This document shows positions 1 through 34,064 of a DNA stretch of 34,064 nt, piece by piece. The notes under the pieces were generated by a model. The model was not told the DNA's origin. It saw nothing but the letters and a program-made list of their open reading frames with translations, and did no database searches. The stretch spans positions 1-34,064 of IMG/VR virus record IMGVR_UViG_3300044630_001736. One strand, written 5' to 3'. Both the position numbers and the translations under genes were made by a program. The stretch's first letter is position 1. Each line of letters opens with the position of its first letter. Source of the DNA: a virus.

Positions 1-834
1 AAAAGTCTATATAGCAATATAGCTGGATCCGGGCCTGGCGAGATTGCGTTTGACGGAAGTGTGCTACCCACAACAGACTCCAAACGAGCTGAAATCACTG
101 ATTATATCCGTATGCGTCTGGGTGACGGTATAGTGGACGTAGAGCTGGACAAAGAACACTACGAGATGGCTATTAAACAAGCCCTGGTAAAATATCGTCA
201 ACGTGCCAGCAACAGCACTGAGGAAAGCTATGCTTTTCTAGATCTACTGCCAGAAACACAGGAATATATACTGCCCCCTGAGATACAAACAGTTAAACAG
301 ATTCACCGTCGTGGTATTGGAAGTGTGACCGGAACTACTGCCAGCCAGTTTGAGCCATTTGCATCAGGATATCTGAACACATACATGTTGGTGGCTGGGC
401 GTGTGGGTGGATTAACCAACTACGAACTATTCGTAGACTATCAGAAGTTGGCCATGCGTATGTTCGGTGGCTTTATGAATTTCACATTCAACCCAGTTAC
501 TAAAAAGCTGACCATTGTGCGTAAAATGCCATTTGGCTACGCTGGTGATCAGGCTGAAAGTGTGTTGTTACACATATACAACGTCAAGCCAGATCAGATG
601 ATACTGAGCGATACTTATGCGTTTCCCTGGATACAAGAGTATGCCTACAGTTTTGCCAAGCGTATCCTGGGTGAAGCTCGCAGTAAATTCCAGAGCATTG
701 TGGGCCCACAGGGTGGAACCAGTCTAAACGGCGACGCCTTAAAGTCAGAAGCACAATCTGAGATGGAAAAACTGGAAGAAGATCTCAAGACCTACGTAGA
801 TGGATCAACTCCCCTGACCTGGGTAACTGGTTAA
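1..834 (+). CDS. 13: Neck protein, T4 gp13-like (5' end outside window)
   Basis: This is the head-tail connector (neck) protein that helps close the filled head before tail joining. The N-terminal part (RLG, then VELDKEHYEMAIKQAL) matches the start of T4 gp13 in pattern, and the C-terminal part (WIQEYAYSFAKRILGEARSK, then a GG.SLNGD segment and a charged helix) matches the gp13 C-terminus. The reading frame has no stop back to base 1, so the GTG at 61 is probably internal and the true start lies to the left of the window. About 277 residues are visible, against 309 in T4 gp13. It lies upstream of the tail sheath, as in T4, but a dNMP kinase and an antisense gene intervene. The family call is from remembered similarity; the open left edge is directly seen. 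Confidence 0.8.
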   Translation, partial: KSLYSNIAGSGPGEIAFDGSVLPTTDSKRAEITDYIRMRLGDGIVDVELDKEHYEMAIKQALVKYRQRASNSTEESYAFLDLLPETQEYILPPEIQTVKQIHRRGIGSVTGTTASQFEPFASGYLNTYMLVAGRVGGLTNYELFVDYQKLAMRMFGGFMNFTFNPVTKKLTIVRKMPFGYAGDQAESVLLHIYNVKPDQMILSDTYAFPWIQEYAYSFAKRILGEARSKFQSIVGPQGGTSLNGDALKSEAQSEMEKLEEDLKTYVDGSTPLTWVTG

Positions 835-842
835 TCTAAAAC

Positions 843-871
843 TTGACACTGGGTTAGCTGTATGTAATAAT
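843..871 (+). promoter_or_regulatory. Sigma70-type promoter for dNMP kinase
   Basis: A perfect -35 hexamer TTGACA (843-848) is followed after 17 bases by AATAAT (866-871), five of six matches to TATAAT, with TG at 863-864 giving an extended -10. It lies 20 bases upstream of the dNMP kinase start and is followed by a strong AGGAG ribosome site (880-884). It implies early expression inside an otherwise late region. Confidence 0.7.
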
Positions 872-891
872 ACGGCAACAGGAGTATTTCA

Positions 892-1554
892 ATGATTATC
901 GGAATTTGCGGATTGATTGGTTCTGGAAAGGACACAGTAGCCGACTATCTCGTTAACTTTCACGAATTTCGTCGTGAAAGCTTCGCAGGAACCCTCAAAG
1001 ACGCAGTGGCCGCAGTATTTGGCTGGGACCGTACCTTATTAGAAGGTCGCACCAAGCAGGCCCGTGAGTGGCGAGAACAAGTGGACCCCTGGTGGGCCCA
1101 AAAATTAGGAATCTCAAATCTAACCCCCAGATATATCCTACAGCAGTGGGGAACTGAAGTATGCAGACGCGGTTTCCACGACAATATCTGGATAACAAGC
1201 CTGGAAAACAAACTACGCAACACCACAGACAACATTGTTATCAGCGACTGCCGCTTTCCCAACGAGATCAGTAGTATTCGTGACGCTGGTGGTATTATTG
1301 TGCGCACTCGTCGCGGTCCTGATCCCGAATGGTTCAAAGCAGCAGTGGTGGTCAACCGCGGTCCCACACGCAACCTAAGCTGGGCCAGCAACAAAGCTGT
1401 CCTGGAAAACTACAAGATCCATGCCAGCGAAACAGCCTGGGCAGGAACTGAGTTTGATGTTGAATTAAACAATGATGGCAGTATTGATGAACTATACACC
1501 AGTGTTAGAAATCTGGTACTAGCGGGCCCTGCCGCCAACCCAAGCGACTCTTGA
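892..1554 (+). CDS. 1: Deoxynucleoside monophosphate kinase, T4 gp1-like
   Basis: A P-loop kinase expected to phosphorylate dNMPs to dNDPs for phage DNA synthesis. The Walker A motif GLIGSGKDT is at residues 7-15, directly after the first beta strand. A second conserved block (LQQWGTEVCRRGFHDNIWI, about residues 83-101) and a VISDCRFPNE segment (about 116-125) fit the phage dNMP kinase family (T4 gp1 is 241 aa; this is 220 aa). The ATG at 892 is supported by AGGAG eight bases upstream. It sits between neck and sheath genes but has its own sigma70-type promoter, so it is probably expressed earlier than its neighbours. Its 3' end overlaps the 3' end of the antisense zinc-finger gene by 50 bases. 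Confidence 0.9.
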   Translation: MIIGICGLIGSGKDTVADYLVNFHEFRRESFAGTLKDAVAAVFGWDRTLLEGRTKQAREWREQVDPWWAQKLGISNLTPRYILQQWGTEVCRRGFHDNIWITSLENKLRNTTDNIVISDCRFPNEISSIRDAGGIIVRTRRGPDPEWFKAAVVVNRGPTRNLSWASNKAVLENYKIHASETAWAGTEFDVELNNDGSIDELYTSVRNLVLAGPAANPSDS

Positions 1555-1855
1555 TTACATCGTGCTGACAGTTTAAGCAGACAGTTTTTAAGTTCGCCCA
1601 GTTATTGTTTTTAAGATTGCCGTCTATATGAAATACACCTGATTGTTCCGCATATTTAAATTTAAAGCCACAGCGTTCGCACTGTGGCTTTTTTCTATAT
1701 CCAGCCAGGTGCCAGGCCGGGGGTTTTGCTGTCAACTTTTTACCACTGCGTATACACATATCACACATTTTTCTATAATATGTGACGCCTTTCTTATGAC
1801 TGTTAATAGCCACGGGTCTCTGGTTACACTTAGGACAAATTGCTCTGGGTTTCAT
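1505..1855 (-). CDS. Four-CxxC zinc-binding protein, HNH-like fold candidate
   Basis: A 116-residue protein with four CxxC knuckles: C7/C10, C31/C34, C59/C62 and C93/C96, the last followed by H98. Between the last two knuckles the pattern HIDGNLKNNNWANL (from H76) resembles HNH nuclease cores (H-x-D-G-N ... N ... N-L, then CxxC-x-H). I recognise the architecture from a conserved uncharacterised protein of aquatic T4-like phages; its function is unknown. A zinc-ribbon DNA-binding protein or a degenerate HNH nuclease are both possible. It is antisense to its neighbours, overlaps the end of the dNMP kinase gene, and carries in its coding sequence a plus-strand terminator (1664-1695). A GTAAATA late-like box on the minus strand lies just upstream of the ATG. 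Confidence 0.75.
   Translation of the reverse strand: MKPRAICPKCNQRPVAINSHKKGVTYYRKMCDMCIRSGKKLTAKPPAWHLAGYRKKPQCERCGFKFKYAEQSGVFHIDGNLKNNNWANLKTVCLNCQHDVIKSRLGWRQGPLVPDF
1664..1695 (+). terminator. Rho-independent terminator inside the antisense gene
   Basis: A perfect 10-bp stem, AAAGCCACAG (1664-1673) with CTGTGGCTTT (1682-1691), 8-base loop, followed by a T run. It lies 110 bases after the dNMP kinase stop and would end that transcript. It is embedded in codons of the opposite-strand zinc-finger gene, around its C59/C62 knuckle. Confidence 0.8.
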
Positions 1856-1860
1856 ACCAG

Positions 1861-1868
1861 TATTTACC
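1861..1868 (-). promoter_or_regulatory. Late-promoter-like box for the zinc-finger gene
   Basis: The minus strand reads GGTAAATA, a partial match to TATAAATA. Its last A is six bases from the A of the ATG at 1855, the same placement seen at several plus-strand late genes here. The match is weak on its own. Confidence 0.35.
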
Positions 1869-1917
1869 TATAAACCATAATTATGGGCACGATAAACACT
1901 AGAAAAATGAGTATATT

Positions 1918-1925
1918 AATAAATA
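1918..1925 (+). promoter_or_regulatory. Late promoter for tail sheath
   Basis: AATAAATA matches the T4 late consensus TATAAATA in seven of eight positions. It precedes the sheath start by about 31 bases, with an AAAGGA ribosome site between. Confidence 0.55.
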
Positions 1926-1956
1926 TCTACAAGCGTATTAATAAAGGAATAATGCT

Positions 1957-4900
1957 ATGGCACTAGTATCCCCAGGTTTACAAATCACAGTTACTGACGA
2001 AAGCCAGTACGTATCAGCAGCAGTTGGTACTGTACCTTTACTCTTTCTAGCAACTGGACAAGACAAAACAATCAATGGCTCAGTGGCGTCTGGAACAAGC
2101 GCAGCTAACGCTGGACAATTACAAATATTTGGTAGTCAGCGTGAGTTGGTAACTGCTTTAGGATACCCAAGCTTCAAGCAGACAGCCGCTGGTACACCAA
2201 TCCACGGTGATGAGCGTAACGAATATGGTCTAATGGCCGCTTACAGTGCTTTGGGCCTGGGCAATCGTGTTTATGCTATCCGTGCTGACATTGACTTAGA
2301 TCAATTGGCTGGTACATCAGTTCGCCCCAGTGGTGACGTACCTAATAACACTTATTGGTTTGATCTAGCCACCACTACTTGGGGTATCTATGAGTGGGAC
2401 AAAACAACTCAGGCCTTTACCAACAAGTCACCTATAATTATTACCAGCGAATCCGACACATCAGATGTAACTTTTGATTCATTAACTGATGAGCCAACTC
2501 CGCTGAGCAGTATTGGACAGATTGGTAGCTATGCTGTTGTTGCTACAACCTCCGCTAACCGCATATTCTACAAAGCCGGCGCAAACACAACAACCAGTTT
2601 TGCTTACTATAACAAGTGGGTTCCTGTGGGATCAACTGCTTGGGAAAATTCTTGGCCTACATTGGTTGGTACTGCTACGGCAGCCACAACGTCTACTGGT
2701 ACAATCGTTATTAACGGTGAATCAGTAACCATATCGTCAGGAACATCAATAGCCACAGCAGCAACTGAAATCCAGGCTGAACTTACAGCGGCCAGTGTGG
2801 TTGGTGTAACTGTAACAGCCCTGAATGGTAAACTTGCAATTTACGGTACACAAAATAGTGAAAGCGATGGTTCAACAACCAATGGACGGATTACTATTTC
2901 TGGTACAGTGTTAACACAATTGGGATTAACTGCTGGTACATATAATACACTGGGTTCTAGCCCAACTGTTGGATCAAGACCAGTCGGTGTATACTACGGA
3001 TCGTATGCCAGCGCACCTCAGTGGGATACCAATGGTACATACCCAGCACCCAGTGGCGCATTGTGGTTGAAAACTGGTTCATTAGGTAGCGGCTCCAACT
3101 TTTCGTTTAAAAAATATAATTCACTAACACAAACCTGGACTGCACAAGCAGTGTCGTCATACCGCAACTCTACTATAGCAAACTATAATTTGGATCCAGC
3201 TGGTGGTGGTGCCAATGTGGGTGTAGGTACCATCTTTATGATCCAGGACACAAACCTCGCCGGAACCGCCACTCTGCACATGGGCAGCTATCGCCCACGT
3301 GTTAGAACTGTATCAGGTGCAGTAACGGCAAAAGCCAGTACAGTGCCAGCATCAAGTGCGTTTGTATCGGGCGACACTATCCTACTAAGAGCATCAACAA
3401 TTAACAGTTCGGTCTACAGCAGTAATTATACAATTACATTTGGTTCTACTGGTGGTGCTTCGGTATTTGTTGCTGCCATCTTAGCAGCTAACGTACCTTA
3501 CGTTACGGCCGCAGTGGAAAGCGACGGTACTATCAGCATTACACACACAGCCGGTGGCAATATTATTATGGAGCCAGTGGGTGGAACCAACTATCTGAAC
3601 TCAGCTGGATTTACCTCTGCTGCAAATCTTGATAATGTTGAAGTTTTAGCTGACGACACTGTGTTTATCAGCGGATGGGATTCGTTAGAATATACATACA
3701 GTATTACACAGCCAACAGCTAATCCATCTGATGGTACATTGTGGTATTATAACGATGCTACTTCTGTAGATATTTTAGTAAACGACGGTCAGGCCTGGAA
3801 GAGCTATCGCAGTTTAGCTGCTGATGCCCGTGGTTATAACCTACAAAACTCCAGTCCAGCTGGTGTTATTGTAACAGCCACTGAACCTACAGCACAATCT
3901 GATAATTCAGCATTGGTAGCTGGTGACTTGTGGTTAGATACCAGTGATCTAGAAAACTATCCTAACTTATACCGTTACAATGGTACGAGTTGGATTGCTA
4001 TTGATAACACAGACCAGATCAGTCAGAATGGTATCATATTTGCTGACGCTCGTTGGGACGTTACTGGAACTACTGATCCAATATCTGGCTCCTTGCCAGC
4101 TATTACTGATTTAATTGACGACACCAGAAACTATGTTGATCTAGATTGTCCAGATCCACAACTATACCCACGTGGTATCCTATTGTTTAACACACGTCGC
4201 AGTGGCTATAACGTCAAGCGTTTTGTTAGTGATTACTTCACTTATGCAAGTTACAATGGCGACATCAGTGCTTATGCAGCAGGAACTACTTACGCTTCTG
4301 GTGCCAGAGTAATATATGGCACAGATATTTTTGTCTCGTCAGCTGGGTCAAACGTTGGTAACACTCCATCCGCTGGCAGCGCATACTGGGATATTTTAGA
4401 AGCTGGTGCCTGGGTCAGTGCAAGTGGCAACAAGAATGATGGCAGCATGTATGCTGGTCATCAGGCACAACGTGCAATGATTGTAGAAGCAATCAAGAGC
4501 GCAGTTGACAGCAACACACAGATCCGTGAAGATCAGTTTGAATACAACCTAATCGCTGCTCCTGGATATCCAGAAGCTATCAGCAATATGGTTGCATTGA
4601 ACAATGACCGTGCTAACACAGCATTTGTTATTGGTGACACACCAATGACCCTGAGCACCAACGTTGTTGGACTAACAAACTGGAGCAATGGTGTAACAGA
4701 AGGTGGTTTGACTACTGCTGATCCATACCTAGCAGTATATTACCCCAGTGGTTTGAGTAACGACGCACAGGGTAACCCCATTATGGTTCCACCAAGTCAC
4801 ATGGCTCTGCGTACTTACATCCGTAACGACAACTTGGCATATCAGTGGTTTGCACCAGCTGGTGTACGTCGTGGCTTAGTTGACAACGTAACTGATCTAG

Positions 4901-5385
4901 GTTACCTGAACGCTACCACTGGTGAATTCCAACGTACTGGTATCAGTCAGAGCTTGCGTGATAGCTTGTATACAATCAAAATCAACCCAGTAACTATTAT
5001 CACTGGAACTGGTGTGGTTGTTTGGGGACAGAAAACCCGTAATCCAACTACTAGCTCTATGGACCGTGTCAACGTAGCAAGATTGGTTAACTACATTCGC
5101 ACAATACTAGCCAAGACAGGTAACGGTTTCTTGTTTGAACCTAACGACAAGATTACACGTGACCAGATCAAGGCTATTATTGAGGGTGCTTTAAATGATC
5201 TAGTGGCCAAGCGCGGTATTTACGACTACCTAGTAGTTTGCGATACAAGCAACAACACGTCAGATCGTATTGCTCGTAACGAACTATATGTGGACATTGC
5301 GATTGAACCAATGAAGAGTGTTGAGTTCATCTATATTCCAATAAGATTGTTGAACCCCGGCAGTATTGGTAACTTGGGCAGTTGA
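1957..5385 (+). CDS. 18: Contractile tail sheath protein, gp18-like, with very large insertion
   Basis: This subunit polymerises around the tube and contracts on infection. The N-terminus (MALVSPGLQITVTDES) and the C-terminal 250 residues (VWGQKTRNP, RVNVARLVNYIRTIL, GIYDYLVVCD, final FIYIPIRL) fit the gp18 core. It is 1142 aa against 659 aa for T4 gp18. The excess is an inserted region of roughly residues 130-810, rich in Ser/Thr/Gly. Within it are two beta-type modules of similar pattern (about 240-330 and 448-555), three P..G.LW...YN...W units (about 352-395, 582-620, 643-680), and near 773-815 a Y..G..Y..G..V..G..I.......G..P.....YW pattern like carbohydrate-binding modules. The insert would lie on the outer surface. 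A late box and AAAGGA precede the ATG. Confidence 0.93.
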   Translation: MALVSPGLQITVTDESQYVSAAVGTVPLLFLATGQDKTINGSVASGTSAANAGQLQIFGSQRELVTALGYPSFKQTAAGTPIHGDERNEYGLMAAYSALGLGNRVYAIRADIDLDQLAGTSVRPSGDVPNNTYWFDLATTTWGIYEWDKTTQAFTNKSPIIITSESDTSDVTFDSLTDEPTPLSSIGQIGSYAVVATTSANRIFYKAGANTTTSFAYYNKWVPVGSTAWENSWPTLVGTATAATTSTGTIVINGESVTISSGTSIATAATEIQAELTAASVVGVTVTALNGKLAIYGTQNSESDGSTTNGRITISGTVLTQLGLTAGTYNTLGSSPTVGSRPVGVYYGSYASAPQWDTNGTYPAPSGALWLKTGSLGSGSNFSFKKYNSLTQTWTAQAVSSYRNSTIANYNLDPAGGGANVGVGTIFMIQDTNLAGTATLHMGSYRPRVRTVSGAVTAKASTVPASSAFVSGDTILLRASTINSSVYSSNYTITFGSTGGASVFVAAILAANVPYVTAAVESDGTISITHTAGGNIIMEPVGGTNYLNSAGFTSAANLDNVEVLADDTVFISGWDSLEYTYSITQPTANPSDGTLWYYNDATSVDILVNDGQAWKSYRSLAADARGYNLQNSSPAGVIVTATEPTAQSDNSALVAGDLWLDTSDLENYPNLYRYNGTSWIAIDNTDQISQNGIIFADARWDVTGTTDPISGSLPAITDLIDDTRNYVDLDCPDPQLYPRGILLFNTRRSGYNVKRFVSDYFTYASYNGDISAYAAGTTYASGARVIYGTDIFVSSAGSNVGNTPSAGSAYWDILEAGAWVSASGNKNDGSMYAGHQAQRAMIVEAIKSAVDSNTQIREDQFEYNLIAAPGYPEAISNMVALNNDRANTAFVIGDTPMTLSTNVVGLTNWSNGVTEGGLTTADPYLAVYYPSGLSNDAQGNPIMVPPSHMALRTYIRNDNLAYQWFAPAGVRRGLVDNVTDLGYLNATTGEFQRTGISQSLRDSLYTIKINPVTIITGTGVVVWGQKTRNPTTSSMDRVNVARLVNYIRTILAKTGNGFLFEPNDKITRDQIKAIIEGALNDLVAKRGIYDYLVVCDTSNNTSDRIARNELYVDIAIEPMKSVEFIYIPIRLLNPGSIGNLGS

Positions 5386-5392
5386 TAAAACA

Positions 5393-5400
5393 TATAAATA
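5393..5400 (+). promoter_or_regulatory. Late promoter, exact TATAAATA, for tail tube
   Basis: An exact T4 late box, eight bases after the sheath stop codon, 19 bases before the tube ATG, with AGGAG at 5409-5413. Confidence 0.8.
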
Positions 5401-5419
5401 AGTATAACAGGAGATATAT

Positions 5420-6037
5420 ATGGCAGTAGCATCCTTAACAAAATTTACAGTACCCCTGGCCAGTGGCCAGAGCGCCAGTGCGCAGGGTCTGTTGATGCCC
5501 AAGCTAAAATTCCGCTTTCGCACTAGTTTTTTAAACTTTGGAGTTAGTTCAAACGTAGTTGAAATGACCAAACAAGTGATGGATATCAAACGTCCACAGT
5601 TACAGTTTGGCGACATTACTATTGATGTCTACAACAGCAAAGTTAAATTGTTGGGCAAGCCTGAGTGGCAAGATACAGCAGTACAGCTACGTGACGATGC
5701 CGGCGGCAATGTCAGCAAGTTGGTGGGCGAACAATTGCAGAAACAGTTTGACTTTATGGAACAAGCATCAGCGGCATCAGGCATTGACTATAAATTCCAA
5801 TTGGTTTACGAAGTATTAGATGGTGGTAACGGCGCCAATCAGCCCAACGTTTTAGAAACTTGGGAATTGTATGGTTGCTTTATCAGCCAGGTCGATTATG
5901 GTGATCTTAATTACTCTGAAAATACCCATGCTACCATTAACTTAACCATCAAGTATGATAATGCTATACAGACACCTACAGGAACTGGTGTTGGTACAGC
6001 AGTAGCACGTACTATTGGTTCTACAATTACTGGTTAA
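5420..6037 (+). CDS. 19: Tail tube protein, gp19-like
   Basis: The major subunit of the inner tail tube, stacked in hexameric rings under the sheath. The 205-residue size is near T4 gp19 (163 aa), with a modest C-terminal extension. Typical features are the early segment PKLKFRFRTSFLNFG, the MDIKRPQLQFGDITIDVYNSKVK stretch in the first third, and the late WELYGCFISQVDYGDLNY.....TINLTIKYDNAI beta strands, all as in gp19 relatives. It follows the sheath gene directly, as in T4. AGGAG at 5409-5413 supports the ATG at 5420. It is followed by a strong terminator and then by another late promoter, so it can be made as a single-gene transcript, suiting a protein needed in many copies. Confidence 0.93.
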   Translation: MAVASLTKFTVPLASGQSASAQGLLMPKLKFRFRTSFLNFGVSSNVVEMTKQVMDIKRPQLQFGDITIDVYNSKVKLLGKPEWQDTAVQLRDDAGGNVSKLVGEQLQKQFDFMEQASAASGIDYKFQLVYEVLDGGNGANQPNVLETWELYGCFISQVDYGDLNYSENTHATINLTIKYDNAIQTPTGTGVGTAVARTIGSTITG

Positions 6038-6058
6038 TTTTACCGCAATAGAATAGAA

Positions 6059-6088
6059 AACCTGGAGTAAAATCCAGGTTTTTCTTTC
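6059..6088 (+). terminator. Rho-independent terminator after tail tube
   Basis: Perfect 8-bp stem AACCTGGA (6059-6066) with TCCAGGTT (6073-6080), loop GTAAAA, then TTTCTTTC. Confidence 0.85.
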
Positions 6089-6089
6089 A

Positions 6090-6097
6090 TATAAATA
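6090..6097 (+). promoter_or_regulatory. Late promoter, exact TATAAATA, abutting an ATG
   Basis: An exact late box whose last A is six bases before the ATG at 6103. With T4 spacing (box about -13 to -6), transcription would begin at the A of the start codon, and no ribosome site can be fitted. Confidence 0.75.
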
Positions 6098-6102
6098 CTA
6101 TT

Positions 6103-7617
6103 ATGGCCAACATTTTTAATCAATTCCTAAAACAAGCTGGTGCCGGTACTAATATAAAAGATTATCGCCACGCCACCAGACTTTTTGTTGACGGAAATTA
6201 CAGATTATCCCCTAAGTATGGATTCTTATTCCATGTGGCATTTGATTTAAATCCCAACTTAAACAACTTAACCAACGAGGCTATTTTAGAATCAGGTATG
6301 TTGGTTAAGTCAGCACAACTGCCCAAATTTACTGTAGACAACAAGACCTATAACGCTTATAACCGTCCCAATGTAGTCCAGACTAAACTAAGATACGACC
6401 CCATAACAATTACATTCCACGATGATAATGCTGACACCATCAGATATTTCTGGTGGAATTATTACAGCCATTATTATCGTGATAGCGATCACGTACCGCA
6501 GACGTTTGCTCAGCCTAGTAAATATTCAGATCGCCAGTCACAGAATTGGGGATATAGTCCAGCGGCTTACGCCAGTAATGGTGCTGTGGAACGAATGTTA
6601 AACTCCATCAGAGTGTACAGTTTACATCAGAGAAACTTTACAGAATACACACTGATAAATCCCACTATAACCAACTTTAAGTTTGGTGATCATAATAACA
6701 ACTCGTCAAATGAGGTTATGGAGATCTCCATGACCGTGGCATATGAATCAGTTTTATATAGTTACGGACAGGTGGTGCCTGACCAGACCGTTAATGGTTT
6801 TGCTATTCTGCATTATGATAAGACACCAAGTCCGTTGACACCGCAGGGTGGTGGTACACAAAGTATATTGGGACCAGGAGGCTTAGTATCTGCATTGAAT
6901 GGTGTGAGTAGCCAGCTGGGCCAGGGCAACTGGTTGGGTGCTGGACTAACAGCATTTAAGAGCTTTAATAACTTTAAAGGCGCCAACTTTGGTCAGATAG
7001 CCACCAATGAATTAAAAACCATTGGTATGAACATATTGAATGGTAATAACCCCTTGTCCAAGATACAGATACCTAATTTTGGCGGAGCCAGTATCAATGG
7101 CACCAATTCTTTTGGCATACCAGCTGGTACCAGTGCTCTATTGTCAGCTTTTGGTAGAAGTAGTCCATTGCGTCAAAACTCATATTATGCGGCCAGCACT
7201 GACAGTAGAGAAATATTATACAATGACATATCTCAAGTTCCAGGAGTAGGTGGCGGAAATAATAATGTTATGTATAGTAATAATGAATCAGTCGCGCAGG
7301 CCTTTCCGGTCACAGATTATGGATCGTCTGGTCTACCGTCAAATTCAATTGGAGAAACTGGTGCTCGTGGTGTCAACGGTGAAACTGCTGAACAAACTAG
7401 ACTCAGATGGCAAGCAGATCTTGCATCTTACGGACCCAACTATTTTGCACCATCAGGATCAAATTCAGTATATGCTACCAGTGAGGGCGGAGCCAATTTT
7501 GCCCAGGGGTCTAATCCCACTGTTGATTACACCAGCTCACAATTTCAAACACAAGCTGATTTTGATCGTGAACAGGCTGAGGCTGATGCCTATAATGCCG
7601 AACGTGGGAATTTATAA
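6103..7617 (+). CDS. Tail structural protein, tube-like N-terminus
   Basis: A 504-residue protein. Roughly the first 240 residues look like a tail-tube-type domain: KYGFLFHVAFDLNPN, then VKSAQLPKFTVDNKTYNAYN, then a KLRYDPITITFHDD strand and a WWNYYSHYYRDSDH aromatic stretch. The rest is low-complexity Gly/Ser/Asn with a charged C-terminal end. Similar proteins in aquatic T4-like phages follow the tube gene and are annotated only as structural. The tube-like domain makes a baseplate tube initiator or cap (gp54- or gp48-type) possible, but I cannot assign which. It is preceded by a terminator and an exact late box, so transcription is reset at this gene. No Shine-Dalgarno sequence is visible before the ATG. 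Confidence 0.65.
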   Translation: MANIFNQFLKQAGAGTNIKDYRHATRLFVDGNYRLSPKYGFLFHVAFDLNPNLNNLTNEAILESGMLVKSAQLPKFTVDNKTYNAYNRPNVVQTKLRYDPITITFHDDNADTIRYFWWNYYSHYYRDSDHVPQTFAQPSKYSDRQSQNWGYSPAAYASNGAVERMLNSIRVYSLHQRNFTEYTLINPTITNFKFGDHNNNSSNEVMEISMTVAYESVLYSYGQVVPDQTVNGFAILHYDKTPSPLTPQGGGTQSILGPGGLVSALNGVSSQLGQGNWLGAGLTAFKSFNNFKGANFGQIATNELKTIGMNILNGNNPLSKIQIPNFGGASINGTNSFGIPAGTSALLSAFGRSSPLRQNSYYAASTDSREILYNDISQVPGVGGGNNNVMYSNNESVAQAFPVTDYGSSGLPSNSIGETGARGVNGETAEQTRLRWQADLASYGPNYFAPSGSNSVYATSEGGANFAQGSNPTVDYTSSQFQTQADFDREQAEADAYNAERGNL

Positions 7618-7619
7618 AA

Positions 7620-7997
7620 ATGGCTAGTTCATCTAACAACTTAGGTTCAGTAAACTTAAATTCACTGAACGATCAGAAAAAATACTTTAATAATTTCTTT
7701 ACAGTATCCAGTACAGTATCTGGTAATCAGAATGATGCCATTGTGGGATATTTTCAAGAATACTGCGATGGAAATGTGGCCGCAGCCAATGCTCTGGCCA
7801 GTGCGGTTATATACACAAGTCTAGCACAGGGTATAGACCCCATGAGTGTGTTAGAAGAGTTTGTAAAGCTGCCCAAAGGACAGATCGACAGTTACTTGGC
7901 CATGTTCCTCAATCTAAATAGAAAAGGTACTAGTTTCCTGGGTATCAACAACCAACCAATTACCAGCAAGTACGTCAGTAGATCAATTTTAATATGA
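7620..7997 (+). CDS. Small conserved late protein, unknown function
   Basis: I do not recognise a characterised family. The 125-residue protein begins with a Ser/Asn-rich stretch, followed by a likely helical core (DAIVGYFQEYCDGNVAAANALASAV and IYTSLAQGIDPMSVLEEF), and ends with a segment rich in Gly, Asn and Ser. Proteins of this pattern occur near tail genes of aquatic T4-like phages. No signal peptide or membrane segment is present. It starts two bases after the preceding tail gene, and its stop overlaps the start of gene 4 by four bases, so it is cotranslated in the late tail-head operon. A structural or assembly role is inferred from position only. Confidence 0.6.
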   Translation: MASSSNNLGSVNLNSLNDQKKYFNNFFTVSSTVSGNQNDAIVGYFQEYCDGNVAAANALASAVIYTSLAQGIDPMSVLEEFVKLPKGQIDSYLAMFLNLNRKGTSFLGINNQPITSKYVSRSILI

Positions 7998-8425
7998 GCA
8001 AATATGCCAATGGATTTTATCAACTATTGAATCCAGCCAAATATGTGGGAAAGAAGGTACCACATTACCGCAGTAGTTGGGAACACGCAGTGATGCGTAT
8101 GTGTGATAACAACCCAGCAATATTACAGTGGGCCAATGAGGCCATACACATACCATATAAAAATCCATTTACCAATAAAAACACCATCTACATACCAGAC
8201 TTTTTTGTAGTATTTCAAGATGCCAATGGTCAGAATCACGCAGAGATGTGGGAAGTCAAACCCAGCAAAGAAACTACTTTAGAGTCTGCTAAAAGTAAAA
8301 GAGACCAGGCTCACGCTGTGTTAAATATGTGTAAGTGGCAAGCAGCCAGAGCATACTGTGCTGCAAACAATATTAAATTTAGAATCATCACTGAACATGA
8401 TTTATTCCATCAAGGTAAAAGATGA
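7994..8425 (+). CDS. 4: Head completion protein, gp4-like
   Basis: T4 gp4 (150 aa, also called gp50/65) is needed to finish the filled head so that tails can attach. This 143-residue protein has the family signature: YRSSWEHAVMRMCDNNPAILQWANE near residues 25-49, IPDFFVVF at 67-74 and EMWEVKPSKE at 84-93. The arrangement E30, D69, E87-x-K89 fits a PD-(D/E)xK / TnsA-like nuclease fold, suggesting that the protein may trim or process DNA ends; catalysis is not proven for the family. ATGA overlaps join it to the genes on both sides (7994-7997 and 8422-8425). Confidence 0.85.
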   Translation: MSKYANGFYQLLNPAKYVGKKVPHYRSSWEHAVMRMCDNNPAILQWANEAIHIPYKNPFTNKNTIYIPDFFVVFQDANGQNHAEMWEVKPSKETTLESAKSKRDQAHAVLNMCKWQAARAYCAANNIKFRIITEHDLFHQGKR

Positions 8426-9141
8426 CACGTCTAGACAGCGTCAAACAATTTATAGCAGAACACCAACACCGAACAATTGAATATCCCGAAGTACCACAAC
8501 TGGAAAATGAGTGGAAACGTGCTGAATGGATATTCAGAGAAAGCCATCTGCCGTATTTAGAAATGGATATATCCATGCCCTATGCTGAGATATTGGCAGA
8601 GGCCCGGGCTGTTAGACATCGCTTTGTAACTCATCGCGAAGGCGACGGTGAAGGTTGGATGAGCTTATGTATACACGGCATGAGTGCTGAACAGACAGAC
8701 GCACCCAATATGTATGGTTACACTCACGATACTGCCCCATACACATGGACTGACATTGCTGACTTATGTCCTGTGACCACAGACTATTTTAAAAATCAGT
8801 TTCCCTTTCAATTTTACCACAGACTACGTTTTATGTTGTTGAGGCCTGGTGGTTATATTGTACAACACAGCGACAACCGGACTAGTAATCTGGGTGCAGC
8901 AACCAACATCAGTTTAAACAATCCCGTGGGCTGCAAGTTTGTTACTGAACGTGGGCTAATACCATTTCGAGATACTGGTAGTGTTATGATGTTTAACAAC
9001 CACTATCAGCATGTGGTATTCAATGACAGCGATGAAGAACGTATTCACATTATCGTACATGGTGCCTGGGATGGCAGACGCTGGAATCCCATTATAAACC
9101 GTAGTTACGAACAGGCAAGAAATGGTCAGAACATTAGTTGA
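8422..9141 (+). CDS. 2OG-Fe(II) oxygenase, aspartyl/asparaginyl hydroxylase-like
   Basis: The second half carries the iron and cosubstrate signature of the aspartyl/asparaginyl beta-hydroxylase type: RPGGYIVQHSDN with H149-x-D151, then FNNHYQHVVFNDSDEERIHIIVHG giving distal H197 and R207 as likely Fe and 2-oxoglutarate ligands. The family hydroxylates protein side chains or small molecules; the target here is unknown. The 239-residue length fits a single catalytic domain. It overlaps gene 4 by four bases and the following gene by 20 bases, so it is part of the late operon. That placement is compatible with modification of a virion component, but this is inference. Confidence 0.75.
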   Translation: MTRLDSVKQFIAEHQHRTIEYPEVPQLENEWKRAEWIFRESHLPYLEMDISMPYAEILAEARAVRHRFVTHREGDGEGWMSLCIHGMSAEQTDAPNMYGYTHDTAPYTWTDIADLCPVTTDYFKNQFPFQFYHRLRFMLLRPGGYIVQHSDNRTSNLGAATNISLNNPVGCKFVTERGLIPFRDTGSVMMFNNHYQHVVFNDSDEERIHIIVHGAWDGRRWNPIINRSYEQARNGQNIS

Positions 9142-9790
9142 TTTTGTAAGTTTAGAAACCATCAATTGGTTTAAAGCTGACTGGGATCAGTATTTTGCGG
9201 CTGAGGATTATACAGTCATATCAGCAACGCCTGATGATGTCAAACGCAAATGGGGATTGGACAACTGGGATGTCAAGGATCGCAGACGCCAGCTGACATT
9301 TGATGATCCTGGATACAAACTAGCAGCACAACTAATACATAATTTTATTCCCAAGGATGTCCATTTTTGGGTAGCTTATCAACGTCAGTATATACCACAC
9401 AGTATGCATATAGACGAACCAGGCCCGGATGCCAATCCCGATTGGTTATACAGTGTCATAATGCCGCTAGATGCCGTCACTGCTGATGTGGCAAAAACTG
9501 TGGTCTGGAAAAAAGAATTCAAGCGGTTCAGCGAATATCTGGACTTTCAATCAGATTTTATCAGTCACCCAGAAAACTATACCCCAGTTAGTAATGTGTC
9601 AGAACTATACGATGTGGATCATTGTATGCTGAACAAAAACCCAGCTGATTACTTTGAGTTGGATGGCGTATACAACTATGAACTGGGCACAGCTGGTATG
9701 TTCCCCAGATGTAATTTACATTGCAGTAGCAACTGGCGCAAATACGGATTAGCTGAATACAAAGATATTCTAATATATCATATTGGTTAG
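9122..9790 (+). CDS. Putative second 2OG-Fe(II) oxygenase-like protein
   Basis: A 222-residue protein with a plausible jelly-roll iron site: YIPHSMHIDEPG (H96-x-D98) in the middle and FPRCNLHCSSNWRKYGLAEY near the end (H200, R206), followed by a final beta strand DILIYHI. The pattern and length fit a small 2-oxoglutarate oxygenase, but the overall sequence is divergent and the assignment rests on these motifs. It overlaps the preceding oxygenase gene by 20 bases, suggesting coupled translation and perhaps a joint pathway. It could instead be a cupin with a non-oxygenase role. The next gene (small terminase) begins just after its stop. Confidence 0.55.
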   Translation: MVRTLVDFVSLETINWFKADWDQYFAAEDYTVISATPDDVKRKWGLDNWDVKDRRRQLTFDDPGYKLAAQLIHNFIPKDVHFWVAYQRQYIPHSMHIDEPGPDANPDWLYSVIMPLDAVTADVAKTVVWKKEFKRFSEYLDFQSDFISHPENYTPVSNVSELYDVDHCMLNKNPADYFELDGVYNYELGTAGMFPRCNLHCSSNWRKYGLAEYKDILIYHIG

Positions 9791-9796
9791 TAAATA
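9789..9796 (+). promoter_or_regulatory. Late-promoter-like box before small terminase
   Basis: AGTAAATA resembles the late box, though less closely than others. Its last A is five bases before the ATG at 9801, the same tight spacing seen at 6103, 16369 and 30612. Confidence 0.4.
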
Positions 9797-9800
9797 CGAT

Positions 9801-10313
9801 ATGACCAAAAAATTAGAAGAAATATTAAACCTTCCCACGTTTACTGACGAAGATTCCCCCACCGTGGAAGAAGCTAAAGTGTTTATTGAAGAAAATCGCG
9901 AAATGATCGCACAAGTGGATACTGCCATTGATAAACTAGATGCAGCCATGCCCAGTGTTCGTGCTCTGGATGCATCAGATGACGAAATGGACGAGTTGGC
10001 AGACTACGCCAAAAGTAAAGCAGAAGATATGATGGACCTGGGTCTTAATGTTGACCCCAGATTTGCTGGTGTTATACTACAGACTGCCAGCAGTATGCTG
10101 GGCATGGCCATCACAGCCAAAACAGCCAAAATGGATCGTAAGCTCAGAACCCTGCAACTACAGATGCAGAAAGCCAAGTTGGATCATCAGATAGCCAAGG
10201 ATAACGCCAAAGGTGAGGGTGGAACCGCTGCTCCTGTAGAGGGAAAAGGCATCGTTTTAGACAGAAACGAACTTCTCCGGCAAATTCTAAGCAACCAGTC
10301 AACCCAAAAGTAA
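9801..10313 (+). CDS. 16: Terminase small subunit, gp16-like
   Basis: T4 gp16 (164 aa) forms rings that recognise concatemeric DNA and stimulate the packaging ATPase. This acidic, almost wholly helical protein of 170 residues has a long central helix pair (FAGVILQTASSMLGMAITAKTAKMDRKLRTLQLQMQKAKL) like the gp16 coiled-coil core, and a short C-terminal helix LDRNELLRQIL typical of relatives. I chose the ATG at 9801; a TTG at 9783 would add six residues and overlap the preceding gene. Unlike T4, where genes 16 and 17 adjoin, the large subunit lies 4.5 kb downstream. Confidence 0.75.
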   Translation: MTKKLEEILNLPTFTDEDSPTVEEAKVFIEENREMIAQVDTAIDKLDAAMPSVRALDASDDEMDELADYAKSKAEDMMDLGLNVDPRFAGVILQTASSMLGMAITAKTAKMDRKLRTLQLQMQKAKLDHQIAKDNAKGEGGTAAPVEGKGIVLDRNELLRQILSNQSTQK

Positions 10314-10321
10314 TAGTGCAG

Positions 10322-10329
10322 GCTAAATA
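10322..10329 (+). promoter_or_regulatory. Late promoter (GCTAAATA)
   Basis: GCTAAATA, a common aquatic T4-like variant of the late box, lies 21 bases before the ATG at 10351. AGGA at 10339-10342 is the ribosome site. Confidence 0.6.
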
Positions 10330-10350
10330 CTACTACACAGGATTAATGCG

Positions 10351-10938
10351 ATGAAATCATTCCAAAAATACATGTACGAAGCAAAAAAGATCTATGAATT
10401 TAGGATCAAAATTGCCCAACACGAAATGGATAAGCCAGCAGTGGAGCGCCTTAAGAGTGCGCTAGAAGCTTTCCAACTAGAAACAATCACAGCTCCCAAA
10501 CGTTTACCCATCCAGGAACACCGAGACTTTCCCAAAATGGGACCTTGCGAATGCTATGTCATTGATATTGGTGTAAATTACCCAACAATCGCTCCACAGA
10601 TTCGTCAGCTGGTAGCTGAACGTGCGGGTCTCAATTCTGAGTGTGTATGCGTATACACACTGGATGAACATGGTTATACCGACGAAGCAGAGCTGCGCGG
10701 ACAAGACCACGAAGGTGCATATTTAAATGAGCCTGAATTGACTGCTGATGCTGGTGGGCAGGAATTGGCCGGCCAAGTTCGTGTGGGTAGCCTGTTAAAA
10801 GAATTGGAAAGTCGCAAATACGAATTTGCAGCAACAGAAAAAACTGCTGGTGCTATGTCTACTGACAAAGAAGGAACTACAAGCCCCGTCGGTACACACC
10901 AGAATAAAATCCCTAGCCCAGTGAGAAAAGGAAAGTAA
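10351..10938 (+). CDS. Probable packaged protein with capsid-targeting-like N-terminus
   Basis: The N-terminus MKSFQKYMYEA closely matches the T4 capsid-targeting peptide (internal protein III begins MKTYQEFIAEA), which directs proteins into the prohead and is cut by the gp21 protease. The 195-residue body has an alpha/beta domain (YEFRIKIAQHEMDKPAVERL, then KRLPIQEHRDFPKMGPCECYVIDI and YPTIAPQIRQLVAE), followed by a disordered Lys/Thr/Ser-rich tail. The middle domain recurs in other large myoviruses in my recollection, without known function. It follows small terminase under its own late promoter, and the next gene starts five bases after its stop. The packaging role is inferred from the leader and neighbours. 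Confidence 0.6.
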   Translation: MKSFQKYMYEAKKIYEFRIKIAQHEMDKPAVERLKSALEAFQLETITAPKRLPIQEHRDFPKMGPCECYVIDIGVNYPTIAPQIRQLVAERAGLNSECVCVYTLDEHGYTDEAELRGQDHEGAYLNEPELTADAGGQELAGQVRVGSLLKELESRKYEFAATEKTAGAMSTDKEGTTSPVGTHQNKIPSPVRKGK

Positions 10939-10942
10939 TATC

Positions 10943-12856
10943 ATGTCGTCCAACAACATATACAATATTTTAAACACACTAAAAAATCTGGAACCCAAAG
11001 AGGCTTCCAAGACTACTGAAAGTAAGCCCATCTACGAAAGTGTAGAGGCCAAAGGTAGCATTATGACCGGTGTTGCTGGCATAGAAAAGAAATTGTCAGA
11101 AGCCTATATTGCTGAAAAGGCAAAAAATCCTTATGCTGTTGGCATGGCACAGGCAATGAAGAGCACTGGTGATGCGCCGCCTCTGAAGAAGAGCACTATC
11201 ACCAAGGCACATGACATTGCCAAGAAAGTCAAAGAGACTGCTACTTATGCCAAGTTACCAGCTGATCAGCTGGGATTGGACAAGTTTGCACAGGCTAAAT
11301 TAGCAGCACAGCCTAACAAACTACAGCGTGAAAAGAATAAAATTGCTATGCAGCGAAAAGTTGCTGGTGCCGATGACGGATTACCACCTGAAGTAGCAGA
11401 AGGTGACATGGAAGAAGGCAACGAATTTTCTGGTGCGCTGGCCCGAGCCAAAGCTGCTGGTGCTAAAGAATTTGAAGTTGATGGAAAAACCTATCCAGTT
11501 AAAGAAGGTGAACTAACCAAGACCTCAACTGGTGTACGCCATCGTGGAACATACGGTACAGAATACCAGGGTGATGCAGATGAAGAAGAAGCAGCCGCCA
11601 AAGCTGCTGAGAAAGGTCCTAAGAAACGTGGACGCCCTGCAAAGGGTATGGCCAAACCAAAACCAGCCGCTGGTGAGAAGAAAGGCCGCGGTCGCCCAGC
11701 CAAAGCAGCAGCACCAACTTACAGTGGCGCTAAAGATTTACAAAGCTTCTTTGGTAGCAAAGCACCCAAGAGCAAAGCCAAGGGTACAGTGCACCGTATG
11801 GACGAGGCTCGTATTATGGACGGCGCCAATGAAACACTACAACACGTATTAAATCGTTTTAAACACGAAGTAAAACAGTTTGAACAGACTGGTGATTTGG
11901 ATAACGACTTATACGAAGCATTGTTTGACTATTACATGGACTCAGGTGAAATGCCCTACGGCGTAGCCAAAGCTCGCACTGGTGACCCGTACAACTGGAT
12001 CACTGATCGCTTGTCAGCTGACATGGGCATGGCAGAAGCTGTAAATCCTATGTCCGTTCAAGGCCAACAAATGCAAGCCCATACATTTAAACCTGGCGAG
12101 CAAGTTAAATCCAGTAATGGTGAAGTAGTTAAAGTAGTTGCTGTTGACATGGCCAGTGGCATGGTCAAAGTTGCCAATCGCTTTGGTGATGAAACCACTG
12201 TACCAGCTACACGTTTGTCAGCTATAACTGGTCAACCTGCACCGCAGTCGGCTCCTGCACCACAGCCCACTATGGAAGATGATCTGAATGAATTAGCACG
12301 TTTAGCTGGGCTGGAAGTATCTGAAGCCGCTAAACCAGACTACATTGATCTAGACAAAGACGGCGACAAAAAAGAGCCCATGAAGAAAGCTGCCCAAGAT
12401 GCTAAAGAAGTTGACGAAGCTCTGGATCCAGTGGGCAAAGAAGATGATGACGTGGACAATGATGGTGACACAGACTCGTCAGACGAGTATATAAAAGCAC
12501 GTCGTGAAAAGATCTCCAAGAACATCAAAGAAGCAGAACAGATGTTGGACATGATGCGTATTGCTGGTCTTGACACTACTAAAGCAGAAGCAGCTTTGGC
12601 TGAAGCCAAGAAATATGGCGACACTGATGTTGAAGAGGCACCTGAGTATGCTAATAGCCCAGACGAAGAAGTTGAAAACGTTGATGCTATCATACGCCAG
12701 GGCAACGACTTAAATCGTGAGAAAAAGCAGTATGCTGACAAGCCCAAGGCTGGTGACAATCCCATGGCAACAGAAGGAAGTGTTGATCCATTGGCTGCAC
12801 TGGGTAACCGTCTAATGCAGGCTTACGAAAGCATCAAAGTAAAGTCACGCAAGTAA
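10943..12856 (+). CDS. Large charged virion/prohead candidate with AT-hooks and EF-hand-like loops
   Basis: A 637-residue, highly charged, largely disordered protein. Two AT-hook-like motifs, KKRGRPAKG (227-235) and KGRGRPAKA (247-255), suggest DNA minor-groove binding. A small SH3-like segment (about 382-430) has alternating GEVVKVVAV and GMVKVANR strands. Two acidic loops, DLDKDGD (469-475) and DVDNDGD (503-509), resemble calcium-binding EF-hand or dockerin loops. Short ELARLAGL and MMRIAGL motifs recur in this and neighbouring genes. An internal YIAEKAKNPYAVGMAQAMK segment (from about residue 52) resembles prohead-core sequences of aquatic phages. Its position among packaging genes and the composition suggest an internal or scaffold-like head protein that contacts DNA. 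No enzymatic motif is visible. Confidence 0.55.
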   Translation: MSSNNIYNILNTLKNLEPKEASKTTESKPIYESVEAKGSIMTGVAGIEKKLSEAYIAEKAKNPYAVGMAQAMKSTGDAPPLKKSTITKAHDIAKKVKETATYAKLPADQLGLDKFAQAKLAAQPNKLQREKNKIAMQRKVAGADDGLPPEVAEGDMEEGNEFSGALARAKAAGAKEFEVDGKTYPVKEGELTKTSTGVRHRGTYGTEYQGDADEEEAAAKAAEKGPKKRGRPAKGMAKPKPAAGEKKGRGRPAKAAAPTYSGAKDLQSFFGSKAPKSKAKGTVHRMDEARIMDGANETLQHVLNRFKHEVKQFEQTGDLDNDLYEALFDYYMDSGEMPYGVAKARTGDPYNWITDRLSADMGMAEAVNPMSVQGQQMQAHTFKPGEQVKSSNGEVVKVVAVDMASGMVKVANRFGDETTVPATRLSAITGQPAPQSAPAPQPTMEDDLNELARLAGLEVSEAAKPDYIDLDKDGDKKEPMKKAAQDAKEVDEALDPVGKEDDDVDNDGDTDSSDEYIKARREKISKNIKEAEQMLDMMRIAGLDTTKAEAALAEAKKYGDTDVEEAPEYANSPDEEVENVDAIIRQGNDLNREKKQYADKPKAGDNPMATEGSVDPLAALGNRLMQAYESIKVKSRK

Positions 12857-12857
12857 T

Positions 12858-13361
12858 ATGAAAACATTATTAGATTACATTGCAGAAGCAGAGTATGCCA
12901 GTAACAATCCAGTCGCTGGTGATGATTTTGATATTATTATAAACGAAGAATGTTATCTAAGCAGCCATGTTATTGCAGAAACTTCTGATGGTTTTGTCTT
13001 AGAAGCCACTGATGCAGCCATTGCTGAACTTACTCGTCTGGGTATGTTATCAGAAGATAACAGCCGGATTGTTTATGGTGAAGTAAATCATGACATGGCG
13101 GATGACGAAGAAGTAGAAGAAGCTGAATATCAGGGCCGTAAAGTACCACTGGGTAAACCCATGGCTGGCGATGTAAAGAAATCCAAAGTCTATGTTAAGA
13201 ATCCCAAAACTGGCAAAGTTATCAAAGTAAACTTTGGTGACAAAAATATGCGCATCAAGAAAAATATTCCTGGTCGTCGCAAGAATTTTCGTGCTCGTCA
13301 CAACTGTGACAATCCTGGTCCACGTACCAAAGCACGATACTGGTCATGCAGAGCATGGTAA
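12858..13361 (+). CDS. Probable packaged protein with capsid-targeting-like leader and conserved basic C-terminus
   Basis: The start MKTLLDYIAEA fits the T4 capsid-targeting peptide (MKTYQEFIAEA) at most key positions, with an I-x-E cut site. Residues 12-105 are acidic. The C-terminal 60 residues (KVYVKNPKTGKVIKVNFGD, then RRKNFRARHNCD, then RYWSCRAW) form a basic module with two conserved Cys that I recognise from structural proteins of many aquatic phages, where it is uncharacterised. It begins two bases after the previous stop. A head-internal location and cleavage after residue 10 are predictions from the leader. Confidence 0.65.
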   Translation: MKTLLDYIAEAEYASNNPVAGDDFDIIINEECYLSSHVIAETSDGFVLEATDAAIAELTRLGMLSEDNSRIVYGEVNHDMADDEEVEEAEYQGRKVPLGKPMAGDVKKSKVYVKNPKTGKVIKVNFGDKNMRIKKNIPGRRKNFRARHNCDNPGPRTKARYWSCRAW

Positions 13362-13373
13362 CGGAGAAATAAG

Positions 13374-13487
13374 ATGATTGATACACTATTATTGTTGGCA
13401 GTTGGTATTGTAATTGGTTGGCATATTCCTCAACCCAGCTGGGCCAAAGCTGCCCTGGACAAGTTAAAGTCTTATTTCACAAAATGA
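13374..13487 (+). CDS. Small single-span membrane protein (37 aa)
   Basis: The frame encodes MIDTLLLLAVGIVIGWHIP followed by a short amphipathic tail (PSWAKAALDKLKSYFTK). Residues 4-18 form one hydrophobic span, so a membrane-anchored peptide is likely. A strong GGAG lies at 13363-13366, and its TGA overlaps the ATG of the next gene (13484-13487), which supports translation. Similar mini-proteins occur among aquatic T4-like phages as I recall, without known function. Confidence 0.65.
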   Translation: MIDTLLLLAVGIVIGWHIPQPSWAKAALDKLKSYFTK

Positions 13488-13837
13488 AAATAAACGAAGT
13501 CATCACTGAAAGCAAACTGCGCACTTCCAGTAAGTATGCACTGCCTGATGCTGAAGTTTTTGATGATCTGGACAACGGCCATCCATACCACATGTATCGT
13601 TTTGGTGTAGCCTTAGCTGGATCTCCTGATAACTTTGGCGACAGTAATGGGCCCACTCGCAGCAATTTGGTGACCATTGGTTACTCTGACGCTGACAGAG
13701 AAATAATTGATGCAGCCAAGCGTCATCTGGGTCGCAAATCCACTAGAATCAGTAAAAAGAAATCTCAAGAAATGCCGGACGTAAATCATCAGAGCCCAGT
13801 GCAACCTCAGGGCCCAGTACGTCGTAAATCCAAATGA
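13484..13837 (+). CDS. Probable packaged protein, short MK-leader
   Basis: I chose the ATG at 13484 because it overlaps the preceding stop (ATGA) and gives a leader, MKINEVITESK, of the MK....I.E type seen in packaged proteins here. An upstream ATG at 13418 would add 22 residues overlapping the membrane-peptide gene. The 117-residue product has a conserved-looking middle (DLDNGHPYHMYRFGVALAGSPD, then TIGYSDADREIIDAAKRHLG) and a basic tail. I recall relatives in aquatic phages, with no function known. Its stop overlaps the next start (13834-13837). Confidence 0.65.
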   Translation: MKINEVITESKLRTSSKYALPDAEVFDDLDNGHPYHMYRFGVALAGSPDNFGDSNGPTRSNLVTIGYSDADREIIDAAKRHLGRKSTRISKKKSQEMPDVNHQSPVQPQGPVRRKSK

Positions 13838-14217
13838 AAGAATATCGTCTAACCAGTGCCAACTTCGTTCCAGAAGGCGAGACCGGTGATCCAGATGCAT
13901 TTATGGATCCCGCTGAATTAAACAGACTTAAAAAACTGGCTGGTCTGGTCACAGAAGACTATTATACAGCTGGTGGACACGATCCGGCATTAACAACTCC
14001 CAACGATAGTAACGGCAATCCCATGAGCCCAGTGGGCAGTAACATCAGCATCACTGGCATGGAAAAACGTGAGTTGGAAAAGCGCAACAACATAAAACCC
14101 GGAACACCAGAATGGTTCCAACTTTGGTTCAGTCTCCCTTACCTAACAGGGACTAAACCAATCGGTGATGCCCCAGCCCACAGGATCAAAAACAACGCAG
14201 AACGAAAAAAGCGTTAA
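13834..14217 (+). CDS. Small late protein, unknown, LAGL motif
   Basis: A 127-residue protein beginning MKEYRLTSANFVPEGE. Residues 29-41 (AELNRLKKLAGLV) carry the LxxLAGL motif that also appears in the 637-residue protein upstream and at the end of the protein encoded at 16369-17817. The rest is Pro/Asn/Gly-rich, with a WFQLWFSLPYLTGTKP segment and a basic end. No known family is recognised. It is coupled to the preceding gene by ATGA, and its stop overlaps that of the inverted HNH gene by three bases. It is grouped with virion candidates by position. Confidence 0.6.
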   Translation: MKEYRLTSANFVPEGETGDPDAFMDPAELNRLKKLAGLVTEDYYTAGGHDPALTTPNDSNGNPMSPVGSNISITGMEKRELEKRNNIKPGTPEWFQLWFSLPYLTGTKPIGDAPAHRIKNNAERKKR

Positions 14218-14741
14218 GCCACTTTCTTATTGACTCCCAGATATTGATTCCACGACGCTTGTTTGACCTTGAAGTCAGTCTGCTTCCATTTGCTTACTAG
14301 ACTGTAGTAATCAGGTGCATATGGCATGACCTTAGGCTTAATTAACTTACTGCCTTTTTTATGATTGCATGACTTACAGCTGGTAACAGAGTTATCCCAG
14401 GTGGTCTTACCACCAGAACTGCGTGGGATCACATGGTCAATGGTCAGCTCATCAAAATCAAAAATCTCGTCACAATACTGACACTTGAACAGATCTCGCA
14501 GATACATATTGTAGCGACTGAACTTTACATGTTTTTTGTATTTGAAGTAATCTTTGGTCACACAAACACTGGGAACATTTAACGCCAGTTTTTCGCTATG
14601 TAGTATCCAATTGGGATAAGTTTCTAGAACAGTTACCCGGCCCAGAAACATTAGTTTGATGGCGTGTTGATAATCAATTACACTCAATGGCAGAATTGAG
14701 ATGGGTTCATAGTTTGCATTTAATAGTAGAGTGTCCGACAT
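14214..14741 (-). CDS. HNH endonuclease
   Basis: The HNH core is complete: CQYC (87-90), IDHVIPRSSGG with D102-H103, N117, and CKSCNHKKG (C122, C125, H127), a zinc-bound beta-beta-alpha-metal nuclease. The N-terminal part (LLLNANYEPISILPLSVIDYQHAIKLM) matches the common stand-alone HNH type of 170-190 residues found in bacteria and phages. It is the only gene transcribed leftward in this stretch and lies directly before the large terminase. It may be a homing-type endonuclease or, as in some long-tailed phages, a packaging accessory nuclease; the sequence does not decide. A TATAAATA box on the minus strand precedes it. Confidence 0.9.
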   Translation of the reverse strand: MSDTLLLNANYEPISILPLSVIDYQHAIKLMFLGRVTVLETYPNWILHSEKLALNVPSVCVTKDYFKYKKHVKFSRYNMYLRDLFKCQYCDEIFDFDELTIDHVIPRSSGGKTTWDNSVTSCKSCNHKKGSKLIKPKVMPYAPDYYSLVSKWKQTDFKVKQASWNQYLGVNKKVA

Positions 14742-14763
14742 TTTGATTCACATAAGGTTTAAT

Positions 14764-14771
14764 ACTAAATA
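14764..14771 (+). promoter_or_regulatory. Late promoter for large terminase
   Basis: ACTAAATA, a late-box variant, 32 bases before the terminase ATG. It overlaps the minus-strand box at 14770-14777. Confidence 0.55.
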
Positions 14772-14777
14772 TTTATA
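14770..14777 (-). promoter_or_regulatory. Late promoter for HNH gene, exact TATAAATA
   Basis: The plus strand reads TATTTATA, giving an exact TATAAATA on the minus strand, 28 bases upstream of the HNH ATG. It overlaps the plus-strand box by two bases, so the two promoters are divergent and could compete. Confidence 0.6.
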
Positions 14778-14802
14778 TTAACATATAATGGAATAAAAGT
14801 AA

Positions 14803-16356
14803 ATGTCTGATGACAATCAGTTCGTCCGCCCGGCCAACATAAGCATAGCACTGACCAATGAACAGATCAGTGAATACGCACGATGTGCTGATCCGGTGAC
14901 TGGCTACAAGTATTTCATGGAGAATTACTTCTATATACAACACCCAACCAAAGGTAAGTTGTTGTATAGTCCTTTTGATTTCCAGGTCAAATTGATTGAT
15001 AACTACCATAGTAACCGATTCTCAGTGTCTATGATGCCACGTCAGACTGGTAAGACCACCAGTGCTGCCGGATATCTATTATGGTTTGCCATGTTTAATC
15101 CAGACCAGACAGTTCTGATCGCCGCCCATCAGTATAGCGGCGCCCAGGAAATCATGCATCGTATTCGTTATGCTTACGAAATGTGCCCGCAGTGGCTCAA
15201 GGCCGGTGTAGAAGCTTATAACCAGGGCAATATTGACTTTGATAACAAGAGTCGTATTGTGGCCCGTGCAACTACTGAAAAGACTGGTCGTGGTATGTCG
15301 CTATCGTTACTATACTTGGACGAGTTCGCGTTCGTTAGGCCCACCATCGCCCGAGAATTCTGGACAGCTATATCTCCCACACTCAGTACTGGTGGTAAGT
15401 GTATTATTACCAGCACACCAAACTCAGACGAGGATCAGTTTGCGTTCATCTGGAAACAAGCCAACAAGAGAACTGATGCTTATGGCAACGAAACTAAGTT
15501 GGGAATAAATGGATTTAGTCCGTTTAAAGCACACTGGTCAGAACACCCAGACCGAAGTGAAGCTTGGAAAGAAGAAGAGATTGGACGTATTGGTGAAGAA
15601 CGATTCCGTCGAGAACACGAATTAGAGTTCATTATTAATGATGAGACGTTAATTAAGCCCACCACACTGGTAGAGATGGATGGTATAGACCCTGTAGAGC
15701 GCCAGGGACAAGTACGTTGGTACACCAAGCCCAAGCGAGGAAACACCTATGTTGTGGGACTAGACCCCAGTCTAGGCACTGGTGGCGACTTTGCTGCCAT
15801 TCAAGTCATTGAATTGCCCAGTTTTCGTCAGATCGCCGAGTGGCAACACAACAAAACACCCATACAAAGGCAGATTGTGATACTCCGGGAGATATGTCAG
15901 TATCTATATGACAGCACTGGTAATGACAACGACATATACTACAGTGTGGAGAACAACACCCTGGGTGAGGCAGCACTGGTTACCATTGCTGAACTTGGTG
16001 AAGAAAACATACACGGGGTTTTTATGACAGAGCCTGGGCGAGCCGGTGTGAGCAGGATGCGCAAGGGATTTACCACTACTAACAAGAGTAAAATTACTGC
16101 CTGTGCTAAACTCAAGAATTACATAGAAAATAAGAAAATGCACTTGGCCAGTAAAAATTTAATCAGCGAATTAAAGACATTTGTGGCACACGGTACCAGC
16201 TTTGCAGCTAAACCGGGCGAAAACGATGACTTGGTCATGGCGATCATACTGACTATTCGCATGATTGCAGTGCTTCAGGGCTATGATAGTTCGCTGGATA
16301 TGCAGTTACGAGATCAGAGTGAAAATATCAATCCCATGCCATTCATAATGATGTAG
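14803..16356 (+). CDS. 17: Terminase large subunit, gp17-like
   Basis: The DNA packaging motor and headful nuclease. The ATPase domain has Walker A MMPRQTGKTT (residues 77-86) and Walker B LSLLYLDEF (167-175, catalytic E174), followed by the coupling motif around CIITSTPNSDED. The C-terminal RNase H-like nuclease has VGLDPSLGTGGDFA (D321), YSVENNTLGEA (E383) and GENDDLVMA (D475/D476), the expected acidic triad. At 517 aa it is shorter than T4 gp17 (610 aa), but all motifs are intact. It has a late box upstream and is followed after 12 bases by another late gene. Confidence 0.96.
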   Translation: MSDDNQFVRPANISIALTNEQISEYARCADPVTGYKYFMENYFYIQHPTKGKLLYSPFDFQVKLIDNYHSNRFSVSMMPRQTGKTTSAAGYLLWFAMFNPDQTVLIAAHQYSGAQEIMHRIRYAYEMCPQWLKAGVEAYNQGNIDFDNKSRIVARATTEKTGRGMSLSLLYLDEFAFVRPTIAREFWTAISPTLSTGGKCIITSTPNSDEDQFAFIWKQANKRTDAYGNETKLGINGFSPFKAHWSEHPDRSEAWKEEEIGRIGEERFRREHELEFIINDETLIKPTTLVEMDGIDPVERQGQVRWYTKPKRGNTYVVGLDPSLGTGGDFAAIQVIELPSFRQIAEWQHNKTPIQRQIVILREICQYLYDSTGNDNDIYYSVENNTLGEAALVTIAELGEENIHGVFMTEPGRAGVSRMRKGFTTTNKSKITACAKLKNYIENKKMHLASKNLISELKTFVAHGTSFAAKPGENDDLVMAIILTIRMIAVLQGYDSSLDMQLRDQSENINPMPFIMM

Positions 16357-16364
16357 GCTAAATA
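16357..16364 (+). promoter_or_regulatory. Late promoter abutting an ATG
   Basis: GCTAAATA begins just after the terminase stop and ends five bases before the ATG at 16369, leaving no room for a ribosome site if T4 spacing holds. Confidence 0.6.
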
Positions 16365-16368
16365 CTGT

Positions 16369-17817
16369 ATGCGCGAAATAGAAAACATTGCTTCGGCCCT
16401 ATTTGACAAGATTCGTACTAGATTTACTGATATTAATCTAGGTGACGAACGAGCCCGGTCCACCACGGATCCTGAAAAGGCTCGTTATTTTAACTATGAT
16501 TATACCAGCCAGTCTGGTGAAACTTTTGGTAATATCACCATGAGTTTGATTGACGAGACCGGCCTTAAAGTGTATTTTGACAAGGCTATGACAGATACAT
16601 TGGATGATACTCAGCGTGTAGAATGGTTCAGCTTTTTACGCAGTCTGCGTGAATTTGCCAAACGCAATCTGTTAAACTTTGACATTCGCGACATTACCAA
16701 AAGCAATCTAGACCTAAAAGATATTAAACAACAGAGCAAGAGTGATAGCGTGAATACCGTTGATGATATTAAAGTAACTGAAAGTCGTTTATGGGGCACA
16801 ACCCGTAGCAGCTATCAAGAATGCGGCCCAGTTAGAATTATTGTACGCCACAGTGACAATGTGGATGAGACCAAACGTGGTGCTCGCAGCCGTCATATTG
16901 AAGCAATATTCCTAGAAACAGCGGTGGGTGAACGCCGTCTACTGCCATTTAAGAACATGACTGGGGCACGGGCCATGGCACAGCATTGCAGCCAGGGTGG
17001 TGAACTGGGCGACGAGATTGGTGAAAGCATTGTGGGTATGTGCGAAGAAATGTCCAACATGGCCCATTTCTGTCGTGAAGCTAAACGTCGTGAATTTGAA
17101 GATCGTGAAACGGCCGAAATGGCCAAAGCTGCTGTTCACCGTTATGGTGAATTGAGAAACAAACTACACCGCATTGGTGGACGTCGTGGCTACCAGGATT
17201 ATAAAGAATGCTGGATGCCCGAATCAGATGTAGAAGAAGAAATTGATGTAGATAGCCTACGTGAACGATTTGTTAAGAAGATATATGATGATCGTTTTAA
17301 TGAAGCCCTGCCCTATGTATATCGTGCCTACAAGCGCGAACAACAGGCCATGGAAAGCACCATGGGTGAAGAGTTTGAGGCCTGGGCTAATGAAGTAACT
17401 GAAATGAATTTAGAAGAAGATCTAGGCGATCACAAAGAAGAAATAGATCAATTGGACCGTTTAATGGCGAAGCCAATTGAAGCTGGTATCAATGGTGTAA
17501 GCGCCATTGGGGCCTTGCGTGACATCATTGGTGACACTCGTTTAGATGATAAACTACGTGCCCTGTCCAATGACACTGGTGACACGGCTGATGCCAGACC
17601 TCTAGTTATTGAATGGTTACAGGATCATGGCCACGCTGATCTAGCATTACGATACAGCCAGAATTACACACAACAACCAACCCCAGCCGCGGCACCACAA
17701 CAGCCACAGAGTGCTGCGCCCAATACCACTGGCAGCACTGGAATGGATGCTCCCAACGTAGCTGAACAAGCAGACCCACTGGACTTTCTGAGAAGCCTGG
17801 CTGGACTAAAACGATAA
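16369..17817 (+). CDS. Conserved late protein of unknown function (482 aa)
   Basis: No enzymatic family is recognised. The N-terminal 250 residues look like a folded alpha/beta domain (FGNITMSLIDETGLKVYFDKAM, GPVRIIVRHSDNVDE, RHIEAIFLETAVGERRLLPF). The middle is a charged helical region (MSNMAHFCREAKRREFEDRETAEMAKAAVHRYGELRNKLHRIGGRRGY), then an acidic region and a Gln/Pro/Ala-rich linker. The extreme C-terminus, DFLRSLAGLKR, carries the LAGL motif shared with two upstream virion candidates. Similar genes follow terminase in aquatic T4-like phages as I recall, annotated as hypothetical. The terminal motif may be a docking or prohead-targeting tag, which is inference. Confidence 0.65.
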   Translation: MREIENIASALFDKIRTRFTDINLGDERARSTTDPEKARYFNYDYTSQSGETFGNITMSLIDETGLKVYFDKAMTDTLDDTQRVEWFSFLRSLREFAKRNLLNFDIRDITKSNLDLKDIKQQSKSDSVNTVDDIKVTESRLWGTTRSSYQECGPVRIIVRHSDNVDETKRGARSRHIEAIFLETAVGERRLLPFKNMTGARAMAQHCSQGGELGDEIGESIVGMCEEMSNMAHFCREAKRREFEDRETAEMAKAAVHRYGELRNKLHRIGGRRGYQDYKECWMPESDVEEEIDVDSLRERFVKKIYDDRFNEALPYVYRAYKREQQAMESTMGEEFEAWANEVTEMNLEEDLGDHKEEIDQLDRLMAKPIEAGINGVSAIGALRDIIGDTRLDDKLRALSNDTGDTADARPLVIEWLQDHGHADLALRYSQNYTQQPTPAAAPQQPQSAAPNTTGSTGMDAPNVAEQADPLDFLRSLAGLKR

Positions 17818-17820
17818 ATA
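17813..17820 (+). promoter_or_regulatory. Late promoter (GATAAATA) overlapping a stop codon
   Basis: GATAAATA contains the TAA stop of the preceding gene (17815-17817). It precedes AAAAGGA (17823-17829) and the ATG at 17840. Confidence 0.6.
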
Positions 17821-17839
17821 TTTAAAAGGATTTTTTAAA

Positions 17840-18100
17840 ATGAACCCAGATTTTTTCAGAAAGTATAGCGACCTATTTACCGAGTCAGAAGTTACTGAGC
17901 AAGCTGCTACAGTGGCAGTGACCTTTTTTAATTCAGGCACTGGTGAGCAGTACGGTAAAAAAGAAGTGCAAAATCTAGGATTAAGTTTAGATGCGTCTGG
18001 ACAGCCAGTTATGACCGTTTCTTCCCCTTATGCTAGTGGCAATAAATTACAAGCCTACTTTGATGCAGTCAAAGGTGGTTGGTTCGCTGATTTAGATTAA
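17840..18100 (+). CDS. Small late protein, unknown (86 aa)
   Basis: An 86-residue protein starting MNPDFFRKYSDLFTESEVTEQ, an amphipathic leader ending in E-rich sites and possibly another variant of the packaged-protein leader. The rest (VAVTFFNSGTGEQYGKKEVQNLGLSLDASGQPVMTV, then LQAYFDAVKGGWFADLD) looks like a small beta-rich domain with an aromatic C-terminus. No known family. It has its own late promoter and AAAAGGA ribosome site and is followed at once by a strong terminator, so it is the last gene of the late unit. Confidence 0.65.
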   Translation: MNPDFFRKYSDLFTESEVTEQAATVAVTFFNSGTGEQYGKKEVQNLGLSLDASGQPVMTVSSPYASGNKLQAYFDAVKGGWFADLD

Positions 18101-18120
18101 ATTAAAACCAAATAAAAATT

Positions 18121-18150
18121 AAAAGGTGAATTTATTTCGCCTTTTCTTTT
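18121..18150 (+). terminator. Rho-independent terminator closing the late block
   Basis: A 10-bp stem, AAAAGGTGAA (18121-18130) with TTCGCCTTTT (18136-18145, one G-T pair), loop of five, then CTTTT. It separates the late module from gp32. Confidence 0.85.
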
Positions 18151-18177
18151 GACTCTGTATAAATAAATGCGTATACT
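18149..18177 (+). promoter_or_regulatory. Overlapping sigma70-type and late promoters for gp32
   Basis: TTGACT (18149-18154) and TATACT (18172-18177) are separated by 17 bases, a near-consensus sigma70 promoter. Its spacer contains an exact late box TATAAATA (18158-18165). gp32 could thus be transcribed both early and late. Start sites would be near 18171 (late) and 18184 (early), leaving an untranslated leader of about 55-70 bases. Confidence 0.7.
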
Positions 18178-18237
18178 GTACTCATGTGCAGTATTCTTAG
18201 GCACATTATATCATGGCACATTTTAGGAGAAAACATT

Positions 18238-19245
18238 ATGGCAATGACATTAGCGGAAATCCGCGCAAAACTTCAAGCATCAGAATCCCGCAGTACAGGT
18301 AATTCACAAAGCGGCGGTGACAACACCGTATACGCTCACTGGAATATCGCAGAGGGCACTACAGCCCGCATCAGATTCCTCCCCGACGCAAATCCCAAGA
18401 ACAGTTTCTTCTGGGTAGAACGAGCAATGATTCGTCTACCATTTGCTGGTATCAAAGGCCAGTCAGATAGCAAGCCAGTTGTGGTTCAAGTCCCCTGTGT
18501 GGAAATGTACAACGATGGTTCGGCATGCCCAATCCTGGCAGAAGTCCGTGCTTGGTTTAAAGATCCAGCATTGGAGGAAATGGGTCGCAAATATTGGAAG
18601 AAACGCTCATACCTGTTCCAGGGTTTTGTTCGTGACAATCCTATTGGTGACGACAAGACTCCAGAAAATCCCATCCGTCGTTTCGTTATTAGTCCACAGA
18701 TTTTTAATCTGGTTAAGAACGCACTGTTGGATCCAGAAATGGAAAACTTACCCACAGACTATCAAGCTGGTCTAGACTTTAACGTCAAGAAAACTAGCAA
18801 GGGTGGCTATGCCGACTATTCAACAAGCACCTGGTCCCGTAAGGAATCTGCGTTGACTGCTGATGAAGCGGCTGCTATCGAACAGTTTGGTTTGTACAAC
18901 CTGAACGACTTCCTACCCAACAAGCCTAGCGATGTTGAGCTGAAGGTCATCAAGGAAATGTTTGAAGCATCAGTTGATGGTCAACCATATGATCCAGATC
19001 GTTGGGCCAACTACTATAAGCCCAGCGGCTTCCAGGGCGGTGGTTCAAATGAATCAGCAGCGGCACCACGTGCGGCAACACCAGTGGCAACACCTGCTCC
19101 GGCAGCGCAGCATGATGATCCTCCGTTTGAACCCGATGAAGACACACCAGTTGCATCAGCACCAGTTGCTGTACCAGCTGCGGCCAAACCCTCCAGCCAA
19201 CGTGCTGAAGATATCTTGGCAATGATCCGAAATCGACAGAAGTAA
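18238..19245 (+). CDS. 32: Single-stranded DNA-binding protein, gp32-like
   Basis: gp32 coats ssDNA in replication, recombination and repair. The 335-residue product shows the family plan: a basic N-terminus (MAMTLAEIRAKLQASESR), a core beginning AHWNIAEGTTARIRFLPDANP with FFWVERAMIRLPF, and a CVEMYNDGSACPI segment where the T4 zinc site lies (only two Cys visible, so zinc binding is uncertain). Then comes a linker rich in Ala/Pro/Asp and a C-terminal RAEDILAMIRNRQK. The tail is less acidic at its very end than in T4. I start at 18238 because of AGGAG at 18225-18229; a frame-open ATG at 18184 lacks one. It heads the recombination module. Confidence 0.88.
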   Translation: MAMTLAEIRAKLQASESRSTGNSQSGGDNTVYAHWNIAEGTTARIRFLPDANPKNSFFWVERAMIRLPFAGIKGQSDSKPVVVQVPCVEMYNDGSACPILAEVRAWFKDPALEEMGRKYWKKRSYLFQGFVRDNPIGDDKTPENPIRRFVISPQIFNLVKNALLDPEMENLPTDYQAGLDFNVKKTSKGGYADYSTSTWSRKESALTADEAAAIEQFGLYNLNDFLPNKPSDVELKVIKEMFEASVDGQPYDPDRWANYYKPSGFQGGGSNESAAAPRAATPVATPAPAAQHDDPPFEPDEDTPVASAPVAVPAAAKPSSQRAEDILAMIRNRQK

Positions 19246-19314
19246 TCTAAAACGGCTCGGGCCTCTGCGGAATTGATCACCGTACGCCCGGGTTATCTTC
19301 AACAAGGATTTAAC

Positions 19315-20391
19315 ATGAAAAAACCCTTTGACTTGAGTAAATTCCGCAAGGATATTACTAAATCAATCGAAGGCCTAAGCATTGGCTTTCATGATCCAAC
19401 TGATTGGATCAGCACTGGTAATTACGCACTAAATTATCTAATCTCAGGAGACTTCAAGAAAGGAGTTCCACTGGGCAAGGTAACAGTATTTGCAGGCGAA
19501 TCTGGTTCAGGTAAAAGTTATATTTGTTCCGGTAACCTGGTTAAAAACGCACAAGAGCAGGGAATCTATGTCGTTCTGATTGACTCAGAAAACGCATTGG
19601 ATGAAACTTGGTTACACGCTCTAGGTGTAGATACATCAGAAGATAAACTTCTGAAGCTAAACATGGCCATGATTGACGATGTGGCAAAAACTATTTCTAC
19701 ATTCGTTAAAGATTATAAAGCATTGGCTGAGGCTGATCGTCCCAAAGTTTTATTTGTTATTGACTCGCTGGGTATGTTGTTGACTCCAGTGCAAGTTGAT
19801 CAGTTTGATTCAGGTGGTATGAAAGGTGACATGGGACACAAACCTCGTGCCCTTAAATCACTGGTGACCAACTGTGTTAACATGTTTGGTAGTCTAGGTA
19901 TTGGCCTAGTAGCAACTAATCACACTTATGCGTCACAAGATATGTATAACCCTGATCCAGTGGTCAGTGGTGGTGCTGGCTTTGTATTCGCATCTAGTAT
20001 TCTGGTGGCCATGAAGAAACTCAAGCTGAAAGAAGATGAAGATGGCAACAAAGTCACTGACGTACTGGGCATCCGAGCTGGATGCAAGATCATGAAGACC
20101 CGATATGCTAAACCGTTTGAGGACATTCAGATTCAGATTCCTTATGAAACTGGCATGAACCCCTACTCAGGCTTCTTTGATCTGATCGAAAAACGAGAAA
20201 TGATTAAAAAAGAAGGTAACCGTTACACTTATACTGACCTTAATGGCGAAGTACATAAGTACTACCGTAAGGAATGGAATAAAAACGAAAACGGTATTAT
20301 GGATCTGGTTATGACTGAGTTTTCCGCCAAGGAAAAGTTAGTAGCACAGACAATTATTGCCACTGAATCAGAGGAAGATGTAACAGAATGA
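19315..20391 (+). CDS. uvsX: RecA-like recombinase UvsX
   Basis: UvsX forms filaments on ssDNA and carries out strand exchange with gp32 and UvsY. The 358-residue product has Walker A GESGSGKS (61-68), the RecA-type VVLIDSENALDE segment (about 80-91), Walker B VLFVIDSLGMLL (about 142-153), and the DNA-binding loop region MKGDMGHKPRALKSLV, followed by GIGLVATNHTY. It is slightly shorter than T4 UvsX (391 aa). I start at ATG 19315 with AAGGA at 19303-19307; the frame is open to an earlier ATT-type codon without a ribosome site. Its stop overlaps the next start (20388-20391). Confidence 0.94.
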   Translation: MKKPFDLSKFRKDITKSIEGLSIGFHDPTDWISTGNYALNYLISGDFKKGVPLGKVTVFAGESGSGKSYICSGNLVKNAQEQGIYVVLIDSENALDETWLHALGVDTSEDKLLKLNMAMIDDVAKTISTFVKDYKALAEADRPKVLFVIDSLGMLLTPVQVDQFDSGGMKGDMGHKPRALKSLVTNCVNMFGSLGIGLVATNHTYASQDMYNPDPVVSGGAGFVFASSILVAMKKLKLKEDEDGNKVTDVLGIRAGCKIMKTRYAKPFEDIQIQIPYETGMNPYSGFFDLIEKREMIKKEGNRYTYTDLNGEVHKYYRKEWNKNENGIMDLVMTEFSAKEKLVAQTIIATESEEDVTE

Positions 20392-20630
20392 GTATCGATG
20401 TAGATGTTCTTAGCGAAGTATATACTATCCTGAAGCAGTATATTCCTGTCAAGGACAGACAGGAAGCTGCTGATAACTTACTGAGTGTAATGGTCGATAT
20501 GTTAGGCGACCAGGAGCTCAAAGAGTTTAGCGCCACTGACGCCTCACTCAAGCGAGCATTCAAGCAGTATGCAGAAGATGCAGATACTGATGACTTTAAT
20601 GATGACGACGATAGTGACCGCTATGAATGA
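20388..20630 (+). CDS. Small acidic protein downstream of uvsX, unknown
   Basis: An 80-residue helical protein (VDVLSEVYTILKQYIPVKDRQEAADNLLSVMVDML) ending in a very acidic tail (DADTDDFNDDDDSDRYE). The helical core resembles small conserved proteins found next to uvsX-region genes in aquatic T4-like phages, function unknown. It is translationally coupled to uvsX (ATGA overlap) and overlaps the following radical SAM gene by eight bases. The acidic tail could compete for basic DNA-binding surfaces, as phage single-strand-binding regulators do, but this is speculative. Confidence 0.65.
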   Translation: MSIDVDVLSEVYTILKQYIPVKDRQEAADNLLSVMVDMLGDQELKEFSATDASLKRAFKQYAEDADTDDFNDDDDSDRYE

Positions 20631-21873
20631 GAAACGGTTCTTCCCTATTAAGTCAGGTATTGCGTGTCAGAGTAAGTGGGCATGGAGTACCTTGTACCTT
20701 AACAGGGGAACCAATCATTCCTGTCATCGTGCTAGTACCAGTAAGTTAACTATAGAAGACTTCGACAATTTTCATAACACTGATACAAAAGTGAGAGATA
20801 GAAAATTAATGTTGTCAGGCCAATGGCCCACTGGTGGTTGTGAATACTGTCAAAAAATTGAAACATCGGGTGGCTTTAGTGACCGAATGTTGCAAAATAC
20901 TATCCCTAATTTGTATCCCGTAGAGCTGGATACTGACATCAACAGTGTGATAATATCCCCCACTATATTAGAAGTATTTTTTGATAATACTTGCAATCTG
21001 TCCTGCGTGTATTGCCTCCCAGAAGTCAGTTCCAAGATAGCAGACGAATACAATCGTTATGGATCGTTTGATCAACAAGGTGTGCGATTAATGCCCATTA
21101 CACCAATTAACACATCAGAGTTACAGGAACGGTTCTGGGTCTGGATGCAGGATAACTTTCAATCACTAAAACGCTTTCATTTTCTCGGTGGAGAGCCTTT
21201 CTTACAAAAGGGGTTTGACACGCTTCTGGATTTTGTGGACAATCATCCTAATCCTGACTGTGAAATAAATTTTATCAGTAACCTTATGTTACCACATGCC
21301 AGGTTTGTTGGCCAGATTGAACGAATTAAGACACTAGTGGCACGTCGAAAATTAAAAAGATTGGACTTTACTGCCAGTATAGATTGCTGGGGTCCTGAAC
21401 AAGAATACATAAGACATGGTTTACGACTGGATCAATGGACACAGAATTTCGAATACTTAGTGAGCCAACGTTGGATAAAATTACAAATTAATCAGACTAT
21501 AGCTAGTCTAAGTATAAAAACCATGCCCGAATTGCTGACTAAGTTGGCCGAATGGAATCAGATCAGGCCAGTGGGTCATTACTTTAGCGTAACAGAACCA
21601 GGACCCAGTTACCTAAGACCCAATATATTTGGTCCTGGTGTATTTGACAAAGACTTTGATCTTATACTATCAATTATGCCGAACAACACTGATCAGGATA
21701 AATCAGCAGTTAAATACATGTCTGGTATTGCAAATCAAATTAAAAACAGCACAATTAATACAGTAGAAATCAACAAGTTATTTGTGTTTTTAAATGAAAA
21801 TGACCGTCGTAGAAATTCCAATTGGAAAACTCTTTTTCCCTGGTTAGTGGAGTTTGAACAACGTGTGGTATAA
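20623..21873 (+). CDS. Twitch-domain radical SAM protein
   Basis: The CNLSCVYC motif (C124, C128, C131) binds the radical SAM 4Fe-4S cluster, followed by the usual GGEP-type motif (FLGGEPFL). Upstream, W.TGGCEYCQKIETSGGFSDR is the pattern of phage twitch radical SAM proteins. The 416-residue protein has a C-terminal half without recognised auxiliary cluster motif. The reaction and substrate are unknown; relatives modify peptides or small molecules. I start at ATG 20623, overlapping the preceding stop; earlier ATGs in frame lie inside that gene. The gene is wedged between the small acidic gene and uvsY, overlapping uvsY by 20 bases, so it is cotranscribed with recombination genes. Confidence 0.85.
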   Translation: MNEKRFFPIKSGIACQSKWAWSTLYLNRGTNHSCHRASTSKLTIEDFDNFHNTDTKVRDRKLMLSGQWPTGGCEYCQKIETSGGFSDRMLQNTIPNLYPVELDTDINSVIISPTILEVFFDNTCNLSCVYCLPEVSSKIADEYNRYGSFDQQGVRLMPITPINTSELQERFWVWMQDNFQSLKRFHFLGGEPFLQKGFDTLLDFVDNHPNPDCEINFISNLMLPHARFVGQIERIKTLVARRKLKRLDFTASIDCWGPEQEYIRHGLRLDQWTQNFEYLVSQRWIKLQINQTIASLSIKTMPELLTKLAEWNQIRPVGHYFSVTEPGPSYLRPNIFGPGVFDKDFDLILSIMPNNTDQDKSAVKYMSGIANQIKNSTINTVEINKLFVFLNENDRRRNSNWKTLFPWLVEFEQRVV

Positions 21874-22315
21874 CCGTATTGTTAGTGATTTAAGTACAAT
21901 TCCTGATTTTATACAGTTCTACGAGTCTGAAATAACTTTAGCTAAGAATGAAATAGCAATCAAAGGTAATGTAGAAAAAGCTCTTAGTAGCTTACCTGGC
22001 GTTACCGAGCATAGATTTAACCAGTTACAAGAGATTGAAGCAATACTAAACTATCTTAATATCCAGTTACGAAAGATACGACGTAAACACTTTCAGAAGT
22101 ATTTAGAGGCTTATGCACGAGCACTAACTAGTCGCGACGCTGAAAAATATGTAGATGGTGAGGACGAAGTTATTGACTTTGAAACCATTATTAACGAAGT
22201 TGCCCTATTACGTAACAAGTGGTTGGGTATAATGAAAGGTATTGAGAGTAAAAACTTTATGTTAGGACATGTGGTCAGACTCAGAACCGCGGGCATGGAG
22301 GATGTCGTAGTATGA
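21854..22315 (+). CDS. uvsY: Recombination mediator UvsY
   Basis: UvsY loads UvsX onto gp32-coated ssDNA. The 153-residue protein has the family pattern: N-terminal helix, a long central basic helix (LNYLNIQLRKIRRKHFQKYLEAYARAL), an acidic break, and a C-terminal helix (LLRNKWLGIMKGIESKNFMLGHVVRLR) comparable to T4 UvsY YWGILLDFCSGALDAIKSRGFAIKHI. T4 UvsY is 137 aa. The start is taken at a TTG (21854); a GTG at 21863 is an alternative. Both overlap the preceding gene. The next gene starts in its stop (22312-22315). Confidence 0.8.
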   Translation: MNNVWYNRIVSDLSTIPDFIQFYESEITLAKNEIAIKGNVEKALSSLPGVTEHRFNQLQEIEAILNYLNIQLRKIRRKHFQKYLEAYARALTSRDAEKYVDGEDEVIDFETIINEVALLRNKWLGIMKGIESKNFMLGHVVRLRTAGMEDVVV

Positions 22316-22557
22316 TTGACTGGAAAGCTCGCGCGAATGAATTGATTGAAGAATACAACCTGTGTTGTCGCGCCCGCCCACATGATAATACTGTTGACAT
22401 ACAAATAGAAAAAGACAACTGCGGCAAATGGGCTTCCTACCTGGCCACACAGAGAAGTTGGGGTACTGACCTAGAGATAGCTGAAGCTTGCCATCAACTG
22501 GAATCTCGACTGAGAAAACTTAAAGAAAAAGTTATATTAGATATATTGACCAAATGA
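22312..22557 (+). CDS. Small helical protein, unknown (81 aa)
   Basis: An 81-residue, mostly helical protein: an N-terminal helix WKARANELIEEYNLCCRARP, a central stretch with WASYLATQRSW, and a C-terminal coiled-coil-like helix ending LRKLKEKVILDILTK. No known family or catalytic motif. ATGA overlaps tie it to uvsY upstream and the methyltransferase downstream, so it belongs to the same polycistronic message. Function cannot be inferred beyond that linkage. Confidence 0.6.
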   Translation: MIDWKARANELIEEYNLCCRARPHDNTVDIQIEKDNCGKWASYLATQRSWGTDLEIAEACHQLESRLRKLKEKVILDILTK

Positions 22558-23309
22558 CAACATTTAAAAATTCTGAAGCCAGCCATCAACATAGTTTACG
22601 TACATTGGATTCTTTGTACGAGTACGACGACTTCATGGACAGTTTACGAGTAGTGGCTGATATGGGTTGCGGATCAGGACTAGATATCGAATGGTGGGCT
22701 ACTCGCGAAACACGTGACGATCCTCCGGAACCACACAATTATATCTGTTATGCAGTTGACATAAATCCATCAATAGTGGAAGATCGAATTAGCAATATAT
22801 CAAATTTGCGAGTAATGACTGGTGATTTTGAACAAAAAATTGTGCCCAGATCGATAGACATGTTATGGTGTCACGACGCATTTCAATACGTCAAATACCC
22901 ATTACAAACTCTAAAGCTCTGGAATGAATGCATGAATCCCGACGGTATGATGATAATCACTGTACCACAAATGCAGAGCTACCAATATAATCGTGTGGTT
23001 ACTCGCAGTGTCAGTGGATGTTTTTATCACTACAATGCCTGCAATCTGATATACATGTTGGCAGTCAATGGATTTGATTGTCGTGACAGTTATGTTCTTA
23101 AAGAAGCCAACGATCCCTGGTTAAGCATTGCTGTTTATAAAAGCAATGTGGCACCCATGGACCCAGCCACAACTAGTTGGTTTGATCTAGCGTCTGCTGG
23201 ACTTTTAAACGATAGTGTGTTAGAATCGTTGAATAGATACGGACATGTCCGGCAAGAAGAATTATTATTTAAATGGTTTGATAAAGACTTCTATTTCGTC
23301 AAGGATTAA
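22554..23309 (+). CDS. Class I SAM-dependent methyltransferase
   Basis: Motif I, VVADMGCGSGLDIEW (33-47), is the glycine-rich SAM-binding loop, followed by YAVDINPS (the acidic ribose-binding strand), MTGDFEQKIVPRSIDMLWCHDAFQYV (motifs around the substrate pocket) and a NPDGMMIITVPQ strand. The 251-residue protein fits a single Rossmann methyltransferase domain with a C-terminal extension. The substrate is unknown: no target-recognition domain for DNA is visible, and the CHDAFQYV segment resembles small-molecule or lipid/quinone-type methyltransferases. It is coupled by ATGA to the gene before it, and the nucleotidyltransferase follows after one base. Confidence 0.8.
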   Translation: MTTFKNSEASHQHSLRTLDSLYEYDDFMDSLRVVADMGCGSGLDIEWWATRETRDDPPEPHNYICYAVDINPSIVEDRISNISNLRVMTGDFEQKIVPRSIDMLWCHDAFQYVKYPLQTLKLWNECMNPDGMMIITVPQMQSYQYNRVVTRSVSGCFYHYNACNLIYMLAVNGFDCRDSYVLKEANDPWLSIAVYKSNVAPMDPATTSWFDLASAGLLNDSVLESLNRYGHVRQEELLFKWFDKDFYFVKD

Positions 23310-23310
23310 C

Positions 23311-24066
23311 ATGAAGATTGTGGTTATATCAGGTGGATTTGATCCCATACATACTGGGCACATTGATTATTTCTATGCTGCCCGAAAATTGGGAGACATG
23401 TTAGTAGTTGGTGTCAACAGCGATGCATGGTTACAGCGCAAGAAGGGGCGAGCATTCATGCCCATGACTGAGAGATTTAGCATTGTAAATTCCATGAAAC
23501 CAGTGGATCATACCTTAGAGTTTGACGACAGTGACGGTTCTGCTTGTTCTTTGTTGGAGCATATCAAGCGTGTGCATCCAGGTGATGAGATCATATTCGC
23601 CAATGGTGGCGACAGAACTAAAGAAAACATACCTGAAATGTCAGTACAGGGGGTGACCTTTGTGTTTGGTGTGGGTGGAGAGAATAAACGCAACAGCAGT
23701 AGTTGGATACTGGAGGAGTGGAAGGCTCCGAAAACTGACCGTGTCTGGGGTTACTATCGTGTGCTACACGAAGTACCGGGTATGAAAGTTAAAGAACTTA
23801 CTGTTGAGCCTGGAAAAAGTTTAAGTATGCAACGTCACACACATCGTGCAGAATATTGGATGGTCAGTGAGGGATCTTGTATAGTTAACAGTCAGATGCC
23901 CAGTGGATATAAGCTGGCTCCTAAAAAGCTGTCCAAGCACCAGGAATTCAAGATATTAGTGGGCGAGTGGCATCAGCTGACTAATCCTTTTGATGTCCCC
24001 TGCAAGATTGTCGAAATTCAATACGGCCATAAGTGTATCGAAGAAGATATTGAACGATTGCAATAA
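23311..24066 (+). CDS. Nucleotidyltransferase fused to a mannose-6-phosphate isomerase-like cupin
   Basis: Residues 1-130 form a cytidylyltransferase-type domain: GGFDPIHTGH (8-17) contains the HxGH nucleotide-binding motif, with GDMLVVGVNSDAW, MTERFSIVNSM and a KRNSSSWIL segment at the ISSTxI position. Residues about 140-251 form a cupin of the type II mannose-6-phosphate isomerase kind (VEPGKSLSMQRHTHRAEYWMVSEG ... GEWHQLTNP). The combination suggests synthesis of an activated sugar or polyol (for example CDP- or ADP-linked) for a glycan; the actual substrate is unknown. I start at ATG 23311; an upstream in-frame ATG would overlap the methyltransferase gene. Confidence 0.85.
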   Translation: MKIVVISGGFDPIHTGHIDYFYAARKLGDMLVVGVNSDAWLQRKKGRAFMPMTERFSIVNSMKPVDHTLEFDDSDGSACSLLEHIKRVHPGDEIIFANGGDRTKENIPEMSVQGVTFVFGVGGENKRNSSSWILEEWKAPKTDRVWGYYRVLHEVPGMKVKELTVEPGKSLSMQRHTHRAEYWMVSEGSCIVNSQMPSGYKLAPKKLSKHQEFKILVGEWHQLTNPFDVPCKIVEIQYGHKCIEEDIERLQ

Positions 24067-24069
24067 ATA
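24062..24069 (+). promoter_or_regulatory. Late promoter (AATAAATA) overlapping a stop codon
   Basis: AATAAATA includes the TAA stop of the preceding gene. Its last A is eight bases before the ATG at 24077, predicting at most a two-base leader. Confidence 0.55.
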
Positions 24070-24076
24070 CTTTATT

Positions 24077-25552
24077 ATGAAAATATCTGACATCCTAGAA
24101 TCCACAATTACTGAAGCGCAGGGCGGAATGAGCAAACGTTGGCTGGAATCCCAGACAACTCCAATAGTATTTGCTGATGCTACTGGTATGACATATACCA
24201 TGGACAATTTGGTTTTACTACCCAATCAAGCACCTGCTTTGCCCATTGGCGAATTGGTGCAAGAATTAGAAGATAGTGCTGGTCAGCTGGGATTCAAAAC
24301 TAATGATATTAAAGTAATTAATCGTGCACCAGCCAAGCAAGGTGCTGGCATGTTGATTATTATGAAAAATCAAAAGAATAAGCGTGTGGCTTTCTTTAAA
24401 TTTTTCAATAAGCGAACTATGGATACCTTGGGTATGCACTGGAGTCCAGCTGATTTTGAAAAAGAAACTGGACTGTCATGGCAGCAAACTCGTATGACTG
24501 GCACAGGAAAAGAGCGTAAAGAAGAAGTAATAAGTCGCGCCAACTTAAAACCTCTGTTTGCAGTTCCTAGTAATACAAACCTGGCTGTAAGCGCAGTGCC
24601 TAATCAGGCTAAAAATATGTTAACATCAGAGCTGGGCGAAGATCTAGCCAGTAAGATGCAACAGCTATTAACATTGGCTATACAGGGAAGAAAGGATATG
24701 ATTCCTGGATTAGCACCATACGAGCGAGATATTCGTGTGGACTTTGGTGAAGTTGCAAGCCCATTGGCGCTAATTAATGGAAAACTATGTACTGGTAATT
24801 GGGCACAAGTTAATACTGAGCTGTTAAGTCCATTGGGCGCAAGTTGGGCTAATGCTACACAGGTATATTATCCAGCTGCTGGTAATGAGCCATTGTACGA
24901 CAGTCAGCTGGTATGGCCCAACGGTACCAAATTACGCATCAGTAATAAAGCCGAAGGTAAAGGTGGAGCAGCTAGTACGGTCAGTATTTTGGAAGTTATT
25001 ACCAAGTATCCTGAACGTTTTAGTAAACAGGATAGAGCCATGATGGCCCCTGGTGGTAAATATTATGATTTTGTTGAAGCACTTAACATTATTGCATCAA
25101 ACAAAAGTTTTGTTGGTCCAGTTAAACTAGCCATTCAATTTAAGTATATAGATGAGCAGGAAGGAGATGTAGTATTATCCTACCTGGAAAATAAGATTGC
25201 TTCTGGAACACAGGGTTTGACACCTAGACTTATCAAGATTTTAGAAGTTATGAAGGCCAAAACTGACCTTCCTGATTATAAAGTGTCTTATCATTTAATT
25301 GCGGCATTGGCTCGTGTGGTGGTGAATCACTTGAATCAAAATGTTGAACTAACTACTGAATTTTTTAAGTTTATCTTATCTAGAGCAAACTTAATTCAAG
25401 TAAATCAGTTTACTAGTCGCAAAGATGATGCCATTGGTTGGAACAGCTTTGAAGTGGTATGGCCACCAGTGTTTACTGGTAAAATTAAGTTTAGCGCCAG
25501 CGATTTTCAGAGTAACAAAAAGCCCACATCCAGGTTATCATTTAAAACCTAA
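24077..25552 (+). CDS. Putative packaged/injected protein with MK-leader, nuclease-like segment possible
   Basis: A 491-residue protein starting MKISDILESTITEA, the same MK..DILE/ITEA type of leader as the other packaged candidates. Most of the rest appears to be one folded alpha/beta protein. The stretch VDFGEVASPLALINGKL, followed some 60 residues later by LRISNKAEGKGGAAS, resembles the acidic-residue and S-x-K patterns of PD-(D/E)xK nucleases such as restriction-type enzymes, but this is weak. I start at ATG 24077 because a late box lies just before it; an upstream in-frame ATG lies inside the preceding gene. The gene stands alone among early or middle genes but has a late promoter, which fits a virion protein. 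Confidence 0.6.
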   Translation: MKISDILESTITEAQGGMSKRWLESQTTPIVFADATGMTYTMDNLVLLPNQAPALPIGELVQELEDSAGQLGFKTNDIKVINRAPAKQGAGMLIIMKNQKNKRVAFFKFFNKRTMDTLGMHWSPADFEKETGLSWQQTRMTGTGKERKEEVISRANLKPLFAVPSNTNLAVSAVPNQAKNMLTSELGEDLASKMQQLLTLAIQGRKDMIPGLAPYERDIRVDFGEVASPLALINGKLCTGNWAQVNTELLSPLGASWANATQVYYPAAGNEPLYDSQLVWPNGTKLRISNKAEGKGGAASTVSILEVITKYPERFSKQDRAMMAPGGKYYDFVEALNIIASNKSFVGPVKLAIQFKYIDEQEGDVVLSYLENKIASGTQGLTPRLIKILEVMKAKTDLPDYKVSYHLIAALARVVVNHLNQNVELTTEFFKFILSRANLIQVNQFTSRKDDAIGWNSFEVVWPPVFTGKIKFSASDFQSNKKPTSRLSFKT

Positions 25553-25558
25553 GATTGC

Positions 25559-25587
25559 TTGACTGATAATTCCCATTAATATATAAT
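25559..25587 (+). promoter_or_regulatory. Sigma70-type promoter for first tRNA group
   Basis: TTGACT (25559-25564), 17-base spacer, TATAAT (25582-25587). The -10 is perfect. The predicted start is near 25594, three bases before tRNA-Ile(CAT). Confidence 0.8.
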
Positions 25588-25596
25588 ATACATATT

Positions 25597-25672
25597 GCCC
25601 CTGTAGCTCAGTGGTTAGAGCAGAGGACTCATAATCCTTTGGTCCTTGGTTCAAATCCAAGTGGGGGCACCA
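25597..25672 (+). tRNA. tRNA-Ile2 (CAT, lysidine type) likely; CAU anticodon
   Basis: A complete cloverleaf: acceptor GCCCCTG/TGGGGGC, anticodon stem GAGGA/TCCTT, loop CTCATAA (anticodon CAT), T-arm CTTGG TTCAAAT CCAAG, discriminator A, encoded CCA. The body, especially GCTCAGTGGTTAGAGCAG and the GACTCATAATC region, is much closer to E. coli tRNA-Ile2 than to tRNA-Met, so it probably reads AUA after lysidine modification by the host. Confidence 0.85.
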
Positions 25673-25677
25673 ACAAT

Positions 25678-25752
25678 CTGGCGTTAGTTCAACGGATAGA
25701 ACATAGAGCTTCTACCTCTAGAATGTGGGTTCGATTCCTGCACGCCGGGCCA
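25678..25752 (+). tRNA. tRNA-Arg (TCT)
   Basis: Acceptor CTGGCGT/ACGCCGG (one T-G pair), anticodon stem TAGAG/CTCTA with loop CTTCTAC, anticodon TCT. T-loop GGTTCGATTCC. Discriminator G, encoded CCA. Five bases separate it from the preceding tRNA, so both come from one precursor. Confidence 0.9.
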
Positions 25753-25766
25753 ACAACGGGTGATAT

Positions 25767-26186
25767 ATGTTAGAATGTTTGATTTTAGGCGATAGTATTG
25801 CAGTGGGTACACACCAGTTTATGCCACAGTGTTCGGCGTATGCCAAAGGTGGTTGGAATACTTGGCAATGGAATCGTGATTATTTAAACAACGATTTAAC
25901 TGCCAATGTAGTGATCATTAGCTTGGGCAGTAACGATCATAAACACATCAAAACTGAACAAGAATTATTAAAGATGCGGGCCCGTGTCACGGCCAAGAGA
26001 GTGTATTGGGTTTTACCAGCTGGTAACTTAAAGGCCAGTGAAGTAAATATTCAATATATTCAAGCATTGGTCCGGGACATTGCCCATAAGTATGGTGATG
26101 TAGTACTGCCTATTAATGGATTACAGAAGGACGGAATCCATCCCAGTTGGTCTGGTTATCGAGATATTGCAGCAAAAGCCAAGTAG
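25767..26186 (+). CDS. SGNH/GDSL-family hydrolase
   Basis: A small 139-residue hydrolase with the SGNH blocks: LGDSIAVG (S10 nucleophile), G30 in KGGWNTW as the block II glycine, ISLGSND (N56 in block III) and KDGIHPSWSGY (D122 and H125 in block V). The family hydrolyses ester bonds in lipids or in O-acetylated glycans, so deacetylation of a surface polysaccharide or lipid is a plausible role. There is no signal peptide, so it would act in the cytoplasm or after lysis. The gene lies between tRNA-Arg (14 bases upstream) and tRNA-Leu (5 bases downstream), hence within a tRNA-containing transcript. Confidence 0.85.
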   Translation: MLECLILGDSIAVGTHQFMPQCSAYAKGGWNTWQWNRDYLNNDLTANVVIISLGSNDHKHIKTEQELLKMRARVTAKRVYWVLPAGNLKASEVNIQYIQALVRDIAHKYGDVVLPINGLQKDGIHPSWSGYRDIAAKAK

Positions 26187-26191
26187 TAAAT

Positions 26192-26276
26192 GCGAGTGTG
26201 GTGAAATAGGTAGACACAAGAGACTTAAAATCTCTCGGCGAAAGTCATGCCGGTTCGATTCCGGCCACTCGTACCA
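26192..26276 (+). tRNA. tRNA-Leu (TAA)
   Basis: An 85-base class II tRNA with a long variable arm. Acceptor GCGAGTG/CACTCGT, anticodon stem GAGAC/ATCTC region with loop holding TAA, T-arm GCCGGTTCGATTCCGGC, discriminator A, encoded CCA. The first acceptor pair is G-T. Confidence 0.9.
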
Positions 26277-26291
26277 ACTTATAAGAAAATA

Positions 26292-28010
26292 ATGAATCTG
26301 CTTTTTTACGCACCCAACCTCTTACAGAAGACTGCTCGCGGATTCTACCAGCATGTCCCCAGTAGTTACCTAATACTTAAAAATTATGTAAAGGAAAAGA
26401 ATCCTGAACTATTTGATAGTATACAATGGCACATACCTTTTTATGTCCATGAGCCAATGGATAAAGTTGTTACATTTATTAAAGACAACAAAATCGATTG
26501 CCTGGCTTTGGGGTTGTACATCTGGAATTATCAACATTGCTGTGATCTAGCACAAGAAGTTAAACGACAGTTTGGTGATGGTGTACAGATTGTAGTGGGC
26601 GGCCCCAATTGCTCCTCAGCCACTGATCCTGAATGGGCCGTAAATCATCCTTATTTTGATTTCAGTGTGGCAGGAGATGGTGAGCGACCCTTTGTGGATA
26701 TACTACAGCACATATCCGGTCTTAAGCGACTGAACCCCATCACTACTAAAAATATTGTATACAGGTCTGGTGACCAGATAGTCAAGACAGCTTACAAATA
26801 CTGGAAGCCCGACACTGAGACCAGTCCATATATTGAGCTCAAAGAAGAATTAGCTGAAATGGTCAGTAAGATTACTGATCAGAATGGTCGTGCTATTTTA
26901 ACTTATGAGACCAGTCGCGGTTGCCCCTACGGATGTACCTTTTGCGATTGGACTAGCGGCCTGACGCACAAAGTAAGTAAGCGTAAAGCTGACATGCGTC
27001 AGGAATTGAATCATATTATGGACTCTGGCATAGACACCATCTATCTAGGCGATGCTAACTACGGACAATGGGACTCGGATGTCGAACTCATGCGCCACAT
27101 GAGCCAGATGGCCAAGGAACGCGGTCTGGCCATTGGTACTTACAACATGAGTAAGAACAAGAAACACAACGTTGAGGCCATATTTGAAATTATGGCTGAA
27201 AATAAACTTATTGATTATTTTAAACTCAGTGTACAAGATTCTAACCCTGATGTGTTGGCAGCTATTGATCGACCAGACATCACCTGGGGAGAGCATGTGG
27301 CCATGAAGCAACGACTGGAAGCCAAGTTTCCAGACGTCTGGTCTGAAGTGGAAATCATCATGGGACTACCAGGACAGAGTCGCACCACCTGGCGGGAAAC
27401 TATCTATAAAACATTACAAGCTGGTGGCTTTCCGCGTGTCATGGGCTTTGAAGTACTGCCCCAGAGCCCTGCTGGGTATGATCAGGAATATCGAGCCAAA
27501 TGGCAAATATATAACAAAGTGGTCTGGTATCCCAAAGAGTATTGGTGTGACCCCACTGTGTCTGACCTGAGCTTAATAGCCAGACCCAGCAACACTGTTC
27601 TATCAACTACAACTTTTAGTATACAGGATCGTGTCTGGATGACAGTCTGGTTTATGTTTATCCAGGGCATCTTAAACAAGATGGATCTATTTGGATTCCT
27701 GTTTGACATGCGACGATTGGATTTACTGTTTCCATCAATCGAGTCTTTTCTGGAACGTATGGATGTAGATGCCAAAGTAGAAGCTATTATACCCAACCTG
27801 ACCGAGAATCTTAATCGTGAAATTCCAATATTTGGGTTGTCGAAACCCGAAGTGGACACAATTAAATTGATACGTCCAAACTTTATTATTGACGAAATTA
27901 TAGAAAATAACCGACAGGAATTCCTGGATTATATTGCAGAACAAGGGCTACTTTTGCAGTATATTGAATATAATGGCAAGCCCAAGAAGAACCGAGGATT
28001 AACATTATGA
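26292..28010 (+). CDS. B12-binding-type radical SAM protein
   Basis: A 572-residue enzyme with an N-terminal Rossmann-like region of the cobalamin-binding type (CLALGLYIWNYQHCCDLAQEVKRQFG, IVVGGPNCSS, FSVAGDGERPFVDIL) and a radical SAM core with CPYGCTFC (C211, C215, C218) followed by DWTSGL, then IDTIYLGDANYG and a long C-terminal helical region. Such enzymes perform methylations or ring rearrangements on small molecules or peptides; the substrate is unknown. The classical DxHxxG cobalamin His motif is not visible, so B12 may bind without base-off His or not at all. I start at ATG 26292, because an earlier in-frame ATG at 26247 lies inside tRNA-Leu. It overlaps the next gene by four bases. 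Confidence 0.85.
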   Translation: MNLLFYAPNLLQKTARGFYQHVPSSYLILKNYVKEKNPELFDSIQWHIPFYVHEPMDKVVTFIKDNKIDCLALGLYIWNYQHCCDLAQEVKRQFGDGVQIVVGGPNCSSATDPEWAVNHPYFDFSVAGDGERPFVDILQHISGLKRLNPITTKNIVYRSGDQIVKTAYKYWKPDTETSPYIELKEELAEMVSKITDQNGRAILTYETSRGCPYGCTFCDWTSGLTHKVSKRKADMRQELNHIMDSGIDTIYLGDANYGQWDSDVELMRHMSQMAKERGLAIGTYNMSKNKKHNVEAIFEIMAENKLIDYFKLSVQDSNPDVLAAIDRPDITWGEHVAMKQRLEAKFPDVWSEVEIIMGLPGQSRTTWRETIYKTLQAGGFPRVMGFEVLPQSPAGYDQEYRAKWQIYNKVVWYPKEYWCDPTVSDLSLIARPSNTVLSTTTFSIQDRVWMTVWFMFIQGILNKMDLFGFLFDMRRLDLLFPSIESFLERMDVDAKVEAIIPNLTENLNREIPIFGLSKPEVDTIKLIRPNFIIDEIIENNRQEFLDYIAEQGLLLQYIEYNGKPKKNRGLTL

Positions 28011-28693
28011 CCGAACGATATAAAAAATGGTACTACGGACATTGGCCACATCTGTCACATGGCATCAGTACCTGGCATTTCGACGACTCACGTCCGCCCG
28101 AGCCAGGCGCCGATTCTTTTTACACGCTGGGCAACATGGCAGTGGATGTTGGCATTTTAGCTGGTGAAAACCTAGAGAATTTACCCAGCGGTAGTTGGGC
28201 CCGCCGTGTTGCGTCCGAAGACGATCCTGAATACAAAAACAACATGGAAAACTTTCTGAAAAGTATCAACTGGGATCCAGAAAAGAAACATTTTGATCGT
28301 CTGAACTTAATGCATCTGTCACTGGCTCCTAGGATATTGGCAGCATTGGGTCTAACAGATGGTGAGATCTGGTTGCACTTACAGCAGACTGGTCAATCAT
28401 TGAATATGCACCTGGACCACTTGAGTGCGCCAGATGAGGACCCAACTACCATACGTAGATTTTTTGTCATGCTGGACAACTGGCATGCCGGGCAAGTTAT
28501 CATATTTGGTAATGGTGTGTTTACTCACTGGCGGGCTGGTGATGTGGTTTCATTTGATTGGCAGAACATGCCGCATGGAAGTGCCAACTTCAGCTGGAGC
28601 CCCAGACCCATGTTGCAGGTTACTGGATATGTTTCAGACAAAACACAACAACTGATCAACAATGCTGCGCCAGGCTTAAAAATTGAACTTTGA
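28007..28693 (+). CDS. 2OG-Fe(II) oxygenase-like protein (third in window)
   Basis: A 228-residue protein with a complete facial-triad pattern: SLNMHLDHLS (H135-x-D137), then MLDNWHAGQVIIFGNGVFTHWRAGDVVSFDWQNMPHGSANFSWSPRPMLQVTGY with distal H190 and R200 for the 2-oxoglutarate carboxylate. The GDVV.FDW..MPHG run is typical of the double-stranded beta helix. Substrate unknown. It is coupled by ATGA to the B12-type radical SAM gene, so the two may act in sequence, for example methylation or rearrangement followed by hydroxylation. This is distinct in sequence from the two oxygenases at 8.4-9.8 kb. Confidence 0.78.
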   Translation: MTERYKKWYYGHWPHLSHGISTWHFDDSRPPEPGADSFYTLGNMAVDVGILAGENLENLPSGSWARRVASEDDPEYKNNMENFLKSINWDPEKKHFDRLNLMHLSLAPRILAALGLTDGEIWLHLQQTGQSLNMHLDHLSAPDEDPTTIRRFFVMLDNWHAGQVIIFGNGVFTHWRAGDVVSFDWQNMPHGSANFSWSPRPMLQVTGYVSDKTQQLINNAAPGLKIEL

Positions 28694-29528
28694 TAATTTA
28701 TACATTGTAAGTCACCAACCTGGTGCACTGGGTGATAGTCTGGTGGCTTTCTTGTCCATGCACCAGAAACAAGCATCGTTCAGCATAGTGGGAAACCGTA
28801 TGCGTTCGGCGACGCCAGGTATATTACTAAACTGGGCTGTCTACTATAAAAATTGGTCCAGCCAGAAGGCAGACCCTAATTTGTATAAGCATCTGGACCT
28901 ACAACCTGATGTCAGTAATTTTGTTCAGGCACATTTCTTTTTAAAAGAACAGGAAATACTGGACAAGTTTCCAGGCAGCCGTGCTATACGATTGTTGGTG
29001 GAAAATCCCGATAACATGCAAATTTACTTTAAGTACCTGTATCAGAAACTTATGAATAAGTCCATGCATCGAGCCTGGCACGACCGATATCTGAAATTTG
29101 CCTGGTTGAACAATCCAGACACACAGCGTACTCTACTGTGTATGTGTTTAAATAAAACGCTGAGGGTTAAACATTATTGGACTGCTTGGTATATGGATAA
29201 TCAGGGATTGGATTTTAATCAGACGCCCAATCCCATGGAGTACTGGTTGGATCAGGAATACATACAAAACTTTCACCCTAATCTTAGTACCATGCTGGTG
29301 GATAATCAGAAAGCCATCGCCAGATGCGATGAGCCAGGTGTGATTGATCTATACATAGATCGTATCTGGCCCATTGGTGGTTCCAGTATGGACAAGACAG
29401 AGTATGAACGATTGTGTGAATTAACTGGATTGATGCCCAACTATGTGTTGGCCAAGACGTTCTGGAATTGGCGTGAGTCAACACAGCCCAATCCCAAACG
29501 GATAAAAGTAAGTAGAGACTGGATTTAA
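28683..29528 (+). CDS. Unknown protein (281 aa), possible nucleotide/sulfotransferase-like N-terminus
   Basis: I do not recognise a firm family. The N-terminus LYIVSHQPGALGDSLVAFLSMH is a strand-loop-helix that could be a phosphate-binding loop as in sulfotransferases, though the canonical GxxxSGT form is absent. The rest is rich in aromatic residues and helices (FKYLYQKLMNKSMHRAWHDRYLKFAWLNN, LTGLMPNYVLAKTFWNWRES). The start is a TTG at 28683 overlapping the preceding gene by 11 bases; the first in-frame ATG would remove the conserved-looking N-terminus. It converges with the TctC gene, the two stops overlapping by four bases. Context suggests a role with the preceding oxygenase and radical SAM enzymes. 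Confidence 0.5.
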   Translation: MNFDNLYIVSHQPGALGDSLVAFLSMHQKQASFSIVGNRMRSATPGILLNWAVYYKNWSSQKADPNLYKHLDLQPDVSNFVQAHFFLKEQEILDKFPGSRAIRLLVENPDNMQIYFKYLYQKLMNKSMHRAWHDRYLKFAWLNNPDTQRTLLCMCLNKTLRVKHYWTAWYMDNQGLDFNQTPNPMEYWLDQEYIQNFHPNLSTMLVDNQKAIARCDEPGVIDLYIDRIWPIGGSSMDKTEYERLCELTGLMPNYVLAKTFWNWRESTQPNPKRIKVSRDWI

Positions 29529-30430
29529 TTTATACGAATGCCATTAGTAGCACTACGCCAGTATTCAGTCTGTTGATTGAACCATTTAACGGTTTCAGCA
29601 GGATTGACATTTCCATTTACACAGTCGTCCACCGCATATGCAGACTTAACCAATGGATCTTTGCTAGCCTCCATTAGGATTTTTTGCATATCCTCAGCGA
29701 TCCAAGGTGGTATGGATTTAGGAGCAACTAGAGCGTGTGTGTTGACTACCAACTCAGCTTCTGGAATTCCCTGACTTTTAAACGTTCTCATACCAGGATA
29801 GCTTTCAGGTCCACTGATTCCCAGAACATTGAGTCGGTTGGTGTCAATAAACTGTTTTAGTTCACCAGGAAATCCCACAGCCATGTCTAGCGATCCGCCC
29901 AGCATGTCATTGATTGGTGCCATGGTTCCCTGATAAGGTATAGCTTCCATGTTGGGATAATGCTTTTTAAGGGTGGCAGTCAACAAATGAGTGGTGGTGC
30001 CTAGCCCGCTGACGCCCACTGTAATGCGAGCCGTTTTTGGCACGTCAGCCAATGTCTTATATTTTTTACTGACTACCACCATGGGTACTGCACATTGAAC
30101 CATCAGTGGGGTAAACTGACTAATTAAATGGCTACTGGTGGGAAAGAAGTTGGGACGTATAAAGAAGCTACTGGTTGCAGCCATTAGTGTAGGCCTATTG
30201 TTACTGGCCGCATAGTTGGCTGCAATGCTACTGCCAGCACCGGGTTTATTCTCCAGTACAAACACATAACGATTTTGTGAACGATTGGCCACTTCAATTA
30301 ATGCACGTGAATAGTTGGCCTGAGTGCTACCAATATTAAATGGCCAAACAATACCCACTGTTAGTGGTGTGTTGGCATTTGCTACAGTCATAGACAGACA
30401 AGATAGCAATAACACTATGAATTTCTTCAT
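29525..30430 (-). CDS. Periplasmic substrate-binding protein, TctC/Bug family
   Basis: This resembles the solute receptors of tripartite tricarboxylate transporters, which capture carboxylates or other small organics in the periplasm. A Sec signal peptide is clear: MKKFIVLLLSCLSMTVANA with a basic start, hydrophobic core and cleavage after A19. The mature part has the Bug hallmarks VENKPGAGS-like loop (ENKPGAGSSIAANYAA), the VGVSGLGTTTHLL beta-alpha unit, IPYQGTMAPINDMLGGSLDMAV and NVLGISGPE. At 301 aa it is a little short of typical 320-330, but all segments seem present. No membrane subunits are nearby, so it would feed or subvert the host transporter. It is inverted relative to its neighbours, with AAGGA before the ATG. 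Confidence 0.9.
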   Translation of the reverse strand: MKKFIVLLLSCLSMTVANANTPLTVGIVWPFNIGSTQANYSRALIEVANRSQNRYVFVLENKPGAGSSIAANYAASNNRPTLMAATSSFFIRPNFFPTSSHLISQFTPLMVQCAVPMVVVSKKYKTLADVPKTARITVGVSGLGTTTHLLTATLKKHYPNMEAIPYQGTMAPINDMLGGSLDMAVGFPGELKQFIDTNRLNVLGISGPESYPGMRTFKSQGIPEAELVVNTHALVAPKSIPPWIAEDMQKILMEASKDPLVKSAYAVDDCVNGNVNPAETVKWFNQQTEYWRSATNGIRIN

Positions 30431-30559
30431 TGGATATCCTTGTATAATTTGTATTTTAATAACTAGTAGTGGACTACATACGGACGGCGTTCTACGTGTA
30501 TCACAGTAGTAAAGGAGTCATTACTCCAAGCGTCTTGGGAAATTCCGACGTCAAATAAC
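30431..30559. other. Intergenic region between tctC-like and PP-loop genes
   Basis: This is the upstream region of the leftward TctC gene. I see a ribosome site for that gene, a small inverted repeat GGAGT/ACTCC at 30514-30527, and no convincing minus-strand late box or sigma70 promoter. How the TctC gene is transcribed is unclear. Confidence 0.4.
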
Positions 30560-30588
30560 TTGGCGTTGTTAATAATATTTAGTATACT
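30560..30588 (+). promoter_or_regulatory. Sigma70-type promoter for PP-loop gene
   Basis: TTGGCG (30560-30565), 17-base spacer, TATACT (30583-30588). Followed by a late-type box at 30599-30606, giving a second early-plus-late arrangement like that of gp32. Confidence 0.6.
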
Positions 30589-30598
30589 AGTGAAACCA

Positions 30599-30606
30599 CT
30601 TAAATA
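30599..30606 (+). promoter_or_regulatory. Late-promoter-like box abutting an ATG
   Basis: CTTAAATA ends six bases before the A of the ATG at 30612, the same placement as at 6103. Confidence 0.45.
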
Positions 30607-30611
30607 TTTCC

Positions 30612-31772
30612 ATGCTACCAGCCAAAACAACATTCAATCCAGATCAATTCGGTTATTACACTGTGGGTAACGATTTTCGCACTTATAGTAAACTGGAAGC
30701 TATGCAGACCATGCAGCGTACTGGCATTCACCTAGAATGGAATTTTAACAAAGAAGTATTTGGGTCTTACGACTGGAAGACTGAACCCACTGAAACACTG
30801 CCTGAACTATACCGCCAACGAGCACAACAAATTCGTGACAGTTACGATTATGTGGTTATATTTTACAGCGGTGGTGCTGATAGTTGGAACATACTCAATA
30901 CATTTCTGTCCAATGGTATACGTGTTGACGAGATAGCACATTGTTGGAGTCTGGCTGGTGATCGAACTCATAGTAGCTATTTCAATGAGGAAGTCTATCA
31001 TGTGGCTATACCCAATAGTCAAAAAATAAAAGAACAATACCCAGACATTAATCATCGTATCATTGACATCAGCCAGACAGTTAACGATATGTACTTGCAA
31101 GGCAGCAACAAGTTTGATTTTATATATTACACCAACAGCTTAATCAGTCCCAATGGTCTGGCCCGCAGTTATTTGCGTGAAACAGTTCCAGAGTATCGTA
31201 ACATGATAGCCAGTGGTCAGCGTGTGGCGTTTATCTGGGGCACTGAGAAGCCCAGACTGCATCTGCGTGATGGTAGATATGCCTGTCAGTTTCTAGACAT
31301 GTTTGATAATACCGTCAGTAGTCGATTACAGAGTATAGCATTAGACAAAGGATACTATGATGAACTGTTTTACTGGAGCCCGGCCGCAGTGCCAATAATC
31401 ATTAAACAATGTCACCTGATGCGCAGATTTCTGTCAGTGGCAGATCCCAGGCATGTGTGGCTAGAAGATCAGACAGGTCCATACGGAAAAACCAAACAGG
31501 GTAATCGTTGGTTAACCAATCATGGCCTTCACAGCATAATATATCCTGGGTGGGATGTGAACACATTTACCAATGGTAAAAACAATCAGAGTGTGATTGG
31601 GCCACGTGATCGATGGTTCTGGTCACAGGATCCAGAAACCAATCCCGGATTGAAAATATTCAATGCCGGGGTACAAAAGATTTTCAGCAGTATAGATCGT
31701 TACTGGTACAATGTGGAAACAGATTGGCGACGTGGATTTAAAAACTGCATTAACGAGTATTTTATTGAATGA
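30612..31772 (+). CDS. PP-loop (adenine nucleotide alpha-hydrolase) family protein
   Basis: The motif VVIFYSGGADSWNIL with S86-G-G-A-D-S91 is the pyrophosphate-binding PP-loop of N-type ATP pyrophosphatases, which adenylate a substrate before amidation, thiolation or ring closure (QueC, asparagine synthetase and similar). The 386-residue protein has a short N-terminal domain before the loop, and a long C-terminal region with many Trp/Tyr. It is not close enough to any named enzyme for me to assign a substrate; a modified-nucleoside or peptide-modification role are both possible. Two promoters precede it. Its stop overlaps the methyltransferase start (31769-31772). Confidence 0.75.
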   Translation: MLPAKTTFNPDQFGYYTVGNDFRTYSKLEAMQTMQRTGIHLEWNFNKEVFGSYDWKTEPTETLPELYRQRAQQIRDSYDYVVIFYSGGADSWNILNTFLSNGIRVDEIAHCWSLAGDRTHSSYFNEEVYHVAIPNSQKIKEQYPDINHRIIDISQTVNDMYLQGSNKFDFIYYTNSLISPNGLARSYLRETVPEYRNMIASGQRVAFIWGTEKPRLHLRDGRYACQFLDMFDNTVSSRLQSIALDKGYYDELFYWSPAAVPIIIKQCHLMRRFLSVADPRHVWLEDQTGPYGKTKQGNRWLTNHGLHSIIYPGWDVNTFTNGKNNQSVIGPRDRWFWSQDPETNPGLKIFNAGVQKIFSSIDRYWYNVETDWRRGFKNCINEYFIE

Positions 31773-32425
31773 ACCTAGAACAATTTACACCAGAGCAGAT
31801 ACAACAGATAGCTAAAAAACTGACGATCCAGACAGTTGATCGTCAACAGACCATGACAGCAGCCCATAAGTTGTATTGGGATCAGCTGTGGCCGCAGAAG
31901 CTCAGAATCACAGATGGACTGGGTAAACGCTTATTGGAGAATACACAGTACACTGGTCTGGCACTGACTGCATCAGTAAACGCATTGGATCCTCAGTTGG
32001 TACTGGACATTGGGTGCGGACAAAACTTCTACAAAGGAAAGATACAAAACCTTGTGGGGATAGACCCTTACGGATCAGATGCAGATATACAGGCCGATTA
32101 CTTTAGTGGAATATTTGAGCAGATTGCTGATGTTATTTTGGTTTTGGGTGTGCTAGAATACGGTTCCAGAGCAGATGTTGTAAGTAAGTTACGATTTATG
32201 CACCGCAATTGTCATGCGGAAACACAAGTATTTTTTAGATTTAACGTATCACCTAGATTTGAACACGAAATAATAGACGGATATGATATCTGTTATTTTA
32301 TGGACAAGTTGGTACAGACTCCTGCAGAGTGGAATGACACTGTGGTGGAGTCGGGATATCAGATATTACACAGCGATTGGGACACACTGGGCCAACGCTG
32401 GCACATAAGGGCAAAACTAAAATGA
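31769..32425 (+). CDS. SAM-dependent methyltransferase-like protein
   Basis: A 218-residue Rossmann-type protein. LVLDIGCGQNFYKGKI (77-92) is motif I, NLVGIDPYG holds the acidic residue after strand 2, and IADVILVLGVLEYGSRADVVSKLRFMHRNC fits motif IV to V. The N-terminal 70 residues are helical. No substrate-recognition domain is apparent. It is coupled to the PP-loop gene by ATGA and overlaps the MazG-like gene by four bases, so the three are made together. The motif I loop is unusual in having QNFYKG after GCG, so activity should be treated as likely rather than certain. Confidence 0.7.
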   Translation: MNLEQFTPEQIQQIAKKLTIQTVDRQQTMTAAHKLYWDQLWPQKLRITDGLGKRLLENTQYTGLALTASVNALDPQLVLDIGCGQNFYKGKIQNLVGIDPYGSDADIQADYFSGIFEQIADVILVLGVLEYGSRADVVSKLRFMHRNCHAETQVFFRFNVSPRFEHEIIDGYDICYFMDKLVQTPAEWNDTVVESGYQILHSDWDTLGQRWHIRAKLK

Positions 32426-32712
32426 ACGAGATTGTTAAAGAAATACTAATTATATTACAGGAAGAAGCTGCTGAGGTAATTCAGGAAGTCAGCAAGGTAC
32501 AGAGGTTTGGTCTGGACAGCACTCACAAGAGTGGCAAGACCAATCAGCTGGCACTGGAACAAGAGATAGGAGATTTCCTAGCCATGGTGGAATTGTTGCG
32601 CGAACGTGGTATAGTTACTGATGCTGGGCTGGCGGCAGCTCAAGCACGTAAAGTTGCAAAATTACAACAGTGGAGTAATATTTTTGGTGACACAAAGCAA
32701 TACAACGCTTGA
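32422..32712 (+). CDS. MazG-like nucleotide pyrophosphohydrolase
   Basis: A 96-residue all-alpha NTP pyrophosphohydrolase of the MazG type. The metal-binding residues are EEAAE (14-18) and EIGD (48-51), with the intervening KVQRFGLDS..KSGKTNQLALEQ segment typical of this superfamily. MazG proteins in aquatic phages are thought to hydrolyse dNTPs or NTPs, affecting nucleotide pools or alarmones. I start at ATG 32422, which overlaps the preceding stop; an in-frame ATG at 32377 lies within the methyltransferase gene. The TGA stop overlaps the -35 box of the following strong promoter. Confidence 0.85.
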   Translation: MNEIVKEILIILQEEAAEVIQEVSKVQRFGLDSTHKSGKTNQLALEQEIGDFLAMVELLRERGIVTDAGLAAAQARKVAKLQQWSNIFGDTKQYNA

Positions 32713-32738
32713 CAGAAAGACTAAATAAAATATATAAT
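32709..32738 (+). promoter_or_regulatory. Perfect-consensus sigma70-type promoter for an RNA locus
   Basis: TTGACA (32709-32714) and TATAAT (32733-32738), both perfect, 18-base spacer. A CTAAATA late-like box lies inside the spacer (32721-32727). The predicted start is near 32745. There is no clear downstream gene, so it appears to drive RNA. Confidence 0.8.
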
Positions 32739-32744
32739 TACTTT

Positions 32745-32956
32745 AATATGAAAACAAACACTTTTAACCATTCGTACATATCACAACAGCCCACAGGCTT
32801 CGTCGCCTATTGGTCAGTGTGTGCATCTGCGACAATGATTAATAGTGATCGCAAGCCAGAGGGAACCGTCAGGGTCCGTGGAGAACAGGATAATTGAGCT
32901 AATAGGCTAATATCCAGACTACACAGACCCTAGGCTAACCCCTAGGGTTTTTTGTT
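32745..32956 (+). ncRNA. Short promoter-to-terminator RNA unit, function unknown
   Basis: Between the perfect promoter and a strong terminator lies about 210 bases with no convincing gene. Local pairings include AGGC/GCCT (near 32794-32807), TGCGA (32828-32832) with TCGCA (32849-32853), and GGATA (32888-32892) with TATCC (32910-32914). A reading frame from ATG 32748 (49 codons) would begin almost at the predicted start site without a ribosome site and has no recognisable product. I therefore read this as a small non-coding RNA of about 200 nt. No known RNA family is recognised. Confidence 0.55.
32927..32956 (+). terminator. Rho-independent terminator of the small RNA
   Basis: ACCCTAGG (32927-32934) pairs with CCTAGGGT (32941-32948), loop CTAACC, followed by TTTTTTG and more T. 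Eight perfect pairs. Confidence 0.88.
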
Positions 32957-32959
32957 TTC

Positions 32960-33276
32960 GGCAGTAAGTGGAGTAGGTAACGAGAACCGTGACACCACTA
33001 TAATAAACAGAATGGGCGGACAGTCGCATAAAACCGGAGGCGGTAACTCTGGGAGTAAGACAACTGGTTGGGGCACAGACCCCATCTACAGAGTGGCAAC
33101 ACTCTGTATAGTAAAGCGCATTGATGAACAGTGAGCCTGCAAAGCTCAGTCCACTTGAAACGGAATATTTGCCTAACTTGCGGCAACCCAGTGTGCTTTA
33201 CTATATCCTCTGGAAGAACATGGCGCGAGCCGGCTCCTGCGACGAGTAGTTGGAATAGGCCAACCACCAGAGGATT
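32960..33276 (+). ncRNA. Large structured RNA region, unassigned
   Basis: About 320 bases without a gene but with dense, mostly perfect complementarity. Stems: AGTGG 32967-71 with CCACT 32995-99, enclosing GGT/ACC; ACCG/CGGT (33033-33044); TGGGG/CCCCA (33069-33084); an 8-bp hairpin 33088-33095 with 33100-33107 capped by a GCAA tetraloop; a 13-bp helix 33108-33120 with 33192-33204 (one G-T), enclosing two hairpins TGAGC/GCTCA (33132-33148) and TTGCC/GGCAA (33169-33186); and CCTCTGG 33207-33213 with CCAGAGG 33267-33273, enclosing GTTGG/CCAAC (33249-33264). Helices follow each other almost without spacing, as in compact folded RNAs. RNase P and tmRNA hallmarks are absent. Its place beside phage tRNAs recalls large phage RNAs such as GOLLD or ROOL, but I cannot align it to either. 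Confidence 0.6.
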
Positions 33277-33285
33277 TCTTTTTAT

Positions 33286-33359
33286 TCCTCTGTAGTTAAA
33301 TGGTATAACGGTCGGCTGATAACCGGCTATTACAAGTTCGATTCTTGTCGGAGGAACCA
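33286..33359 (+). tRNA. tRNA-Ile (GAT)
   Basis: Acceptor TCCTCTG/CGGAGGA, anticodon stem GTCGG/CCGGC with loop CTGATAA (anticodon GAT), T-loop GTTCGATTC, discriminator A, encoded CCA. Its 5' acceptor strand repeats a segment of the structured RNA just upstream. Confidence 0.88.
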
Positions 33360-33366
33360 ATTTTTA

Positions 33367-33441
33367 GGGCTGTTAGTGCTAATGGGAACACATCTGGTTT
33401 GCAACCAGAAATTGAGAGTTCGATTCTCTCACGGTCCACCA
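33367..33441 (+). tRNA. tRNA-Ala (TGC)
   Basis: Acceptor GGGCTGT/ACGGTCC, anticodon stem TCTGG/CCAGA with loop TTTGCAA (anticodon TGC), T-arm GAGAG TTCGATT CTCTC, discriminator A, encoded CCA. The third acceptor pair is G-T, that is the G3:U70 identity pair of alanine tRNAs, supporting the call. Confidence 0.82.
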
Positions 33442-33443
33442 TC

Positions 33444-33451
33444 GATAAATA
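33444..33451 (+). promoter_or_regulatory. Late-promoter-like box before tRNA-Gly
   Basis: GATAAATA lies in the 19-base gap before tRNA-Gly. With T4 spacing, the start would be at about 33457, four bases before the tRNA. Confidence 0.35.
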
Positions 33452-33460
33452 ATTTTTAAT

Positions 33461-33536
33461 GCGGGTGTAGCTCAGCTGGTAGAGCGCCACGTTGCCAACG
33501 TGATTGTCGTCGGTTCGAACCCGATCACCCGCTCCA
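33461..33536 (+). tRNA. tRNA-Gly (GCC)
   Basis: Acceptor GCGGGTG/CACCCGC all paired, D-arm GCTCAGCTGGTAGAGC, anticodon stem CACGT/ACGTG with loop TGCCA centre (anticodon GCC), T-loop GGTTCGAACCC, discriminator T, encoded CCA. Confidence 0.93.
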
Positions 33537-33541
33537 ATAAT

Positions 33542-33617
33542 ATCTCTCTAGTGTTTAACGGCAGCACGACGGTCTCCAAAACCGCAAGACAAGGTTCGAA
33601 TCCTTGGAGGGGTGCCA
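33542..33617 (+). tRNA. tRNA-Trp (CCA)
   Basis: Acceptor ATCTCTC/GAGGGGT with two T-G pairs, anticodon loop CTCCAAA (anticodon CCA) on a stem with four good pairs, T-arm CAAGG TTCGAAT CCTTG, discriminator G as in tRNA-Trp, encoded CCA. Confidence 0.82.
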
Positions 33618-33767
33618 AGTTTCGGGTTAGACGGCAGGGTTGTAGCGGCTACAGGGTCCGAAGTAAGCTGGTATGGATTGCCCTAGATTGAAATGTTAAC
33701 AGAGTCTCCCCAGTTCGAGACAATCCAGCGAGTCCTAATCAGATAGCTGGGCACCCGAAAATCATTA
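33618..33767 (+). ncRNA. Structured RNA element between tRNA-Trp and tRNA-Thr
   Basis: 150 bases with no plausible gene. An 8-bp perfect helix TTTCGGGT (33620-33627) with ACCCGAAA (33753-33760) closes almost the whole interval. Inside are a TGTAG/CTACA hairpin (33641-33653), GGATT (33675-33679) with AATCC (33722-33726), extendable by GCT/AGC around a bulge, and GTCTC (33704-33708) with GAGAC (33717-33721). It would be excised from the tRNA precursor by 5' and 3' tRNA processing, leaving a free structured RNA. No family recognised. Confidence 0.6.
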
Positions 33768-33841
33768 GCTCTTATAGGTAAATGGTATACCGGCGCCATG
33801 GTAAGGCGTAATTCCAAGTTCGATCCTTGGTGAGAGCACCA
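33768..33841 (+). tRNA. tRNA-Thr (GGT)
   Basis: Acceptor GCTCTTA/TGAGAGC, anticodon stem GCGCC/GGCGT with loop ATGGTAA (anticodon GGT), T-arm CCAAGTTCGATCCTTGG, discriminator A, encoded CCA. Confidence 0.88.
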
Positions 33842-33842
33842 A

Positions 33843-33872
33843 TTGACATATAAAACACTTTCGTGCTATACT
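33843..33872 (+). promoter_or_regulatory. Sigma70-type promoter for rpoZ-like gene
   Basis: Perfect TTGACA (33843-33848), 18-base spacer, TATACT (33867-33872) preceded by TGC, an extended -10. It starts two bases after tRNA-Thr. A GGAG at 33885-33888 precedes the ATG at 33895. Confidence 0.8.
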
Positions 33873-33894
33873 AGCAGTTCAAATGGAGAACTAC

Positions 33895-34064
33895 ATGCTG
33901 AACAAAATTACCAAGAGTCGTGGTCCTGATCTTGACACCAACAAATGTGTCAAAATGGTTGGTGGTAGCAAATTTGATCTTATTTTGATCGCTGCCGCCC
34001 GGGCACGAGAGTTGGCTCAGATTCATCGAGCTGGTGATGGTGCAGCAAGTCTACACGCACCAGT
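33895..34064 (+). CDS. rpoZ: RNA polymerase omega subunit-like protein (3' end outside window)
   Basis: The visible 56 residues contain the core of RpoZ: KCVKMVGGSKFDLILIAAARARELAQ, comparable to the NRFDLVLVAARRARQMQ helix of E. coli omega, including the invariant R-x-R-x-L-type pattern by which omega clamps the beta' subunit. The gene begins MLNKITKSRGPD, with a short extra N-terminal stretch, and continues past the right edge. GGAG at 33885-33888 and a near-perfect sigma70 promoter precede it, so it should be transcribed by host polymerase from the start of infection. Its product may replace or compete with host omega. The assignment is from sequence pattern; I cannot see the C-terminal part. 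Confidence 0.78.
   Translation, partial: MLNKITKSRGPDLDTNKCVKMVGGSKFDLILIAAARARELAQIHRAGDGAASLHAP

Follow-up and report, generated by a model that had tools for sequence, protein, structure and literature searches.

What RNA, if any, occupies the gene-free stretch of about 320 bases beside a tRNA cluster in an uncultured phage, and why does it stand at that place? The DNA analysed here, called the window, comprises 34,064 nucleotides (positions 1 to 34,064 of IMG/VR virus record IMGVR_UViG_3300044630_001736). A sequence-only reading had proposed a dense multi-helix RNA at 32957-33285. On the plus strand, this stretch folds with a minimum free energy (MFE) of -111.1 kcal/mol, compared with -91.0 ± 5.3 kcal/mol for 100 dinucleotide shuffles, none of which was as good (z -3.79), and the reverse strand folds more weakly (z -2.72). 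Lack of a folding excess, lack of covariation in relatives and a protein-coding signature, the three outcomes named beforehand as speaking against such an RNA, all failed to appear. The stretch is a real structured RNA of a new family. The proposal that a phage tRNA cluster is accompanied by a structured non-coding RNA was thus upheld, while the family, the rule governing its position and an attenuator upstream of it had gone unseen.

The RNA family and the tRNA arrays that follow it

The RNA element starts at about 32966, 13 nt past an intrinsic terminator. Its conserved domain (P1-P7, 32966-33116, plus strand, as are all features of the window given below) is backed by covariation and scores 122.8 bits in cmsearch with covariance model R1, built from 35 sequences. 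With pair coordinates taken from the sequence, P1 (32967-32971 with 32995-32999) is AGUG/CACU in the family, and P2 (32976-32988) is a hairpin with a conserved AACGAGR loop, AACGAGA in the window. P3 is an H-type pseudoknot, with its 5' strand within P1 and its 3' strand outside, and its own pairing scored 10.7, compared with 7.0 ± 0.33 when partners were swapped between phages. The fold was confirmed by the comparative data, but this pseudoknot had been missed by the earlier reading. The GGGCGGA strand (33014-33020) is invariant across the family, which is no independent evidence because it belongs to the search pattern. It is followed by P4 (33021-33024 with 33063-33066), P5 (33034-33039 with 33047-33052), P6 (33067-33086) and P7 (33087-33108). 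The P5 loop is GCGRUAA, and its flanks AUGAA and AGUAAGA (the latter at 33054-33060) resemble a bulged-G (loop E) motif in sequence. P7 is a hairpin of 8-9 bp with a GCAA tetraloop, already recognised as an 8-bp GCAA hairpin, and its loop is GNRA or similar across the family. For P2 and P4-P7, 95.8% of cells pair, and the covariation score was 0.518 compared with 0.157 after shuffling; none of 500 shuffles reached it, and it was lost on sliding. On 96 distinct model-fitted sequences the score was 0.631, in an alignment that leans towards structure.

The long helix earlier noted as enclosing hairpins is P8, an 18-bp helix (33106-33123 with 33189-33206; span 33106-33206) that encloses a 65-nt variable insert in the window. 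Most relatives have a helix in a similar place, usually of 12-24 bp, with the form conserved and the sequence not; in the homologue L003, it is shortened to a short hairpin with a GAGGU-type loop. A boxA-like reading of the P8 strand UAUUCUAAAACA was dropped, the segment being paired and its sequence not conserved in the window. A 3' domain (33206-33275), with a UCCUCUGG/CCAGAGGA helix around a GUUGG/CCAAC hairpin, ends 10 nt before tRNA-Ile and is present in the homologue L002 and absent from L003. The 3' part as a whole (33124-33188 and 33206-33275) is lineage-specific, common to L002 only among the aligned loci.

By way of relatives of the MazG-like gene at 32422-32712, the RNA was found in two syntenic homologues, L002 (80% identity) and L003 (68%); L004 gave a match to the core. 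The search motif GGGCGGA-N17-20-GGNGRYAAC-N5-7-AGTAARA, derived from four sequences, occurs in at least 119 IMG/VR stretches; two narrower exhaustive scans of IMG/VR gave 54 and 25 stretches. In 257 Gb of GTDB genomes the motif occurred only three times, without nearby tRNAs or resembling flanks. These cellular matches, rejected as chance by their flanks, also calibrate chance. Model R1 matched all 100 sources tested and all 20 parent genomes, with a single copy in 19; in the sole two-copy contig (524 kb), each copy is accompanied by a leader, a terminator and a tRNA array. With stricter filters, R1 had no match in the genomes of 11 cultured phages (T4, PA5oct, Paride, Atu_ph07 and Phosso among them), and blastn with three queries found no cultured phage carrying the RNA. 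The RNA is a widespread, virus-only family of uncultured phages.

The GOLLD and ROOL RNAs also have a tRNA-side location (PMC12286853), as would be expected if the present RNA were a divergent member of a class already described, be it GOLLD, ROOL, RNase P RNA, tmRNA, Y RNA or T4 RNA C/D. Such membership is extremely improbable. Rfam 15 gave no family over the RNA at the gathering threshold in the window, nor up to E 5 in 32700-33860, and up to E 1 in 11 relatives it gave none over the RNA, the matches being only tRNAs, chance or tRNA-like. GOLLD (RF01998) and ROOL (RF03087) had no covariance-model match in any of these searches. RNase P RNA, tmRNA and group I introns had no Rfam match, and ARAGORN found no tmRNA in the window, so that the earlier failure to place the RNA in GOLLD, ROOL, RNase P or tmRNA persisted even at permissive thresholds. 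For the Y RNA YrlA, no match at gathering score lay over the RNA; its matches overlap tRNAs or a tRNA-like stretch of L110. The latter (531-593, minus strand, outside the RNA core) is a YrlA-like partial match of 44.6 bits against a gathering score of 69, which may reflect only a tRNA-like fold. GOLLD and ROOL are likewise large structured phage RNAs near tRNA islands, but they are several hundred nucleotides long compared with about 110-320 nt here and are unrelated by Rfam, whereas the present RNA stands strictly 5' of the array and is preceded by an attenuator. Small stable RNAs in a phage tRNA cluster are also known from T4, namely RNA C and RNA D (species 1 and 2), but these lie at the 3' end of the cluster. 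They were rejected as homologues at the level of model R1, which, up to E 10, matched nothing in L149 or the whole T4 genome, RNA C/D included; the positive controls of this search matched in 20 of 20.

The position of the RNA follows a strict rule. Downstream sequence of 1 kb was available for 63 loci; a same-strand tRNA follows the RNA within 1 kb in 60 of them (median 195 nt) and within 1.4 kb in the other three, and no opposite-strand tRNA lies within 3 kb. The 5 kb after the RNA hold a mean of 11 tRNAs. The window array (33286-33841), called by ARAGORN and syntenic in L002 and L003, consists of tRNA-Ile(GAU), Ala(UGC), Gly(GCC), Trp(CCA) and Thr(GGU). Just four strong intrinsic terminators were found in 37 arrays of 2.35 kb each, as expected for one long transcription unit.

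Several neighbours of the RNA were also recorded. Between tRNA-Trp and tRNA-Thr lies a second conserved RNA (33620-33765) without an Rfam match; L002 has it at 96% identity, and it can be recognised in about 20 further arrays by the motif GGGAUAGACG...GAGUCCC...ACGAGACAAUCUAG...AAGAUAG. The gene directly before the attenuator (32422-32712) encodes a MazG-like NTP pyrophosphohydrolase (phrog_4856, E 4e-21), and for the gene at 31769-32425 no relatives were found in the viral collection. Right after the array, 33895-34064 holds a gene start, truncated by the window end, that is like the omega subunit of RNA polymerase (PF01192, below cut-off at E 2.5e-4). The MazG-like and omega-like genes hint, speculatively, at interference with starvation signalling.

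Leader, antiterminator and terminator upstream of the RNA

The stretch 32740-32960 folds with z -5.0 and was considered as a second non-coding RNA; it was rejected because its alignment showed a small ORF and a terminator, and the attenuator reading follows from this alignment. The attenuator spans 32709-32953, directly before the RNA. A σ70-type promoter recognised from its sequence (TTGACA at 32709-32714, 18-nt spacer, TATAAT at 32733-32738) stands 9 nt before the ATG of a 49-codon leader ORF (32748-32897) encoding MKTNTFNHSYISQQPTGFVAYWSVCASATMINSDRKPEGTVRVRGEQDN, which is conserved in L002 and L003; the leader mRNA would therefore be almost leaderless. Region 2, the 5' arm of the antiterminator (CAGGGTCCGTGGAG, 32870-32883), overlaps the last codons of this ORF and pairs with region 3, the 3' arm (CTACACAGACCCTAGG, 32919-32934). 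CCCTAGG is common to region 3 and the intrinsic terminator at 32925-32953 (AGACCCTAGG CTAACC CCTAGGGTTTTTT), in which 32928-32934 pairs with 32941-32947 ahead of a T run at 32948-32953. The best duplex of the window leader reaches -20.4 kcal/mol, and none of 100 dinucleotide shuffles was as good. When folding was computed with a ribosome at the stop codon, the probability of the terminator was 1.0; with a mid-ORF stall it was 0.0, and with the ribosome stalled at Trp the antiterminator was the MFE structure. There is no second promoter in the approximately 13 nt between terminator and RNA.

This arrangement recurs across the family. Of 82 loci, about 77 have a strong intrinsic terminator upstream of the RNA; it stands immediately ahead of P1, as in the window, or a small ORF separates it from the RNA. 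In each of the 75 non-redundant loci, the end of the leader ORF falls inside region 2 or adjoins it. Compared with 100 dinucleotide-shuffled leaders per locus, the antiterminator duplex was equalled by at most five shuffles in 69 of the 75 and by none in 44 (median z -3.4); in L003, GGGGUCUUGGUUA pairs with UAACCAAGACCCC without a mismatch. A TTGACN-N15-19-TANNNT site occurs no more than 110 nt upstream of the leader ORF in 62 of the 75, compared with 5% of random positions. In 31 loci only 6-11 nt lie between the end of the -10 box and the leader ATG, and these leader mRNAs would likewise be nearly leaderless; 33 of the 75 leaders start with ATGATG. Used as a detector, the joint signature fired at the leader in 117 of 123 loci and at one other place in 2.07 Mb.

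The median probability of the terminator with a ribosome at the stop codon was 1.0 over the 75 loci. In equilibrium folding, a mid-ORF stall lowered this probability by more than 0.5 in 32 loci and raised it by that much in none. In the other 43, switching would therefore have to be kinetic, with regions 2 and 3 pairing before region 4 is synthesised. Of the 52 loci in which the extra small ORF occurs, 26 have a second σ70-like promoter past the terminator, as do 3 of the 25 others. Such a promoter would bypass the switch, and basal expression is likely in the former 26. In about 50 loci (e.g. L027, L063 and L115), a conserved small protein of 43-62 amino acids, probably helical and with a motif such as AEQLAxLIEAKLERA, is encoded between terminator and RNA. 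For the members tested, Pfam gave nothing significant and PHROG gave weak matches only, and in one subgroup the start of the ORF overlaps a TTGACA..TACAAT promoter.

Attenuation in response to single amino acids is textbook knowledge, and its core features are found here. A short leader ORF, whose translation is predicted from sequence statistics, precedes an intrinsic terminator; the antiterminator is mutually exclusive with that terminator, and its 5' arm overlaps the 3' end of the leader; and the regulatory codons before region 2 are present in a new form, in which all amino acids are sampled. As in the trp and his attenuators, the position of a ribosome on a short translated leader would decide between antiterminator 2:3 and terminator 3:4, and the stop codon overlaps region 2. 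However, in trp and his leaders the codons of one regulatory amino acid, or of a few, are stacked, and the genes under control serve biosynthesis, whereas the phage leader contains every amino acid once or a few times and would control tRNA genes and a structured RNA. In silico, a trp-type attenuator switch is well supported by these predictions.

The leader ORF could instead encode a functional protein, the terminator just ending its mRNA and both the antiterminator pairing and the residue diversity being incidental. Small phage proteins are common, and this ORF has its own promoter and terminator. Yet the pairing goes beyond shuffles in 69 of 75 loci, the peptides diverge widely between groups, that of the window having no Pfam or PHROG match, and the terminator stands right before an RNA for which the window offers no other promoter. 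Given also a residue diversity confined to the coding frame (z about 10; see below), we regard the protein explanation as very improbable.

A scan for the same signature in regions of cultured phages gave leader-antiterminator-terminator units just upstream of the tRNA arrays of two rhizobial jumbo phages that are without the R1 RNA, Agrobacterium phage Atu_ph07 (L188, approximately 9090-9250, minus strand) and Sinorhizobium phage Phosso (L187, approximately 9750-9975). The Atu_ph07 leader has 18 of the 20 residues in 42 amino acids, with an antiterminator of -22.5 kcal/mol, and the Phosso leader has 19 of 20, with an antiterminator of -24.2 kcal/mol. These units are leads resting on position, not proof, because the scan also gave two matches judged spurious, in T4 and on the other strand of Phosso. 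Between the Phosso unit and the first tRNA, an unannotated stretch (L187, 10115-10330) that by eye appears structured, with two TTGACG promoter-like sites before it, is possibly another array-leading RNA.

Amino-acid composition of the leader peptides

The window leader contains 19 of the 20 amino acids in its 49 codons, lacking Leu only. Such completeness recurs in the 42 leaders that share less than 50% identity: averaging 44 amino acids in length, they contain a mean of 18.9 distinct residues, compared with 17.1 expected from background composition, 16.8 from the leaders' pooled composition and 16.7 from windows of real proteins (z 9.4-10). Control small ORFs from the same contigs (n = 5702) contain 16.2 (z 11.4). 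All 20 residues are present in 20 of the 42 and, among leaders of 35-50 amino acids, in 13 of 30, compared with 1.4% of 1648 control ORFs; L107 and L058 each hold all 20 in 40. Frames +1 and +2 of the leaders give only 16.1 and 16.6 distinct residues, and the pangram signal therefore belongs to the coding frame. The part upstream of region 2 alone contains 18.6 distinct residues in 37 codons, and the leaders use 33.1 distinct codons compared with 30.6 under synonymous resampling (z 8.3). Trp is found in 74 of 75 leaders, His in 73 and Cys in 66; Asp is missing in 10 of the 42 diverged leaders. Leader length ranges from 20 to 68 codons, and a small number of leaders are short and miss many residues (L051: 22 amino acids, 14 residues). 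Second-round scans yielded new leaders that were nearly all close to known ones and so form no separate validation set.

Beyond the 3' end, which is constrained by the RNA, the leader sequences share almost nothing. Any ribosome stall on the leader would free region 2, and leader-controlled attenuation by macrolides exists (PMC4335068; PMC6851288). The leader might thus be a general sensor of translation rate or of antibiotics and arrest, or a nascent-peptide arrest system of the TnaC or Erm kind, rather than a sensor of aminoacyl-tRNAs. Arrest peptides conserve a specific sequence, however, whereas these leaders conserve amino-acid completeness and codon diversity, and we judge an arrest or rate sensor unlikely. 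Apart from stalling at scarce tRNAs, we know of no force that selects amino-acid completeness in an otherwise free peptide.

Proposed control of the tRNA operon

Computation established the RNA family with its structure and position, the promoter, the leader ORF, the antiterminator and terminator pairing and the pangram property. From these we infer a shortage of aminoacyl-tRNA as the cause of stalling, the read-through that would follow and the molecular function of the RNA, and we propose the following scenario, in which leader-peptide attenuation probably governs a phage tRNA operon and the RNA is the first product made from it. The σ70 promoter would start a transcript with a leader ORF carrying nearly every amino acid. 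When all aminoacyl-tRNAs are available, the ribosome would reach the stop codon and cover region 2, so that region 3 would pair with region 4 and the terminator would stop transcription. When any one charged tRNA is short, the ribosome would stall upstream, region 2 would pair with region 3, and RNA polymerase would continue past the terminator to transcribe the structured RNA and the array. The shortage may arise from host tRNA cleavage, host shutdown, starvation or codon mismatch, and the operon would replace tRNAs when translation lacks them. It counts against this scenario that the antiterminator would tend to form without translation too, and low translation of any cause could therefore switch the operon on. 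T-box riboswitches, which bind one uncharged tRNA directly, likewise control transcription by tRNA charging, but the signal of the phage attenuator would be a translating ribosome; the T-box model of Rfam had no match in the window at the gathering threshold or in 32700-33860 up to E 5.

RNase III-like cleavage at P8, a helix similar to RNase III substrates, together with RNase P acting on the first tRNA, would release the RNA from the transcript. We favour a discrete, stable, pseudoknotted RNA that acts alongside the tRNAs, although the chances of this are only about even. The main rival is a role in cis, as a processive antitermination or anti-Rho element that would let RNA polymerase complete a long untranslated tRNA array, in place of a separate functional RNA. 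HK022 put and EAR are promoter-proximal structured antitermination RNAs before a long transcription unit, and the present RNA is like them by analogy, with no sequence relation shown: it is always promoter-proximal to the array and on its strand, in some loci the promoter ends about 10 nt before P1, and the arrays are long and mostly untranslated. The scarcity of strong intrinsic terminators in the arrays, however, leaves little for a cis-acting RNA to override except Rho, and an override of distal intrinsic terminators has little support. In addition, P8 together with RNase P at the next tRNA would sever the RNA from the elongating transcript, and a cis role leaves the loops conserved in sequence and structure unexplained. 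We therefore hold this role to be possible but somewhat doubtful.

Why and when phages use tRNA arrays is an open question, and defence against tRNA-cleaving nucleases is one recent proposal. No sensor of the whole amino-acid alphabet is known to us, and no papers on such a sensor or on attenuation of phage tRNA operons were found among the open-access papers searched. If a leader that reads every amino acid gates the array of the present phages, the array would be an on-demand replacement kit, and the pangram leader gives predictions at the codon level. With covariation behind it and no entry in Rfam 15, the RNA family is a new candidate component of the phage takeover of translation. Taken together, a universal sensor of aminoacyl-tRNA shortage, a pangram of amino acids and partly of codons, probably gates the phage tRNA array along with a pseudoknotted RNA of a new class, both serving one programme of translation rescue that possibly answers host defences that cleave tRNAs.
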